Under the pieces are notes generated by a model. It was given only the letters and a program-made list of their open reading frames with translations. It ran no database searches and was not told the origin of the DNA. The position numbers and the translations under genes are program-made. A DNA stretch of 64,000 nt from Pirellulales bacterium (GTDB taxonomy: Bacteria > Planctomycetota > Planctomycetia > Pirellulales > PALSA-1355): positions 186,001-250,000 of the forward strand of contig JALHMI010000011.1 in the NCBI GenBank assembly GCA_022844125.1. Direction: 5' to 3'. Positions 1 to 64,000 of the stretch are shown here, piece by piece (the stretch's first letter is position 1; every line of letters begins with the position of its first letter).

Positions 1-3000
1 GCACCATCTCGTACTTGCCGGCCTTCGGTAGCTCGACGTTCCACACCGCCTTGTCGTTTTCACTTTTCCACAGCCCCAGATTCTTATAAAGCTGCTCCAT
101 CACGATCGTCGGGCCATAGATTTCACAGTTCGTCGGGTAGAGCTGCAGTGTCCCGTCCGTCGTCGGCGTGACCAGCCGCGGCTGGTTGGCTTCGAAAACC
201 TTCCGCGGAGCACCCGATCCGCGCACATGCGCGATCACGTTCGCCAGCTCCTGCGGACTCATGTCCTTTTCCAAGCCTTCGGGCATCAGCGATTTGCCGG
301 TCGCTTGCAGCATTTCCAGATCGCTTCGCAAGATCGTCTGCTGCTTCCCTTCCTGGCCCATCAGCGTGACGCTATTTCCGGTCTCGCTCGCGAGCAGCCC
401 CGTGTGGGTGAGTCCGGACGTGGTCAGTGCCAGGTAATCGCGATACTTCGCTTCCACCGCCTTGTTCGGATCGAGTATCGCCACCAGCAGCGTCTCGGGC
501 GAAAGATCGGTGAGCGAAGCCAGGTCGGGACCTACCTCGATGCCCACTCCGCGCAGCCGGTGGCACACCGCACAGCGCTTCGTGAACACGGCGACGCCAG
601 CCGCCGCATCGCCCGGCGTGGCCAGAATCGAGCGGAACTGCTCGACCACCTGCGCGCGGTTCGATTCAATGCCGCCGGCCAGCAATTTCTCGGCCTGAGT
701 GCGAATCGCCTCATCTTCCGACTGTTGCAGCCGCTGCCGCCGCGCGGCGTCGATGTCCGCGGCCGGAACCTCCTCGCGCTCGATCGCCGCCAAGAGCGCC
801 TTCTGCCCGCTGGGCCGGCTCAGCAGCACTTCCAGAATCTGCGAACGCAATTCGGGGCCGTGCCCTTTCCAGCCCGAGAGCAGGGCAGGGGGGACCGTGT
901 CCGAATCGATGCGGGCGAGCGACTCCACCGCGGCCGCCTGCACCGCGCCGCTCGTTTGCGGCACCAGCAGCGCCACCAGCGAGCCGATATCATCCGCTTG
1001 CGACGCGGGACTGCGTCCCAACAGCCGAATCGCCCGGATACGCTGCCCTTCATCGGCCGCGTCGTTGAGCGCCGTTTCGCGCGCGAAGGCGAACATCTTC
1101 GCCAAAGCCTGATCCGGATCGTACTTCTGCCAGTCCGTGCCGCTGCCGGCCAGGGCGTCTAGCAACCCGGCCAGCGAGGTGAGTTGCCAGGCGGCATAGC
1201 TTTCCTTGTGCGGCGCCCCGATTCGCTTGAGTGCGGCCGCCAGCGTCGCTTCGTCGTTATACGCCGTGGCCAGTCCGACAAGTTGCTCCAAAAGTTCCGC
1301 CGGCGGCTCGGCCGGAGCGCGCACGTCTAGCACCGCTTCGGTCACGCCCGCAAGATTCTTCGGCGTCACCGAACTAAGGACCGCGGCCGTCATGTAGCGA
1401 TCGTCACGACTGGCGAGCGCCAGTTCACCCAGAGTCTTGCCCGCTCGCGAATCGTCCCAGGCGCCCAGCGTGTAAGCGACTTGCAGCTTCACTTGTGGAT
1501 CGTTATCGCTCACGCGCTCCAGCAGCGCATCGCCCAGGGCTGGCGACTTTGCCAGATGGCTTTCCGCAATCCGAATCGCCTGCCGGCGCACGCCCGCATG
1601 CTCGTCGCGCATCCGCGCCGCGATTTCGTCGGGCGTCGCTTGACCCAGCAGCTCAAGCGTCCACAGCGCTTGCGCCCGGGTGACCGGTCGCTTGCTTTCG
1701 GCCGCGAGCTTGTGCAGCGGATCATGTGCCGCCGCGTCTGGCTTCCACAGCAGCATCTGCTGCGCCATGTCGCGCTGCCATCCGCTGGGGCTGTCGAGCG
1801 CGGCGACCACTTCCGCCGTCGAAAGCTTGTCCAGCCGTGGAATCGGCCGTCGCTCGCTTCCCACCGGCGAGACGCGATAAATCCGACCCATGTCGCTGCC
1901 GGCTCGCAGATCCACCTGTTTTTGCACGGAGAATGGAATCCACTGCGGATGCTCGATCGTCTGGCGATACATGTCCGTGACCCACAGCGCCCCGTCCGGA
2001 CCAGTCACGAGCGTGGCGGGGCGGAACCAATTGTCGGCCGAGGCTAGAAATTCGCTGTCAATCTCGTCCGCCGCGCGGCTGCTATGGAATGTCAGCCCAT
2101 CCGGCCGGAGGATCTCGCGATGCACCAGGTTGTGCACCGGCTCGCTGACGAACGAGTTCCCTTCGAACTTCGGTCCGAACAGATCGTCGCGATAAGTGAT
2201 CGCGCTGTTGGCCGAGGTGAAGCGATTTGCCGCATATAGGTCGTTGTAGCGCGCCAGCGTCCGGCTCGCCGGAAACACCTCGGCCACGCCCGGCTGATCG
2301 GAAACGTCGACCTTGCCGTCGATCGCCGGCACGCGATCATTCCGCCGCAGGTAGTGATCCGCCAGCACGTAGTGATACAGCGGGTTGCTGTTCTCGTTGC
2401 CGAACCAGTTATCCCAGTCGTCGCGGCTGCGGCCATACTGTGATACGCCCGACTGCGGATCGAGCAGTCCATCGTCCGGTCGAATGCGGAAGTCGCGCCC
2501 GTTGGCGTCGACTACCTCATCGCCGCGCTTGTGCAGCTTGATGCCGCCCGTTTCGCTCTCCGCGTGCGCCCCGTACAGCCAGCCATCCATCCCCCAGGCA
2601 AAGCCATTGGCCCGATGCTGCGGATTGCCTTCCATGAAGCCGCTGTAAAGCACCTCGCGCTTGTCGGCCTTGCCGTCGCCGTCGGTGTCCTCGGCATAGA
2701 TCACCTCCGGTGCGCAAGTGATCAACACGCCATTGCGCCACGGCGTCACGCCATTGGGATAACCCAGATCATCGAGGAACACCGTGCTCTTGTCGTAGCG
2801 GCCATCACCATCGGTGTCTTCCAGGTAGCGAACGACGCCCCCTTTCGCTCCTCTGCCGTCCTTGCCCCGCGGGTAGTCCCCCATCTCCGCCACCCACAGC
2901 TTGCCGTCCGGCCCAAATGCGATCGAAACCGGATCGGCGATCAGCGGCTCAGCCGCCGCTAGTTCCACCTGAAAACCCGGCCGCACGTGCATCGTCTTGA

Positions 3001-4855
3001 GCGCCATCTCGGGCGACTTTGGTCCAGGGAACTTCACGCTCTCGAGCAGCTTGTCGAGCGGCATCCGCTCGACCAGGTCCGGCAGCTTGTCGGTATTCTC
3101 GTTCTGCACCCACAACGTGCGATCCTTGATCCAAGCGCCGTTGTTCTTCCCCTCGCGGGCGATCATCGGAATCGCGCCTGCATCGCCCGCCTTGCCGCGC
3201 ACCAGCTCCTGCGACCAGCCTTTTTCCAACGAGGTGAACAGCGCCGCCGCATAGCCGGTGTCATTCGAGTACAGCACGTCGAGCGAACCGTTCTGGTCCA
3301 AGTCGACGAATCGCAGGCCCGTGTCGTGGTCCGGCGTCGGCAGCCACATGCCGTCCGGCAACATGAACGAAAACGATTCCCAACCGTTGTCCTTCCGCCG
3401 ATAAACGTTCTGTTTGGCCGACTTGTTCATTCCCCGCGCGATCAGCTCGCACGTTCCGTCGCCATCGATGTCCAGCAGCCGCATCGCCGCGAGCTTGCCG
3501 TCGCGATCCAGCCCACGCGTCAGGCGCACATCCGCCACCCAGGCCCTGCCGTCGAAATGCCACGCCGTTCGCGGGCCATCGAACACCGTCGGCCGGCCGT
3601 CATCGTGAAGCAGGCCGAAGCGGGCATCTCCCTGTGTCAGGTCCACGGGAAACGAGGTTTCGGTCCAGGACTTCGTCTGCGGAGACCAGACGCGCGTGCG
3701 GCGCAGTTGCGGGCCACCCGCCACCACGTCCATGTATCCATCGGCGTTCAAGTCGATCAGCCGGGTGCCGCTACTGCTGCCATCCTTGTAGCGCAGCGGC
3801 TGGCCATTCAGTAGATGTTTGTTGATCCGCTCCGCCGCCTCGCGAAACGTCAGGAACTTCACCTTGCCTGCGTGCTTCGTCACCGCGTGATCCACGAGCT
3901 CCACCAACTGCTCGGCCTTGATCCACTTGTGCGGATGGAAGACCAGCGTATACACGCCCTGCTTCGCCACGGCCGCGTCCAGCCCGCGCTTCATATCCTC
4001 CAGCGTCCGCGGGTTGTCGGGCTTCTGCACGTGCTGCGCGCTCCAGTCGCTGGGCACCGCGCAGGGAAACTCCCAGCAGTTGCCACCAATCACATAGGGA
4101 TACGGATAATCCTCCACCGTCACGACGTATGACTTGAAGGGTAGGTAGCGGCGAAAGATCTCCTGATGCGAGCCGTCGACAACCAGCTCGCGCGGCACCT
4201 CGGGGTCACTGCCGGTTGTGATGTTGAATACGCTGCTGTCGATCTCCAGGAAGTTCCCCAGCGGCGTGGTCTTGCCGAAGATCTCGCTATAGAACCGTGG
4301 GCTGGGTGTATTCTGCGAATCGCAGCACGGCATTCGAAACGCCACGGCGCGGCTCCCTGGCACCGCGTTCATCTGGTCGACGCAGCGATCGTACGTTTGC
4401 TTCGCCGCGGCCAGGTCTCCCTTCTGCAAGAGTGGGCAAGGATGATCCAGCGTGTGCGTTTCCAGGCTCACCCCTTCGGCCAGCCACTTCTGCAAGTGCG
4501 GCTCGCGCGGATCGATCTGGCAGGTCATGATGCTGACCGGTGCCCGGCCGTCGATCTTTTTCAGCCGCTCGAGCAGCGGCCGCAGAAACTCCTCCCAGCG
4601 CTCGTGCCCGCGCATGTCGTCGATCGACAGGATCACCACGGCCTCGACGCCATCCTCGCCCACCCATTGCGGCGTGATCAGCTTGGGTGTCGAGCGCGAG
4701 ACATAGAACGGATCGTTTTCATCCAGGTAAGCAAACCGGTTCCCGTCCGCGCGGTTTTCATCAGCAGCCGCGGCCGGACTCAGCCCCGATAGCCCCGTCC
4801 AAGATGCCAACACCGTCAGGGCGACCAAACTCGAAATCACGCGCATGCGAACCAT
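1..4855 (-). CDS. Giant secreted multidomain protein: deacetylase-like + VCBS + PVC dehydrogenase + HEAT + cytochrome c (3' end outside window)
   Basis: At least 1,618 codons are open from the ATG at 4855 to the window edge. A signal peptide (MVRMRVISSLVALTVLASW) is followed by a polysaccharide-deacetylase-like domain (about residues 50-340, with VILSIDDMRG early). Next come FG-GAP/VCBS repeats (350-585, e.g. DLNADGYMDVV and DIDGDGTCEL), the PVC 'membrane-bound dehydrogenase' beta-propeller (about 618-990, DPVSIAFGPDGKLWVAEMGD), HEAT-like helical repeats (1000-1385) and a cytochrome c domain with heme motif CAVCH (1428-1432). The last visible residues (WNVELPKAGKYEMV) resemble a carbohydrate-binding beta-sandwich. 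These modules suggest an extracytoplasmic heme protein acting on polysaccharide, but the substrate is unknown. A second in-frame ATG at 4846 is an alternative start. Fusion of the deacetylase to the PVC cytochrome core is the odd feature. Confidence 0.85.
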   Translation of the reverse strand, partial: MVRMRVISSLVALTVLASWTGLSGLSPAAAADENRADGNRFAYLDENDPFYVSRSTPKLITPQWVGEDGVEAVVILSIDDMRGHERWEEFLRPLLERLKKIDGRAPVSIMTCQIDPREPHLQKWLAEGVSLETHTLDHPCPLLQKGDLAAAKQTYDRCVDQMNAVPGSRAVAFRMPCCDSQNTPSPRFYSEIFGKTTPLGNFLEIDSSVFNITTGSDPEVPRELVVDGSHQEIFRRYLPFKSYVVTVEDYPYPYVIGGNCWEFPCAVPSDWSAQHVQKPDNPRTLEDMKRGLDAAVAKQGVYTLVFHPHKWIKAEQLVELVDHAVTKHAGKVKFLTFREAAERINKHLLNGQPLRYKDGSSSGTRLIDLNADGYMDVVAGGPQLRRTRVWSPQTKSWTETSFPVDLTQGDARFGLLHDDGRPTVFDGPRTAWHFDGRAWVADVRLTRGLDRDGKLAAMRLLDIDGDGTCELIARGMNKSAKQNVYRRKDNGWESFSFMLPDGMWLPTPDHDTGLRFVDLDQNGSLDVLYSNDTGYAAALFTSLEKGWSQELVRGKAGDAGAIPMIAREGKNNGAWIKDRTLWVQNENTDKLPDLVERMPLDKLLESVKFPGPKSPEMALKTMHVRPGFQVELAAAEPLIADPVSIAFGPDGKLWVAEMGDYPRGKDGRGAKGGVVRYLEDTDGDGRYDKSTVFLDDLGYPNGVTPWRNGVLITCAPEVIYAEDTDGDGKADKREVLYSGFMEGNPQHRANGFAWGMDGWLYGAHAESETGGIKLHKRGDEVVDANGRDFRIRPDDGLLDPQSGVSQYGRSRDDWDNWFGNENSNPLYHYVLADHYLRRNDRVPAIDGKVDVSDQPGVAEVFPASRTLARYNDLYAANRFTSANSAITYRDDLFGPKFEGNSFVSEPVHNLVHREILRPDGLTFHSSRAADEIDSEFLASADNWFRPATLVTGPDGALWVTDMYRQTIEHPQWIPFSVQKQVDLRAGSDMGRIYRVSPVGSERRPIPRLDKLSTAEVVAALDSPSGWQRDMAQQMLLWKPDAAAHDPLHKLAAESKRPVTRAQALWTLELLGQATPDEIAARMRDEHAGVRRQAIRIAESHLAKSPALGDALLERVSDNDPQVKLQVAYTLGAWDDSRAGKTLGELALASRDDRYMTAAVLSSVTPKNLAGVTEAVLDVRAPAEPPAELLEQLVGLATAYNDEATLAAALKRIGAPHKESYAAWQLTSLAGLLDALAGSGTDWQKYDPDQALAKMFAFARETALNDAADEGQRIRAIRLLGRSPASQADDIGSLVALLVPQTSGAVQAAAVESLARIDSDTVPPALLSGWKGHGPELRSQILEVLLSRPSGQKALLAAIEREEVPAADIDAARRQRLQQSEDEAIRTQAEKLLAGGIESNRAQVVEQFRSILATPGDAAAGVAVFTKRCAVCHRLRGVGIEVGPDLASLTDLSPETLLVAILDPNKAVEAKYRDYLALTTSGLTHTGLLASETGNSVTLMGQEGKQQTILRSDLEMLQATGKSLMPEGLEKDMSPQELANVIAHVRGSGAPRKVFEANQPRLVTPTTDGTLQLYPTNCEIYGPTIVMEQLYKNLGLWKSENDKAVWNVELPKAGKYEMV

Positions 4856-5350
4856 CCTGTGGGCAAGACCAAGCGCCAACGGCCGGGGCGAACCCGGCAA
4901 TCTGGACATTATAGTCACGCGCCAGGGCCCACTGGAAATGGCCGCCCGCTACTGCCCGCTGACTGCTAAACCGCAAAAAATCGAACCCTGCACCACCTCG
5001 CTTGCGTAAAGAAAAAAGGCATCCTGGAAAATCAATTTGAATCGACCCGAATCGCGCGTGACGCACCAGCAAGTCGAGGCATCTAGAACTCTTGCAGGCT
5101 TCTCCCGGAGCTAGCACACGGCTCGCCAGCGGCAGTCTGGGAAACGTCGCGACTGATAGTCCTCTTGCGAGACTTCACGCGTGCTAATAGAGCGGCGAGA
5201 GCCGCGCCAAACACCGATAACGCGTTGACCAAAAAGGGCCGATTCAGTTACTATCCCGCCCCCGACGGGAGCACGATTCCGGCGGCTCAAAAGAACGAAG
5301 CAGAACCTTTCATCAAGGTTTGTCTCCTCAACCAAGGGTTTGACTCAGTC
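4856..5350. other. Intergenic region between divergent genes
   Basis: About 495 bases separate the divergent cytochrome and methyltransferase genes. Apart from the -10-like box at 4908-4913 I see no repeat or RNA structure. The methyltransferase frame is open upstream to 5165, but that extension has no ribosome site and no family-like sequence. Confidence 0.5.
4908..4913 (-). promoter_or_regulatory. Candidate -10 box for the giant cytochrome gene
   Basis: A perfect TATAAT lies on the minus strand about 53 bases before the ATG at 4855. No convincing -35 hexamer is visible at the usual spacing, so this rests on the -10 match alone. Confidence 0.3.
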
Positions 5351-6214
5351 ATGACGCACAACACCGGCTGTCGCTCGTGTGGAAACGTTTCGCTCAAGTC
5401 GATTGCACGGTGGGAACAGCCCGGCGGACCGGCCAGGTCGCCTTACGCCACCCGGCCCACGACGGACTATGAAGAACTCGTGTTCTGCCCGAGCTGCTCG
5501 CTGGTGCATCGCATTGGCGAAAGCGGCCGCTCACCTTCTGTCGGCGACATCGTACGCACCAGCGACACCACGGCCTGGACCGCGCGCCACCTCACGCAGC
5601 AGATCATCGCTACCCAAAAGCTGCGGCCCGCGAGCATGGTCATCGAGATCGGCAGTCGCGACGGCCGCCTCTTGAGCGATTACCTCGCCGCCGGCATCCC
5701 CGTGCTGGGCATCGAACCGGCCGTGAAGCTGGCCGAACTTGCCCGGCTCGAATACAACGTCCCGACGCTCTGCCGCCACTTCGACAAACCGCTCGCCGTG
5801 GAGCTCGCGCTTTGCTGCCAAAGCGCCGACGTGGTGCACATGCATCACAGCCTCTCGCTGGTCGGCGATCTGAACACCGTCGTCGGCGGCCTGCATGCCG
5901 TGCTCAAAGACTCGGGCGTCGCCGTCATTGACACGCCCTACGTGAAGCACCTGATCGAACGCCGGGCGCTCTGGTCCGCCCATACCGGCCAGCGCAACTG
6001 CTTCTCGCTCACGTCGCTGGCCCATCTTGTCGCCCGGCACAAGCTGGTGCTGCACGACGTCGAACGCACGGGCGAAGGCACGATCCTCCGCGTTTTCCTC
6101 GGCCGCTGCGGCAACACCTCCGATCGCGTCACGAAGCTGCTCGCCGAAGAGCAGGCCTGGGGCGTCAGCCAGCTCATGACCTACATGCCCCCGCGCCCCG
6201 CGAAAGTGGCGTAA
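5351..6214 (+). CDS. SAM-dependent C-methyltransferase-like protein with zinc-binding N-terminus
   Basis: The protein is 287 residues from the ATG at 5351. The N-terminus has two CxxC pairs (CRSCG near residue 7 and CPSCS near 45), matching the putative zinc-binding domain of NovO/TylCIII-type sugar C-methyltransferases. A Rossmann methyltransferase core follows, with the SAM-binding motif VIEIGSRDGRLLSDYL and an acidic residue in VLGIEPA. Members of that family usually exceed 400 residues and carry a C-terminal substrate domain, which is missing here, so the acceptor may differ. The gene stands alone and runs divergently from the cytochrome gene. The longer frame to 5165 is rejected because homology-like sequence begins at MTHNTGCRSCG. 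Confidence 0.75.
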   Translation: MTHNTGCRSCGNVSLKSIARWEQPGGPARSPYATRPTTDYEELVFCPSCSLVHRIGESGRSPSVGDIVRTSDTTAWTARHLTQQIIATQKLRPASMVIEIGSRDGRLLSDYLAAGIPVLGIEPAVKLAELARLEYNVPTLCRHFDKPLAVELALCCQSADVVHMHHSLSLVGDLNTVVGGLHAVLKDSGVAVIDTPYVKHLIERRALWSAHTGQRNCFSLTSLAHLVARHKLVLHDVERTGEGTILRVFLGRCGNTSDRVTKLLAEEQAWGVSQLMTYMPPRPAKVA

Positions 6215-6425
6215 GCGGCCTGAGCAGCCCCGGGCTCTGCCCGGAGGTTGTCTCCGCACCAATGGATTTTCGGGCGGCCCCCGGCCAGAGGCCAGGGCTA
6301 CGAGGATCGTTGCGACGTCGCGCTGGCGTATCCTGGGCCATCCCCCTGTGGTATAAGTCGAGCCAGCGACCCGTATTTCTTTTCTCCGAGACACGGTGCT
6401 GTTCCTACCCGCAGGACGCTACGCC

Positions 6426-7220
6426 ATGAAACCCGCCGGCATCATCTCCTTGTTCGTCGCGCTGCTGGTCTCCTCATCCCGCGTCGCCGTCGCCCAGCGC
6501 TTCGAGCACCTGTCTCCAAAAGTTCAAGCCGAAGTCAAAGACCTCCAGGTCCAACTACGCCTGATGCAGAAGCTGGAGCAGTGGCTTCAGCACACATCGA
6601 AGCGAGCGGAATCCCACTGCACACTGGCCCAGGAACTCAGCCGCTCGACGGCGGCCGACGTCGAGCGCGCCAAACATCGCAAGGCGCTTCAGGCGGACGT
6701 TCAAGGTTTCGTCGAGTCCGGACGCGGCCGCAAAGATCTGTTCGAGCACTGGCAATGGCACTATGCCGCCGCTGGCAGTGACCTGCTGTTTGCCGAACTC
6801 ATTCAAGACGAAAATCTGAGACCAATTCTCTTGGACGGTTTGCGACCGCTCTTGTCGTGGTCCATCAAAGAAGACGTTTTCAACCTGACCAACGAGGAGT
6901 TGATCGCCCGCACTAAGGAGCATGGCGCGGCAAGGGTCGCCTCGAGCCGGTTCCTGGTTTCAACGATTGAGCCGGAAGTGGCGCCGAGCGAACTCGAACG
7001 CGAGCACGTTCGCAACGAGTCTCGCCAGCGGTACATCGAAGGTGCCTGCCACTACTATCTCGAGCTGCACGACCCCAAAAGCCTGGAGAATCTGCGGGTG
7101 CAGATTCGCTATTCGCAGGATCGCATCGCCAAGCTGTGGCCAGCCTCGAACGCCGCCGCGCCCGATCCGCAGCTACAAGCGATCGCCTTCAAGCTGATGC
7201 GCGACTGTGGAGTGTGGTGA
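6426..7220 (+). CDS. Secreted protein of unknown function
   Basis: The protein is 264 residues. A clear signal peptide (MKPAGIISLFVALLVSSSRV, cleavage likely after VAVAQ) precedes a largely helical, charged mature region rich in Glu, Arg and Leu. No family was recognised. The ATG at 6426 follows AGGA at a suitable distance; the frame also opens 10 codons earlier at 6396, but that would spoil the signal peptide. Several heptad-like stretches (VKDLQVQLRLMQKLEQWL) suggest coiled-coil content. The neighbours give no functional clue. Confidence 0.6.
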   Translation: MKPAGIISLFVALLVSSSRVAVAQRFEHLSPKVQAEVKDLQVQLRLMQKLEQWLQHTSKRAESHCTLAQELSRSTAADVERAKHRKALQADVQGFVESGRGRKDLFEHWQWHYAAAGSDLLFAELIQDENLRPILLDGLRPLLSWSIKEDVFNLTNEELIARTKEHGAARVASSRFLVSTIEPEVAPSELEREHVRNESRQRYIEGACHYYLELHDPKSLENLRVQIRYSQDRIAKLWPASNAAAPDPQLQAIAFKLMRDCGVW

Positions 7221-7475
7221 GTCAGTCGGCCCGGCTGCCGTCGGCGCCTTCCACCAGAAAAATACTTGACTCAGGGTATCTCGGCCAATAGGCTGAGGCC
7301 AGCAGCCCCCAGTTTGGCGAGCACGCTGGTGATCTAACATCTCGTTTGGCCGACCACATTTACCCGAGCGGTAGGTGTATCTCGTCGGCTCAGCTCGCGT
7401 ATTGTCCCGCTCCCTGCGTCGACATCGGTTCCGCGCATGCCCCGGGCTGATGATTCGCTCACCAAGGACCTCCAG

Positions 7476-8276
7476 ATGCGATGCATGCTCAGTAAGTCGA
7501 CTTTGATCTGTTACATTCTGCTGCTCGCCGGGTATCAATCGACAGTCGCATCAACCGTCTTCAATGACGGCCAAACCCATACTGCCGATTCCAATGGGCC
7601 GTTCGACCACATTCGTGTCGATTTGAACACGACGTTGAACGTTCTCCCAGGAGCGAATATCGTGGCCGACGACGGCTTCGGCTCCGGCATCTACAACACG
7701 CGCGGCTCCATGGTCAACGTCTCGGGTGGCAATGTCTTCGGCGATTCCACACCGGGACCGGAGGGGTCGCGGGGAATTCAGACGGATGAATCCCAGGTCC
7801 ACATCTCTGGTGGCTTAGTGCGCGGTTTCGGCGGCGGCGGGCGCGGGCTACTCAGCTATGACAGTCAAATCTCGATTTCTGGTGGCGTGCTGGATTCCGT
7901 CAACTCCCACACGCTCCTCCTGTATCTTGGCAGCACCGCCAGCATCACGGGTGGTTCGCTGACCGGTGCGGGGGTCTCGATCGTAGCCTATAACGAGTCA
8001 GTCGTTACCATTCGTGGCGGTACCTTCAGCAACGGGTTTATCGGCTACAACAGCTCTGTCTTCCATGTCTATGGGACCAACCTTGCTTACAATCCGGTGA
8101 GCGATTTGCTGACAGGCGTTCTACAGAACGGTACGCCGATCAATCTCACCGTCAATTTGCAACAGAACGCCCAACTCATTCTGCACGACATTCCAGAACC
8201 ATCATCGATGTTGCTGGCGCTGTTTGGTATGGTCGGAATTCTTGCCATCCGCCGCTGGCGGTGGTTCCGCGCTTGA
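7476..8276 (+). CDS. PEP-CTERM sorted surface protein with beta-helix repeats
   Basis: The protein is 266 residues: a signal peptide (CMLSKSTLICYILLLAGYQ), repeated rungs of the form xISGGxV (VNVSGGNVFG, VHISGGLVRG, ISISGGVLDS, ASITGGSLTG, VTIRGGTFSN), and a C-terminal tag IPEPSSM followed by a hydrophobic helix and an arginine-rich end. This is the PEP-CTERM arrangement recognised by exosortase, which removes the tag and releases or anchors the protein outside the cell. The rungs predict a right-handed beta-helix, as in polymorphic outer-membrane or autotransporter-like proteins. The start is set by AAGGA at 7464-7468 before the ATG at 7476. No exosortase gene lies in the window. Confidence 0.8.
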   Translation: MRCMLSKSTLICYILLLAGYQSTVASTVFNDGQTHTADSNGPFDHIRVDLNTTLNVLPGANIVADDGFGSGIYNTRGSMVNVSGGNVFGDSTPGPEGSRGIQTDESQVHISGGLVRGFGGGGRGLLSYDSQISISGGVLDSVNSHTLLLYLGSTASITGGSLTGAGVSIVAYNESVVTIRGGTFSNGFIGYNSSVFHVYGTNLAYNPVSDLLTGVLQNGTPINLTVNLQQNAQLILHDIPEPSSMLLALFGMVGILAIRRWRWFRA

Positions 8277-8395
8277 CGCACGCACGTATCGAGAACGTAC
8301 GTGCGAGCCTGCTGGCAATGACGCTGCTGGGATTCACCGTGGCGCTAATCTTCCGGCTTCGCCGCTCGTGACAGCCGGCGCCCTCGAGTGTGGCT

Positions 8396-9172
8396 TTAGC
8401 CCACCACCACGTGCTCGCTCCAGGTGCGCATCACGATCTCGCCGCCTTGGGCATGCTGATCGAAAAACGCCAGCAGCTCATCTCGGGGCATCTCGTCCAG
8501 ATGCTCGGCCAGCAGGAACCGCAGCATCCGCAGCCGGTTCTGCTCGCTGTCGGGGAAGCGCAGCTCGTAATGCGACTTGCTCGTGCGAAAAGGAACTCCC
8601 AGGTGATCGAGCTCGGCGGTGAGATCATCCGCCGCATAGTACGGAACTGGCTGATCGATCAGCCCAAAGCCCAATTGCCAGAGCCGCATGAGCGTGTTCT
8701 GCCACGAAGCCATCGCCGCGAGCAACTTGCCGCCCGGTGCCATCAAGCCGACCAACCCGCGGACCGTCTCGGCCAGATCGTCGACGTAGTACAGCGCGTG
8801 GTTCGAAAGCACGACGTCGAACGGCTTAACCGAGCTCGCGTCCGGCGGCCGCGCGCTGGTCGCGATTGCCGGCGTACCCGCCTCTGAACAGGTCGCATAT
8901 TTTTGCAGGCGCTTCACTGCCTCGGCCCGCTGGCTTTCGACCGGTTCGACCAGGTGCAGCGAAAGTTTCTCCGCTGGCCAGGCCAGCTTCTTGAGCAGCC
9001 GTTCAGTAAACTCGCCACCGCCGGCGCCGAAATCCAGCATCCGCACGAACGCCCGACCCTCGGCGAAACCCGCCAGCTCGCGCGCATAATCCGCCGCGTC
9101 GTGCTCGGCTTCCGTGGCATGCGTCATGAAGAACGCATAGTCGTCGGCAATCAGCCCGAAGTCTTTGGACAT
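8396..9172 (-). CDS. Class I SAM-dependent methyltransferase
   Basis: The protein is 258 residues. The SAM-binding motif LDFGAGGGEFTERLL sits near residue 45, an acidic strand end (LHLVEPVES) follows, and the motif FDVVLSNHALYYVDDLAE marks the catalytic-fold region typical of small-molecule Methyltransf_11/12 enzymes. The substrate cannot be inferred. The gene lies 67 bases downstream of the deoxyhypusine-synthase-like gene on the same strand, so the two may be cotranscribed; if so, a role in polyamine or related metabolism is possible but speculative. It converges with the PEP-CTERM gene. Confidence 0.75.
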   Translation of the reverse strand: MSKDFGLIADDYAFFMTHATEAEHDAADYARELAGFAEGRAFVRMLDFGAGGGEFTERLLKKLAWPAEKLSLHLVEPVESQRAEAVKRLQKYATCSEAGTPAIATSARPPDASSVKPFDVVLSNHALYYVDDLAETVRGLVGLMAPGGKLLAAMASWQNTLMRLWQLGFGLIDQPVPYYAADDLTAELDHLGVPFRTSKSHYELRFPDSEQNRLRMLRFLLAEHLDEMPRDELLAFFDQHAQGGEIVMRTWSEHVVVG

Positions 9173-9239
9173 GGAAGCAAGGATGAAGTCAGCAGGATGA
9201 ACGAAGAATCACGCGAACCCTAACCGCCGACCCGATTCC

Positions 9240-10289
9240 TTACTTCACTTCCGCCGGCTCAAGCAGCCGCGCGAAGCGCTTCGCGCTGCGGTTCTTCCAG
9301 CCGCCCTTGTGATAGGCGTAGCCCGCGATCAGCGGCACGGCCAGCGTGGCTTCGCTGAACACCATTTGTTCGAATGCCGTGTCGACCTTGCCCCAGCTCG
9401 AAGCCTCCTTCAGCGTGCTGCTGCTCAGAGCTCCATCGCGCACGTCGGCCACGGTGATCTGCACCGCGTACTTGTGCATCGGGGCGTCTTCGCCCAGGAT
9501 CTCGGCCGCCACGACAATGTCCTGCGTGAAGTTCTTCGGCACGCCGCCGCCGATCATGAAGATGCCCGTGTTGGGGTTGGCGATCTTGATCTGCGTCAGC
9601 TCGTAAAAATCCTTCACGCTGTCGATCGCCACCTTCGGCTGATCGCCTCGGGCGTGCTGATGCGCGACCAGCCCGAAGCCGGCCGAGCAATCCGAGAACG
9701 CGGGGCAGAAGATCGGCACGTCTTCTTCATAGGCCGCCAGCACGATCGAGTCCTTGGTCTTGCCGTGCTCGGCCAGGTAGGCGCCCATTTCGCGGATGAA
9801 CTCGCGCGAGCTGTAGGCCCGGGGCGGGAGCGAGTCGGCGATGATCTTGGTCGTGTCGTCGCAAATCCGCAGTTCGTCCTCGTCGATCAGCGTGTCATAA
9901 ATCCGGTCGATCTTCAGGTCGCGGAGCTTGTCGTCGTCCAATCCCGCCTTGAGCCGCTCGTCGGCGATGTAGTGGCTGAAGCCCAGACCTTCAAAGAAGT
10001 CCTGGTCGACGATGTTGGCCCCCGTGCTCACAATGCAGTCGACCAGCCGGTTGCGCACCAGGTCGACGAACACCTGCTTGAGGCCCGAGCTGATCAGGCT
10101 GCCGGCCAGGCAAAGGATGATCCCGCAGTCCTGGTCCCGCAGCATCCGGTCGTAGATGTCGGCCGCCCGGGCCAGATCGCGGGCGGAAAAGGCCATGTGC
10201 TGCATTGCCTCGACCACCGGCACCACGTTGTGCTGCTTGATGTCGACGTGCTTGATCTTCTGCGAGAGCAATTGCTGCTTGGTGGACAT
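9240..10289 (-). CDS. Deoxyhypusine-synthase-like enzyme
   Basis: The protein is 349 residues from the ATG at 10289, which follows AAGGAA. It resembles the deoxyhypusine synthase fold, which uses NAD and spermidine: IILCLAGSLISSG, DCIVSTGANIVDQD, IFCPAFSDCS and MIGGGVPKNF are recognisable family blocks. The catalytic lysine of DHS is present in SSWGKV (about Lys301). Bacteria lack eIF5A, the DHS substrate. Bacterial members of this family are thought to act on small molecules, for example in homospermidine formation, so a polyamine product is likely. The frame extends to 10478, but that extension has no homology-like sequence. Confidence 0.85.
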   Translation of the reverse strand: MSTKQQLLSQKIKHVDIKQHNVVPVVEAMQHMAFSARDLARAADIYDRMLRDQDCGIILCLAGSLISSGLKQVFVDLVRNRLVDCIVSTGANIVDQDFFEGLGFSHYIADERLKAGLDDDKLRDLKIDRIYDTLIDEDELRICDDTTKIIADSLPPRAYSSREFIREMGAYLAEHGKTKDSIVLAAYEEDVPIFCPAFSDCSAGFGLVAHQHARGDQPKVAIDSVKDFYELTQIKIANPNTGIFMIGGGVPKNFTQDIVVAAEILGEDAPMHKYAVQITVADVRDGALSSSTLKEASSWGKVDTAFEQMVFSEATLAVPLIAGYAYHKGGWKNRSAKRFARLLEPAEVK

Positions 10290-10470
10290 GGACCGGGGTT
10301 CCTTACGACCAGTAGTGAGTTCGAAGCGCTCGGGAGCACGCCCGGGTAAGGCCATTCTGGTCCATTCCGCCGGGCAAACGGAAAATTGTAGCGCAAAAGG
10401 CCCGATTGAGAAAGGGTGCGCGGAGCGGGCGAAAGCCAGACAGGCCGAGAGCTCTGCATGCTTCGTCTTC

Positions 10471-10604
10471 AGCCCCACCAGGGGCGATCGTTAATAGCCG
10501 GGGGTGGAAACCCCCGGAAACGAAACCGTCACCCAGAACCATATTCCTCTTTGTCCGTAGCCCCGGAGGGGCGACACTTCTTCCTTTCGGCCTGGGCGGC
10601 CCTA
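10471..10604. repeat. Palindromic repeat family 1, two copies left of the RAYT gene
   Basis: The consensus is AGCCCCGGAGGGGCG, a short AT-rich link (GTTAATAGCC), then GGGGGTGGAAACCCCCGG. A near-complete copy lies at 10471-10517. A second partial copy (AGCCCCGGAGGGGCGAC followed by a diverged hairpin) lies at 10558-10604 and reaches the stop codon of the RAYT gene. Both point rightwards, opposite to the copies at 11080-11177. Confidence 0.8.
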
Positions 10605-11048
10605 CCCCCACACGTAGTTCTCATCCCACGAGATCTGATGCCGACGCAAAAGCTCCCGGAACTCGTCCTGAAACGACAGCTTCCGATGATGCTCTTCCTG
10701 CGCGGCCAGATACTCGCGAACGCTCTCCAAATTCGACTGGCTGACGCTGAAGGCTCCGTACCCATCCTGCCAACGAATGTCAGGACGACCTTCAGTGCGA
10801 AGCCAACTCGAGGAATTCGCCTTCATCAACCGCGCCATTTCGGAAGTGCTCATGGTTCGCGCGAGCGAGACGAGCAAGTGCACATGATCGGGCATGCCAC
10901 CCGCGGCAAGGAGTTCGCACTCATGATTGTTCGCGATGCCGCCGAAGTACGCGAACAAGCGAGGTTGAAAGTCGCGATCCATGCGCGGCTGGCGATTCTT
11001 CGTGCTGAACACGATGTGCAGATAGATCGCCGCGAACGATTGAGGCAT
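10602..11048 (-). CDS. REP-associated tyrosine transposase (RAYT, Y1/IS200-like)
   Basis: The protein is 148 residues, normal for the family. The HUH motif is PDHVHLL (His55, His57). The catalytic tyrosine is in EYLAAQEEHH (Tyr113, Gln117 and the trailing HH), and GYGAFSVSQSN is a typical RAYT/IS200 block. Such enzymes cut single-stranded DNA at REP palindromes and are usually single-copy, domesticated genes. It is framed by oppositely oriented family-1 palindromes (10471-10604 and 11080-11177), as expected for a RAYT acting on its own repeats. All catalytic residues are intact. Confidence 0.85.
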   Translation of the reverse strand: MPQSFAAIYLHIVFSTKNRQPRMDRDFQPRLFAYFGGIANNHECELLAAGGMPDHVHLLVSLARTMSTSEMARLMKANSSSWLRTEGRPDIRWQDGYGAFSVSQSNLESVREYLAAQEEHHRKLSFQDEFRELLRRHQISWDENYVWG

Positions 11049-11079
11049 GGTGTTGCCCCTTGGGAATTCAACGCAGTGC

Positions 11080-11177
11080 CGCCCCTCCGGGGCTCAAACA
11101 AAAAGACAACTAAGAGTATCGCCCCTCATCCCGGGGGTTTCCACCCCCGGCTATTAACTTCCGCCCCTCCGGGGCTA
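11080..11177. repeat. Palindromic repeat family 1, inverted copies right of the RAYT gene
   Basis: A short GC palindrome (GCCCCTCCGGGGCTC) at 11080-11094 is followed by a near-complete copy at 11121-11177, the reverse complement of the copy at 10471. With the left copies it frames the transposase as an inverted-repeat unit of about 700 bases. Confidence 0.8.
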
Positions 11178-11252
11178 AAAGCACGTCGATTCACTTCCGA
11201 ACGGCAGGAATGGCGACTCACTCTGGCGATCGGTATGCTCGTCACGCGCAAC

Positions 11253-11289
11253 AAAAAAACCACGGCCACCTGACTCGGTGACCGTGGTT
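11253..11289 (-). terminator. Rho-independent terminator of glgP
   Basis: On the minus strand a 13-base stem (AACCACGGTCACC with GGTGGCCGTGGTT, one mismatch) around a 6-base loop runs into seven T residues. It lies 35 bases after the glgP stop codon, the right place and orientation. Confidence 0.8.
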
Positions 11290-11323
11290 CTTGAATTTCA
11301 AAGTCAAGCGCCGCGGCTAGAAA

Positions 11324-13522
11324 CTACCGCAGGCTCATATCGCAGCTCACGCCGCCGGCGGCCGGCAGGTAGGCGCTCTTGGTGTAGTCCATCACCATGC
11401 GGTGAGCACTGAACCGCCAGGCCAGCGAGCCGATCGAGTTCATCATCATCTGGATCCAGCCGCGCGGCAGACCGTCCACGTCACGTTCGTAGAACAGCGG
11501 CACCACTTGCTTCTCGAGCACCTGGAACAGCGACTCGGCGTCGCGCTCGTCGGTGATCTGATCCGAGACGTGCGTCGTGCCCGTGCCGATCGCAAACCCG
11601 TTCGAGCCGTCGTAGGCTTCCGCCCACCAACCGTCCAGCACCGAGCAATTCAACCCGCCGTTGAGCACCGCCTTCTGACCGCTGGTGCCCGAGGCTTCCA
11701 GCGGACGGCGCGGGTTGTTCAGCCACACGTCGACACCCTGGATCAGGTGCCGGCAGACGTTGATGTCATAGTCTTCCAGATACACGACCCGGTTGGCGAA
11801 CCGCTCGTCGTGCCGCAGGTTCGCAATCTTCTTGATGAGCTGCTTGCCCGGCTCGTCGGCCGGATGGGCCTTGCCGGCCACCACGATCTGCACCGGGCGA
11901 TCTTCGTCGTTCACCAGGGCGTTCAAGCGCTCCATGTCGCTCATGAACAGGTCGGCACGCTTGTAGGTCGCAAACCGGCGAGCGAAACCGATCGTCAGAA
12001 TGTTCGGATCGAACAGGTTCCGCGCGGCTTCCACCACGGCGTCGCTCTCTCCGCGGCGGCGGCATTGCCGGCTCACGCGGCGACGTACAAACGCCAACAG
12101 CAGGTTCTTGAGCGCGTAGTGAACTTCCCACAGTTCGCCCGGGTCGACCTGGTGAATGCCTTTCCAGGCTTCATGTTCGCCCATCCGCTGCAGCCAGCCA
12201 GCCGGGAAGTTACGTTCGTAAAGCTGAAGCATTTGCCACGCCAGCCAGCTCGGCACGTGCACGCCGTTGGTGATGTGGCCGATCGGAATCTCTTCTTCGA
12301 CGCGCCACGGCCACAGGTGAGCCCACATCCGGCGCGAGACATAACCGTGCAGGCAGCTCACGGCGTTGGCCCGCCGCGAGAGCTTGAGCGCGATCACCGT
12401 CATGCAGAAGCTTTCGCCTTCGTTGTGCGGCTCGACTCGGCCCAGGCCCATCAACTGTTCGTAGCTGATCTTCAGCTCGTCGCGCAAGGGCCCCAGATGC
12501 TCTTCGATCAATCCGCCGTCGAAGCGGTCGTGACCGGCGGGCACCGGAGTGTGCGTGGTGAATACGGTGTGCTGAGCCACGTCGCGCAGTGCGCTGTCGA
12601 AGCTCATCCCGTCGTTCGACATTCGTTCGCGAATCGCTTCCAACGTGGCGAACGCGCTGTGACCTTCGTTCAGGTGATAACAGCCCGGCGAGATACCCAG
12701 CGCCGCGAGCGCTTTCACGCCCCCCACGCCCAGCACCAGTTCCTGCCGAATTCGCGTGCGATGGTCGCCACCGTACAGCCGGCTGGTGAGTTCGCGATCC
12801 TCGGGGCTGTTCCCCTCGACGTCGCAGTCGAGCAGGTACAGCTTCACGCGGCCCACGTGCATCAGCCAGACCTTGGCGTGCAACTCGCCCGTGCGCGTTT
12901 CGATTGTGACGTTGACTTGCTTGCCATCAGTGCCGATGGCCGGTTCCATGGGCACGTTCTCGACCTTCGTGTCGAGATACTCCTCGCGCTGATAGGCGTC
13001 GAGGTCCAGGTGCTGCTTGAAATAACCCTGGTCATAGAACAGGCCGATCGCGATCAGCGGCACGCCCAGGCCGCTCGCGCTTTTAATATGGTCGCCCGAG
13101 AGCACGCCGAGACCGCCGGAGTAGATCGGCACCGATTCGTGAATGCCGAACTCGGCCGAGAAGTAAGCCACCGGCTTGCCGCCGAGCACGCCCGCATGGG
13201 TGCGACCCCAGGTGTGCGTGTTGGCCATGTATTCTTTGAGCCGGCGATAGGCGTAGTTGATACGGCTATAGAGCACCAGCTCCGCGGCGCGCATCTCCAA
13301 TCGCTCGGGCGTGAATTCGCTCAGCAGCGCGATCGGGTTATGATCCAGCTGTCGCCAGCGAATCGGATCCAGATCGCGGAAGAGATTGATGACTTCCGGA
13401 TGCCACGTCCACCACAAGTTGCGAGCAAGCGCGACGCACTTGTCGTACAACGTTTGCGGCGATAGCTCGGAGAGCGACAATTTATGCGAAGCTTGTGACG
13501 GCGCGGCTTCGGTGTGACTCAT
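11324..13522 (-). CDS. glgP: Alpha-glucan (glycogen) phosphorylase, GT35
   Basis: The protein is 732 residues, matching the shorter 'alpha-glucan family phosphorylase' class. It releases glucose-1-phosphate from glycogen or maltodextrin in the cytoplasm using pyridoxal phosphate. Recognisable blocks include YFSAEFGIHESVPIYSGGLG near the N-terminus, HLNEGHSAFATLE, VFTTHTPVPAGHDRF, and the cofactor-lysine region EASGTSGQKAVLNGG (Lys about 617) followed by VLDGWWAEAYDG. GGAGG precedes the ATG at 13522, a TATAAT box lies just upstream and a clear terminator follows, so it is probably monocistronic. A GH15 glucoamylase-type gene near 62.7 kb could act in the same glycogen metabolism. Confidence 0.92.
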   Translation of the reverse strand: MSHTEAAPSQASHKLSLSELSPQTLYDKCVALARNLWWTWHPEVINLFRDLDPIRWRQLDHNPIALLSEFTPERLEMRAAELVLYSRINYAYRRLKEYMANTHTWGRTHAGVLGGKPVAYFSAEFGIHESVPIYSGGLGVLSGDHIKSASGLGVPLIAIGLFYDQGYFKQHLDLDAYQREEYLDTKVENVPMEPAIGTDGKQVNVTIETRTGELHAKVWLMHVGRVKLYLLDCDVEGNSPEDRELTSRLYGGDHRTRIRQELVLGVGGVKALAALGISPGCYHLNEGHSAFATLEAIRERMSNDGMSFDSALRDVAQHTVFTTHTPVPAGHDRFDGGLIEEHLGPLRDELKISYEQLMGLGRVEPHNEGESFCMTVIALKLSRRANAVSCLHGYVSRRMWAHLWPWRVEEEIPIGHITNGVHVPSWLAWQMLQLYERNFPAGWLQRMGEHEAWKGIHQVDPGELWEVHYALKNLLLAFVRRRVSRQCRRRGESDAVVEAARNLFDPNILTIGFARRFATYKRADLFMSDMERLNALVNDEDRPVQIVVAGKAHPADEPGKQLIKKIANLRHDERFANRVVYLEDYDINVCRHLIQGVDVWLNNPRRPLEASGTSGQKAVLNGGLNCSVLDGWWAEAYDGSNGFAIGTGTTHVSDQITDERDAESLFQVLEKQVVPLFYERDVDGLPRGWIQMMMNSIGSLAWRFSAHRMVMDYTKSAYLPAAGGVSCDMSLR

Positions 13523-13558
13523 CTAATGCAATCCTCCAGACAGCAAAAAAAGCGCCGA

Positions 13559-13564
13559 ATTATA
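13559..13564 (-). promoter_or_regulatory. Candidate -10 box for glgP
   Basis: A perfect TATAAT on the minus strand lies 37 bases before the glgP ATG. The -35 region is not recognisable, so this is a partial promoter call. Confidence 0.35.
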
Positions 13565-13758
13565 GCGATGTGGCAAATGTGGAGCGACCCCACAATGTAC
13601 CGTCCGCCACAGTCATCGTGCCGCCTAGAAGTTGCCCGACCTCAGCCACTTCACTAGAGTTAACTGTAGGTCATGCTCTGCGGGATTATAAGAGGCGGCG
13701 AGCGTGGCTGTCGATTCCCTTTTCTCCTCACGCGGCAAACTTCAGCGGACGACGCTCC

Positions 13759-14838
13759 ATGACGGCCTCTACTACTATCGTCTCGCCGCTGGACCCCGCT
13801 CTCGACCAACTGGCCGCGCGTTTGGCCGAATTGGCCCCCGCCATCGACCAGGACGACCACTGGCCGGCCGAACAGCTTCGGGCTTGCGGCCGCTCCGGGG
13901 TATTCGAGTGGTTCATGCCGCGCTCATGGGGCGGCCAGGAGTGGAGCGACGCCGACATCGTCCGCGTCTACTTGCGGCTCAGCGCAGCCTGCCTCACCAC
14001 CACGTTCATTATCACCCAGCGGACCGGCGCCTGCCAGCGCATTGCCGGCAGCACGAACGACGCTCTCAAAGAGCGGCTGCTCCCCGACCTGGTTTCCGGC
14101 CGCAGCTTTGCCACGGTCGGCATCTCGCACCTCACGACCAGCCGCCGGCACCTGGCCAAGCCAGTGCTCCGCGCCACGCCGGACGGCGACGGTTTCATCC
14201 TCGACGGCTTCTCCCCCTGGGTCACCGGCGCGCCACACGCGAGCATCGTCGTGACCGGCGCCACGCTCGAAGATGGCCAGCAAATTCTCGTCGCGCTGCC
14301 CACCGACTTGCCCGGCGTAACGACTCCAACGCCGCCCAAGCTCGTCGGCCTCACGGCCAGCGCCACGGGTCCGGTCGAAATTGATAAAGTTCGTCTTGGC
14401 CCCGAGTGGCTGCTTGCCGGTCCGGCTCACGACGTGATGCGATCCGGCGTCGGCGCAGGCACCGGCGGCCTGCAAACTTCGACGCTCGCGATCGGCCTGG
14501 CCGGCGCGGCGATCGACTTTCTCGAGCACGAATCGCTCGCGCGGCCAGTTCTGGCGAGCCCTGCTGCGGAGCTGCGTCACGAACACACCGAACTCGCGGA
14601 CAGTCTTCTGCAGCTTGCCGGCGGCGTGCAAGTTTGCACGAACGACACGCTCCGCGCCGCCGCCAACAGCATCGCGCTCCGCGCCTCGCAGGCCGCGCTT
14701 TCGGCCGCCAAAGGCACCGGCTACGTCGTCGGCCATCCGGCCGGCCGCTGGTGCCGCGAGGCTCTGTTCTTCCTCGTTTGGAGCTGCCCCGAAGGCGTGA
14801 TGAGCGCCAACCTCTGCGAGCTGGCGGGGATTGAGTAG
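13759..14838 (+). CDS. Acyl-CoA dehydrogenase family protein
   Basis: The protein is 359 residues, slightly short for the usual 380-400. The family N-terminal helical region is visible (AARLAELAPAIDQDDHWPAEQLRACG, then VFEWFMPRSWGGQEWS). A middle beta-domain follows (FATVGISHLTT; DGDGFILDGFSPWVTGAPHA), then a C-terminal helical bundle (GLAGAAIDFLEHESLARPVL). I could not place the catalytic glutamate with confidence, so the protein may act on a non-CoA substrate like the flavin monooxygenase-type relatives. The ATG at 13759 begins the homology-like part; the open frame runs upstream to 13495 across the glgP promoter, which argues against a longer protein. It is divergent from glgP. Confidence 0.75.
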   Translation: MTASTTIVSPLDPALDQLAARLAELAPAIDQDDHWPAEQLRACGRSGVFEWFMPRSWGGQEWSDADIVRVYLRLSAACLTTTFIITQRTGACQRIAGSTNDALKERLLPDLVSGRSFATVGISHLTTSRRHLAKPVLRATPDGDGFILDGFSPWVTGAPHASIVVTGATLEDGQQILVALPTDLPGVTTPTPPKLVGLTASATGPVEIDKVRLGPEWLLAGPAHDVMRSGVGAGTGGLQTSTLAIGLAGAAIDFLEHESLARPVLASPAAELRHEHTELADSLLQLAGGVQVCTNDTLRAAANSIALRASQAALSAAKGTGYVVGHPAGRWCREALFFLVWSCPEGVMSANLCELAGIE

Positions 14839-14851
14839 CGGGGCAATTCCG

Positions 14852-15023
14852 CAGCCCGGGAGGGGCGATCGTTAATAGCCGCGGGTGGGAATTACCGGTC
14901 CAAGGCTTGGGTGCCACAGGTGCTGCGCAGCAGTCACCTGTGCACGTTTTCCACCGAGAAGAGCCCGTGCTGCCACTGCCAGAAGAGCACAGGTGAGCCG
15001 GCACGCGGCCACCTGTGGCACCC
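14852..15023. repeat. Degenerate family-1 repeat plus a composite inverted repeat
   Basis: A decayed family-1 copy (AGCCCGGGAGGGGCGATCGT, then a broken second hairpin) occupies 14852-14896. Next is an element with 14-base perfect inverted ends (GGGTGCCACAGGTG at 14909-14922, its complement at 15010-15023) and an inner inverted pair (TCACCTGTGC at 14934 and its complement at 14987). It fills most of the 381-base gap before cysC. Confidence 0.75.
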
Positions 15024-15219
15024 GATCCGTACGACACGCTCGAATCTCAGCCAGGAGATCGCTAATGGCGTAGCCCGCCGTCGCTAAATGAATCGCATGC
15101 TCCGCCCGCTGCCAAGCACCTCCCCTTTGCGCCCCGCACCCCGCTCGGCTATCATTGCGGTTTCGCATAATCCGCAAAACACCCGCAATTCAAAGAGTTT
15201 CAAAGGAGCACCCCAGCCC

Positions 15220-15873
15220 ATGGCGAACGACACCAACGTACACTGGCACGAGCACAGCGTCAGCCGCAGCGAGCGCGAAGAACTCAACGGCCACAAGGGC
15301 TGCGTCATTTGGTTCACCGGCCTCAGTGCCTGCGGCAAGAGCACCGTCTCGAACCTGGTGGACCACAAGCTTCACAAGCGTGGCATCCGTAGCTACGTGC
15401 TCGACGGCGACAACGTCCGCCACGGCCTGAATGCCGGCCCCGGCATGCTCAAGGAACGTCACGGCGAAGAGTACGCCAAGCGGTTCGGCCTCGGCTTTTC
15501 GGCCCAGGATCGCGAAGAGAACATCCGCCGCATCGGCGCCGTCGCCAAGCTGTTCGCCGAAGCGGGCACCGTCACCCTGACCGCCTTCATCAGCCCCTAT
15601 CGCCGCGATCGCGACGCCGTCCGGGCTTCCATGGGCGAAGGCGACTTCATCGAGATCTTCGTCGACGCTCCAATCGAGATCTGCGAAGCCCGCGACCCGA
15701 AGGGCCTCTACAAGAAGGCCCGCGCTGGCGAGCTGAAGGGCTTCACCGGCATCGACGATCCGTACGAGGCTCCGGCCAAGCCGGAACTGGTGCTGGATGC
15801 AGGCAAGAAAGACGCCGAGACGCTGGCCGACGAGGTAATCGCCTACCTCGTGAAGAGCGGCAAGATCAAATAG
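15220..15873 (+). CDS. cysC: Adenylylsulfate (APS) kinase
   Basis: The protein is 217 residues. APS kinase phosphorylates adenosine-5'-phosphosulfate to PAPS in sulfate activation. The P-loop is GLSACGKS (34-41), followed by LDGDNVRHGLN (61-71), REENIRRIGAVAKLFAEAG, and the C-terminal GIDDPYEAPAKPEL block. About 17 extra residues (NAGPGMLKERHGEEYAKRFG) lie after the DGDNVRHGLN motif where the common form reads straight into the GFS segment. AAAGGAG at 15202-15208 fixes the start. Neither cysD/cysN nor a PAPS reductase is adjacent, so PAPS may feed sulfation rather than assimilation; this is inference. Confidence 0.92.
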   Translation: MANDTNVHWHEHSVSRSEREELNGHKGCVIWFTGLSACGKSTVSNLVDHKLHKRGIRSYVLDGDNVRHGLNAGPGMLKERHGEEYAKRFGLGFSAQDREENIRRIGAVAKLFAEAGTVTLTAFISPYRRDRDAVRASMGEGDFIEIFVDAPIEICEARDPKGLYKKARAGELKGFTGIDDPYEAPAKPELVLDAGKKDAETLADEVIAYLVKSGKIK

Positions 15874-16229
15874 CGTGCCCGCTGGGGCCTGACCCCTTTC
15901 GCGCGGACGTCTCGATCTGGAGTGGCAATGCTAGCTGCCGCGAGTGCGCTCACAAAGCGCACTCGCGGCGGTTGTTCAAACAAGGCCGAATGTGGTTGAC
16001 ATTCAAGCCTGATGCCTTACATTGAAACTTCGTGGTTAGCCGGCAGCGGCTGGCGCGCTCACGCTCCCCACAGTTCTCGATTCGGGGGGAGTGTATCTGC
16101 CGGAAAGAGGACAGGATAGTCGCTCTCCGACAGGACTGGGCCCCCATAAAACAGGGACTCAGACCGTGCGCGCTCTGGCAGCGCTGCATTGTTAAATTGG
16201 TTCGTGGTCCAAGGAGGGAGGCAGCATCC
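15874..16229. other. Intergenic region
   Basis: A short hairpin-like pair (GCCGCGAGTGCGCT at 15933 with its near-complement AGCGCACTCGCGGC at 15957) lies 60 bases after cysC and could end its transcript, though no T-run is obvious. Nothing else was recognised before the strong ribosome site of the BON gene. Confidence 0.4.
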
Positions 16230-16448
16230 ATGCCTGTTCTCGCGGCAAAAGATGTTCTGGCCAAAGCCCAATTGGCACTCTCCGAAAGCACGGTCTACGC
16301 GCTTCGCGAGCTCGTCATCCGCTCGGAAGGCGATACGCTCGTTCTCGTCGGCCAGGTGAGCAGCTTCTACCACAAACAGCTCGCCCAGGAACTGGTCCGC
16401 CAGCACGCCGAAGGCCTCGAAGTCGTCAACACGATCCACGTGTTGTAG
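16230..16448 (+). CDS. Small BON-domain protein
   Basis: The protein is 72 residues from the ATG at 16230, preceded by an unusually strong ribosome site (AAGGAGGGAGG, 16211-16221). It fits a single BON domain: a helix (AQLALSESTVYALRELVI), strand and turn (EGDTLVLVGQVSSFYHKQLAQEL), and an ending strand (LEVVNTIHVL). BON domains bind phospholipid or other hydrophobic ligands. There is no signal peptide, so it is probably cytoplasmic. The frame extends upstream to 16032, but without homology-like sequence. Confidence 0.75.
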   Translation: MPVLAAKDVLAKAQLALSESTVYALRELVIRSEGDTLVLVGQVSSFYHKQLAQELVRQHAEGLEVVNTIHVL

Positions 16449-16457
16449 TCGGCTCCG

Positions 16458-16530
16458 CCACCCGCCCGATGTGCCACCCGCCCGATGTGCCAGCCGCCCG
16501 ATGTGCCAGCCGCCCGATGTGCCAGCAGCG
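16458..16530. repeat. 16-base tandem repeat, four copies and a partial fifth
   Basis: Units of CCAGCCGCCCGATGTG (first two copies CCACCCGCCCGATGTG) run head to tail from 16458 to 16521, then a partial unit. It starts 10 bases after the BON stop codon. Confidence 0.85.
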
Positions 16531-16646
16531 GAGTAGCCGTCCGCTCGTGAGCGGTCCGTTATGCTTCATGCCTCGCGGCCGCAGGCCGGCAACATGGCAG
16601 CCCCGGGCATTCGTCCAGGGTACCGATCGCGCTCCCTGTGATATCC

Positions 16647-16704
16647 AGCCCCGTCGGGGCGAAACATTGTTCCCCGCGAAAATGGTTCCGCCCCCTCAGG
16701 GCTC
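16647..16704. repeat. Degenerate family-1 palindrome pair
   Basis: AGCCCCGTCGGGGCG (16647) and an inverted GCCCCCTCAGGGCTC (16690) are decayed family-1 heads facing each other. The rest of the 355-base gap 16449-16803 shows only the tandem repeat above. Confidence 0.55.
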
Positions 16705-16803
16705 AAAATGCGAATCACGCGGAGCTTCACGGGGCGGTGCCCCGTGCTGGCATGTTGCACGCCTTCGGCGTAGCGTCGCTTCCGCGGTTGGCAGCGCCGC
16801 ATC

Positions 16804-17859
16804 TCACGCCGCGATCGTCTCGCGATTCAGATTAAGCTGCCCGACGGCCGCTTCATACACGCGCTCCACGCTCAAGAGACGCATGCAGTCGTGATGCTGC
16901 AAGGGGCACACCCGCTTGCCGCACGGACCGCACGGTACCGCGTGGCTCAGACACAGTTCTTTCTCGTAGTAGGTGTGCGTCCAGTCTTCGCTGGTGGGCC
17001 CAAACAGGGTAATCACGGGCACGCCAAACGCCACGCCAAAGAACCGCGGCCCGCTGTCGGTCGTGACCAGCAGCCGGCTTCGCCGCACGCAGGCTTTCGT
17101 CAACCCGATCGAAGGTCTCTCTTCCGCCAGGCTCACGACGCGCTCATCGCCCGCCAGTTGTACAATCTCTCGAGCCTGCACGCGTTCGTTGGGCCCGCAG
17201 ACCACCAGCACGTGCAGATCCTGCCGCGTGACGAGCAGCTTTGCCAGGCGGGCGAAGTATTCGCTCGGCCAAAGCTTCGCCGCGCCATATGCACCGCTCG
17301 AGTTGAGCACCACCACGCGCTTGGCGGTCGGCAGCCCCAGCTTGCTCCACACGGCATTGGCCAGCGCCTCGTCTGCCGGCAACGTGGCCAGCTCGATTCG
17401 CCGAGACTGCTCCGTGCAACCCAGCGTGTGGGCAATCCGCAAGTACGAATCGATCTCGGGTCTGGGCACGCGGCGCCCCCCCGCGAGTTCGCTGTACAGC
17501 TTATGCGACAGGAACGGGCCGCGCCCGTAGCGCACATAACCCACGCGCACCGGGGCGCCCGAGGCTTTGGCCAGGCAGCCTGTGCGAAAGGAGTTTGTCA
17601 GCAGGGCGACCACGTCGAAGTTCGCCCGCCGCATTCTCTTGAGCGCTGGCCAGGTGCGTTGTTCTGAGTTTGACGAGCGCGGGTCGAGGTATATCAGATC
17701 ATCAAGCCAGGGTGTGCCGGCCAGCACTTCGGCGACATATGGCCGCAGGATGCCAGTCAGCCGGGCCTCGGGGCCGTAGCGAAGCCGCAGCGCGCGGAGC
17801 GTCGGCGTGCTCATCGCCGCGTCACCAATCCAGTTCGGAATGAAGATCCCGATATTCAC
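16804..17859 (-). CDS. waaF: Lipopolysaccharide heptosyltransferase II (GT9)
   Basis: The protein is 351 residues. It transfers heptose from ADP-heptose to the inner core on the cytoplasmic face of the inner membrane. The N-terminus MNIGIFIPNWIGDAAMSTPT is the WaaF signature; the C-terminal half carries the ADP-binding loop (LLVTTDSGPRFFGVAFGVPVITLFGPTSEDW). A cysteine-rich end (HAVPCGPCGKRVCPLQHHDC) is common in these enzymes. The start is GTG, overlapping the gmhB stop as GTGA, which indicates translational coupling. It is the last gene of the heptose cluster read from lpxK and hldE. Confidence 0.9.
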   Translation of the reverse strand: MNIGIFIPNWIGDAAMSTPTLRALRLRYGPEARLTGILRPYVAEVLAGTPWLDDLIYLDPRSSNSEQRTWPALKRMRRANFDVVALLTNSFRTGCLAKASGAPVRVGYVRYGRGPFLSHKLYSELAGGRRVPRPEIDSYLRIAHTLGCTEQSRRIELATLPADEALANAVWSKLGLPTAKRVVVLNSSGAYGAAKLWPSEYFARLAKLLVTRQDLHVLVVCGPNERVQAREIVQLAGDERVVSLAEERPSIGLTKACVRRSRLLVTTDSGPRFFGVAFGVPVITLFGPTSEDWTHTYYEKELCLSHAVPCGPCGKRVCPLQHHDCMRLLSVERVYEAAVGQLNLNRETIAA

Positions 17860-18494
17860 CGTCGAACTCCTGCCGATTGCCCCAACTTTGGGCTGGCAGG
17901 ATACGCCGTCGCGTCACGCCGGGGAATGCCATTTTCGCACTTGGCACAAATCCACTCAGCCGCTGCCGCCAGATCGATCGCCACAAAGTCGGGCTCCGCC
18001 GCCAGCTCCGGCTCGCCGGCGCCGGCTTTGCCAGTCTGCACCAGAATCGTTCGGCAGCCGGCAGCTTGCCCCGCTAGCACGTCTGACTTCTTGTCCCCGA
18101 TCGAAAAGCTGGCCGCCAAGTCGAGCCCGTGTTCCTCGGCCGCCAGCAGCAGCATGCCTGGTTTGGGTTTCCGCAGCGGCGAGTCGCCACGATATTCAGC
18201 CACGCTCGCATTGGGATGGAAAGGGCAGTGGTAGAGCGCCTCGATCCGGACGCCGGCTGCTTCCAGCCGCTCGCCGAGCAGTGCATGAAACGCGTGCATC
18301 TGGTCTTTGCTGAAATACCCGCGCGCGATGCCCGACTGGTTCGTCACGACGACGAGCACGAAGCCCAACGCTTGCAACTTCTGCAGCGGCGGCACGACGC
18401 CCGGGAGCAGTCGCAGATCCTCCAGCCGATGCGGATAGCCCACGTCTTCGATGAGCGTGCCATCCCGATCGAGAAAAACAGCCGGACGTTTCAC
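17856..18494 (-). CDS. gmhB: D-glycero-manno-heptose 1,7-bisphosphate phosphatase (HAD family)
   Basis: The protein is 212 residues from a GTG at 18494 preceded by AGGAAAC. It removes the 1-phosphate (or beta-7-phosphate, depending on the anomer) before ADP-heptose formation. HAD motifs: FLDRDGTL (Asp9, Asp11), VVVTNQSGIARG and SIGDKKSDVLAG. E. coli GmhB binds zinc with a CxH...CxC set; here CPFH is kept (Cys90, His93) but the second pair is replaced by RGDSPLRKP, so zinc binding is probably lost. The frame runs upstream to an ATG at 18590, but that lies inside a dispersed repeat and is unlikely to be the start. Confidence 0.85.
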   Translation of the reverse strand: MKRPAVFLDRDGTLIEDVGYPHRLEDLRLLPGVVPPLQKLQALGFVLVVVTNQSGIARGYFSKDQMHAFHALLGERLEAAGVRIEALYHCPFHPNASVAEYRGDSPLRKPKPGMLLLAAEEHGLDLAASFSIGDKKSDVLAGQAAGCRTILVQTGKAGAGEPELAAEPDFVAIDLAAAAEWICAKCENGIPRRDATAYPASPKLGQSAGVRR

Positions 18495-18509
18495 GCTTTT
18501 CAGTTTCCT

Positions 18510-18697
18510 CAGCCCCGGAGGGGCTCTGGGTGTCACTCGGTGCCACTGCTGGCTCGCCCAGCAGTGCTCTTCCCTGGTCTTGCCTTGCACTCGGGAAGTG
18601 CCGAGCGAAGCTTGCTTCGAGGCGATGATGTTCGTGTCCGACGCAGCAAGGTGAAATCAACTACAGGAACACTGCTGGACAAGCCAGCAGTGGCACC
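18510..18697. repeat. Composite-hairpin element (family 2), full copy, with a family-1 head
   Basis: After a family-1 head (AGCCCCGGAGGGGCTC, 18510-18525), a 159-base element has 14-base perfect inverted ends (GGTGCCACTGCTGG at 18539, complement ending 18697). Each end is also a 9-base hairpin (CACTGCTGG-loop-CCAGCAGTG). The interior matches the reverse complement of the copy at 22533-22689. It lies between the GT9 gene and gmhB. Confidence 0.85.
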
Positions 18698-18704
18698 CAA
18701 AGTC

Positions 18705-19760
18705 TCATGCTGCCTGCCGCACCGCATGATCACTCGCGGCCTGTCGCACGGCCGCGTGGAACACTTCGCCCACGTCGATCCGCGACATCAGTTCTTCACT
18801 TTGCTCGGCCGGCACCGCCGGGTCTTCGCCATCCAGGAGCGGCGCCACCAGCACCGTGTGATTCGTTCCCAGCGGAGCCCACTTGGCGGGCACATGGGCC
18901 GGATGCGGGCTGAACAGTGCCACCGTGGGCGTGCCCACCGCGCCGGCCACGTGCATTGGTCCCGTGCTCGACACCACCAGCGACTTCTGCAGGGCGATCG
19001 CCGCCACCAGCTCTTCGAGCGATAAACCCGTCAGCGGCAGCACCCGCGACCTCTGCTCGGCCGTGAGCAGGCTGCACGCGTGCTGGACCAGCTCGCGTTC
19101 CTCGGGACTGCCAGTGATCATCACCCGTCCGCGTTCGACCAATCGCCGCACGAGCTGCGCGTAGCTGGAGATCGGCCAGTTGTAGGCGCTGTTTTTATTG
19201 CCCGGATGCACACCGAACAGCGGTCCTTCGCAGCCGAGCGATTGTTGAATCATCGTCGAGACGCGCGCGGTCGCTGCCGGACTGATCGGCAGGTGAGCGT
19301 GGAGCTGCGCGTGCGTCCGCGGCAAGCCCAGCTTCTCGACGAACCGCATCGCGAAGTCGGCCTCGTGGATCGGCGGCCGGCTGCGATGCACTCTCACCGG
19401 GTGCGTGGCCGTCAACCAGCCCACGGGCTTGTAACCCCACACCACCCGCTTGCGAATCCCGGCGAGTCGGACCGCCAACGCGTTACGCGTATTCGTGTTG
19501 AACACCACAGCCGCGTCGAACTTCAGGCCGCGCAGCCGCCGCGAGAATTGCCAGGCCTTTTCTGCCGGCTCGTCGATCAGAATCTCATCCACACCCTCCA
19601 GACCCGTCACGAGCGGAGCTGCATACTGGCTGACGCAGAGCGTCAGATGCGACATCGGCAAATGTTGCCTGAGCGCCCGCACCGCCGGCAGCGTCAGCAC
19701 CAGATCGCCAAGCCGGTCGTTCCGCACCAGCAGAATTCGTGGACTCTTGTGTTTCGTCAT
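18705..19760 (-). CDS. GT9 family glycosyltransferase (heptosyltransferase-like)
   Basis: The protein is 351 residues from the ATG at 19760. It belongs to the GT9 family: N-terminal ILLVRNDRLGDLVLTLPAVR, and the C-terminal nucleotide-sugar loop SLVVSSTGPMHVAGAVGTPTVALFSP. It is distinct from waaF and may be heptosyltransferase I (WaaC) or a later core enzyme; the acceptor cannot be assigned. It sits between gmhB and a family-2 glycosyltransferase in the heptose cluster. The stop codon is 8 bases from the family-2 repeat. An upstream extension to 19856 overlaps a family-3 repeat and is rejected. Confidence 0.85.
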   Translation of the reverse strand: MTKHKSPRILLVRNDRLGDLVLTLPAVRALRQHLPMSHLTLCVSQYAAPLVTGLEGVDEILIDEPAEKAWQFSRRLRGLKFDAAVVFNTNTRNALAVRLAGIRKRVVWGYKPVGWLTATHPVRVHRSRPPIHEADFAMRFVEKLGLPRTHAQLHAHLPISPAATARVSTMIQQSLGCEGPLFGVHPGNKNSAYNWPISSYAQLVRRLVERGRVMITGSPEERELVQHACSLLTAEQRSRVLPLTGLSLEELVAAIALQKSLVVSSTGPMHVAGAVGTPTVALFSPHPAHVPAKWAPLGTNHTVLVAPLLDGEDPAVPAEQSEELMSRIDVGEVFHAAVRQAASDHAVRQAA

Positions 19761-19813
19761 ATCCACACCATCTCCGATATTAGCCCGAAGCGCGCATCGG
19801 GGGCGCCAATAGT

Positions 19814-19972
19814 CGGGTGGCCCTGACAACTCGTTGTCAGGGTGCCTCCGGCACAAGAGGGCTCACGCATCGCGTGACTAGGAGTTGGGCTTCCTACCTC
19901 AGTCACGTGTGCCCTGATCCCTTGAGGTACGAGCAACACCGACAACAAGTTGATGCTGCTACCCGTTGGTTA
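19814..19972. repeat. Dispersed inverted repeat, family 3
   Basis: About 159 bases. The left end is GGGTGGCCCTGACAACTCGT with an inner hairpin (CCTGACAACTCGTTGTCAGG). The right end is CGACAACAAGTTGATGCTGC followed by TACCC. It resembles the copy at 28911-29065 and fills the gap between two glycosyltransferase genes. Confidence 0.75.
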
Positions 19973-19981
19973 CTTGGTTGT

Positions 19982-20812
19982 TCAGGCCGCCTCGCGCCGT
20001 CCCTCTTGCTTGTTCATCTGTTGCGTCTGCTCCGCTTCCGGATCGGGCTGCGGCCTTCCGCGCTCGAGCTCCCACATCCGAATCTGCTTGGCAAACGACG
20101 AGTAGCCCGTCAGCATACTGATCTGGAGGCCCGCCAGTCCGTCGAGAAATCCCAGCCGAAAAAGGTAGCAATGCAAAAACCGCAAGGGCGGGGCGATCGC
20201 CATCTCCCAGAAGTTCACATGCTTGCCGGCCGCCAGCTTGTTCTGCGCGCCTTGCACGCTGTACCGCTGCAGCTTGCGGAAGTACTGGTCGTAGCTCCAG
20301 TACGTGTAGTGTTCGATCCGCTGCTTGAGCCGGCCGACGCGTCGCGTGGTGATCTCCACCTCGGCGTGATCGCTCTCGCCTTGATAGCGCCCCAGGTCGC
20401 GGCGAAACAACCGCAGCACTTTGTCCGCGCCCCAGCCGGCGTGCCGAATCCGATGCCCCAGGAAATAGTTTGCCCGATAGATCTCGTAGCCATCGTAACG
20501 CGGAGCTGTCGAGAGCAACGTGTTGATCTCTGCGGCCAGCTCGGGCGTGACGCGTTCGTCCGAATCGAGGATCAGCACCCACTCGTGCGTCGCTTGCGGA
20601 ATCGCCCAGTTCTTGAAGTTGCCGGAGTTGATGTACTCGCGCTCGATGAGCCGCGCGCCGCCGACCTCGCGAATAATGTCCAGCGTTCCGTCGGTCGAGC
20701 CGGAATCCGAGACAATCAGCTCATCGGCCACCAGCTTGGCCGAAATCATGCACGGCCGGATGTTCAGCCGCTCGTTCTTGCACGGAATGATGACGGAGAG
20801 CTTTTGTTTCAT
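19982..20812 (-). CDS. Family-2 glycosyltransferase (WaaE/KdtX-like)
   Basis: The protein is 276 residues. The GT2 fold shows LSVIIPCKNERLNI, DELIVSDSGSTDGT, and the metal-binding region VLILDSDERVTPEL. The middle and C-terminal parts (ANYFLGHRIRHAGW, KVLRLFRRDLGRYQG, HYTYWSYDQYFRKLQRYS) are characteristic of the WaaE group, which adds a sugar branch to lipopolysaccharide inner-core heptose. It is five bases downstream of hldE and surely cotranscribed with it. The C-terminal tail is Gln/Glu-rich and less conserved. Confidence 0.85.
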   Translation of the reverse strand: MKQKLSVIIPCKNERLNIRPCMISAKLVADELIVSDSGSTDGTLDIIREVGGARLIEREYINSGNFKNWAIPQATHEWVLILDSDERVTPELAAEINTLLSTAPRYDGYEIYRANYFLGHRIRHAGWGADKVLRLFRRDLGRYQGESDHAEVEITTRRVGRLKQRIEHYTYWSYDQYFRKLQRYSVQGAQNKLAAGKHVNFWEMAIAPPLRFLHCYLFRLGFLDGLAGLQISMLTGYSSFAKQIRMWELERGRPQPDPEAEQTQQMNKQEGRREAA

Positions 20813-20817
20813 GGCTA

Positions 20818-22356
20818 CTAGCCTGCTCGCCGCAGCGGTCGCGGGGTTGGCGCCGGTTCGACCGGAACTGGAGGCTGCGCGGTGTTTCGCAGCGATTCGA
20901 GGATCTTGCTGGTCGACACACCGTCAACCATGCCGGTCACGCACACGCGGCCACCATACGCCTCGACCAGCTCGTGCCCCACGACCTCGTCGGGCTGGTA
21001 CGTTCCACCTTTGACCAGCACGTCCGGCCGAATCGCCTCGAGCAGCCGATGCGGCGTATCTTCGTCGAACACGACGACATAGCCCACGCATCCCAGGGCC
21101 GCGAGCATCGCGGCCCGGTCCGACTCAGAAATCACCGGCCGGCTCGAACCTTTCAGCCGCCTGACGCTGGCGTCGCTGTTCACTCCCACGATCAGCGTGG
21201 AACCCAACTTCGCCGCTTCCGACAAGTAGCTCACGTGCCCGACATGAAGCAGATCGAAGCAGCCGTTGGTGAACACAATCGTCTTGCCCCGCCGGCGATG
21301 GTCTTCGGCAAGCCGACCCGCCTGTTCCCGGCCCACAATCTTCGCCGCGCTGCCAAAGGCCATCGTCGCCAGCTTCGCGCGGATTTCGTCGCGATAAATC
21401 ACTGACACGCCGGTTCGTTCGACTTCCATACCCGCCGTGATATTGGCCAGCCGCACCGCATCTTCGGGCGTCGTCCCCGCGGCCAGGCACAAGCCGACCG
21501 TGGCCATCACCATGTCGCCCGCGCCCGTGATGTCGTACACGCTGCGGGCTTGCGTGGGATAGATGTCTCCCTGTCCGCTTTGTTCCACCAGCAGCATCCC
21601 GTCGCGATCGAGCGTGAGCAACGCCATCTTCGCGTCGAGCCGCTTGCAAAGCTGCTTGCCTGCCTCGAGCGCATCGGCTGGCCGCGTGATTTTGATCCCC
21701 GTCACGCTTTCCGCCTCGCGGCGATTCGGCTTGATGATCGACACGCCGCGATAACGATCCAGCTCGCACGTGGGGCTGGGATCGACAATCACCGGAATCT
21801 GGCACAAGTTCGCGGCGTCGATCGCGGCCCGCAGCAGCCGCTCGGTGCAGACGCCCTTGCCGTAGTCGCTGATCAGAAGCGCGTCGTGCCAGGGAAGCTG
21901 CACTTCGAGGTGCGCGATCAGCCGTGTCTCGAGTTCGGCGTCCAGCTCCGCACAGCTCTCATGGTCCACCCGCAAAATCTGGCTTTCGTGCCGCGTATCG
22001 GCCCGGCCGACGAAGCGCTGTTTGACGCTCGTGGGCCGCGTTGGATCGGCCAGGATCCCCTCGACGTTCGCACCTGCGGCGTGCAGCATCTCGCGCAGTT
22101 CGATTGCCGCCGCGTCGCGGCCGACGACGCCCGCGCAGGTCACATCGGCCTCGAGCGCGAGCAGCATGTTCGCGACGTTCGCCGCGCCGCCAGGGCGCGA
22201 CTCGCTCTGGTCCGCGCGAAGCACGATCACCGGAGCTTCCTGACTGATTCGCTGCGCGTCTCCCCAGGTGTAGCGATCGAGCATCAGATCGCCAACTACC
22301 AACAGCCGCGGTCTGCCGAGACCGTCGAGCGCGTGCGCCAAGCTATGAGGGCACAT
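20818..22356 (-). CDS. hldE: Bifunctional heptose 7-phosphate kinase / heptose 1-phosphate adenylyltransferase
   Basis: The protein is 512 residues from the ATG at 22356 (GGAAG upstream). The N-terminal PfkB/ribokinase domain (RLLVVGDLMLDRYTWG; SRPGGAANVANML; VYDITGAGDMVMA) phosphorylates heptose-7-phosphate. The C-terminal nucleotidyltransferase domain (VFTNGCFDLLHVGHVSYL; LVKGGTYQPDEVVG) transfers AMP to heptose-1-phosphate. With gmhB between the two steps this gives ADP-heptose, used by waaF and the second GT9 enzyme in the same cluster. Both half-domains have intact motifs and the length is standard. An epimerase (hldD) and isomerase (gmhA) are not in the window. Confidence 0.93.
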   Translation of the reverse strand: MCPHSLAHALDGLGRPRLLVVGDLMLDRYTWGDAQRISQEAPVIVLRADQSESRPGGAANVANMLLALEADVTCAGVVGRDAAAIELREMLHAAGANVEGILADPTRPTSVKQRFVGRADTRHESQILRVDHESCAELDAELETRLIAHLEVQLPWHDALLISDYGKGVCTERLLRAAIDAANLCQIPVIVDPSPTCELDRYRGVSIIKPNRREAESVTGIKITRPADALEAGKQLCKRLDAKMALLTLDRDGMLLVEQSGQGDIYPTQARSVYDITGAGDMVMATVGLCLAAGTTPEDAVRLANITAGMEVERTGVSVIYRDEIRAKLATMAFGSAAKIVGREQAGRLAEDHRRRGKTIVFTNGCFDLLHVGHVSYLSEAAKLGSTLIVGVNSDASVRRLKGSSRPVISESDRAAMLAALGCVGYVVVFDEDTPHRLLEAIRPDVLVKGGTYQPDEVVGHELVEAYGGRVCVTGMVDGVSTSKILESLRNTAQPPVPVEPAPTPRPLRRAG

Positions 22357-22532
22357 AGGACTTCCTTGCCTATGAAAGAGTTTCTCCGCGGAACCTCCCA
22401 TTCCACGGCCGCGCGCGTTTCAAGTCCGTTGACCAGACTGTACGCACGGGGCCGCGATTATCGACCCCCGCCAGCAGTTGGGGCAAGAGGAGTTTCTCGC
22501 GGCGATGCAAGGTCGCACAAACTGACCCACAG

Positions 22533-22689
22533 GGTGCCACTGCTGGCCCAGCCCAGCAGTGTCTGCCTGTTGGTTTCACCTTGCTTTATACACACCGATT
22601 GATGTGGTCTCGAAGCAGGCATTCCGGGTTGTTCGGAGTGCAAGGCAAGATCAGGGATATACACTGCTGGCCAAGCCAGCAGTGGCACC
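22533..22689. repeat. Composite-hairpin element (family 2), full copy in opposite orientation
   Basis: 157 bases with the same 14-base inverted ends as 18539-18697 (GGTGCCACTGCTGG and complement). Interior segments (GGTTTCACCTTGCT; TCTCGAAGCA; AGTGCAAGGCAAGA) match the reverse complement of that copy. It occupies the gap between hldE and the next glycosyltransferase; the rest of that 353-base gap shows nothing clear. Confidence 0.85.
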
Positions 22690-22709
22690 CGAAACAACAG
22701 AAGCGAGCC

Positions 22710-23789
22710 TTACGCCACTTCGGACAGTGCTCGCTCCACCTCGTCGCCGCTCTTGGGATGCAGCACCAGGTGGGCACCTTTCACGGTGTTCGCATGGGCC
22801 GGATCGACTGCTATCAGCACGTTGCAGTCGGCTCGGCCGCTGAAGCGCCCTTCGCCCACCAGGATCTCGACCTCCGGGCGTCCGGCGCTGGGGCTCATTC
22901 CGAAGCGTCCCCACAGCCAATCGGCCACCGGATGGCTTTCCGTCGGTCTTCCCACCACGCGAATCGCCAGCTCATCGACCGACCGCTTGTGCAGGCCATT
23001 GCGGCATTGCGTCAATCGGCCTGGCCGCAGCAGATACCGCACGTTCGCGCCGTCTTTCCAGTTGGCCGGCATGCTAGCGACGTTCGGATGCCAGAGATGA
23101 AAGGTGTGCGTCCAGCGCAGGATCGAGGCGATGCCGATGCCCGCCTTCCGCAGCCGATGCCGCAGATCGTCGTCCTCGCAGCCCCAGCCCTGGTAGTTTT
23201 CGTCGTAGCCGTTGACGCGCTGGTAGTCGCGCCGCCAGATCCCGACGTTGTTGCCAATCAGCTTCGGCTTCGTCGGATGGCGGATCAGCCGGTAAAACCG
23301 CGCGCTGCGATCGGCTTTCCGCAGTCGCTTGAGCTCGCTGGCCGGGGCCCACTCGGTGAACGCACCCGAACGGATCACGTCCAGCGTGACGCGCTCGGAA
23401 GGTTCTTCTTCGAGCCGCGCGCAGTCGCCAGCCATCACCGTGTTCGGCCTGCGATGATCGAGATGTTTCCGCACATGGTCGCGCGGCAGGATGCAGTCGC
23501 CGTCGAGAAACAACAGGTACGGCGCCGTGCTGGCCCGGGCGCCTTCGTTGCGACAGCGGGCGAGCTGAAACCCGCCGTGTTCGTGCGTCGTGAAGCCCAC
23601 TCGAAACGGCACACGCCGGGCGAACTCGCGGACGATGCTCGCCGTCTCATCGGTCGAGCCGTCGTCGGTCACGACCACTTCCATCAGACCATCAACACCG
23701 CCTTGCAGGGCCACCGATTCCAGCGCCCGCCGCAAATGCGCCGGCCGCTGGTACGTGGAAATCAGGAGTGCTATCTCTGGCTGGTTCAT
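22710..23789 (-). CDS. Family-2 glycosyltransferase with galactosyltransferase-type C-terminus
   Basis: The protein is 359 residues from the ATG at 23789. GT-A fold: ALLISTYQRPAHLRRALES, VVVTDDGSTDETA, and the metal site FLDGDCILP. The GT7C-type motif GYDENYQGWGCEDDDLRHRL matches two-domain enzymes such as chondroitin polymerase and related polysaccharide glycosyltransferases. The C-terminal 90 residues are unassigned. It lies 62 bases downstream of lpxK and upstream of hldE, pointing to envelope glycan synthesis; the donor and acceptor cannot be read. The long upstream frame to 24257 is a shadow of lpxK. Confidence 0.85.
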   Translation of the reverse strand: MNQPEIALLISTYQRPAHLRRALESVALQGGVDGLMEVVVTDDGSTDETASIVREFARRVPFRVGFTTHEHGGFQLARCRNEGARASTAPYLLFLDGDCILPRDHVRKHLDHRRPNTVMAGDCARLEEEPSERVTLDVIRSGAFTEWAPASELKRLRKADRSARFYRLIRHPTKPKLIGNNVGIWRRDYQRVNGYDENYQGWGCEDDDLRHRLRKAGIGIASILRWTHTFHLWHPNVASMPANWKDGANVRYLLRPGRLTQCRNGLHKRSVDELAIRVVGRPTESHPVADWLWGRFGMSPSAGRPEVEILVGEGRFSGRADCNVLIAVDPAHANTVKGAHLVLHPKSGDEVERALSEVA

Positions 23790-23851
23790 GACCGAAAAGA
23801 TAGCTGTGGTCGGCTCGTTCAACCAATAGCAGTCGCCAGCGTCACGGCGTG

Positions 23852-24916
23852 CTAGCTTGATCCCGGCGTGCCAATCACGTATTGCAGTGCCGCTTCGAGC
23901 TCGGCCTGCCCGCTCGTCACTTCCAGCCGACTGGCCAGCGCCACCAGCGGTACGCCGGCCGGCCACGCCCCGCGCACCTTCACCAGGTCCTTGTAGGTGC
24001 AAACCGCCGCGGCTGCTGAAACCGACTTCGCCCACGCTCCCAGCTCCGTCACCTCTGCCGCGGGATACGCGTAATGATCCGGCAGCGTCCGAAAGCTCGC
24101 GAGCTTCAGCCCCGCATCCTCCAGCGAACGTCGGAACGCGTCCGGATTGCCGATCCCGCAAAACGCCGCGACCGGCTTTCCCGCGAACGTATCGAGCGGA
24201 TGATCGCCACCCGCCGCATCGAGCAGGTATCGCGGGACATACGCCGCTTCGGCCCAAACCGCTCGCGGCGCGACCGACAAAGCCCGCTCGCGAATCGCCA
24301 TCCGCGCGGCCTCGTTCACCTGATCCGCCCGCGTGAGCAGAAAACCATCCGCTCGGGCCCAGCTGGTGAGCGGCTCGCGCAGGGTTCCGCGCGGAAACAC
24401 ATGCTCGAATCCATCCGGCTCCAGGGCATCGATCAGCACCAGGTCGAAGTCGCGCTTGAGCCTGCGATGTTGAAACCCATCGTCAAGCACCAGCACCTGG
24501 CTGCCGAACTCACTGGTCGCCCGTTGCGCTCCGCGCACCCGATCCGCGTCCTGCACGTGCGGCACCTCGGGCAATTTCTCGGCCAACTCCAGGGCCTCGT
24601 CGTTCGGCCGGCCATCTTTCGCTCCATAACCCCGGCTTACGATCCCTACCCGCACGCCGCGCTCGGTGAGCCAGCGCGCGAGCCATTCGACGACCGGCGT
24701 CTTCCCGGTCCCACCGAGCGTGATGTTGCCCACGCTGATCACCGGCACGCCCGCCGCGTGCACCTCCGCCCGGCCGGTGTCGTACCGCCAATTGCGCACG
24801 CGCATCGCGGCAGAGTAGGGGACCTCGAGTGCGCGCAGCAGCCCGCGCATCGCCGCGGCTTTCACACCGCGCCGCCGCCCACTCACCAGCTCGCGAAATT
24901 CGCTCGGCCCCAGCAC
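23852..24916 (-). CDS. lpxK: Tetraacyldisaccharide 4'-kinase
   Basis: The protein is 354 residues. It phosphorylates the 4' position of the lipid A disaccharide at the inner membrane. The Walker A is GNITLGGTGKTP, followed by GIVSRGYGAK, VLVLDDGFQHRRLKRDFDLVL and FPRGTLREPL, all LpxK signatures. The start is GTG after AGAGGG. Its presence with hldE, gmhB and waaF shows that this organism can build a heptose-containing lipid A/core. It is the first gene of the cluster as read; a large imperfect inverted repeat lies just upstream. Confidence 0.92.
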   Translation of the reverse strand: MLGPSEFRELVSGRRRGVKAAAMRGLLRALEVPYSAAMRVRNWRYDTGRAEVHAAGVPVISVGNITLGGTGKTPVVEWLARWLTERGVRVGIVSRGYGAKDGRPNDEALELAEKLPEVPHVQDADRVRGAQRATSEFGSQVLVLDDGFQHRRLKRDFDLVLIDALEPDGFEHVFPRGTLREPLTSWARADGFLLTRADQVNEAARMAIRERALSVAPRAVWAEAAYVPRYLLDAAGGDHPLDTFAGKPVAAFCGIGNPDAFRRSLEDAGLKLASFRTLPDHYAYPAAEVTELGAWAKSVSAAAAVCTYKDLVKVRGAWPAGVPLVALASRLEVTSGQAELEAALQYVIGTPGSS

Positions 24917-24950
24917 CGCCGCCCTCTTGATACAAGATCAAAGACTAACC

Positions 24951-25257
24951 GCAGAGGCCGCGGAGGTACGCAGAGGGAACAAGAAAACTCACCACAGAGG
25001 ACACAGCGGAAGAAAACTCTAGAAGGCAGAACCACAGATGAACACAGATAAACACAAATGAAGAGAATGAAGAAGCAGAAAGAATAATCCGTCCCTGCCT
25101 TCACTCTGATTTCCTTCGCCCTTCTTCTCCCTATCTGTGTTCATTTGTGTTCATTTGTGTTTATCTGTGGTTCTCTTCTTTCTCTTCCGTATGTGGTGAA
25201 TTCTTCTTCGTCCTCTGTCTTCCCTCTGCGTACCTCCGCGTCCTCCGCGGTTAATCT
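24951..25257. repeat. Large imperfect inverted repeat of CACAGATGAACAC type
   Basis: Arms at about 24951-25072 and 25131-25257 are roughly complementary over 115-125 bases. Motifs include AACCGCAGAGGCCGCGGAGG, TACGCAGAGGGAA and ACCACAGATGAACACAGATA. The same low-complexity repeat type is known from many unrelated bacterial genomes. It fills the gap between lpxK and the icd terminator. Confidence 0.8.
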
Positions 25258-25282
25258 CCCGCTTTCCAAATCAACAACCCAC

Positions 25283-25322
25283 CAAAAGCAACAGGCCGCT
25301 GGGCTCTTCACCCGCGGCCTGT
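25283..25322 (-). terminator. Probable terminator of the isocitrate dehydrogenase gene
   Basis: A 9-base stem (ACAGGCCGC with GCGGCCTGT, 14-base loop) is followed on the minus strand by TGCTTTTGG. It is 29 bases past the stop codon. The T-run is interrupted, so efficiency is uncertain. Confidence 0.55.
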
Positions 25323-25351
25323 GCCATTTCAATCGTTCTCAACGATTCGCA

Positions 25352-26443
25352 TCACAGCTTCTTGCAAATCGCCTCGGCCATTTCCCGCGTCCCCACGGCC
25401 GTCGGGTCGTTGCGATCCGCCTTCAGGTCGTACGTCACGTACTTCCCTTCGGCGATCACTGCGGCCACGGCGTCTTCCAGCCGCTTGGCCGCGTCCACCT
25501 CGCCCAGGTGCTTCAGCATCAGCATGCCTGAGAGGATCAGCGCGGTCGGGTTGACCTTGTTCTTCCCCTTGTACTTCGGAGCACTGCCGTGTGTGGCTTC
25601 GAACACCGCGCCGTTGGGGCCGATGTTCGCGCCCGGCGCCACGCCCAGCCCGCCGACCAAACCCGCGGCCAGGTCGCTCAGGATGTCGCCGTACAGGTTC
25701 GGCAGCACCAGCACGTCATACAGCTCCGGCTTCTGCACGAGCTGCATGCACATGTTGTCCACGATCCGCTCTTCAAACTCGATGTCCGAATACTGCTTGG
25801 CCACGTCCATTGCCGTGTGCAGCCACAGACCGTCCGTGTACTTCATGATGTTCGCCTTGTGCACGCAGGTGACCTTCTTCCGGCCATTCTCGCGGGCATA
25901 GTCGAACGCACAGCGGACGATCCGCTCGGTGCCGCTCACGCTCATCGGCTTGATCGAGATGCCCGTCTCCGTGGCTCCCGTCTTCACCTTCCGCTCCGAG
26001 AGCTTGTTGATCACGTCGATCAGCTCGGTCGTCTCGGGCTTCCCTTTCTCGAACTCGATCCCCGCGTACAGGTCTTCGGTGTTCTCGCGCACGATCACCA
26101 GGTCGACCGGCACATCGGCGAAGAACGAACGGACGCCCTTGTATTGCTTGCAGGGGCGAATGCAAGCGAACAGACCCAGGGCCTGCCGCAGGTGCACGTT
26201 GATGCTGCGAAAGCCCGTCCCCACCGGCGTGGTGATCGGGGCCTTCAGCGCACACTTGGTCCGCCGCACGCTCTCCATCACGCCTTCGGGCAGCGGCGTG
26301 CCGAGCCGCTCCATCACGTCGACGCCGGCTTCCTGGACGTCCCAATTGATTTTGACGCCCGTGGCGTCCACACAGCGGCGAGCCGCTTCGGCCAATTCCG
26401 GACCGGTGCCGTCACCGGTGATCAACGTAACCTCATGTGCCAT
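25352..26443 (-). CDS. icd: NAD-type isocitrate dehydrogenase (isocitrate/isopropylmalate dehydrogenase family)
   Basis: The protein is 363 residues. It oxidatively decarboxylates isocitrate to 2-oxoglutarate. Family blocks: [48 protein letters not shown] (substrate loop), [17 protein letters not shown] (catalytic lysine) and [17 protein letters not shown]. The cofactor loop [16 protein letters not shown] resembles the NAD-dependent, eukaryotic IDH3-like group rather than the NADP type. The length is normal for this group. It is transcribed alone, with a hairpin terminator. Confidence 0.85.
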
Positions 26444-26608
26444 CAGTGTTTTCTCAAAGCTATAAGGGGAGAGATTCAGCCAGGCGGGCAGTCCTGTGGG
26501 CGGACCCGATCGGAGCTGGAAGACTGGTCAAACTAACACATGCCCCCTGGAGCGTCAAAGGGGCGGGCGGGGGCGCACTTTCGCGGGTCAAAGCACCAGT
26601 CGCGCGCG

Positions 26609-27568
26609 CTACTCCCGCTCGCTCAACTTTCCATATAGATCGGGCCGCCGCTGCTGGAAGTTCCGGCTGCTTGAGCGAATTGCGCGCACCTTGGCCAGGT
26701 CGAGCGTGGCCGTAATGTAGGCTTCCTGCTTGTCCGGAGCGCGCTGCAGGATCGTGGCGGGCCCCTGGCTCGCGTCGGCGATCATCGTGCCGCCGCCGTA
26801 GGCCTGGTTCGTGGTGATCATCGCCACGTGACTCTGAAAGATCGTGGTCTTCACGATAAAGTCCTCGACCGCGCCGCCCCGCCCATTGATCCACACCACC
26901 AGTTCCGCGCCCTTGAGCGAGAGGACGCGCGCCGGCTCCGGAAACCAGCCGTCGTAACAGGTGAGGATGCCGACCTTGCCAAAGTCCAATTCAAACACCG
27001 GCAGCTCCGCGCCGCGCTCCATGATCCACTCCGGATCGTTCTCGCGCATCCACGCCCGCGATTTTCCTTCTGGCGGATAGCGCCAGGCCGGCTCGCCGGT
27101 AAAGTGATCGACCGCGGCGTGCGTCTTGCGATACTTGCCCGCGATCTGGCCGCGCCGATCGAACAGCAGCGCCGTGTTGGCGAACTTGTCGTCGCCGAGC
27201 TCCTCCCAGCCGCCGACAATCACATAAATTGAACCCGCCCTGGCTGCCGCGGCCAGCATGTCGGTGCTGGGGCCCGGCACCGGGATATCTCCCAGCACAT
27301 ACTCGGGAAACACGACGAGCTGGCAGCCATCGTCCGCGGCCCGCTTGATGTACGGCACGAGCGCGTCGGCCGCGTCGTATCCGGCTCGCGGAAGTTCCCC
27401 CTTGTCGTAACCGCAAATCTGCACGGCGGCGACTTTCACCTGGTCGCGCGGAACGGGCGCCTGGGCGGTGTTGGCCCCATCAACGGCGACGGGATCAGCG
27501 GCCCTGGCTGTACCTGTCCCCTGAAGGATGCAGGCGATAGCAAGCAGAATCTTGGCAGAGTGCGGCAT
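26609..27568 (-). CDS. Exported carbon-nitrogen hydrolase (nitrilase superfamily)
   Basis: The protein is 319 residues. A signal peptide (MPHSAKILLAIACILQGTGT, cut likely after ARA) precedes a complete nitrilase fold with the Glu-Lys-Cys triad: Glu89 in VVFPEYVLG, Lys148 in GKYRKTHA, Cys204 in GILTCYDGWFPEP. The enzyme would cleave an amide, nitrile or carbamoyl bond, here in the periplasm, which is less usual because most members are cytoplasmic. The substrate is unknown. The gene is upstream of icd on the same strand, 165 bases away. Confidence 0.85.
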   Translation of the reverse strand: MPHSAKILLAIACILQGTGTARAADPVAVDGANTAQAPVPRDQVKVAAVQICGYDKGELPRAGYDAADALVPYIKRAADDGCQLVVFPEYVLGDIPVPGPSTDMLAAAARAGSIYVIVGGWEELGDDKFANTALLFDRRGQIAGKYRKTHAAVDHFTGEPAWRYPPEGKSRAWMRENDPEWIMERGAELPVFELDFGKVGILTCYDGWFPEPARVLSLKGAELVVWINGRGGAVEDFIVKTTIFQSHVAMITTNQAYGGGTMIADASQGPATILQRAPDKQEAYITATLDLAKVRAIRSSSRNFQQRRPDLYGKLSERE

Positions 27569-27717
27569 GGCGGCTTGGCTCGTGGAAGGCGGAATGATCT
27601 GCGGTGCAAGCCATGATCATGACCCTTGGCCAGCCCCGACTCAAGCCGCGTGTTTCAGGTCTCAGCTCTCTGAGCCTCAGGACTTCCTCACCACGAACAA
27701 CTGCACGTTGCCAGTGC

Positions 27718-27796
<79 letters not shown>

Positions 27797-27804
27797 CTTG
27801 AAGC

Positions 27805-27981
27805 CTACGACTGCGGCTTACTCGTCTTGTTTACCAGCAACTGCACGTTGCCACATCCGTCGCACATCCGCGCCACCACCGGCTTCCCGGCCGGCTTGCG
27901 GCCATCGGCGAACGTCTTTACGAACAGCATCTGCCGATCGATGGGCACCACGCCGTCGACAAATTCGGCAGCGCAATGCAT
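27805..27981 (-). CDS. Small protein with one CxxC pair, possibly a gene fragment
   Basis: The frame is 58 residues, MHCAAEFVDGVVPIDRQMLF onward, ending VVARMCDGCGNVQLLVNKTS plus four residues. Composition and reading look coding: balanced residues and an MCDGCGN turn like half a zinc ribbon. An in-frame stop just upstream of the ATG and repeats on both sides mean it could be either a genuine small protein or a remnant. No family was recognised. Confidence 0.4.
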   Translation of the reverse strand: MHCAAEFVDGVVPIDRQMLFVKTFADGRKPAGKPVVARMCDGCGNVQLLVNKTSKPQS

Positions 27982-27984
27982 TGG

Positions 27985-28350
27985 CCAGGGTCAGCGGCCT
28001 TGGAATTCTGGTTCGCGTTTTCAGCCCCGGAGGGGCGACCGTCAGTAGCCGGGGGTGGAAACCCCCGGTAGCCGATCGGCAACACACCCGATTCTTTTTC
28101 TTTCCGGAGCCCTGGAAGGGCGGCAGTTTCACACCGTGCGCGTTGGCTTCCCGACGCGTGCCGTGAATCCGAACTGCGAGCAGTGTCGCCCCTCCGGGGC
28201 TTCTGATCGAAGAAGAGAAAAGAGATCGGGGCGGCTTCGTCTTCCGGGGGCTTACGCACCCCCGGCTATTAACTTTCGCCCCTCCGGGGCTGAGATCTGC
28301 AACCAAGTACCGAGGCTTCGCGCGTTTCAACCAGGGCCGCTGACCCTGGC
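27985..28350. repeat. Cluster of family-1 palindromes in both orientations (BIME-like)
   Basis: A full copy at 28023-28068 faces an inverted full copy at 28243-28291, with partial heads at about 28105 and 28184 between them. Outer flanks are also inverted: GCCAGGGTCAGCGGCCTTGG near 27985 pairs with a complementary segment ending near 28345. The structure is like that around the RAYT gene but contains no transposase. Confidence 0.75.
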
Positions 28351-28375
28351 TATTGCAGCGCCGGACCTGCGGCCC

Positions 28376-28657
28376 TCAAGAAGAACCACGTTCATTTGCG
28401 CCGCTCACTCCCGGTCCGGATAAATCGTCCACCTGAGCGTGGCCGCAGGCGGCGATTCGCCGGAGCGTGTCGTTCGAGAGGCCTTGGTTGAACGCCCAGG
28501 GCTCGGCGCCGCACTCGTAGCCGATGTTGAACTCGCGCAGCGTGCACGCCCGCCACAGCGCGGCCGCACGGGCGTCTGCCTCCGGGGCGAGCACCGCTTC
28601 GATCGCGCTGAGCATCACGCGAATCGTGTTCTCTGGCTCATCTTCGATTCCGATCAC
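28376..28657 (-). pseudogene. Hypothetical frame, probably the remainder of a disrupted gene
   Basis: The frame is 93 residues from a GTG (VIGIEDEPENTIRVMLSAIE...). It looks coding and stays open upstream (QYCTLEIDEP precedes the GTG) until it meets the inverted-repeat element at 28694, which suggests that the 5' end was cut off by that insertion. Motifs such as FNIGYECGAEPWAFNQGLSN give no family match. Confidence 0.35.
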
Positions 28658-28693
28658 TGGCTCGTCGATCTCCAGGGTGCAATACTGATGTAC

Positions 28694-28846
28694 GTAGCAG
28701 GCACACGCCGTGTGCCGTCGCAGCAGCGCACGAAGGCGACCGCCGACAAGACAATCCTACGCGATGACGGGTCGTGGTTCACGCTCTGCGAGCAGGGTAT
28801 TACCCAGTCCCGCTTCCGCCAACGGCACACGGCGTGTGCCTGCTAC
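28694..28846. mobile_element. MITE-like element with perfect 25-base terminal inverted repeats
   Basis: 153 bases bounded by perfect 25-base inverted repeats (starting GTAGCAGGCACACGCCGTGT at 28694; complementary arm 28822-28846). The arms are themselves nearly palindromic (GCACACGCCGTGTGC). There is no coding capacity. A decayed family-1 tail follows at 28861-28890. Confidence 0.75.
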
Positions 28847-28910
28847 TTTACGCCGGAGCGGCTATTAACTTCCGCCCACTTCGGGGCTAATGCATCTGAA
28901 AGAATCGCTG

Positions 28911-29065
28911 GGTGGCACTGACAACTCGCTTGTCAGTGGGCCCCGGCCCAAGAGGGATCAATCCAAACGTTTCCCAGGAATGAAGTTTTCGATCTTGCTA
29001 CGCTCCCCCTGAACCCACCGGTGCTGCGCACACCGACAAGCAAGTTGTCGCTGCGACCCGATGAA
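28911..29065. repeat. Dispersed inverted repeat, family 3, second copy
   Basis: The left end GGGTGGCACTGACAACTCGC has an inner hairpin (CACTGACAACTCGCTTGTCAGTG). The right end is CACCGACAAGCAAGTTGTCG followed by CTGCGACCC. Same layout and length as 19814-19972. Confidence 0.75.
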
Positions 29066-29636
29066 CTTCCGGGTTAAAGTCTCGCTGCATCCCTGCCCAT
29101 CGTATCTCTGTGTCTCTGCCCCTTTGTGGCTCTGTGTTAAGATTCCCGCCCCTGCGTCTTGGCGTCTCCGCGACTTTGCGTTTCACCGACCCCGCTCAGC
29201 AGCCTGCCATTTGGTGAGAAAAAATCACACTGCGAATCGCGCTTGACCGCAAGTGTGACTGGCTCCTCGCGTAACTCGTTTCTTCTCACCGCGCATCGCT
29301 GCGCACGGCGCACACCGCCCACGTGTCCAGCGAGTCTAGAAATCAGGCCAGGAGTTCGGCTAGGGTAAGGTCACGACATTAGGTAGAGACCGACGTATGC
29401 GCACGACACATTCCCGCACTGCTGAGAAACTGGAGAAGCCGCACAGCTCGCGCGTCCTCGCCAGGGCCGCGCAAGGCCTTTGCCAGGGCGTGTGTGTGCG
29501 CCCGAAACATCATTTGCGCGCATTTCTAAATCCACACACTCGAAAAATGCGAACGCAAAAAACAGCCGGGCAAATAGACGCGAGGCTTGAGACCACAGGC
29601 TTGAGGTGGCTGAGGAACGGTTGGCGGCCTCAGGTC
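29066..29636. other. Gene-poor stretch before fsr
   Basis: A low-complexity repeat of the 'CTCTGTGTCTCTGCC...CTTGGCGTCTCCGCG' type spans about 29098-29180. The remainder shows no convincing gene; long frames on either strand lack family-like sequence. Confidence 0.5.
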
Positions 29637-30875
29637 TCACCCCTTCTTACTCGGCAAGAACCCCGTCAGCAGCCCGACCAGCGGCAGGAAGGAGCAGACT
29701 TGATACACGAAATCGATGCCCCACTCGTCGGCCATCCAGCCCAGCACGGCCGCGCCGATGCCTGCCATACCGAATGCAAAGCCGAAGAACAGACCCGCGA
29801 TCATGCCCACGCGACTGGGCACGAGCTCCTGGGCATAGACGATGATGGCCGAGAAGGCCGAGGCCAGGATCAGGCCGATCGGCACCGTGAGCACGGCCGT
29901 CCAGAACAGGTTGGCGTACGGCAGCACAAGCGTGAACGGCAGCACGCCCAGGATCGACACCCAGATCACGGCCTTGAAGCCGATCCGGTCGCCGACCGGT
30001 CCGCCGAGCAGCGTGCCGGCAGCGACCGCGCCCAGGAATACGAACAGCAGCAGTTGCGAAGTTTGCACCGAGACGCCGAAATTCTCGATCAGATAGAAGG
30101 TGTAATAACTGCTCAGGCTGACCAGGTAGAAGTACTTGGAGAACACGAGCAGCAGCAGAATGCCGATCGCGCTTCGCACGCGCCACGGCGAAAGCGCCTG
30201 GCGCACCACTTCGGCCGAGATCTTCGGCCGCAGCCGCAGCTCCGACAGATGCGCGGCATACCAGCGGCCGACGTACGTGAGCACGCCGATCCCAGCGAGC
30301 GCCAGGACCGACAGCACGGCGATGCTTGTTTGTCCCCACGGCACAACCACGAACGCGGCCAGCAGCGGACCCAGCGCCGAGCCGCCGTTGCCCCCCACCT
30401 GGAACAGCGACTGCGCGAAGCCATACTTTCCGCCCGAGGCGAGCCGCGCGACGCGCGAAGCCTCGGGATGGAAGACCGAGGAGCCGACTCCGACCATCGC
30501 CGCGGCGACCAGAATCGTGGGAAACGTGCCGGCGAAGGCCAGCAGGATCAGGCCCGCGAACGTGCTGCACATGCCGATCGCCAGCGAGAACGGCTTCGGA
30601 TGCCGATCGGTGTACATGCCCACCAGCGGCTGGAGCAGCGAGGCGGTGCACTGGAAAGTGAACGTGATCAGGCCAACCTGAAAGTAGTTCAGGCCGTAGC
30701 TCTCCTTGAGCAACGGATAGACGGCCGGAAGCAGCGACTGCATGACGTCGTTGAGCAAATGCGAGAGACTCAGGGCCAGCAGAATTGCCAGCACGGTTTC
30801 GCGGTGATGGCCGGGGCTCGTGGCTGCACCCGGCGCGGCGGCGTCACTCGTAGCGGCAGTCGTTTCGGCAGACAT
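29637..30875 (-). CDS. fsr: MFS transporter, fosmidomycin-resistance (Fsr)-like
   Basis: The protein is 412 residues, with about 12 hydrophobic segments after an Ala/Thr-rich cytoplasmic N-terminus. Signature stretches SHLLNDVMQSLLPAVYPLLK and VGVGSSVFHPEASRVARLAS (an Fsr-type insertion between helices 4 and 5) place it with Fsr rather than general sugar transporters. The predicted role is efflux of a small organic compound at the inner membrane; the natural substrate is unknown. It is divergent from the DUF485-actP pair with 183 bases between. Confidence 0.85.
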   Translation of the reverse strand: MSAETTAATSDAAAPGAATSPGHHRETVLAILLALSLSHLLNDVMQSLLPAVYPLLKESYGLNYFQVGLITFTFQCTASLLQPLVGMYTDRHPKPFSLAIGMCSTFAGLILLAFAGTFPTILVAAAMVGVGSSVFHPEASRVARLASGGKYGFAQSLFQVGGNGGSALGPLLAAFVVVPWGQTSIAVLSVLALAGIGVLTYVGRWYAAHLSELRLRPKISAEVVRQALSPWRVRSAIGILLLLVFSKYFYLVSLSSYYTFYLIENFGVSVQTSQLLLFVFLGAVAAGTLLGGPVGDRIGFKAVIWVSILGVLPFTLVLPYANLFWTAVLTVPIGLILASAFSAIIVYAQELVPSRVGMIAGLFFGFAFGMAGIGAAVLGWMADEWGIDFVYQVCSFLPLVGLLTGFLPSKKG

Positions 30876-31058
30876 GGCGGAGCAGGGGTTAAGGATCGGG
30901 GTTCAGGGATTAGATTAATGGAGAGCCGCGCGCGAGGGCGGGGGTTCGCCCATTTACCGAGTTATGCACGCGTGCGGCCCGATGGTATTCTCATCTCTCC
31001 AGCCCCCGATCCCCAACCCCTTTCTTTCCGGCCCAGGCACACGAGTGAGGTAACGTAG

Positions 31059-31334
31059 ATGGCTCCCTTGGATCACGGTCCGGCCGCGGGCGGCGCGGAC
31101 GACACCCCGCTCGAGCAGCGGCGCAATGCCCGGATCGGCATGCTGCTGTTCATTATCTATACAGCCTGCTACACGGCCTTCGTGCTCACGGCGGCGTTCG
31201 CGCCGCAGCAGATGGCCACCCGCCCCTGGGCCGACATCAACCTGGCGATCTGGAGCGGCTTTGGCTTGCTCGTGCTGGCCCTGGTGCTGTCGCTGGTCTA
31301 TAGCTGGCTGTGCCGTGCGCGAGGGGTGCGATGA
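31059..31334 (+). CDS. DUF485 small membrane protein (YjcH-like)
   Basis: The protein is 91 residues with two transmembrane helices (IGMLLFIIYTACYTAFVLTA and LAIWSGFGLLVLALVLSLVY) and a short charged N-terminus. DUF485 proteins are regularly encoded directly before acetate symporters and probably assist them. The stop codon overlaps the actP start as ATGA. GAGGTAACG lies before the ATG. Confidence 0.9.
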   Translation: MAPLDHGPAAGGADDTPLEQRRNARIGMLLFIIYTACYTAFVLTAAFAPQQMATRPWADINLAIWSGFGLLVLALVLSLVYSWLCRARGVR

Positions 31335-33337
31335 TCTATTCCCCCTCGCCGTTGGCCGTGATTGTGTTCGGAGCGTTCGTCGCCTTCACGCTTGGGCTGT
31401 CGTTCTACTTCGCCCGGCGCACGCGGAGCGCCGCGGGCTACTTCGCCGCGGGCGGGCAGATCCACTGGTTTGTGAACGGCGTGGCCTTCGCCGGCGATTA
31501 TCTTTCGGCCGCCTCGTTCCTGGGCATCTGCGGGATGATCGCCTCGTACGGCTACGACGGATTCCTGTATTCGATCGGTTACCTGGCTGGCTGGATCGTG
31601 GCCCTGTTCGTGATTGCCGAACCGCTTAAACGAATGGGGCGTTACACGTTCGCCGACGCTTTGAACAGCCGCTTCCAATCGCGAGCGATCACGCTCTCGG
31701 CCGGCATCAGCACGCTCGTGGTCAGCGTGTTCTACCTGATCCCGCAGATGGTTGGCGCCGGCGCGCTGGTGACGCCGCTCTTGGGTCTGCCGCACTGGGC
31801 CGGTGTGTCGATGGTCGGCGCCGTCGTGATGCTGATCGTGGTGACGGCCGGCATGGTCTCGACGACTTACGTGCAGTTTCTTAAGGGTTCGCTACTCGTG
31901 GTGTTCAGCGCTGTGCTGACGCTGATGATCTTGAATCGTGGTCTGACGACCGAGCCCGAGGCGCCGGGGTTTCGAGTCCCTCGCGTGGGTCAGGCCGTGT
32001 CGGAATCGGCCGTTGGTTCGCTGTCGGCTGCTGAGCTCGGGCTGGTGGGTGAGGAGTTGCTGCCGGAGGAGGGCAAGTGGAGTGATACGCCGTATATCTC
32101 CACGCGCAACCTCGAGACGGGACATGTTACCGTATGGCGCGAGTCGCCGGTGATGTCGCGAAATGCCGACGGCGTGCTCGCGGCGGAAGCCGGCCAGGTG
32201 AAGTTTTACGAAACGCAAACGCTAACCGTGCTGCCGGACGGCAAGCGGCTGGTGAACGGCTTGCCGCAGGGGCATGGCGAAGGCGAGACCGACTTCTTTC
32301 CGGTCGGCAATATCGAGCGGTTGCCGGGCGGCGAAACGTCAACCGGCGCGATCGGCCCCGTCGATTTCTTCAGCACGCTCGAAGGGAGCGATATCCTGCT
32401 GTGGAAGCAGGATCCGAGCAAGTACCCGGTGTCGATCGACGGAGAGTTGGCGACCACGACGGTCTACTATCCCCAGCTCACCGCCGGCACGGACATCTTG
32501 CTTCCCGGCAAGAGCCCCACATTCAACGGCATCCGCGGCGAAGCACTGATGCCAAAACTGAACTTTCTCTCGCTGATGCTCGCGCTATTCGGCGGCACGG
32601 CCTCGCTGCCGCACATCCTGATTCGCTATTACACCGTGAAGGACCAGGCCGCGGCACGCAAAAGCACGGTCGTCGGCATCGGCAGCATTGGGTTCTTTTA
32701 CCTGCTCACACTATTTCTCGGCCTGGGCGCGATGACTGGCGGCGTGATCGACCCGACGAGCGCGAATAACAACATGGCCGCGCCACTGCTGGCGAAGAGC
32801 TTCGGCCCACTACTGTTCGCCATGATCTCAGCCATCGCCTTCACCACGGTGCTGGGCACCGTGAGCGGATTGATCGTGGCCGCGGCCGGCGCCGTGGTGC
32901 ACGACCTGATGACGAGTGTCGGCCGGATGCAGCTCACCGATCACGAGAAAGTGCGGGCTGGCAAACTCACGGCGGCGGCCGTCGGTGTGCTGGCGATCGT
33001 GCTCGGCATCCTGTTCGAGCACATGAACGTCAGCTTCCTGGTGGGCTGGGCGTTCAGCATCGCGGCCAGCGCGAACCTGCCGTCGCTGGTGATGCTGCTG
33101 TTCTGGAAAGGCACGACGCGGCAGGGGATCACCGCGGCGATTCTGGTCGGCATGACGACTTCGCTCGCCTGGGTGCTCTTGAGCGGCGATACATTCACGG
33201 CGGTGTATGGTCTGCCTGCCGAGAGGGCACCCGTCCCGTTCAATCAGCCGGGCATCGTGACGATTCCGCTCGGCTTCGCGGTGCTCGTGGTCGTATCGCT
33301 GCTCACGCGACGAACCAATGCGAAGCCAGTGGTGTAA
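31331..33337 (+). CDS. actP: Cation/acetate symporter (SSS family) with a large hydrophilic insert
   Basis: The protein is 668 residues, about 120 longer than E. coli ActP (549). It is a sodium/solute symporter importing acetate or a similar carboxylate. Family sequence: RRTRSAAGYFAAGGQIHWFV, GDYLSAASFLGICGMIASYG, GRYTFADALNSRF, then SLPHILIRYYTVKDQAAARK and the FEHMNVSFLVGWAFSIAASA region. About residues 210-400 form a hydrophilic insert between transmembrane helices (e.g. TPYISTRNLETGHVTVWRES), of no recognised fold and probably outside the membrane. It is translationally coupled to DUF485. Confidence 0.88.
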   Translation: MIYSPSPLAVIVFGAFVAFTLGLSFYFARRTRSAAGYFAAGGQIHWFVNGVAFAGDYLSAASFLGICGMIASYGYDGFLYSIGYLAGWIVALFVIAEPLKRMGRYTFADALNSRFQSRAITLSAGISTLVVSVFYLIPQMVGAGALVTPLLGLPHWAGVSMVGAVVMLIVVTAGMVSTTYVQFLKGSLLVVFSAVLTLMILNRGLTTEPEAPGFRVPRVGQAVSESAVGSLSAAELGLVGEELLPEEGKWSDTPYISTRNLETGHVTVWRESPVMSRNADGVLAAEAGQVKFYETQTLTVLPDGKRLVNGLPQGHGEGETDFFPVGNIERLPGGETSTGAIGPVDFFSTLEGSDILLWKQDPSKYPVSIDGELATTTVYYPQLTAGTDILLPGKSPTFNGIRGEALMPKLNFLSLMLALFGGTASLPHILIRYYTVKDQAAARKSTVVGIGSIGFFYLLTLFLGLGAMTGGVIDPTSANNNMAAPLLAKSFGPLLFAMISAIAFTTVLGTVSGLIVAAAGAVVHDLMTSVGRMQLTDHEKVRAGKLTAAAVGVLAIVLGILFEHMNVSFLVGWAFSIAASANLPSLVMLLFWKGTTRQGITAAILVGMTTSLAWVLLSGDTFTAVYGLPAERAPVPFNQPGIVTIPLGFAVLVVVSLLTRRTNAKPVV

Positions 33338-33398
33338 TCCAAGCAAGACCAGAAGGGAGATCGGAAAAACCACGCGCCAAGTTCACGCTTTCGCGAGT

Positions 33399-33947
33399 TC
33401 AGTGTTCGCTGCCTCGCTGCTCTCGCCACCAGGTGAGAGCCGCGGCCTGCACCGGCTGAATCCAAGCGTTCTTCGCCTCGCTGTAGGCGCCCGAGACGCG
33501 GGGATGCAACGCCCGGCACCGCAGCTTCTCGGCTTCGTACGCTCGGGCAACGTCCTCGTGGGCCCGGAGGTAATCGCGGAACGCCAGATGCCTGATGATC
33601 TCCGGATCGCCCGCGGCATAGCAGTGCGCGTGCACCAGCCGGCGGCCGGTTGCGAGCGCGGAGAGTGTGCAGTACCGGCGTCCCGGCAGGCCGTATTCGC
33701 CTCGCCAGTCGTAACCCAAACTTTCAAAGGCCGCGCATGAGGCATCCAGTGTTGCGAGTGACCGGAACTCAGGCAGCAGATCGAGAATCGGCTTGGCGAC
33801 GATCCCAGCGATCGCCGTCGAGCCGATGTGGTGCACGTCAAGAAGCTGTTCGCCGACGGCCGATCGCAGCCGCTCAGCTTCTCGCGCGGCTTGCAGCGCC
33901 CAGCCAGGCTCGTGAGGTTCAAGTTGAAAAGAGTCCTTGGCGGCCAT
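33399..33947 (-). CDS. GrpB/UPF0157 family protein
   Basis: The protein is 182 residues. The nucleotidyltransferase-like signature VHHIGSTAIAGIVAKPILDL, then GYDWRGEYGLPGRRYC and the HAHCYAAGDPEIIRHLAFRDYL block, are diagnostic of the GrpB family, which some fuse to dephospho-CoA kinase. The biochemical role is not established. It is 26 bases downstream of dxs on the same strand and may be its operon's last gene. Confidence 0.85.
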   Translation of the reverse strand: MAAKDSFQLEPHEPGWALQAAREAERLRSAVGEQLLDVHHIGSTAIAGIVAKPILDLLPEFRSLATLDASCAAFESLGYDWRGEYGLPGRRYCTLSALATGRRLVHAHCYAAGDPEIIRHLAFRDYLRAHEDVARAYEAEKLRCRALHPRVSGAYSEAKNAWIQPVQAAALTWWREQRGSEH

Positions 33948-33973
33948 GGCCGATCGCCTTGCTCAGCCAGCCG

Positions 33974-35878
33974 TTAGCTCACGCGCCGCGACTTCTTCGT
34001 GCTCTTGGCTGCCAGCTCACGGCACGTCTCGGCAATGCCGGCGGCGTCCAAGCCCAGTTCGGCAAGTTGCTCGCCACGTTCGGCATGATCGATGTAACGA
34101 TCCGGAACGCCCAGCCGGGATACGTGTGCTGTAGACTCGCCCGCCTCGTTGGCCGCTTCGAGCACGGCACTGCCAAAGCCAGTCATCAGGGCGCCTTCCT
34201 CGACCGTCACCACGAACGGACTGCTGGCGATGGCCCTGAGGATCGTCTCGGTGTCGAGCGGCTTGATGAAGCGCGCGTTCACGACGCCGACATCGAGTCC
34301 TTCTTCGCGGAGCTTGGCGGCGGCTTTGATGCACTCGGTCACCAGCGTGCCGCAAGCGATCAGCATGCCGTCGTGCCCCCAATCGATGACTTCGGCCCGG
34401 CCCAGCTCGACCGGAGCGCGAGCGCCCTCGATATTCTCGGCCTTGGTCTTCGGATATCGAATCGAAGTCGGGGAATCATGCTTAAGCGCGAAGTCGAGCA
34501 TCTGCTGGGCGTCGTGCGTATCGCCCGGCGCCATCACGACCATATTCGGGAACAGCCGCATGTAGCCGATGTCGTACACGCCGTGATGCGTTGGCCCGTC
34601 GGGTCCAACCACGCCAGCTCGATCCATTACGAACGTCACCGGCAGATTCTGCAGGGCCACCTCCTGGAAGATCTGGTCGTAACTTCGCTGCAGGAAGGTG
34701 CTATAAATGTCGACGATCGGACGCAGTCCGGCCTTGGCCTGTCCGGCGGCGAAGGCCACGGTATGCGACTCGCAGATGCCGGTATCGAAAAACCGCGTTG
34801 GGTACTGCTCACGCACGCGTTCGAGCTTTGTTCCTTGGCACATGGCCGCGGTCATCACAGTGACCTTCTCGTTCTTCGACATCTGGTCGAAGATCGCCTC
34901 ACTGATCACGTCCGTGTAGGCCTTCGACGAACTCTTCTTGAATTCGAGCACTCGCTCTTCGTCACGCGTAAAAGGCGCGGGCGTGTGGAAGAACACCGGA
35001 TCCTCAGCCGCGGGCTGGAAGCCGTGCCCTTTCTGCGTCACAACGTGCAACAGCACCGGTCCGTCCACGTCCTTGACCATCGCCAGGTACTTGCGGAGCT
35101 GCGGGATGTTGTGCCCATCGATCGGGCCGATGTAGTGGAAATTCAGCTCTTCAAAGAGCATGCCGCCGTGCAAGCCGGCCTTGATCGACTCTTTAAGCTG
35201 CGCCAGGAACCGCTCGGCCGGATCGCCCAGCACCGGAACTTTGTTCAAAACCTTAAGCACTTCGCTCTTGAGGCCCGTGTACAGTGTGTTCACTCGCAGC
35301 CGGTCGAGATAATCGCCCAGTCCGCCGACGCGCGGACAAATCGACATCTGGTTGTCGTTCAAAATCACCAGCAGCTTCAGGCCCAGGCCGCCGGCGTTGT
35401 TCATCGCTTCGTAGACGATGCCCGACGGAAAAGCACCGTCGCCTATCACGCAGACTGCGTGGCGATCGTCCTGGCCGTTCAAGTGATCGCCGCTACGCAT
35501 GCCCAGCACGGTCGAAACGCTCGAGCCGGCGTGTCCGGTCATGAACAGGTCGTATTCACTTTCGTGCGGGTTGGGATAACCCATCAAGCCGCCCTTGCAG
35601 CGCATTGTGCCGAATTCGTGGTACCGCCCGGTGATCAGCTTGTGCGGATAGATCTGGTGGCCGGTGTCCCAAATCAACCGGTCCCGCGCGAAGTCGAACT
35701 CCGTATGCAAGGCCAGACACAGCTCGACCACGCCCAGGTTCGAGGCGAAGTGTGCCGTGCGGTCGGCCACGACGTTGCAAAGTGCCTCGCGCATTTCATG
35801 CGCGAGCTCTTCGAGCTCGGCCGGAGTGAACTGCTGCAGGTCACGGGGAGATTCGATCTTGGAGAGCAATCGGTCCAT
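33974..35878 (-). CDS. dxs: 1-Deoxy-D-xylulose-5-phosphate synthase
   Basis: The protein is 634 residues from the ATG at 35878, four bases after the ispA stop. It makes DXP from pyruvate and glyceraldehyde-3-phosphate with thiamine diphosphate, the first step of the methylerythritol phosphate pathway. Visible are DRTAHFASNLGVVELCLALH (active-site His), WDTGHQIYPHKLITGR, the diphosphate motif VIGDGAFPSG...NDNQMS, and the C-terminal transketolase half (RFFDTGICESHTVAFAAGQA; GVVGPDGPTHHGVYDIGYMR). The sequence is complete and the length typical. Confidence 0.95.
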   Translation of the reverse strand: MDRLLSKIESPRDLQQFTPAELEELAHEMREALCNVVADRTAHFASNLGVVELCLALHTEFDFARDRLIWDTGHQIYPHKLITGRYHEFGTMRCKGGLMGYPNPHESEYDLFMTGHAGSSVSTVLGMRSGDHLNGQDDRHAVCVIGDGAFPSGIVYEAMNNAGGLGLKLLVILNDNQMSICPRVGGLGDYLDRLRVNTLYTGLKSEVLKVLNKVPVLGDPAERFLAQLKESIKAGLHGGMLFEELNFHYIGPIDGHNIPQLRKYLAMVKDVDGPVLLHVVTQKGHGFQPAAEDPVFFHTPAPFTRDEERVLEFKKSSSKAYTDVISEAIFDQMSKNEKVTVMTAAMCQGTKLERVREQYPTRFFDTGICESHTVAFAAGQAKAGLRPIVDIYSTFLQRSYDQIFQEVALQNLPVTFVMDRAGVVGPDGPTHHGVYDIGYMRLFPNMVVMAPGDTHDAQQMLDFALKHDSPTSIRYPKTKAENIEGARAPVELGRAEVIDWGHDGMLIACGTLVTECIKAAAKLREEGLDVGVVNARFIKPLDTETILRAIASSPFVVTVEEGALMTGFGSAVLEAANEAGESTAHVSRLGVPDRYIDHAERGEQLAELGLDAAGIAETCRELAAKSTKKSRRVS

Positions 35879-35882
35879 ACCG

Positions 35883-36779
35883 TTAGTGATTCCTATGTAG
35901 CACGTAGAGTGCAAGTGCCTGAAGCCCAGCCGCCTGAGGTTCCAAAGGCTCCAGGGCCAGGGTGGCCCGGGCGACGAGTGCCTCGGCTCGCCGCGTGCTC
36001 TCCTCGATACCTAGTAGACCGGGATATGTAAGCTTTCCTCGATCCGAGTCTTTATTAACACGCTTGCCCATGGCCTGGGTCTCACCCCGGACGTCCAAGA
36101 GGTCATCCGTGATCTGAAACGCGAGCCCCAGACATTGACCGTATTCTGTGAGCGCGGCTAACTGCCGTTCATCCGCGCCGGCAATCGTGGCCCCCAATTG
36201 GAGCGAAACCAGCATCATCGCGCCCGTCTTACGGCGGTGGATCGCCATCAAGGCTTCGACGCCGCCATCGGAGAATTGGCCGGCCAAGTCGTCCGCTTGA
36301 CCACCCACCAGGGCCGAGCAACCGGCCGCGCGCGCCAACAGCGCACAACATTCGGCAGCCACGACTGGGGGTTGCACGTCGCGGGCTAGAACCTCGAACG
36401 CCAGCGTCAGCAGGGCGTCGCCTGCCAGGATAGCCAAGGCCTCGCCGTAAACCTTGTGACAAGTCGGCCGGCCGCGCCGCAGATCGTCATCGTCCATCGC
36501 TGGCAAGTCGTCGTGAATCAATGAGTACGCGTGAATCATCTCCACGGCACACGCCGCCGGCATCGCCGCCGATTCGTCTCCGCCGCAGGCTTCGACAGCG
36601 AGCAACGCGAGCAATGGGCGTAAACGTTTGCCCGTTGCGAGCAAGCTGTATCGCATCGCTTCGGAGAGTTGCGCGGGGCAGCCGTCATCAAAGCGGGTAT
36701 AGGCATCGAGCGCGCCATTAACACGCTCGCGCGCCGCAAGGCTGTATCGCTCGAGTGAAAATGCAGTGCTTTCCACCAT
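35883..36779 (-). CDS. ispA: Polyprenyl (geranyl/farnesyl) diphosphate synthase
   Basis: The protein is 298 residues from the ATG at 36779; a GTG nine bases earlier is possible. It condenses isopentenyl diphosphate with allylic diphosphates. The first aspartate-rich motif is LIHDDLPAMDDDDLRRGRPT (with two residues between Asp pairs, the FPP type), the second FQITDDLLD; GKRLRPLLALLAVEA and KVYGEALAILAGDALL are also standard. It lies between xseB and dxs in the conserved xseA-xseB-ispA-dxs order. Confidence 0.93.
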   Translation of the reverse strand: MVESTAFSLERYSLAARERVNGALDAYTRFDDGCPAQLSEAMRYSLLATGKRLRPLLALLAVEACGGDESAAMPAACAVEMIHAYSLIHDDLPAMDDDDLRRGRPTCHKVYGEALAILAGDALLTLAFEVLARDVQPPVVAAECCALLARAAGCSALVGGQADDLAGQFSDGGVEALMAIHRRKTGAMMLVSLQLGATIAGADERQLAALTEYGQCLGLAFQITDDLLDVRGETQAMGKRVNKDSDRGKLTYPGLLGIEESTRRAEALVARATLALEPLEPQAAGLQALALYVLHRNH

Positions 36780-36852
36780 ATCTGGCACGTCTCGACAGCG
36801 ATCGGCTCGGGGGGTAGTTCACCGCGAAAAAATTGAGCGGCGGTCGTTCATT

Positions 36853-37224
36853 CTAAAAGAGCCGCCCCGGGCCGTCTATCTCGTTCGTTGCTTCCCGAGG
36901 GTCGGATTCGGCACTTCGTGACCTGCGACGCGATCGTGATTGGGCCTTTTCCTCCAGCGAAGTGGCAGAATCGTCAAAAGGCTCGCACTGCGCCTGACCC
37001 GCGGAATCGACACGGCTTAGCAATTCGATCTTGCGCTCGGCATTGGATAGCGACTGGTAGCACTGCTTCAGCAGCTTGATACCTTCTTCATAACGCGAGA
37101 GCGACTCGGCCAGCGGAACCTGGCCTTCTTCCAGTGCGGCCACGATCGCTTCCAACCGAGCCAGGGCCTCCTCGAAAGTCGGCTGCGCGCCTCCGTCCGG
37201 CTTCTTTCCTGCCGCCTCACTCAT
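36853..37224 (-). CDS. xseB: Exodeoxyribonuclease VII small subunit
   Basis: The protein is 123 residues; the core XseB (about residues 15-75: FEEALARLEAIVAALEEGQV, SLSRYEEGIKLLKQCYQSLS) is normal. A tail of about 45 extra residues is charged and arginine/serine-rich (KAQSRSRRRSRSAES). The subunit regulates XseA in degrading single-stranded DNA. The ATG overlaps the xseA stop as ATGA. Confidence 0.9.
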   Translation of the reverse strand: MSEAAGKKPDGGAQPTFEEALARLEAIVAALEEGQVPLAESLSRYEEGIKLLKQCYQSLSNAERKIELLSRVDSAGQAQCEPFDDSATSLEEKAQSRSRRRSRSAESDPREATNEIDGPGRLF

Positions 37225-38516
37225 AAATCAGTCACCTTTCGCGTTGCGCCGCTCGTCGACTCGGCGGCTTCGACTCGGCTCGTAATCTCCCCGTCAGCCA
37301 GACGCGTGCGCACCAGTTCGCCTCGCGCAACGTCGCGCGCGCTGCGAACAAGTCCACCATCGGCCGTGCGCGTTGTCAGACTATACCCACGCGCCAGGAC
37401 CCCTAGCGGACTTAGCGATTCGAGCTGCGCAGCCTTCGCCTCGACTGCCGACGTTGCCCGTTCGATGCGTCGCGTCACGGCCCGGCCCGCGCGAGCTTGC
37501 AATTCATCGAGCCGCTGTCCTAACAGTTGCACACGCTCCAGTGGGCGCCGAAACACACGGCACCCGGCGAGACCATCGACTCGCGTCTGTGCGAGTTGGA
37601 AGCGGCCGCGCAGCGCCGACGCCAGCCGCGACTGCTGCCGATCGAGAAACTCTCGCAGTTCTTCCATCGCCGGCACCACGCGCTCAGCAGCTTCGCTGGG
37701 CGTCAGCGCTCGCACGTCGGCCACCAGATCCGAAAGCGTGATATCGATCTCGTGTCCCACGGCCGACACAACCGGAATCCTCGACGCATGAATCGCGCGG
37801 ACCACGATCTCTTCGTTGAACGCCCATAGGTCTTCGAGGCTCCCACCGCCGCGTCCCACGACTAGCACGTCAACCTGTTGCGCGAGCCGGTTCACCAACT
37901 CGATGCCCGCCGCAATCTCGGCAGCGGCACCATCTCCCTGCACACGCACAGGCACGATCAGCACGTGCACGTCGCGCCAGCGGCGGCGCAGGACTTCCAG
38001 AAAATCGCGCACGGCGGCACCGGTCGGACTCGTGACAAACGCGATCCGCCTAGGAAAGCGGGGTAGGGTGCGCTTCCGCGAGGGCGAGAACAATCCCTCG
38101 GCCGCGAGCTTCTCGCGCAGCAGCGTTAGGGCTCGCTCCAGCGCGCCCAACCCCTTCGGCTCAATCTGCTGAATCACAAGCTGGTAGCTGCCGCGCGGAG
38201 CGTACACGTCCAGGTAGCCCTGGCAAATCACTTCCAGCCCGTCGTGCAACTCGAAGCGGGCGGTCTTCGCCGCGTTGCGCCAGATTACGGCTCGAATCTG
38301 TGCGCTGTCGTCTTTAAGCGTCAGGTAGCAATGCCCCGATGATGGTCGCGAGAAGTTCGAAACCTCGCCGCTGACCCACACTCGGCTAAAACTGCCTTCC
38401 AGCGTTTGCTTGATTTGGCCCGTCAACTCACCAACGGATAGGACACGCTCCGCGTCCTGCTGCGGCACGGGCGCAGCGGTGGTATAGAGATCGTCGTCTT
38501 CGTCGTACGAGGCCAT
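37221..38516 (-). CDS. xseA: Exodeoxyribonuclease VII large subunit
   Basis: The protein is 431 residues from the ATG at 38516. An N-terminal OB-fold (VGELTGQIKQTLEGSFSRVW, VSGEVSNFSRPSSGHCYLTL) is followed by the catalytic domain (RIAFVTSPTGAAVRDFLEVL; DVLVVGRGGGSLEDLWAFNE; SAVGHEIDITLSDLVAD) and a C-terminal helical region. It cuts single-stranded DNA processively from either end. It is the first gene of the operon with xseB, ispA and dxs. A longer frame to 38654 lacks family sequence. Confidence 0.93.
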   Translation of the reverse strand: MASYDEDDDLYTTAAPVPQQDAERVLSVGELTGQIKQTLEGSFSRVWVSGEVSNFSRPSSGHCYLTLKDDSAQIRAVIWRNAAKTARFELHDGLEVICQGYLDVYAPRGSYQLVIQQIEPKGLGALERALTLLREKLAAEGLFSPSRKRTLPRFPRRIAFVTSPTGAAVRDFLEVLRRRWRDVHVLIVPVRVQGDGAAAEIAAGIELVNRLAQQVDVLVVGRGGGSLEDLWAFNEEIVVRAIHASRIPVVSAVGHEIDITLSDLVADVRALTPSEAAERVVPAMEELREFLDRQQSRLASALRGRFQLAQTRVDGLAGCRVFRRPLERVQLLGQRLDELQARAGRAVTRRIERATSAVEAKAAQLESLSPLGVLARGYSLTTRTADGGLVRSARDVARGELVRTRLADGEITSRVEAAESTSGATRKVTDL

Positions 38517-38656
38517 GTGTCCCGCAATCCATTCTGCCGGAGGCCATCCGCCCGCGGAATCGCGGCACGGTGAACTCCTGTGCGCTAGTATAGCGACGCC
38601 CGCAGATGGCGCACAGGATGCGAGGATGCGAGGATGCAGGCGCGGCCTGAGCAAGC

Positions 38657-39445
38657 TTAGCCCGCCTTGCGGTGCAAACGTGCGTCGCGCTCTTCCGCGT
38701 TCACCCGCCGAGCGAACGCCGGCAACCGCAGCGGAACCGCTTCGCCAACCTTTTGCGTCCCCGCTTCCGCCCAGGCCTCGGCCTCCAGCGTCAGCCGATT
38801 GAGCATCGACTCGACCTGTAGTCGATAATGCTCCACGCCGTCTCGATCGAGGTCCGCGGGAATCGTCATCGAGGGGCTGACCACCGCCCGCGCTCGCGAG
38901 TAGGGCTTGGGAATCGCAAACCGGTCCCAGCTTCCCAGGCGCCAGGGGTTGCTGTAGCCGAAGCCCATGGCCACGATCGGCAATCCCAGTTTTGACGACA
39001 AGTAAATCGGCCCTTGAGCGAGTACCCGGCGCGGTCCGCGCGGGCCGTCCGGCGTGATCGCCAAGTGCATCGACTCGGCTTTGCGTTCCAGCTCTCTCAG
39101 TGCCGCGGCGCCTCCCCCACCCGATGAGCCTCGCACGCAGTTAAAGCCCATGTGCCGGGCGACTTCCAGCAGAATGTCGGCGTCGCGGTGCCGGCTCAGC
39201 AGCATTGCCAGATCGGCATAGCCGCGCATGTGCAGGGGAAACAGGATGTACTCGTGCCAGAAGATATAGATCTTTCGGCCGTCGCAGCGATAGTCGACGG
39301 GGTCGACCGCCGGATCATAGAACGAAGCCTTGTAGTCGAGCGTCGACATCCAGGTGCGAACGGTCGCCGAAGCCAGCAGCCCGCCCAGGCCGATCGCCAG
39401 CTTGTTCGATTTTTTTCGCCTGCGGCGTGTGCGTCCGTTGGCCAT
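38657..39445 (-). CDS. DUF374 lysophospholipid acyltransferase-like protein
   Basis: The protein is 262 residues from the ATG at 39445 with AAGGAG upstream. DUF374 proteins (PlsC superfamily) are linked with lipid A-type or phospholipid acylation. Motifs: IYIFWHEYILFPLHMRGYAD (catalytic His-type region), VARHMGFNCVRGSSGGGGAA, MHLAITPDGPRGPRRVLAQG, and GLPIVAMGFGYSNPWRLGSW. A basic N-terminus (GRTRRRRKKSNK) and a hydrophobic segment suggest membrane association. It is downstream of dapF on the same strand. Confidence 0.85.
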   Translation of the reverse strand: MANGRTRRRRKKSNKLAIGLGGLLASATVRTWMSTLDYKASFYDPAVDPVDYRCDGRKIYIFWHEYILFPLHMRGYADLAMLLSRHRDADILLEVARHMGFNCVRGSSGGGGAAALRELERKAESMHLAITPDGPRGPRRVLAQGPIYLSSKLGLPIVAMGFGYSNPWRLGSWDRFAIPKPYSRARAVVSPSMTIPADLDRDGVEHYRLQVESMLNRLTLEAEAWAEAGTQKVGEAVPLRLPAFARRVNAEERDARLHRKAG

Positions 39446-39501
39446 TCGCCGTGACTCCTTTCGGCGTTCCGCGTTCGATCTAGTCGCTGCTCGCAACCTT
39501 G

Positions 39502-40383
39502 CTATCCCTGCCACTCACCACTGAAGACTTCGGTCGCGCCCCCCGTCATGAACACGCTTCCCGCGCCGTCCCACTCAAGCTGCAAGTCGCCGCCCGGCAA
39601 GTGCGCCAGAATCTTATTCCCTGTGCGACCGGTGAGGACCCCCGAAACACAAACCGCACTCGCGCCGGTTCCGCAAGCGAGCGTGATGCCGGTGCCGCGC
39701 TCCCAGGTTCGCATCGTTACTTCGCCGGTGCTAGTGACCGAGACGAAGTGCACGTTGATTCGCCGCGGAAAGATCGCCAGTGTCTCGAGCACCGGCCCCA
39801 CACGCTCCAGCGGCACCTTCGCCGTATCCTGGCAATACAACGTCACGTGCGGATTTCCCATCGAGGCGCACGTCATCCGGGGATCGAGTCCACAGGCCGC
39901 GATCCAGCCGTCCGCATCGTCGAGCTTCACATACGGCGCGATCGGCACGTCGACGACCTTGGCTTCGTTAAACCCCGGCAAGGCCACCGGAATCCTCTCC
40001 GGCAGGAGAATCGGCGGACCCATGTCGACGCGCACTCGCGAAACTTTACCGCCGCTGGTTTCCAGGGCAAGTTCCAGCACGCCCGCGCCGGTCTCAATCT
40101 TCAATTGCTCTCGCTTGGCAATCCCATGGTCGTACACATACTTGGCGACGCACCGCACACCGTTGCCGCACATCTCAGATTCCGAACCGTCGGCATTGAA
40201 CATCCGCATCCGGGCATCAGCCTTCTCTGAGGGGCAGATGAAGATCACGCCGTCGCCCCCGATGCCGAAATGCCGATCGCTCATCGACTGCACGAGTTCG
40301 GCGGCCTTGCTGGGAAACTTCTCGCGAAAGCAATCGACATAGACATAGTCGTTGCCGATGCCGTGCATCTTGGTGAATCGCAT
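39502..40383 (-). CDS. dapF: Diaminopimelate epimerase
   Basis: The protein is 293 residues from the ATG at 40383. It interconverts LL- and meso-diaminopimelate, for lysine and peptidoglycan. The two catalytic cysteines are in MCGNGVRCVAKY (Cys72) and ACGTGASAVCVSG, with the usual N-terminus MRFTKMHGIGNDYVYVDCF. Presence of dapF fits meso-DAP synthesis, now known in planctomycetes too. A frame start 12 bases further up (40395) is less likely. Confidence 0.93.
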   Translation of the reverse strand: MRFTKMHGIGNDYVYVDCFREKFPSKAAELVQSMSDRHFGIGGDGVIFICPSEKADARMRMFNADGSESEMCGNGVRCVAKYVYDHGIAKREQLKIETGAGVLELALETSGGKVSRVRVDMGPPILLPERIPVALPGFNEAKVVDVPIAPYVKLDDADGWIAACGLDPRMTCASMGNPHVTLYCQDTAKVPLERVGPVLETLAIFPRRINVHFVSVTSTGEVTMRTWERGTGITLACGTGASAVCVSGVLTGRTGNKILAHLPGGDLQLEWDGAGSVFMTGGATEVFSGEWQG

Positions 40384-40522
40384 GACGTTGAACACGGCCT
40401 CTCGCAGGTCGATCCGTAAGGGGAAAGCGACGTATTTTAGGGGCTATCGGCTCTTCCGGCAAACCCGCTTGCCTGCAAGCTGACAGCGTCTCACGACTCT
40501 TGGTTCGCGATCGGCCGCGAGC

Positions 40523-43500
40523 CTATTTCCACCCCAAGGACTTCCAGAATCCGCCGGCCTGTTTCGCGCTTGGCTGTTCCGGATTCGCCTGGAGCTGTTG
40601 CAAGGCCTGATTCGCCACCGGGAAGGGCTCAGTCCGCATCTCCGGGTGCGTGAGTGTGCCGCCGACGTGAATCATGAGGATCTGCTTGCCCGCTTCGCTG
40701 AGCATGCCCGAAACGAGTGGAATGCCGCCGCGCCCGCCCGAAGTGTGCAACTCCATGCGGATCGGATTAGTTTGTCCATCGAGCGTCAGCTCGCCGTTGC
40801 CAGTCAGATTGATCGCGTCACCGTCCAGGTGAATCTGACGCAGAATGATGTGCTCGCCTTGCTGGATTTCGAACCCGACCTCGCCATTTGTGAAGGCCGT
40901 CGAGTCAGGCGTCTTGGCCCGGATGATCTTAAGCAAGGACACCATCACCGGCAAATCGTAAATGTCGGCTTCGGAGAACTGGATCGTACCACCGCCCGAA
41001 AGATTCCGCGGACCGGGCGTCCCGCGCAGTTCGACATTCGCCGCCACTTTGCCATGCAGCCTCTGATTGCCGGGCAGGTTTTCGCGCGCAAATTGCGCTA
41101 GATCGGCCTGCTGCAAGTTTGCCGTCAGCCGATAGCGCGGCACCGCCCCGAGCTGCACATGGCAATCGCCCAACAGAGTGCCGCCGAGGAGTCTGGCGGA
41201 GACGTGCCTGGGCGCTGCCGCGTTCGCGGCGGCTGGTGGTCCCAGCGCTCCAAAGAATACGTTCGCGTTGTCGAACCACAACGGCCCCGAAACATCAGTG
41301 AACTGAAAGTTCTTGTAGGTCACACTGTCGACGAACAAGTCGCCGTGGCTGGAGAACCGGTTACCGCTCGCAGCGCCGCGCAGGTTTACGCGTCCGAACA
41401 CGTTATCGAGCCGCGGCCCGGCCTGCAAACTTCCCTGGTGCATGAACAAGTCGACGTGCCAGCCGACGAACAGCGGAATATGCGGCTGCCCCTTGGCAAT
41501 CGTGACGGCGCCGTGCAAATTGATCAGCCCAGTAGGCTTCAGTTCCGCGATGCCGCGGCGCAAACCTTCCGGCAGTGCGGCCACCAGTTCGTGATCTTCA
41601 CCCTGCAGTCGAATGCGATCGACGCGGAGGTCTTCCAGTCGCAGTTCCCAACCGCCTTGGGGCGTGATATCGCAATGACCGCCGGTCTTGATCTCGGTAT
41701 TGCGATGCACGGCCCGCATCCGATGCAATGTCGCGTGACCATCTTGATATTCAACCTCTCCGCCAAGCAGCCGCATGCGATAGGGGAAGGCCACCGGTTC
41801 GATCGACGTACCAATGCTCGTGGCGTCGTCCTTCGGCGTGGCCAGCATCCAGATGCTCGGCGGACGTCCTGCTTCGCTGATCCGAACCTTTACCTCCGCG
41901 TCAACGTAGCCGTGCGGCCGGATCGCGTCCCACAGGCGCTGCTCGCCGGGCTTGAGCGCCGCTCGCAGCTCTTCAGTCAATTCAATCTGCTGGCCACGAA
42001 TGTTCAGTCGCATCGGTTCGGTGCCGGGCACCGAGGACACGAACCCCGACAACCGGAGCACTCCGCTTCGATTGCTTCCGACCAGATTCTCGAACGTCCA
42101 CACGCCGTCACGCAGTAGCAATTCACCTTGCACGTTCGAAATCGGATAGGGGAACTTATTGTAAGTGATTGACGCGTGGCTCGCGGAGTCGAACGTCACT
42201 CGAATCTCCTGCCGCATTCCCGGTACCCGTGGATCGTCGCGCCAAAGTCGCGCATTGACGTTGAGCGTTCCGGCCGGATTCAGGTCGACGAGCGTCTGGT
42301 GCGCTTTGGGGTTCAAAACCGCCGCGAACAGCTTGTCGTCGATCGGCAACCTCTCGCCCGAGATGTCAATCGAACCCGTGAACTGCGGGCCGGGGTTGCT
42401 GAAGTTGCCGGCGAGCGAGACCGGCTGTGGTCCCGCGAACGCCAACGCCGACAGGTTAAGGTCCTGGCCGCGCACCTTGAGAATGCCGCGAGCGCGATCG
42501 AGCCGATAGGGAAACTTTTGAAAACTGAACGAGACGTTGTTGCGGCTCACAACGTCAATGCTCGCGTCGTGGAAATTCTGGCCGTCGTAGCGAACCCGGC
42601 AGCTGATGTCCACGTCTCCGACCGGCTCGTAGTAAAACCAATACTTGCGCCACTTTTCTGGAATGGCAGGTACCCACTTGTTGTCCAGGTGTACTTGCTG
42701 ACCACCGCCCTCGAGCACAAATGGGCAATTCTTGCCAAACCCCTTCAGCTCGAAACGGTTTAAGATCCAGAACGTTTGCCCGTCGCGCGCCGTGACATTT
42801 CTGAGCCGAACACCGTCGTTGTCGCAGTGAACGTGACCGGTGATGTCGGTCAGTGGGTAGGGGAGCCGCGAGTCCTCGAGCCGCCCGTGAGCGACGTGGC
42901 CGTCAATCGAAAACTGCGGCGTCTCTTCGCCCGTTCGGCTGACATTGAATTTCAAGTCCGCAGGCGCACTCAGCCCCGCCAGCATTTCCAACTGATCTGC
43001 CAGCGGCGCCGGTAGCGCGCCGCGCAGCTCCGGCGAGATGTTGAGCCCCAACGCCTCACCCGCTGCGGTCCACTGCTTCAAATTCGGATCGAGCGTGCCG
43101 GTCCACTCCAGGCGGCGCAGGTGATCCGCCATCAAGTAGCCTTGAAATTCGAAGTGGGGCCACGCCGCGTTCCCGCTCGAGACCGGCTTGATCGCCAAGT
43201 TCAGCTCGCGGAGCACCAGCATACTCGAAGGATTCTTGAGCGGATCGAAGATTTCAATGGTGCCGCTTTCGACGGTCACTGTCGGCGGTGGACCCACCGG
43301 CTTGGGCAATGGCAACAGTTTGGAAAGGCTGTACGTGCCATCGGGCCGTCGTGTCGCCCGGAACACCGGACGACTGATTTTTACCGAAGTGATCAGCGGT
43401 TCGCCGGACAGCAACTCCTGGGGGCTCGTTTCGCAGCCCAGAAACAACAGGTCGAAATACGCCAGCTCGCGCTGCGGGCCTGCGGCACCCGGTTCAGAGA

Positions 43501-43672
43501 TCGAAAGCCCGCGCACCTCGATGCCGTCAGCCGCCAGGTGCGCGGCTTGAATCCGCACGTCGAGATGCGGCAGCCGCTTGGCAAGCGTCGCCTCGACTCG
43601 TACTCGCAGCTCCTCCTCGACACGGTAGAACACTTCGCGATAGCAGAACGGCGCAGCGGCAACGAGCACCAC
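40523..43672 (-). CDS. AsmA-like large envelope protein
   Basis: 1,049 residues are annotated from the first standard start, GTG at 43672. The sequence is rich in beta strands with repeated amphipathic segments, and the C-terminal quarter (SGGGTIQFSEADIYDLPVMV, then IRAKTPDSTAFTNGEVGFEI) matches the AsmA/YhdP-type family of bridge-like lipid-transport or membrane-integrity proteins. An N-terminal hydrophobic helix (FKWAAIIAIVVLVAAAP) begins before the GTG, so the true start is almost certainly upstream. The frame is open from the stop of the upstream gene at 43742, and AGGAA lies six bases before an ATC at 43738. A non-AUG start or readthrough are both possible. Confidence 0.8.
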   Translation of the reverse strand: MVLVAAAPFCYREVFYRVEEELRVRVEATLAKRLPHLDVRIQAAHLAADGIEVRGLSISEPGAAGPQRELAYFDLLFLGCETSPQELLSGEPLITSVKISRPVFRATRRPDGTYSLSKLLPLPKPVGPPPTVTVESGTIEIFDPLKNPSSMLVLRELNLAIKPVSSGNAAWPHFEFQGYLMADHLRRLEWTGTLDPNLKQWTAAGEALGLNISPELRGALPAPLADQLEMLAGLSAPADLKFNVSRTGEETPQFSIDGHVAHGRLEDSRLPYPLTDITGHVHCDNDGVRLRNVTARDGQTFWILNRFELKGFGKNCPFVLEGGGQQVHLDNKWVPAIPEKWRKYWFYYEPVGDVDISCRVRYDGQNFHDASIDVVSRNNVSFSFQKFPYRLDRARGILKVRGQDLNLSALAFAGPQPVSLAGNFSNPGPQFTGSIDISGERLPIDDKLFAAVLNPKAHQTLVDLNPAGTLNVNARLWRDDPRVPGMRQEIRVTFDSASHASITYNKFPYPISNVQGELLLRDGVWTFENLVGSNRSGVLRLSGFVSSVPGTEPMRLNIRGQQIELTEELRAALKPGEQRLWDAIRPHGYVDAEVKVRISEAGRPPSIWMLATPKDDATSIGTSIEPVAFPYRMRLLGGEVEYQDGHATLHRMRAVHRNTEIKTGGHCDITPQGGWELRLEDLRVDRIRLQGEDHELVAALPEGLRRGIAELKPTGLINLHGAVTIAKGQPHIPLFVGWHVDLFMHQGSLQAGPRLDNVFGRVNLRGAASGNRFSSHGDLFVDSVTYKNFQFTDVSGPLWFDNANVFFGALGPPAAANAAAPRHVSARLLGGTLLGDCHVQLGAVPRYRLTANLQQADLAQFARENLPGNQRLHGKVAANVELRGTPGPRNLSGGGTIQFSEADIYDLPVMVSLLKIIRAKTPDSTAFTNGEVGFEIQQGEHIILRQIHLDGDAINLTGNGELTLDGQTNPIRMELHTSGGRGGIPLVSGMLSEAGKQILMIHVGGTLTHPEMRTEPFPVANQALQQLQANPEQPSAKQAGGFWKSLGWK

Positions 43673-43741
43673 GATCGCAATGATCGCGGCCCATTTAAAC
43701 AGGAACCAGCAGAGGTTGATGCTTCTGCAAATGATGATTTT

Positions 43742-45034
43742 CTATTCCTGCGTCCGAGTCTGCACGTTTGCAATCACCCCCGCCGCCAGCACTGTGAGCG
43801 CAATCATTGCCGGCTCGCGATAGCGAATCGAACTCACAAATGCCACGTGCAGCAGCGTCAAGTAAACCGCTGGCAGCCACGCCAAAGCGTATGGAAACCC
43901 GTGCCTCGTGTAGCGCCAGGCGCCGATCACGCCCAGAACCACTAGCGGCACGTACGTCGCCAGCAGCACCAGCCGCACCGCCCAGCCGCGAAACGCGGGT
44001 TCGTTCGGCCAGAAGTTCCACATCCGCAGCAGCTTCACACCCATGAGCTGCAAAGTCTCACCGGGATGCTGCTTCGCCCACGCGACCGATTCGTTCCACA
44101 TTCGTTGGTCCACGCGGACTTCGAAAATATCCGGATCGTTCGGATCGCCCTCCGCCCGCACGCGTGCCGTCACTTCAGGCACAAAGCGCATATCGCTTGC
44201 GCCGGTGGCTCCTTCGTGCAGTCCGTCGTACAGGCTGGCGCCGACTTGCAGCGTCGTCGGCACGAAGCGGCCCGTTACACGCGCCGTATAGATCCACCAG
44301 GGCAGCATCCCAACGGCGAGTGCGACGAGCATCACCCCGCCGATTGCCATCTGCCACGTTCGATCGCGCGCGATGAGCAGTCCAATTCCGATCGAAAAAG
44401 GCGTGAACAATAGCCAGCTCGGCCTCATCAACACTGCCGTCGCGGCGACCAGCCCCGCGCAGCACGCCAGCGCGAAGCGCCGCTTGGGCGCCTCCGCTTG
44501 CCATGCCGCGGTCCACAGCGCCAGGTGCGCAAGCATCAGTGGCACGAACGGGGCTTCACTGAGCACGAAGGTGCTAAGCGCGATCGCGCCGGGGTAGAAC
44601 GCCGTGATCGCACCGGCAATCAAACCAGCCCGCGCATCGAATAGCAGCGTCGCCCACCAGCCGGCAAGACCCACGGCCGCGGTTCCCAGAATCGCTCCCA
44701 GCACGCGCGCCGCCTGCACCGGCGGCTGCTCGCCATAAATCACAAACACGCTCGACAGCACCACGGGATATCCCGGCGTGCGAAACACGCGCAACTCGGG
44801 CGAGAGGTACTGATAACGCTCGCCCGCGGCGATTGCGCGCGCTAGCTCCCAGTAGCCGTCGCTGTCACCGAAGAAGAACTGCTTCTCGCCCAATCGCTGT
44901 TGCCACCAGAAGGCCGCCCCCAGGCGAGCGCACAGCGCGAGCGCCAGGATTAGGATCCAGAGGGTGCGTCTGGAGGTAAGTTGCGGCATTGTCGCGGTCT
45001 GCGCAGAGGCTCGGCCAGAATGAGGGGTGGCCAT
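43742..45034 (-). CDS. Integral-membrane glycosyltransferase, family 39-like
   Basis: The protein is 430 residues. About ten hydrophobic segments surround an extracytoplasmic loop; the N-terminal loop FFFGDSDGYWELARAIAAGE holds the acidic residues used by GT-C enzymes that take polyprenyl-phosphate sugars. The helix FRTPGYPVVLSSVFVIYGEQ is like ArnT/PMT relatives. The acceptor is unknown. The stop codon TAG is in frame with the following AsmA-like gene and no base intervenes before that open frame. Confidence 0.75.
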   Translation of the reverse strand: MATPHSGRASAQTATMPQLTSRRTLWILILALALCARLGAAFWWQQRLGEKQFFFGDSDGYWELARAIAAGERYQYLSPELRVFRTPGYPVVLSSVFVIYGEQPPVQAARVLGAILGTAAVGLAGWWATLLFDARAGLIAGAITAFYPGAIALSTFVLSEAPFVPLMLAHLALWTAAWQAEAPKRRFALACCAGLVAATAVLMRPSWLLFTPFSIGIGLLIARDRTWQMAIGGVMLVALAVGMLPWWIYTARVTGRFVPTTLQVGASLYDGLHEGATGASDMRFVPEVTARVRAEGDPNDPDIFEVRVDQRMWNESVAWAKQHPGETLQLMGVKLLRMWNFWPNEPAFRGWAVRLVLLATYVPLVVLGVIGAWRYTRHGFPYALAWLPAVYLTLLHVAFVSSIRYREPAMIALTVLAAGVIANVQTRTQE

Positions 45035-45182
45035 AGTAGGAGCCGCGCCGAGGGGCCGTCAATGCAGGTTCGCACCGTCTCACCGTGGCGTAAAGCTAGG
45101 CAAGCTGGAACTGGCCTAAGGATCGCGCGGATCGCGACTACTAGGTCCCCGTAAATTACCCCAAATCTCAGAATTGCGTCCG

Positions 45183-45210
45183 TTTACTTAGCGATTGCTC
45201 TCGGTATACT
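45183..45210 (+). promoter_or_regulatory. Candidate promoter of the MFS gene
   Basis: TTTACT (45183-45188) and TATACT (45205-45210) are separated by 16 bases, about 108 bases before the ATG at 45318. Each box has a few mismatches to the sigma-70 consensus. Confidence 0.35.
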
Positions 45211-45317
45211 CACAAATCTAACGTCCCGCCCCAGGGCGCCCGCAGGCGGAATCTCTCGCGCCCCGGCAAAGCGTCCCTCCGAATAACGAGCGGATCCACC
45301 CAGCTGGAGAACCAGGC

Positions 45318-46802
45318 ATGCAGTCGACGGGCAAAATCTTTTGGGCCAGCTTCTTGACGTTGATTGCCGCAGGCATGGGCTTCGCCGTACGCAGCGACGT
45401 TCTTGGCGAATGGGCCGCCGCATTTGGGTTTACTCAAACCGAACTCGGATCGATCACGGGTTTTGGCCTAGCCGGCATGGCCTTCACGATCATCGGCTTC
45501 AGCTTGTTCGCCGATCGCATTGGGTATAAAGCGATCCTGATCGGCGCGTTCGTGCTTCACATTGTTTCGGCCGGCATGACTCTGGCCGCGACGCCGGTGT
45601 TTGCCAGCAGTGGAAAGGACGCCACCTACTATTTGCTCGCCGCAGCGATGACGATGTTTTCGCTGGCCAATGGCATGTGCGAAGCAGCAATCAATCCGCT
45701 CGTGGCAACCCTTTATCCAAAACAGAAGACTCACTACCTGAACATCCTACATGCTGGCTGGCCGGGTGGATTGATCCTCGGCGGACTCTTAGCCTTTTTC
45801 TTCGTGGGCGATAAGGCGGCTTTCACGGAGTTAAGGTGGGAGATTCCCATGTCGTTCTTCGTTATTCCCACCTTGTGGTACGGCTTCATCGTCCTGAAAG
45901 AAAAGTTCCCGATTTCCGAAGCTCGCGCCGCCGGTGTCAAATTCAGCGAAATGCTTGCCGAGTTTGCAGCTCCGGTTCTTATCTTCTTATTGATCCTGCA
46001 TGCGATGGTCGGTTACGTGGAGCTCGGCACCGACAGCTGGATCGCTAACATCATGAGCGGCTTTATCCAGAGCGGTGTGTTGCTGCTGGTGTACACCGCT
46101 GGCCTGATGTTCGTGCTGCGGTTCTTTGCCGGCCCAATTGTTGAGCGTATCAACCCGCTCGGCCTGCTGTTTGTCAGCTCGGTGCTCGGCTGCATCGGCC
46201 TGTTTATGATGGGCAGCGTGCTCGCCACGGGGGCGGGGCTAGCCATGCTCCTCGTGGCGGCCACCATCTATGGCATCGGCAAAACTTTCCTCTGGCCCAC
46301 GATGCTCGGCGTCGTTGGCGAACGCTTCCCCAAGGGAGGTGCGCTCGCGATGGGCGCCATGGGCGGCATCGGAATGCTCTCGGCCGGTATGCTGGGCGGC
46401 CCTGGCATCGGCTACACACAGGACGTCAACACCGTTCGCAAACTTAAGGAACTCAGCCCTGCCGCTTACGAGCAGGTCGCCTCCCAGCAGGACAACCGCT
46501 TCCTGTTCTTTTCGCCGGTTCGCGGGTTGGACGGTGCGACCGTGGCTCAGCTACCGACGGATAGCCCGATCTATCAAGAAGTCCGCACGGCCGAGAACTA
46601 CGGCAAATCGATGGCCCTGAAGATCACGGCCGCGATCCCGGCCACGATGGCCGCCGGTTACTTGCTGCTCCTGCTGTACTTCCGTGCCATCGGCGGTTAC
46701 AAGCTCGTCGAGATCGGCCCGGGCGGCGTCGAACGCGAAACTTCGCACGAGCCATCGGCCGCCGAAGCAATCTACAAAGACTCGCGCGCCGATCAGGCGT
46801 AA
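45318..46802 (+). CDS. MFS transporter
   Basis: The protein is 494 residues with about 12 transmembrane helices. The N-terminus MQSTGKIFWASFLTLIAAGM and the cytoplasmic motif FADRIGYKAILIGAFVLHIV fit the major facilitator fold; MFSLANGMCEAAINPLVATL resembles helix 4-5 of the sugar/fucose-type group (FucP-like). A hydrophilic segment of about 60 residues (360-420, with VRKLKELSPAAYEQVASQQD) precedes the last helix, more than usual. The substrate is unknown. GGAG precedes the ATG. Confidence 0.8.
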   Translation: MQSTGKIFWASFLTLIAAGMGFAVRSDVLGEWAAAFGFTQTELGSITGFGLAGMAFTIIGFSLFADRIGYKAILIGAFVLHIVSAGMTLAATPVFASSGKDATYYLLAAAMTMFSLANGMCEAAINPLVATLYPKQKTHYLNILHAGWPGGLILGGLLAFFFVGDKAAFTELRWEIPMSFFVIPTLWYGFIVLKEKFPISEARAAGVKFSEMLAEFAAPVLIFLLILHAMVGYVELGTDSWIANIMSGFIQSGVLLLVYTAGLMFVLRFFAGPIVERINPLGLLFVSSVLGCIGLFMMGSVLATGAGLAMLLVAATIYGIGKTFLWPTMLGVVGERFPKGGALAMGAMGGIGMLSAGMLGGPGIGYTQDVNTVRKLKELSPAAYEQVASQQDNRFLFFSPVRGLDGATVAQLPTDSPIYQEVRTAENYGKSMALKITAAIPATMAAGYLLLLLYFRAIGGYKLVEIGPGGVERETSHEPSAAEAIYKDSRADQA

Positions 46803-46925
46803 CGAGATCCATGTGGCGTGGGGTGGCCGGGTGCCATGTCTCACACTCAGCGCGAGCATGCTCTACGGAACTCGGAGCCCCAAGCCCCTTCGCAAGACTC
46901 GTCGAGCACCTAGCAAGCGCGGCGA

Positions 46926-47945
46926 TTAAGCCTGCGATTGGTCACGCGCACAGAGCGACAACTGATCCGCCGATCGCTCGGCGCGAATCGTCCCCGGCAG
47001 CATGATTGCCGCGAGTTCGCCGCTTGCGCCCAATGCCATTTCCGCCAGTTGCTGCCACTCGCGTAGTCCCATCGCCTGCCGGCGCCAATGCTGCCGCCGC
47101 CACGCCTCCACGAGCATCTCGCGCACCAGGTGAATCGGTTTCTCCCGCAGCAGCTCACAATCCAACACCAGCTCGCGGTCACTCCGCGATCGGGTCGCGC
47201 CGTCCAGCAGTTCGATCGCCAAGGGACCGATCATCGCCTGCACTTGCCCCGCGACTTGACCTAAACGCAAGAGCGAGTCAATCACGCCCGGCGCATACTC
47301 TCGCGACAGCAACGGCAACAGCTCATGCCGAATCCGATTCCGCGTCAGCGCCAGATCGGCGTTCGTCACGTCTTCGCGCCACTCTTGGTCCAGCGATGCC
47401 AGGTAGGCGAGTACCTCGGCGCGGCTCAGCTCCAGCAGCGGCCGTACCAGCGTCACGGCAGGACTCAATAATCGTAACCGCGACATGCCCGAGAGTCCCG
47501 AGATGCTCGTGCCGCGCAGGATGTGATGGAGGATGGTTTCGGCCTGATCGTCTGCAGTGTGGCCGGTCGTCACGTAGCGAACCCCCAGCCGTTCAGCGGT
47601 CGCCGTCAGAAACTTGTAGCGCGCGTCGCGGGCAGCCGCTTCCAGGCCATGGGAGGTCGGAAGTTCGTCGTGCGCCCATCGGGCCACATGACATGCCAGC
47701 CCATGCGACTTCGCCAGCTCGACGACGAACCGCTCATCCGCGTTGGAAGCTGCTCCACGCCAGCCGTGATTGAAGTGCGCCACCGCCAGGTGCCGTCCCG
47801 CATTGGGCGAAAGGCAAACCATCGCGCGCATAAGCGCGACGCTGTCCGGTCCACCGGAAACGGCAACAAGCACCCGGTCTTCACCAGCAATGCCGCGCGG
47901 CCAGGCTGAGGCAAGCAATTGTTCAAGCGGCGACGGTTCCGGCAT
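46926..47945 (-). CDS. tilS: tRNA(Ile)-lysidine synthetase
   Basis: The protein is 339 residues from the ATG at 47945; an ATG at 48002 is an in-frame alternative. It converts C34 of tRNA-Ile(CAU) to lysidine with ATP and lysine. The PP-loop VLVAVSGGPDSVALM opens the catalytic domain, followed by LAVAHFNHGWRG, VTTGHTADDQAETILHHILRG and RPLLELSRAEVLAYLAS. An accessory C-terminal domain is shorter than in E. coli (432 residues). An essential gene in most bacteria. Confidence 0.9.
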   Translation of the reverse strand: MPEPSPLEQLLASAWPRGIAGEDRVLVAVSGGPDSVALMRAMVCLSPNAGRHLAVAHFNHGWRGAASNADERFVVELAKSHGLACHVARWAHDELPTSHGLEAAARDARYKFLTATAERLGVRYVTTGHTADDQAETILHHILRGTSISGLSGMSRLRLLSPAVTLVRPLLELSRAEVLAYLASLDQEWREDVTNADLALTRNRIRHELLPLLSREYAPGVIDSLLRLGQVAGQVQAMIGPLAIELLDGATRSRSDRELVLDCELLREKPIHLVREMLVEAWRRQHWRRQAMGLREWQQLAEMALGASGELAAIMLPGTIRAERSADQLSLCARDQSQA

Positions 47946-48002
47946 TTTTCGAATCCGAGTTCCAATACTGACCGTTGCAAAGTCCGCTCGCACGCCATCC
48001 AT

Positions 48003-48915
48003 CCGATAACCGACAGGGTCGCCGCAGAATCGCCCTGGTTCGCCAACCCCTTCGGGCTGCGGAGCACCTAAATCCCAATGGCGGACGGGCTTAGTTTCGT
48101 GCTGTTTGGTCAGAAATCAGTTGCAGCGTGTTCCCGGTGTGATACTATAAGGGGGTTAGTCTCGCGGAACATGCCGGGTATTTCGAGTCGCGATTGTCTC
48201 TGGCTGGTCGTCATCAGCCTTCAAGATAATCTTGATTTCTGGGCTCGGCGTCCTCGTTCCCGTGCGACAAGCACATTTACAACACAATTTTAGTCAGCCT
48301 CCGAGTAATCACCGGAGGGGAGTTGCGGCCGGAACCTCGGCGCGCAGCGATTAGAGAGATGACAAGCGATTAGCAGACGACGATTGTAGCGGGTGAAAAG
48401 ACCAGCGTCTTGCGGGAGTTCGCAACCACGATGTACTTGCTAGCTATCTTGCGATGGGTCCTCGGTGCACTTTTGGGGGCGACTCATTTTCTGCAGTCCT
48501 GGGCCACATGCTGGCTGAGGACTGACTGGCGACACGATCAACGAGTCGGTTCCCTGCAGGAAACCTCGCGATGCTGGATCAACATGGATCGAGTTTTACG
48601 GGAGAGCTCGCCGGCGGCAGAGCCACTACTCAGCGAGTCTTTCGAACTAGGTTCCAATCCACTTTTGGCCCAGGCCCTACTGCGCGCGCTTCAGCGCGCA
48701 TTGGGATATACGCGGCTTCGTCCGGTCCTTATCGCCAAGCACCTCCCTGATCCGCGCGGCGGTTCTCTGCGTCGGTAGGCGCAACCCCTGGTTGCATACC
48801 CCCGGCGCCGCTATCTCTCCGAAAGTAGCATCCGCCTCCGCTTGTGCCATGCTGCACGGTGAGTTGGCCGCGACTCGTTGGCTCCTGTCCGCATACAGGA
48901 CGTGAGGGACCAATC
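48003..48915. other. Long non-coding stretch before rny
   Basis: About 910 bases separate the tilS 5' region and the rny start. A frame at 48410-48778 (MREFATTMYLLAILRWVLGA...) exists but shows no ribosome site and no family match. Small hairpins occur (CCTCCGAGTAATCACCGGAGG at 48299, GGCGCAACC...CGGCGCC near 48778). No known RNA family (RNase P, tmRNA, 6S) was recognised. Confidence 0.4.
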
Positions 48916-50472
48916 GTGGGCGAGATAACGATAGCCAATATCTTGACGATCGCTGGCGCCGTCGCGCTGACTTTCTTCATCACCAAGTTTACCGACCGGC
49001 TCCGCCGCCGCGATGCCGAGACCGAGGCCCGCGAGATCGTGGCTCAGGCCGATCGGGAGAGCGCCGCCCGCCGCAAGGAAGCAGAGCTCGAGATCAAGGA
49101 AATCGCGATCCAGCAGCGGGCCGAAGGCGATCGCGAGCTAAGCCGCCTCCGCCAGGAACTCCACGAGCGCGAACGCCTGCTCGACAAGCGCCAAGACGCC
49201 ACCGAGCAACAGATCGAGCAGCTTCGCCGGCAGGAGAAAATGGTCGAAACGACACAGCGCAAATTGGCCGAGAAAATAGAGGAAACCAACCGCCGCAATG
49301 AAGAACTGGTGAGCGCCCTCGACCTGCAACGGCAGACACTCCACTCGTTGAGCGGCCTAAGCCGGGAGGAAGCCACCCGCCGGCTCATGGAGATGCTCGA
49401 AAACGAGCTCCAGCACGAGGCCGGTGCCCTGATTCTCAAGCACGAGCGGAAAATGGCCGAAATCGTCGAAGCCAAAAGTCGCGACGTGCTGCTCACCTCC
49501 ATTCAGCGCTACGCCGCGGCTCATACCGCGGAGACCACGACCAGCACCGTCGACATTCCCAGCGACGAAATGAAAGGCCGCATCATCGGTCGCGAAGGCC
49601 GCAACATCCGCGCCTTCGAAAAGGCCACCGGCGTCGACGTCATCATCGACGACACGCCTGGCGTGGTGATCGTCAGTGGCTTCGACACTGTCCGTCGCGA
49701 AGTGGCCCGCATGGCACTCAATAAACTCATTGCCGACGGTCGAATTCACCCGGCACGGATCGAAGAGATCGTCACCGAGACCCAGGCCGAGATTGAACAG
49801 CACATTCAAAAGCGCGGCGAAGAAGCGGCCCAGGAAGCCGACGTGCCGGGCCTGCATCCCAAGATTATCCATCTACTGGGCCGGCTCCGCTTCCGCACCA
49901 GTTACAGCCAGAACGTGCTGAGGCATTCGATCGAAGTTGCGTTCATCACCGGCATGCTTGCCGAGGAGATGGGCCTCGACGCCCGGCTGGCTCGCCGCTG
50001 CGGCCTGCTGCACGACATTGGCAAGGCCGCCGATCACGAGGCCGAAGGCGGCCATCCCAAGATCGGCGCCGAACTGCTCAAGCGCTACGGCGAGGGGCCT
50101 GAAGTCGTCCACGCCGCGCTCGGTCACCACGACGATATTCGTGTGGATCACCCTTACACAGTGCTGGTCGCCGCAGCCGACGCGTGCAGCGCTTCGCGCC
50201 CCGGCGCTCGTCGCGAAACGCTCGAACGCTACGTCAAACGGATGGAAGAGCTCGAGCAGATCGCCACCAGCTTCTCCGGCGTCGACCAGGCCTTTGCCAT
50301 CCAGGCCGGCCGCGAACTCCGCGTGCTGGTCAGCGCCAAGGATACGACCGACGCGTCGGCAGCCAAGATTTGCCGCGACATTGCCCGCGCATTCGAAGAG
50401 CGGCTCACGTATCCTGGAGAGATTAAGGTCACCGTGCTCCGGGAAACGCGGATTACTGAAATGGCCCGTTAA
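48916..50472 (+). CDS. rny: Ribonuclease Y
   Basis: The protein is 518 residues from a GTG at 48916, with GAGGGA six bases upstream. It is a membrane-anchored endoribonuclease initiating mRNA turnover. Order: N-terminal anchor helix ([17 protein letters not shown]), long coiled coil (about 25-190), KH domain ([20 protein letters not shown]), and HD domain with [10 protein letters not shown] and [11 protein letters not shown]. The sequence is complete and the family length normal. It is followed after 38 bases by a ymdB-like gene, the same pairing as in Bacillus. Confidence 0.95.
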
Positions 50473-50510
50473 GCAAGTCGATTCATCTCAGAGAATAAGG
50501 TAGCTGCCGC

Positions 50511-51323
50511 GTGCGCGTGCTGTTGATCGGGGACATCGTCGGAAAGCCGGGGCGCCAGATCGTCGTACGCTGCGTGCGCGGATTGGTGGCCACGCGGGGT
50601 ATCGACCTGGTCGTGGCCAACGCGGAGAACTGCGCCGGAGGTTCGGGGCTTACTCCCGCGAACTATCAGGAGCTCGTAGCCGCGGGCGTCGATTGCATCA
50701 CGCTGGGGGATCACATCTATCGCCGCCGCGAGATCTCCGCGGTCCTCGAGTCGCAGCCGAATATCGTCAAGCCAGCCAATTTTCCGGCGACCGCTCCCGG
50801 CCGAGACTTTGCCGTCGTGCGGGCCCGCAACGGTGTTGAAGTCGCCGTGATCAGTCTCTTGGGCCGCGTCTTCATGCGGCCGGTGGACTGCCCCTGGACC
50901 GCGGCCGATCGCGTGCTGGCTCAGATCCCCAGCCACGTCAAAGTGATTCTGGTCGACTTCCACGCCGAAGCCACCAGCGACAAACAGCTCATGGGCCGCT
51001 ATCTCGACGGTCGCACCAGCGCCGTGCTCGGCACTCATACGCATGTTGCCACCGCGGACGAAACGATTCTGCCCGGCGGGACTGCGTTTCAATGCGACGT
51101 TGGGATGACCGGGCCGTTTGACAGCGTGCTGGGACGCCGCGTCGATCGCGTGCTCGAAGCCACGCTGACTTTCAATCCCACGCATTTCGAAGTCGCCCAG
51201 GGGGACATCCGTCTGCTAGCGACCCTGGTTGACGTCGATCCGGAAACCGGCAAAGCCACCGCGATCGAACGAGTTCGCATTACCCAGACCGAGGCCGACC
51301 AGTTGGCCCGCCAAATCAGTTGA
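50511..51323 (+). CDS. ymdB: YmdB-type metallophosphoesterase (TIGR00282)
   Basis: The protein is 270 residues from a GTG start. YmdB in Bacillus hydrolyses cyclic nucleotides and affects rny-related RNA decay. Motifs: MRVLLIGDIVGKPGRQIVV, LVVANAENCAGGSG, AVISLLGRVFM, TAVLGTHTHVATAD-type region and FQCDVGMTGPFDSVLG. The usual GNH motif is GDH here (Asp67, His68: CITLGDHIYRRREI), a change in a metal-ligand Asn. The adjacency with rny supports the assignment. Confidence 0.9.
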   Translation: MRVLLIGDIVGKPGRQIVVRCVRGLVATRGIDLVVANAENCAGGSGLTPANYQELVAAGVDCITLGDHIYRRREISAVLESQPNIVKPANFPATAPGRDFAVVRARNGVEVAVISLLGRVFMRPVDCPWTAADRVLAQIPSHVKVILVDFHAEATSDKQLMGRYLDGRTSAVLGTHTHVATADETILPGGTAFQCDVGMTGPFDSVLGRRVDRVLEATLTFNPTHFEVAQGDIRLLATLVDVDPETGKATAIERVRITQTEADQLARQIS

Positions 51324-51354
51324 TTTCCGGCCCCTTGAAACCTTAGGAGCATGG

Positions 51355-51861
51355 TTGAAATCGGCCTTGCAGGCCGCCGCTGGGCTCGCTATGCTTCGCC
51401 TCCTTTCAGTAATTAGCGTGACTTTGTCCTCGGGAAACAGCTCGGCCGAACTCTCTCGCCGCACACGTTCTTTGGCGGCGTTGATGGGAGTCGGACTGCT
51501 GGGCGCTCTGGCCGTGGCCAGTGTGCTCAGCCCCGACCCTCGCGGCAGAGGCACGCACGAGCAACTCGGTTTACCTCCTTGTACGTTGACGGTTGTGGCA
51601 GGCTTGCCTTGCCCGGCCTGCGGGATGACGACTTCCTGGTCGCTGGTCACGCATGGCCGGCTGGCAGACGCCGCCAGAACGCACGCCTCGGGCACGCTGC
51701 TGGCGCTAGTGGCGCTAGTCGTGGGGCTGATTGCCGTGATCGTGGCTGTGCAAGGTAAGCGACTCGCCTGGCAACCTGGTGAAACGACGCTCGCCCTCGG
51801 GGGTGTCGCACTGGCGCTACTGGTCGTCGCGGAGTGGATATTCAGGTTGGCCGCTCGCTGA
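51355..51861 (+). CDS. DUF2752 membrane protein
   Basis: The protein is 168 residues if it starts at TTG 51355 (AGGAG five bases upstream), or 156 from the ATG at 51391. The DUF2752 signature is PPCTLTVVAGLPCPACGMTT with the CPxCG cysteine pair. Helices flank it (LAALMGVGLLGALAVASVLS; GTLLALVALVVGLIAVIVAV). The function of this inner-membrane family is unknown. It is downstream of ymdB on the same strand. Confidence 0.75.
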   Translation: MKSALQAAAGLAMLRLLSVISVTLSSGNSSAELSRRTRSLAALMGVGLLGALAVASVLSPDPRGRGTHEQLGLPPCTLTVVAGLPCPACGMTTSWSLVTHGRLADAARTHASGTLLALVALVVGLIAVIVAVQGKRLAWQPGETTLALGGVALALLVVAEWIFRLAAR

Positions 51862-51954
51862 CGGGGCGAGCACACGAAATTGTTCCAGGGCGATGGATGC
51901 CCCTCAAGTGTCGACTCCGGCAGGCGCGGGTCGAAGAAATTGCGAGGATTTGCG

Positions 51955-52614
51955 ATGGATCGCAAGCAAAAGTGGCTCGGGTTAGCGTCAGGAGTGTTCT
52001 TCATCGTGGCACCGCTCCTGATCGCGACCGGATGCAACCTGATCGCCACCGGGATGTACGTCGTGTCCGGCCAGAACACGACTGCCGAGTTTTCCGGTCT
52101 GAAGAATAAGCGGGTGGCCGTCGTTTGCCGCCCGGTCACTTCGCTGCACTTCCGCGATTCGAGCGTCTCGCGCGACTTGGCCAAGCAGGTGAGTCTGCTG
52201 CTGGAAAAGGAAGTTTCCAAGATCCAACTCATCGACCAGCGGGAAGTTTTTGAGTGGGCCGACGAAAACAACTGGGAAGAGTATCCTGAAATCGGTAAGG
52301 CTCTTAATGCCGACATGGTGGTGGGCATCGATCTCGAAGATTTCACGCTGTTTCACGGCCAGACGCTGTATCAAGGCAAGGCGAATATTCGTCTGCTGGT
52401 ATACGATGTCGGCGCTGGTCGCGAGCCGGCGTTCGAGAAAAACCTGCCTCAGGCGATCTATCCGCCGACCGCACCAATTCCGGCCAGCGACAGCCAGGAA
52501 GCCCACTTCCGTCGTAAGTTCGTGGCCTACCTCGCTCGCCAGATCGCGCACCACTTTTACGCTCACGATTCGACGGTCGACTTTGCGAACGACAGCACCG
52601 CCGTGCAGAACTAG
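51955..52614 (+). CDS. Predicted lipoprotein
   Basis: The protein is 219 residues from the ATG at 51955. The N-terminal helix (LGLASGVFFIVAPLLIATGC) ends in a lipobox with Cys27, so the protein is probably lipid-anchored. The mature part has an alpha/beta pattern (KRVAVVCRPVTSLHFRDSSV; LLLEKEVSKIQLIDQREVFE; LNADMVVGIDLEDFTLF) like the GNA1162/TolB-N family of outer-membrane lipoproteins, which is an inference. Neighbours are DUF2752 and a convergent VWA gene. Confidence 0.65.
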   Translation: MDRKQKWLGLASGVFFIVAPLLIATGCNLIATGMYVVSGQNTTAEFSGLKNKRVAVVCRPVTSLHFRDSSVSRDLAKQVSLLLEKEVSKIQLIDQREVFEWADENNWEEYPEIGKALNADMVVGIDLEDFTLFHGQTLYQGKANIRLLVYDVGAGREPAFEKNLPQAIYPPTAPIPASDSQEAHFRRKFVAYLARQIAHHFYAHDSTVDFANDSTAVQN

Positions 52615-52839
52615 CGAAGCCGCTGGTAGCTCGTAGCTCAGGCGACAGAGATGCCTTGAGTCGCCGTGAGCGCGGCTGACCTGTGTGACGGTGTGTGTGG
52701 CGTCCCTGAGGAACGAAGGGCGTGGCAGGAGCAACGAAGAGTTGTGCCCCACGCAGCAATGATTGCGCTCTACGGTCTGAAGCGCTGGGGACGGAGCGTG
52801 TCACCCAAGGTAGACGCCTGTCAGCGGCGCAGGCGCGGG

Positions 52840-54819
52840 TTACAATTTCGGCGGCGGGCGCTTCGGTGGCGGTGCCCGCTCCGGAACTGGGCGGGGCATC
52901 GCCACTGCCGGCGTTTGTCGCGGTTCATTCACGCCGGTGTACTTTTCGCGCCATTTCCAACCCAGCGGAACGGAAAGCTCCTGCTCAGCGATCAGCGCCC
53001 ACGGCGTATCGGGATGTTCATGCCGCACGCGCTCGAGATACTGCTTCGCCTCGGCCGCCTGCTTTTCCAGCACACTCCCGACGCTGATCTCATCGTCGCG
53101 CACAAGTTCCCAAGTGTCATTCTTGGCGTCGGCGAAGCGCATCCCCTGTTTGGCCTTAGCCAACATCGCGTTGTAGCCCTCGGTGCGAACCTTAAGTGCC
53201 AACACCCGTCCCATCGAAAGGTCGAACCCGGCTTGCCACCGCGGCACCGTCAGCTTGGGGCGGTCTCTCACGCCTTGCGAGAGTGTTTCGTATAGGCGGG
53301 TAATCTTTGGCTCCAGCACCGCCGCCGACTGCTGAGCGCGCGATAGCCGCCCGGCCAGATCGGCGTCGTTCACCTTTGGAAACTCGAGCGTGGGCCGAGC
53401 CATCGGCGTGATCCACGACATCTCGGCGGCTGTCACAAGAGCCTCGCGAGCCTTATTCTCTTTGAGCAATCGCTGATACTCTTTGATCGGTACGTAGTCT
53501 GGCCGATAGGCGAGCATCCGCTCCGGTTCGAAAAAATGGCTCAACCTGGCGCTCAGTAGGGCGGTCTCATTCCGGCTGACGCTCTTCCCCACCTTACGAT
53601 TAGGATGCACCGCAAAGTACAGCCCGCCGGTTTCGTAGCACAGTCGCGTCAGGCTGTAGGGGCCGAATCCCGAGTCGAGCGCTTCATCTATCTCTTCCCC
53701 AATCTTTACTAGTTCCGGCAAGTATGACTCGGGGCCCTGCCGCACCAGAATCCACTGCGGGGACTGATCGTACTTTGGGTCGGGGTCAACGTACTTGAGT
53801 GCCACGTCGCGCCGCCCGAATGGCGCCGGCACGCCCACGCAGTACACCGGAACTTCCAGCCGCCGCGCAAGCTGCACCGTGCGGTCCAGTTCGTTCTCAT
53901 CGTCACCCGACTCGTCGGTGAACAACACTAACATCACGTTGCGCCGCGGTTCACGCGTGCGCAGCGGCCGATAGCGATCGATCACCTGGGCGACCGCGCC
54001 GAATGTGTGCTCGATGCCGCTATCGTCATTCTCAACGGCTCCGACCGCCGCTTTAATTTCGTCGATGTCGTCCGTCGGCTTCGGAGTCAAAAATGTCACG
54101 TTCTGACCGAAAGCCACGATCGAAGTGAGCAGCGGCTTGTCCTCATGCCTGGCGAAGGCGTCGTTCTTGCTCGCCTCGATTACGCCCAACTCCTCATAGA
54201 TGCGGCCGAAGCGTTTGGCAATATCTGCTCGCTGTTTGGCCAGACTACCCGATTGATCGAACAGCCACACCACCAGCGTCGGCCGTTCTTCCAACTTGAG
54301 CAGGATCTCTTGCGTCAGGCGATCGATTGCGCCCCCCGCGCCCACGGCTCCCACGCCCGCCGATCCCATCACCGGCACGTTCTCGGTGAACTTTGGGCCG
54401 GTCGCGATCCGAACTTCTTCCAGCAGCGGAGCCATGTCGTCCATCGCCACCGGCGGCTCGTCGACTTCGAGTTCGCCGGGCGTGGCCTCCAGCGACATCA
54501 CCGGCGCGAGCGCGAAGTCCGCCTCGCCTTGGCCACTGCTCGAGGCACCAATTTCTTCCTGGGGAGTTTCCGAGTAGGCGAACTCTTCGCTGCTCTCGAG
54601 CGGGTCGATCGGATCGACCGTCGTGGCCTCGACTCGCAGCGGCGGTTCCTTCTGTGCCTGCGTCGTAACGAACAGGGTCATTCCCACCAGGATCGCCAAG
54701 TGCAACATCATGCTCAGCAACCACGCCGGCGTCTCGCTGTCCCAAAGCGAATCGCCGATCGCCGCGCGCGAAGGCCACGCCTCTCGAATTCGAGCGATGA
54801 TTTGCACCGCAGCCGTCAA
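52840..54819 (-). CDS. von Willebrand factor A domain membrane protein
   Basis: The protein is 659 residues from a TTG at 54819; a GTG at 54807 is possible. One transmembrane helix (WLLSMMLHLAILVGMTLFVT), a proline/glutamate-rich linker, then a VWA domain whose MIDAS is VVWLFDQSGSLAKQ (Asp188, Ser190, Ser192), with NVMLVLFTDESGDDENELDR. The C-terminal half is helical (tetratricopeptide-like look) and ends in a proline-rich tail. It may be a metal-dependent adhesion or scaffolding protein in the envelope. It stands alone, divergent from the hydrolase gene. Confidence 0.75.
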   Translation of the reverse strand: MTAAVQIIARIREAWPSRAAIGDSLWDSETPAWLLSMMLHLAILVGMTLFVTTQAQKEPPLRVEATTVDPIDPLESSEEFAYSETPQEEIGASSSGQGEADFALAPVMSLEATPGELEVDEPPVAMDDMAPLLEEVRIATGPKFTENVPVMGSAGVGAVGAGGAIDRLTQEILLKLEERPTLVVWLFDQSGSLAKQRADIAKRFGRIYEELGVIEASKNDAFARHEDKPLLTSIVAFGQNVTFLTPKPTDDIDEIKAAVGAVENDDSGIEHTFGAVAQVIDRYRPLRTREPRRNVMLVLFTDESGDDENELDRTVQLARRLEVPVYCVGVPAPFGRRDVALKYVDPDPKYDQSPQWILVRQGPESYLPELVKIGEEIDEALDSGFGPYSLTRLCYETGGLYFAVHPNRKVGKSVSRNETALLSARLSHFFEPERMLAYRPDYVPIKEYQRLLKENKAREALVTAAEMSWITPMARPTLEFPKVNDADLAGRLSRAQQSAAVLEPKITRLYETLSQGVRDRPKLTVPRWQAGFDLSMGRVLALKVRTEGYNAMLAKAKQGMRFADAKNDTWELVRDDEISVGSVLEKQAAEAKQYLERVRHEHPDTPWALIAEQELSVPLGWKWREKYTGVNEPRQTPAVAMPRPVPERAPPPKRPPPKL

Positions 54820-55154
54820 CCTGTTCTATGTACCGATCCCTGCCGCTCGCCGGGAGTCCATCTTCATCGACACTGCGCCCCGCCGCAACTAGCAGAGATG
54901 CGCGTTTCCCACGCGTGCAATTGTCGGATTCGTGTATCGCCAGGCCAATTATTCCCCTCCAACCCCTCGGCGAGCACCTTCGAAGGCCCAAGTCCCGCAG
55001 TGCCCGGGCCCTAGGCGAAGAGATTCTCCGGAACTCGTTGACCTTACTGGTTCCATCGACTTAGGATTGAGAGAGCTGCCGCGGCGGGCAGAACGCGGGG
55101 CTGATGGCCAATCGCGGCATTCCAATCCTTCTCCGCTATGGAGGTAACCTGGTG
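54820..55154. other. Divergent intergenic region
   Basis: Separates the VWA gene and the alpha/beta-hydrolase-fold gene. No clear promoter, repeat or RNA was recognised. A GGAGG at 55139-55143 serves the hydrolase start. Confidence 0.4.
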
Positions 55155-56108
55155 ATGGCTGCTGCCAGCGGGGTCGTGCGGGGCTTCACTCTAGCCGCTC
55201 TTGACTTCGTCCGTCGACGTTCGCCGCGATGCTACACCGCGGCGACCCTGCTCGCAGCATTATTGCTCGCGGCGCCCGTCAAGGCCCAGGCTCCCATGGA
55301 TGACGACAAGCCTGCTCCGCCAGAGAACTTGTCCCTTAGGACTACCGATGGAGTGTCTCTTGCAGCCACGTTTTATCCCAGTAAGCGCGGAAAGGACGCC
55401 GCTTGCGTGATCCTGCTCCACGACGATGGCGGCAAGCGCGCGGAACTCGATCGGCTCGCGCGGCGATTGCAGCTTCTCGGGTCCGCTGTCATCGTGCCCG
55501 ACTTGCGCGGACATGGCGAGAGCGCTGGCGAACTCAAGCAGCTACGGCTGGAAGATTACCAGGCGATGATCGACCGCGACCTGGAAACCGTGAAGGGGTT
55601 TCTGGTCAAACGCAACAACGCCGGCGAACTGAACATCGAACGCTTGGGAATCGTGGGAGTTCATCTCGGAGCGGCACTCGCGCTCAACTGGGCCGCGCAA
55701 GACTGGAGCTGGCCGGAACTTGCCGTGGGCAAACAGGGGCAAGACGTCAAAGCTCTTGCCCTGATTTCACCCGAGTGGAGCTACAAGGGCCTGCGCATCG
55801 GCGAGGCCGTCGTCGAGCCGAATATTCAGACTGAGCTTTCGATCTTCATTGTCGTCGGCCGTCGGAACAATAAATCTTATAGCGAAGCCCGCCGGTTGTA
55901 CAACAACTTTGCCAAGCATCACGATGTCTCGCCGTCCCAGCCGATCGAAGGGCGGACGCTTTTCTTTCAATCGCCGGCCACGACGCTCCAGGGGCAACAG
56001 CTCCTGAACGAGCCGAGTATCGACGTGGAAACCATGATTGCCGAGTTCGTCGAACTGAGGCTCATCGATCCGGCGATGACCTGGCAGATGCGCAAGCCGC
56101 CGCTGTAG
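55155..56108 (+). CDS. Alpha/beta-hydrolase-fold secreted protein with an altered nucleophile
   Basis: The protein is 317 residues from the ATG at 55155. A signal peptide (YTAATLLAALLLAAPVKAQA) precedes an alpha/beta-hydrolase fold: AACVILLHDDGGKRAE (oxyanion loop), AVIVPDLRGHGESAGELKQL, then the elbow GIVGVHLGAALALNWA. At the nucleophile position the elbow reads GVHLG, with His170 where Ser is expected (GxSxG). It may therefore be a non-catalytic fold or use another residue. It converges with the LysM gene 22 bases away. An earlier in-frame start at 55104 is less likely. Confidence 0.7.
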   Translation: MAAASGVVRGFTLAALDFVRRRSPRCYTAATLLAALLLAAPVKAQAPMDDDKPAPPENLSLRTTDGVSLAATFYPSKRGKDAACVILLHDDGGKRAELDRLARRLQLLGSAVIVPDLRGHGESAGELKQLRLEDYQAMIDRDLETVKGFLVKRNNAGELNIERLGIVGVHLGAALALNWAAQDWSWPELAVGKQGQDVKALALISPEWSYKGLRIGEAVVEPNIQTELSIFIVVGRRNNKSYSEARRLYNNFAKHHDVSPSQPIEGRTLFFQSPATTLQGQQLLNEPSIDVETMIAEFVELRLIDPAMTWQMRKPPL

Positions 56109-56130
56109 ACGAAACCGCGACCGCTTTGCC

Positions 56131-56730
56131 CTACGGTCGCGGCGGCACCGGCATCATCGCGGGCGAGTCCTCGACCCGCGTGAGTCGGCTGTCACGCGCC
56201 GGAATCCGCAACACGGCCCCGATAGGCAACAGATCGGGCGTCGACAGTACGTCCTGGTTCAGGTCATAAATCCGGTGATAAGCATCTGCCCGGCCCAGAT
56301 AGCGCAAGGCTAAACTGGTCAGTGTGTCGCCGTCTTCAACTCTGTGCCGCAGTTCGTGCGAACTCTCATACGAACTGGGTAAAGCCTCTCGAGCGGGCGG
56401 CGGAGTGGACTGCCCCGTCGCTGGATCGACAATTCCGTCGATTGGCGCCAGCAGCGTGCCCACGGGACGCATGGTCTGATAGGTTGTCGGTTCGGGCGGA
56501 AGCGCCAGCGGTTGGGTGATCGCGGCCGTCGCCGGAGCAGGGGCCGACAGCGGCGCATTCGGACTCCAGGCCGGTGCTCCCACGCGGCGTTCCACATGCT
56601 GCGCGAACGGGTCGTCGCTCGCTCCGCTCCAAAACCGGAGCGGCGAGTTCTCTTTGCTGAACATCAGCGCGGCGCTAACGCCCACGATCAATACGGAGAG
56701 TATAATCGCGACTCTTTTACCGACGGGCAT
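56131..56730 (-). CDS. LysM-domain envelope protein
   Basis: The protein is 199 residues from the ATG at 56730, with GAGGTAGGAAC upstream. An N-terminal membrane helix (RVAIILSVLIVGVSAALMFS), a proline/alanine-rich linker (40-128), then a LysM domain (about 129-177: HRVEDGDTLTSLALRYLGRA onward, with DLNQDVLSTPDLLPIGAVLR). LysM binds N-acetylglucosamine in peptidoglycan, so this protein likely sits in the periplasm on the wall. It is downstream of secDF but 341 bases away. Confidence 0.8.
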   Translation of the reverse strand: MPVGKRVAIILSVLIVGVSAALMFSKENSPLRFWSGASDDPFAQHVERRVGAPAWSPNAPLSAPAPATAAITQPLALPPEPTTYQTMRPVGTLLAPIDGIVDPATGQSTPPPAREALPSSYESSHELRHRVEDGDTLTSLALRYLGRADAYHRIYDLNQDVLSTPDLLPIGAVLRIPARDSRLTRVEDSPAMMPVPPRP

Positions 56731-57071
56731 GTTCCTACCTCGAACGTTGGTCGTACCCAGAATCTTGTCACGCCGCCCCCAGAGTTTTACTCCAGTCTTC
56801 ATCCAACTATTGGAGCGCGGCCGCGCGGAGTGAAGCCCCGCGCGCACGACTTCGGCAAAAAAAGCAAAGTCGTGGTCGGCTTCTACCGAACGTGTGCGCT
56901 CGCAGCAAAGGGCGCATGTGCGCGCGTTACGTAAGCTTTAAGGCTGCTAGCGGTCGACCGCGCGCGGCATAGCGCGCAACTCCAACTCGCAAAGCTTGCG
57001 CGATCGGCGAAGTTTGCCGTGCCGGTGGCTTGCCCGTGACGGATCGACGCGGCCCTATTGCGTGAGGCAAG
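56731..57071. other. Intergenic region between secDF and the LysM gene
   Basis: No terminator, repeat or RNA was recognised in these 341 bases apart from the LysM ribosome site. Confidence 0.4.
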
Positions 57072-60000
57072 CTACCGCGACTGACCGGACGTCGAGAGAT
57101 CCCGCTTCGACACCGGCTGATCCGGGGCCGGCTGGAGCCACAACAGCAGCGGGGCGGCGATATACACCGTACTGTAGGTACCGGCGATGACGCCGATTAC
57201 CATCGTGTAGGCAAACGCGTGAATGCCCGGCCCGCCCACGAAATACAGAATCAAGCACGCGATAAACACCGTGCCCGAGGTGATGATCGTACGGGATAAC
57301 GTCTGATTGATGCTCAGGTTGATCATGTCGGCCGTCACCCGCGGACTCTTGCCGCGCACTTCGCGAATTCGGTCGAAGATCACGATCGTATCGTTGATCG
57401 AGAAACCGACGATCGTGAGCAGGGCGGCCACCACCGCCAAGCTGATCTTGAAAGGATCGACCAGCAGCGCGCCCATGAACGGGGAAAGGTACGCACTCAG
57501 CGCCAGCGCCGCGACGGCAATCATCACGTCGTGCACCAGCGCCACGACCGCCGCCAGGCCGAAGAACAGGTTCTGGAACCGGATCCAGACGTAAAGCACA
57601 ATCATGACCATGCTCGCGAGCATCGCGTAAACGGCCATCATTTGCGTGTCGCCGGCCACTTTGCCGCCGATCTCGCTAGAAGAAGCAAACACCGGCGTCG
57701 CGGCCAATTCGGCTTCCATCGCACCAAGCAGTTTGTCCGTCTGTTCGCTATCGAGCGTGCTTTCGAGAGCCCAATTGTCATAACGGGCGTCGCTCCCTTC
57801 CTGATAGCCCGGGTTCGCCAGCCGGAACGGCATTTGCCCCAGTCCGAGCGAATCGAGTCGGCCTTGCACGAGCTCCGCCAGCGGGTCGTGGGCTATCGGC
57901 TCGGGGAATTTCAACTCCACACGCGTGCCCCCGATGAGCGACAGGTCGGCGGGCGCTGTCAACGGAGCGTCCTCTGCCGATTCGGTGCTGGTCGGACTGG
58001 CCGGGGCAGGCTCAGTCGGGGACGCAGGAGTCTCCGTAGCGGGCGCCTTCCCCGCCGGTTGTTCGGCAGGTTCTTCCGCGGCAGGCGTTTCGGTGGCCGT
58101 CTCGGCCGGGGGCGTCTCCGCGGCTTTCTCCTCTTGCTGATACGATGCAAAACGGAACGGACTGCGAACATTCCGCGATGACGACTCTTCGGGCTGCGGC
58201 ACCGGAGTTTCGGCCGGCGCTTCCGCGGCAGGCTCCGCCGCCGGCTGTTCGGCCGGTGCGGGTTCCGTGGCCGGCGTCTCCGTCGTCGGAGCTTCCGCTG
58301 CCGGTTGCTCAGCAGGCGTTTCCGTGGCGGCCGGGGTTTCCGCGGCGGGCGATGCAGGCGACTCGTTCGCCGGTGTTTCACTCGCAGCGGGTGCTTGACC
58401 GGCAGCAGGCGCGGCCTCGATCTTCGTCAGTTCGCCGTGCGACATGCTGTACGTTTTCAGCGAGCCGGCGAAGGTTTCCTTGAGCATCTTCTGTACGTTC
58501 GCGATCTCTCGGTCGGACGTGTCAATCTTGAACTCGTCACCCGCCTCACCCACGCTGCTCACCGCCACGTCCGGCAGTTGAGCCACGGCCTTGCGTACAT
58601 CCGCGATCGGCTGCGTCTTCCCCTCCGCGAATTCAATCTGCACGCTCGATCCGCCGGTGAAGTCGATATCCAGCAGTTCCTTTCCTCGCGAGACCATCGC
58701 CACTACGCCAGCGGCAATGATCACGCTCGAAACCACGACGGCCGGAATGCAGTAGTGAATGAAATTGAAGTTCGGCGTGGTGAAGAACTTCATCATCGTC
58801 AGCCGCTCGATCCACCGCTTGCGTTCCACAATGTCAAGAATCACGCGCGACACATAGATCGCCGTGAACATGCTCACCAGCAGGCCCAGGATCAGTGTGA
58901 CGGCGAAGCCCTTGATCTGGTCGGTGCCGATCACGTACAGCACGATCGCCGTGATCAAGGTCGTGATATTCGAATCCAAGATCGTGCCCGTGGCACGCGA
59001 GAAGCCGTTGCGAATCGCCATTCGCAGCGACGCCCCGCGCTCGAGTTCTTCGCGGATGCGCTCGTAAATGAGCACGTTCGCGTCGACCGCCATGCCCACC
59101 GTAAGCACCAGGCCCGCGAGACCAGGCAGCGTGAAAGCCGCCTTGATCATGATCATCAAGGCCACGGTCATCAGCACGTTGAGCGCCACTGCCATGTCGG
59201 CCACGAAGCCGGCAAAGTGGTAGTACACGAGCATAAAGATCAGAATCAGCGCGGTCGAGATCAGCATTGCCCGCGCACCGGAGCGAATCGTGTCTTCGCC
59301 CAGCTGAGCGCTGATCCGCTGCTGGCTGATCGGATCCGGTCGAAGCGAAGCGGGCAAGCTGCCAGCATTGAGCACGCTCACGAGCACTTCAACCTCGTCT
59401 TTGTCGACGCCCGTAATCTGGCCCTGGCCACTGATCGTGCTCTGCAGGTTCGGGGCCGAGATCATCTCGTTGTCGAGAATAATGCCCAGGTTGCGCGTAA
59501 AGCCGGACTCGTCCGGCAGATTTCGGCTGGTGAGGCTGCGGAATTTTTCCGCGCCAATTGCGTCGAAGTTGAAGTCCACCGCATTGCCGCCGCGATTGTC
59601 AAAACCGGCCGCGGCGCGGGTAATATACTGACCGTCGACGTTGAACGGATCGATCGCCACGAGGATCTGCCGCGTGCCGTCCGGCGACGTCCGATAGACC
59701 GCCTGCGTTGGGTCGAAACCTTGCGCCTTGGGACCAGCCTTGACCCAGCGACCTGCCAGGCGGGGACCGATCATTACATCGCGGCCGGGCGTCCGTTCGG
59801 CGGCCCGAATCAACTCGCGATTGTCAGTCGGATTGGCCACCATCCGGAATATGAGGGCACCGCTGGTGCTGATCTTCCGCTTGATCTGATCGACTTCGCG
59901 CTCGTCCACCTCGGGAATGATGACTTCGATCTGCTCGGCGCCGTACTGGCGAATCGTGAGCTCTTTGACGCCGCCGGGATTAATGCGGCGGCCGACCGCG

Positions 60001-60626
60001 GCAATCAACTTGTTCATGTCGAGCTGGCGCTGTGCGCCGGGGTCGGCCCGGTACAGGAGCACAGTCGCGCCGTCCTTCACAGTCCGGCTTTCCAGATTCA
60101 GAATCGTGCCCGATTCGCGCAGATTCTCAATCGTGGTCTGCACTGCGTCGGAATTGCCGCCGGCGGGCACGACGATCTCAATCCGATTATTCTCCAGCGG
60201 CCGGGCAACCAGTTGCTCACCGCCGCCAGCATTGATTTCCTGGTTGATCGTTTGGATCGTGTTCGACATCCAGTCGGAACTGCTGGCCTGCGTGTCCACT
60301 TCGTACACCAGCACCACACCACCGCTCAGGTCGATGCCAAGCTTGGGCGGCCAGCCGAAGTACACAACCGCAATGCTGGCGAACAGCGTGAACAGCACCA
60401 CGCCAATGCGGAAGGAGTAGTCTCGCATCCGCAGGGCATTAGCGACGATCGTTCCGGCTACGAACGAGCCGACGATGATGCCGATGGCGATCAGCAGCCG
60501 CAACATGGACGTCGATGCGTCGCCCGTGGCGAGGTCATTGGCAGCGTCGGTGGCGGCTTGATCAGCGGCTTCGACGGCCGGAGCCGCCTGAGCGAGGAGC
60601 CAGGCAATAGTTGAATACGGGGCCAT
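57072..60626 (-). CDS. secDF: Fused SecDF protein-export subunit with a low-complexity insert
   Basis: The protein is 1,184 residues, much longer than usual SecDF (about 740-1,000). It uses the proton gradient to complete export through SecYEG. The SecD half has PKLGIDLSGGVVLVYEVD and NLQSTISGQGQITG, then the transmembrane GMAVDANVLIYERIREELER motif. The SecF half begins near residue 650 (LLDIDFTGGSSVQIEFAEGK) and ends with VGFSINDTIVIFDRIREVRG. Residues about 737-889 are an Ala/Pro/Glu/Thr-rich insert in SecF's periplasmic domain. It follows yajC and tgt in the usual order. Confidence 0.95.
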   Translation of the reverse strand: MAPYSTIAWLLAQAAPAVEAADQAATDAANDLATGDASTSMLRLLIAIGIIVGSFVAGTIVANALRMRDYSFRIGVVLFTLFASIAVVYFGWPPKLGIDLSGGVVLVYEVDTQASSSDWMSNTIQTINQEINAGGGEQLVARPLENNRIEIVVPAGGNSDAVQTTIENLRESGTILNLESRTVKDGATVLLYRADPGAQRQLDMNKLIAAVGRRINPGGVKELTIRQYGAEQIEVIIPEVDEREVDQIKRKISTSGALIFRMVANPTDNRELIRAAERTPGRDVMIGPRLAGRWVKAGPKAQGFDPTQAVYRTSPDGTRQILVAIDPFNVDGQYITRAAAGFDNRGGNAVDFNFDAIGAEKFRSLTSRNLPDESGFTRNLGIILDNEMISAPNLQSTISGQGQITGVDKDEVEVLVSVLNAGSLPASLRPDPISQQRISAQLGEDTIRSGARAMLISTALILIFMLVYYHFAGFVADMAVALNVLMTVALMIMIKAAFTLPGLAGLVLTVGMAVDANVLIYERIREELERGASLRMAIRNGFSRATGTILDSNITTLITAIVLYVIGTDQIKGFAVTLILGLLVSMFTAIYVSRVILDIVERKRWIERLTMMKFFTTPNFNFIHYCIPAVVVSSVIIAAGVVAMVSRGKELLDIDFTGGSSVQIEFAEGKTQPIADVRKAVAQLPDVAVSSVGEAGDEFKIDTSDREIANVQKMLKETFAGSLKTYSMSHGELTKIEAAPAAGQAPAASETPANESPASPAAETPAATETPAEQPAAEAPTTETPATEPAPAEQPAAEPAAEAPAETPVPQPEESSSRNVRSPFRFASYQQEEKAAETPPAETATETPAAEEPAEQPAGKAPATETPASPTEPAPASPTSTESAEDAPLTAPADLSLIGGTRVELKFPEPIAHDPLAELVQGRLDSLGLGQMPFRLANPGYQEGSDARYDNWALESTLDSEQTDKLLGAMEAELAATPVFASSSEIGGKVAGDTQMMAVYAMLASMVMIVLYVWIRFQNLFFGLAAVVALVHDVMIAVAALALSAYLSPFMGALLVDPFKISLAVVAALLTIVGFSINDTIVIFDRIREVRGKSPRVTADMINLSINQTLSRTIITSGTVFIACLILYFVGGPGIHAFAYTMVIGVIAGTYSTVYIAAPLLLWLQPAPDQPVSKRDLSTSGQSR

Positions 60627-60644
60627 CGGAGTTCAATTCCTCGC

Positions 60645-61010
60645 CTAGGAGTTTGCTTTGTCGGCGGATTCCTCGCCGACGATTCTTGCGACGGCGCCAA
60701 TCGTGACGCGCATTTTGGCGTTCGTCGCCTCGTCAATTTTCAGAGTCACTTCATCGCTCTCGCGATTCACATTCACGACCACGCCGTAAATGCCGCCAAT
60801 CGTTACCACCCGGTCGTTCTTCTTCAGAGACTCAAGCCGGTTCTGAACAGTCTGTTGCTTCCGCCGCTCGGGCCGCAGGATCATGAAGTAGTACAGCGCG
60901 ATCGCCGCGAACACCGGGATCAAGAGCTGAATGATCCCACCTCCCGGCTCGCCGGCGGGCGGTGCTTTGGGAGCCTCTTGGGCCAACAACTGAAACAGCG
61001 ACATGTTCAT
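60645..61010 (-). CDS. yajC: Preprotein translocase subunit YajC
   Basis: The protein is 121 residues. A single membrane helix (IIQLLIPVFAAIALYYFMIL) is followed by RPERRKQQTVQNRLESLKKN and VVTIGGIYGVVVNVNRESDE, the YajC signature. It associates with SecDF. It lies 18 bases before secDF and after tgt, as in many bacteria. An extra N-terminal Ala/Pro-rich segment is present. A second Met at residue 3 is possible. Confidence 0.93.
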   Translation of the reverse strand: MNMSLFQLLAQEAPKAPPAGEPGGGIIQLLIPVFAAIALYYFMILRPERRKQQTVQNRLESLKKNDRVVTIGGIYGVVVNVNRESDEVTLKIDEATNAKMRVTIGAVARIVGEESADKANS

Positions 61011-61355
61011 GCTGATCTTTGGTTCTGCTCGTGCTGGTGTCCGCTGTTCCGTCCGATCGGGGGCTGCCAGCCCAGCGCCGCGGGAAGCTGGTTCGATGCA
61101 GGCGCCCCTTACTGCGGCCGCCCGTCAGACTACCACGGTTTGCGCTGGCACTGGTATTCGATGCGAGCCGCAAATGGCGCTTGCCGCCCCCACTGCGCGA
61201 TGCTTCGTCGAACTGGGCTGCAACCCCCCAAACAACGCATTTTTTACCGCGATCCTGATGCGAAACGGGTATCTTAAAGTGCTATCGCAAAAGGAACAAG
61301 GGCAGGAAGCAGGCCATCGAACGGCGCGTTCGCCTAAACAGCCAGAATCGCGTAG
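61011..61355. other. Intergenic region between tgt and yajC
   Basis: 345 bases; no terminator, promoter boxes, repeat or RNA recognised with confidence. Confidence 0.4.
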
Positions 61356-62501
61356 CTAGCCATTTTCGGCGTCTGCCGCACTCGACCCAGATCGCAGCAG
61401 GCGAAGCCGCTCATCGGCAAACGCCCCGTACCTGCCCGCTGCAATTGCCGACCGGGCATCGGCCAGTAATCGCTGATAGAACGTCAGGTTGTGCAGCGAA
61501 ACCAGAATTGGCCCGAGCATCTCGTTCGCCAGAAACAAGTGCCGCAGATAACCGCGGCTGTGAAGGCATGCCGCGCAGGGGCAGCCCTCTTCCAGAGGCC
61601 GCGGGTCGCGCGCATGCTGCAAGTTTTTCAGTCGCACAGGACCAGTCGCCGTGAACGCGAGCCCATTGCGGCCATTGCGCGTCGGCAACACGCAATCAAA
61701 CAGATCGATACCCCGTCGCACGGCTTCCAGCAAATCCTCCGGCCGGCCAACCCCCATCAAATACCGCGGCCGATCCACAGGCATCGCCGGCACCGTCGCT
61801 TCCAGAATCCGGTACATCTCCGCCGGCTCCTCACCCACGCTGAGTCCGCCCACCGCATAGCCGGGAAGCTCGAGCTCGGCGAGTTGCTGCGCGCATTGCA
61901 CGCGCAGCTCGGCATCGAGCCCGCCTTGCACGATGCCAAACAGCGCTTGATCCGTACGCGTTTGGGCCGCTTTGCAGCGCCTCGCCCAGCGAATGCTCCG
62001 CTCCATCGCCTCGCGCACCAGTTCCGGCGGGCTGGGGAGCGCCACCACGTGGTCGAGCACCATCGCCACGTCCGCGCCCAGCGCTTCTTGAATCTCGACC
62101 GCGCGTTTGGGCGAAAGTTCCAGCAGGTTGCCGTCGATGTGCGAGCGGAACACGGCCTTCTCTTCCGTGATCTTGGTGTTCGCCGCCAGGCTGAACAGTT
62201 GGAAGCCACCGCTGTCAGTCAGGATTGGCCCGCTCCAGCCCGAGAACCCGTGCAGGCCGCCCAGCTCGCGCACGATTTCTTCACCGGGCCGCAGCGCCAG
62301 GTGATAGGTGTTACCGAGGATCATCTCCGCGCCCGTCGCGCGGATCATGTCCACGGTAAGTCCTTTCACGGTGCCTTGCGTGCCGACGGGCATGAACGCT
62401 GGCATCGACACAGGACCATGCGGCGTGTGAAACGTGCTCGTCCGCGCGGATGTGGTCGGGTCTTGCGCGTGAACTTCGAAGTTGAACGAACTGCCTGCCA
62501 T
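61356..62501 (-). CDS. tgt: tRNA-guanine transglycosylase
   Basis: The protein is 381 residues. It inserts preQ1 at position 34 of GUN tRNAs for queuosine. Motifs: [33 protein letters not shown] (catalytic region), [31 protein letters not shown] (nucleophilic Asp just before), and the zinc set [20 protein letters not shown]. The sequence is complete and the length standard. It is the first gene of the tgt-yajC-secDF run and divergent from the GH15 gene. Confidence 0.95.
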
Positions 62502-62671
62502 GCGCCAGAGTGTCCATTATCGAACGTGTCGTGCTTGATTGCGATTTAGCACCGATTGAAGGTCGCAAAGTGCGGGAAATTATCCTCTCCACTTCGGCTG
62601 CGAGCAATGGTTCCACGCGTGCGTGTTCTCTAAAGGTTGCCCGGGCTTTCCGCGAAGCCGATAATCCGGGC

Positions 62672-64000
62672 ATGTCTCTGCCCATCGAACAGTATGGCAT
62701 GATCGGCGACTGCCAGACGGCGGCCTTGGTCGGAAGCAATGGTTCGATCGATTGGCTTTGCCTGCCGTCGTTCGACTCCGAAGCCTGCTTCGCGGCCTTG
62801 TTGGGTGACAACAGTAATGGCCGCTGGCTGCTCGCGCCGGTCGATTCGCAGTTCAAATCGCGCCGGCGCTATCGCGGCGACACGCTGATTCTCGAGACCG
62901 ACTTCGAAACGCCTGAAGGCGTCTGCACGGTGATCGACTTCATGCCCCCTCGGACCAAAGAGCCGGACCTAGTGCGCATCGTAGTTGGCCGCAAGGGTGC
63001 CGTTCGCATGCAGATGGAACTGGTCATTCGGTTTGACTATGGTGCTGTCGTTCCCTGGGTGCAGCGGACCGCTCGCGGGCTTAAAGCCACGGCCGGCCCC
63101 AACACGCTGCTGTTGGAAACGTCGCTTGAGGTGCATGGCGCCGATCACAAAACCGTGTCCGAATTCACGATTCACGAAGGCGAGCAGATTCCGCTTGTCT
63201 TGATGTGGCACGCCTCGCACAAGCCGCCGCCCGGCAGCCTTGATGCCTTGGACACTCTCGAGCACACCGAAGAGTGGTGGCAAGCCTGGGCGGCGAAGTC
63301 GTTCTACGTCGGCCCCTGGCGCGACGCAGTCATGCGGTCGCTGATCACGCTCAAGGCGCTCACTTTTGCTCCCACCGGCGGACTGGTCGCCGCGGCCACA
63401 ACTTCGCTTCCCGAGCGCCTCGGCAGCGTGCGCAACTGGGACTATCGCTTCTGCTGGCTTCGCGACGCCACGTTCACGCTCTACTCGCTGCTTGTGACCG
63501 GCTACACTGAGGAAGCCGCCGCCTTTCGAGATTGGCTGCTCCGGGCCGTCGCCGGCGATCCCCGCAAGCTGCAGATCATGTACAGCATCATGGGCGAGCG
63601 CCGGCTCACCGAACTCGAACTCCCCTGGCTCGCCGGGTACGAAGGATCCCAGCCGGTGCGCACCGGCAATGCCGCTTCTGATCAGTTTCAACTCGACGTG
63701 TATGGCGAAGTTCTGGACATGCTGCACGTTTGCCGTCGCCACGGTCTGCCACGCGAGGACAGCGTCTGGAACTTTGAGAAAGCTCTCCTTGGATTCCTCG
63801 ACACCGCCTGGCAAGAACCGGACGAGGGCATCTGGGAGGTGCGCGGGCCAAGACGTCATTTCACCCACTCCAAAGTCATGGCCTGGGTCGCATTCGACCG
63901 CGCGATAATCGCCGTGCGGCGATTTGGCTTCAAAGGTCCCGTTGAACGGTGGGAAGCCACTCGCGATGCCATCCACCAGGAAGTCTGCACAGAGGGTTTT
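62672..64000 (+). CDS. GH15 glucoamylase/trehalase-family enzyme (3' end outside window)
   Basis: 443 codons are visible. It hydrolyses alpha-glucosidic bonds from chain ends (or trehalose). The N-terminal beta-sandwich domain starts MSLPIEQYGMIGDCQTAALV, with NGSIDWLCLPSFDSEACFAA; the catalytic (alpha/alpha)6 barrel shows NWDYRFCWLRDATFTLYSLL and the Glu-bearing EPDEGIWEVRGPRRHFTHSK. These are typical of the bacterial GH15 group. It is cut by the window end before the second catalytic glutamate. It may work with glgP on intracellular glycogen. Confidence 0.9.
   Translation, partial: MSLPIEQYGMIGDCQTAALVGSNGSIDWLCLPSFDSEACFAALLGDNSNGRWLLAPVDSQFKSRRRYRGDTLILETDFETPEGVCTVIDFMPPRTKEPDLVRIVVGRKGAVRMQMELVIRFDYGAVVPWVQRTARGLKATAGPNTLLLETSLEVHGADHKTVSEFTIHEGEQIPLVLMWHASHKPPPGSLDALDTLEHTEEWWQAWAAKSFYVGPWRDAVMRSLITLKALTFAPTGGLVAAATTSLPERLGSVRNWDYRFCWLRDATFTLYSLLVTGYTEEAAAFRDWLLRAVAGDPRKLQIMYSIMGERRLTELELPWLAGYEGSQPVRTGNAASDQFQLDVYGEVLDMLHVCRRHGLPREDSVWNFEKALLGFLDTAWQEPDEGIWEVRGPRRHFTHSKVMAWVAFDRAIIAVRRFGFKGPVERWEATRDAIHQEVCTEGF

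Follow-up and report, generated by a model that had tools for sequence, protein, structure and literature searches.

The window analysed here, that is, the whole stretch of 64,000 nt from the Pirellulales bacterium assembly GCA_022844125.1 (contig JALHMI010000011.1, positions 186,001 to 250,000), contains a small transposase gene, tnpA, that lies between two inverted units of ~105 nt, and the locus as a whole is a palindrome centred on the gene. Its features are as follows, in window coordinates; R2 is a covariance model trained solely on the units of other genomes, with no window sequence.

10468..10578, + strand: left half-unit X-H2-X, read from outer to inner (R2, 53.3 bits, E 4.9e-12)
10472..10485, + strand: outer small hairpin X1, GCCCCACCAGGGGC (from the sequence)
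10494..10517, + strand: guide-like ATAG (10494-10497) and central hairpin H2 (10498-10517) (from the sequence and the conservation of the foot)
10560..10572, + strand: X3, the small hairpin on the inner side, GCCCCGGAGGGGC; the stop codon of tnpA is 29 nt away
10602..11048, - strand: tnpA, encoding a 148-aa Y1/HUH transposase of the subclass 1.2 type (ORF, Pfam, NCBIfam, alignment, AlphaFold2 model)
11075..11179, - strand: right half-unit, inverted (R2, 66.8 bits, E 1.9e-15)
11081-11093, 11131-11150 and 11163-11175, - strand: X3, H2 and X1 of the right half-unit (from the sequence)
11131-11176: match to the Rfam family Acido-Lenti-1 (RF01687) in the right half-unit, 49 bits

The genes on either side (9240-10478 and 11324-13522) have the look of a deoxyhypusine-synthase-like gene and a glycogen phosphorylase, respectively, when their translations are read by eye.

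A preliminary description of this DNA had reported intact HUH and Tyr-Gln-HH motifs, and the product of 10602-11048 indeed carries DHVH, WQ and YLAAQEEHH (Y113xxxQ117xxHH), as seen in its sequence and in alignment. Among 29 aligned proteins, H55, H57, W93, Q94, Q117, H120 and H121 are invariant and Y113 is nearly so. The Pfam Y1_Tnp model matches the protein at 6e-26. Its AlphaFold2 model has a mean pLDDT of 89, and Foldseek searches with this model return IS608, ISDra2 and other IS200 transposases, as well as the REP-bound RAYT 4er8 (TnpA_REP). The protein ends in a short C-terminal tail, and no tnpB lies beside the gene.

Y1 transposases are divided into classes and subclasses by their motifs. 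Subclass 1.2 is characterized by DH[IV]H, WQ and Y---Q--HH, a length of ~148 aa and a C-terminal tail of its own, as well as by a low copy number and low identity between copies in the same genome (Quentin 2018, PMC6006769). The motifs and length of the window transposase fit this subclass. The genome holds two such genes in total, the second (on contig C4) being 41% identical to the first, and both the low copy number and the low identity between copies are thus observed here. In contrast, the catalytic motif of class 2, the RAYTs, is Y---NP (PMC6006769). Since this motif is missing and the NCBIfam RAYT model NF047646 gives 31.2 bits against a cut-off of 80, the window tnpA is not a RAYT, and class 2 membership was rejected; the IS200/IS605 model NF033573, at 71.3 bits, passes its cut-off of 55. 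The locus had been described as a RAYT/REP pair unlike those of enterobacteria. The link between a Y1 transposase and hairpin repeats of its own stands, as does the dissimilarity to enterobacterial REPs, but the family assignment does not. No REP or terminal structure has been reported for subclass 1.2, which is described mainly from Cyanobacteria and Bacteroidetes (PMC6006769).

In the copies of this genome, a half-unit consists, from the outside in, of the small hairpin X, a linker of 12 nt whose last letters are ATAG, the central hairpin H2, a spacer and X again. The general form is X, 12 nt ending in NTAG, H2, ~24 nt (longer in family-1, to which the units beside tnpA belong) and X. The unit therefore has three hairpins, X-H2-X, and not the two first attributed to it. 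The two half-units share inverted 38-nt arms (10480-10517 and 11131-11168) that are 92% complementary, besides 20-nt inner arms, and on the right, 32 nt separate the end of X3 from the start codon of tnpA, which lies downstream. R2 finds the family-1 units of the window at E 2e-15 to 5e-12, far past chance, and the oppositely oriented palindromes noted earlier on both sides of the gene are thereby recovered (E 5e-12 on the left, 2e-15 on the right).

The same arrangement is found well beyond this genome. When 296 genomes of the order were searched, 135 proved to contain tnpA relatives, with 1–8 matches each, and the flanks of these relatives carry the same three-hairpin unit in different letters. 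An earlier automatic caller of triple hairpins passed 25 of 263 far regions and 15 of 330 shuffles; because it was too loose, it was replaced by a covariance model (R1) built from 28 hand-checked units, and then by R2, which contains none of this genome's sequence. In the 28 hand-checked units, 94% of the cells of the three helices are paired, and doubly changed cells number 67 compared with 18 in shuffles. The inverted-repeat score within a locus exceeded the 95th percentile of cross-locus comparisons in 20 of 33 cases, a moderate excess only, because the units are alike between genomes.

R1 was then run on 80 loci of named genomes that had been chosen by protein similarity alone. These loci represent more than ten phyla, including Planctomycetes, Verrucomicrobia, Bacteroidetes, Acidobacteria, Deltaproteobacteria, Nitrospirae, Zixibacteria, Fibrobacteres, Armatimonadetes, Calditrichaeota and others. 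Units in the right orientation flank both sides of the gene in 50 of the 80, a single side in 22 (in five of which the other side lies off the contig) and neither side in eight. Matches number 122 in the 25.6 kb of nearest flanks versus nine in the 375 kb beyond 1 kb, i.e., distant matches are ~200 times rarer per base, and the distance from unit to gene is mostly within 30 nt.

An alignment of 147 distinct units from other loci shows compensatory changes at 18 of 18 pairs, with 520 doubly changed cells versus 100 in shuffles, figures that lean towards the structure to which the alignment was fitted. In most units, across phyla, the linker from X to H2 is 12 nt long and the spacer from H2 to X is 22–27 nt (~24). 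A guide-like foot of the kind suggested earlier is seen at the central hairpin, where it reads NTAG (G in 96% at -1, A in 99% at -2 and T in 67% at -3 of the 147 units); it is GTAG in 16 of the 147, and dispersed hairpins flank the gene. Of the adjacent unit pairs lying within 200 nt of each other in three genomes, 41 of 46 are arranged inner-to-inner, with a gap of ~20 nt in most tnpA-less pairs and ~495 nt around tnpA. Tandem arrays also adjoin tnpA; Planctomycetes bacterium Pan216, for one, has five repeats of 95 nt there.

Gene and unit tend to occur together. Across the 296 genomes of the order, 123 have both tnpA and units, 12 have tnpA alone, 20 have units alone and 141 have neither (odds ratio 72). 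When counted by genus (n = 121), which corrects for phylogeny only in part, the corresponding numbers are 68, 3, 11 and 39 (p 3e-18). In an order of Bacteroidota, the numbers are 40, 50, 5 and 99 genomes, respectively (odds ratio 16). Here, 50 of the 90 tnpA-positive genomes gave no unit match, a shortfall that may reflect the sensitivity of the model. The expectation that units should be missing where the gene is missing is largely borne out, as they persist in just 20 of the 161 tnpA-negative genomes of the order. An HMM re-search of these 20 genomes found no strong subclass 1.2 gene, with weak fragments in a few. Plasmid and phage collections yielded almost no full-length relatives, namely two on plasmids, one of which has units, and a cyanobacterial plasmid relative showed no unit. 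Because the collections are nearly devoid of full-length relatives, plasmid spread was dropped as a main route.

Part of the unit is already catalogued under another name. RF01687 scores above its gathering threshold of 37 at three places in the window (49.0, 44.3 and 41.0 bits), and its model, which matches the strand opposite to that of the unit, corresponds to X plus H2 both in the window's units and in those of other phyla. Across the 296 genomes, RF01687 and tnpA occur together in 114, tnpA without RF01687 in 21, RF01687 without tnpA in 17 and neither in 144; no match was found in 14 control genomes. Rfam files the family as an sRNA of unknown function. It was described as a probable RNA of Acidobacteria and Lentisphaerae by Weinberg et al. 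in 2010 (PMC2864571), and a 2026 paper, noting that little is known of its function, proposes a regulatory role near Tannerella proteases (PMC13298647). In contrast to the full unit, the catalogued entry is without the inner hairpin and without a link to a transposase. No published tie between Acido-Lenti-1 and a transposase was found in the open-access papers that the search covered.

Further copies in the window vary widely in completeness, as listed here.

28020-28127 (+) and 28182-28294 (-): complete inverted pair of family-1 half-units without tnpA (R2 E 2.2e-14 and 1.2e-12)
28023-28068 and 28244-28291: RF01687 matches in that element
27981..28379: remains of a family-2 element around the same element (arms 27981-28003 and 28334-28352; R1 match 28272-28379; R2 match 28296-28379, E 4e-5; in the scoring of its right half-unit, family-1 X took the part of the inner hairpin)
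16572-16666 (+) and 16684-16775 (-): family-3 element (R2 E 2e-9 and 1e-12)
14850..14929, + strand: degraded family-1 left half (R2 18.6 bits, E 0.003)
28812..28891, - strand: degraded family-1 right half (R2 17.9 bits, E 0.004)
18512..18524, + strand: lone small hairpin X, doubtful (11.1 bits, E 0.35, near chance for the full model)

The scattered family-1 copies proposed earlier are hence a mixed set. Those at 28.0-28.3 kb form a complete tnpA-less pair, and those at 14.85 and 28.87 kb are degraded halves; the one at 16.65 kb (16572-16775) is not family-1 but a member of the family that adjoins the genome's second tnpA on C4, and that at 18.51 kb is the lone hairpin. Within 27981-28379, the family-1 element sits concentrically inside the family-2 element, and its outer hairpin X occupies the place of the family-2 inner hairpin. 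Another tnpA-less pair of half-units is located elsewhere in the genome, at C17:85228-85462.

Genome-wide, ~45 half-unit matches representing several families are present. The count of the family that had been called for showed it not to be abundant, with exact GCCCCGGAGGGGC at 16 sites in 6.44 Mb, of which 7 fall no more than 18 kb from tnpA, and a high-copy REP family spread over the genome was rejected on this count. Family-1 copies are 58–78% identical, with intact hairpins and spacers that cannot be aligned. Since identity is this low and the spacers are not kept, the portrayal of the system as active or recent finds no support in this genome; judged from the divergence of its copies and of its two tnpA genes, and from the several families of half-units, the system here is old, and it is also low-copy.

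Other kinds of repeat accompany these copies. A perfect inverted pair of 25 bp, GTAGCAGGCACACGCCGTGTGCCGT and ACGGCACACGGCGTGTGCCTGCTAC, at 28694-28846 resembles a canonical GTAG-tagged REP dimer and adjoins the degraded family-1 half. Two more inverted pairs with GGTGCCAC cores, at 14904-15028 and 18539-18697, abut degraded family-1 pieces. At C17:104.7 kb (L012), similar repeats again adjoin a half of family-1, so that several repeat families together form a mosaic. A third family of units (TTAGCCAGGG.. with AGCCCCAACGGGGC) is seen at L005, L008 and L015 (G000 C8, C12 and C25), with no matching tnpA seen adjoining these copies, and may be left over from a transposase that has since been lost.

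Comparison of congeneric species in a related genus bears on mobility. Fifteen unit-bearing loci, comprising tnpA-less elements and the tnpA locus, were taken from genome G104, and six congeners were searched for the flanks of five of these loci. At one site (L207), an insertion of ~265 nt is present in G104, and the flanks are contiguous in G033, G087 and G062; the insertion has imperfect inverted arms of ~33 nt outside X and ends ~33 nt beyond X1. At a second site (L204), the element is absent in four species, with the flanks contiguous or 3–22 nt apart, and at a third (L200) it is absent in two. The empty sites revealed neither a target-site duplication nor a target motif. The tnpA gene, for its part, is syntenic and intact in G104, G033 and G062, is reduced in G087 to a fragment (residues 66–118) exactly between the flanks, and has one stop codon in G100. 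A fixed or decaying transposase alongside short elements that vary fits vertical inheritance of the transposase with spread of the short elements, as described for RAYTs and REPs (PMC8266576, PMC6006769). As read from these comparisons, tnpA-less elements have moved from site to site among related species, and tnpA stays put and decays.

The locus is very probably an autonomous Y1 single-strand transposase system, similar in kind to RAYT/REPIN systems, that is composed of a subclass 1.2 transposase and its own hairpin unit. It is also likely, if somewhat less so, that subclass 1.2 is a separate REPtron-like system of more than ten phyla that mobilises X-TAG-H2-X in trans, and that what is catalogued as Acido-Lenti-1 is a piece of the DNA element and no independent RNA. 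By analogy with IS608, ISDra2 and TnpA-REP, TnpA would bind H2 and its NTAG foot in single-stranded DNA, e.g., on the lagging strand, and the hydroxyl of Tyr113 would cut near the small hairpins under the guidance of the foot. Rejoining of the cut strand elsewhere would spread the short elements in trans, and tandem units could be added beside old ones. In the TnpA-REP of Marinomonas, cleavage at CT or CA is directed by the tetranucleotide (PMC8266576), and the CA that often follows X (GACA or GGCA) is a candidate cleavage site on the same analogy.

It is unlikely that the units act as RNA, with Acido-Lenti-1 being a non-coding RNA or a 5′ or 3′ structure that controls tnpA and its neighbours. 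The sRNA entry in Rfam, the 2010 rating as a probable RNA and the location of the inner hairpin, which in most loci precedes the start codon by 2–40 nt, agree with such a role, but the units stand on both sides of tnpA in opposite orientation, form inverted pairs where tnpA is lacking, and are gained and lost between species as insertions of ~200–300 nt. A secondary effect of the units on mRNA is possible. Slightly less probable still is an ordinary IS200/IS605-type IS of subclass 1.1 with deleted copies in the form of MITEs. The score above the cut-off of the IS200/IS605 equivalog, the tnpA-less copies that share the ends of the tnpA element and the insertion polymorphism of the short elements would all be expected of one. 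However, subclass 1.1 averages 4.8 copies at 99% identity (PMC6006769), compared with one gene copy and a 41% relative here, tnpA is fixed at one site across congeners, and the ends are long, inverted three-hairpin units.

A true RAYT, i.e., a class 2 TnpA-REP with ordinary GTAG-tagged REPs, is very improbable. It would share with the locus the inverted palindromes around a Y1 gene, the TAG foot at the central hairpin, the WQ motif, the weak match to the RAYT model and the fold match to 4er8, but Y---Q--HH in place of Y---NP already fails the motif that defines the class, the model score is 31 bits against 80, and the unit has three hairpins versus one and a low copy number in the genome. As for chance palindromes or transcription terminators around a lone gene, the window is 62% GC, and short GCCCC/GGGGC palindromes do arise in such DNA; nevertheless, the 16 exact GCCCCGGAGGGGC sites genome-wide with 7 within 18 kb of tnpA, the E-values of an independent model (2e-15 to 5e-12), the covariation, and the spacings of 12 and ~24 nt kept across phyla make this reading practically negligible, and placement across phyla already refutes it.

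The system that is favoured here, a subclass 1.2 transposase with its own unit, resembles several known ones in part. With subclass 1.2 as described (PMC6006769) it shares the motifs, the ~148-aa length, the C-terminal tail, the low copy number and the low identity, but here a three-hairpin unit lies to either side, and the gene is frequent among Planctomycetes, Verrucomicrobia, Acidobacteria and others. Similarities to RAYT/REP/REPIN/BIME systems are a single-copy, vertically kept transposase, short dispersed inverted hairpin pairs, a TAG-type hairpin foot, tandem arrays and clustering near the gene, the last as in the REPtrons of Marinomonas (PMC8266576). The differences are the Y---Q--HH class, an X-H2-X unit of ~90–110 nt versus one hairpin, and a foot that is NTAG, not strictly GTAG. 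TIRYTs/TIRtrons (Di Nocera 2013, PMC3733652) likewise have a Y1 gene between long inverted repeats that are possibly self-complementary and repeated in the genome. Of the 26 described TIRYTs, 20 are subclass 2.1 proteins that carry an HTH tail and are associated with GGGGWSAS repeats, the others being of 2.2 or 2.5 (PMC6006769), whereas the window tnpA, with 148 aa, Y---Q--HH and a short tail, falls outside class 2. IS200/IS605 elements such as IS608 and ISDra2 have the same fold, catalytic residues and hairpin ends, but the locus differs in having no adjoining tnpB, inverted three-hairpin ends and a gene that is not multi-copy.

A transposase subclass with no known target would thus gain a defined, putative DNA substrate, and its activity would be directly testable in vitro. 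If this reading is correct, a catalogued “RNA” family becomes part of a mobile DNA, and annotations near genes would be read differently. The lifestyle of RAYTs and REPINs, with a static transposase and spreading short hairpins, would then arise with more than one class of Y1 enzyme.

Some tnpA-less copies of another genome (L175-L180, G317) share ~35 nt outside X, in the form of imperfect inverted ends that start with TNAGAAANTACG, which suggests subfamilies with outer arms of their own.
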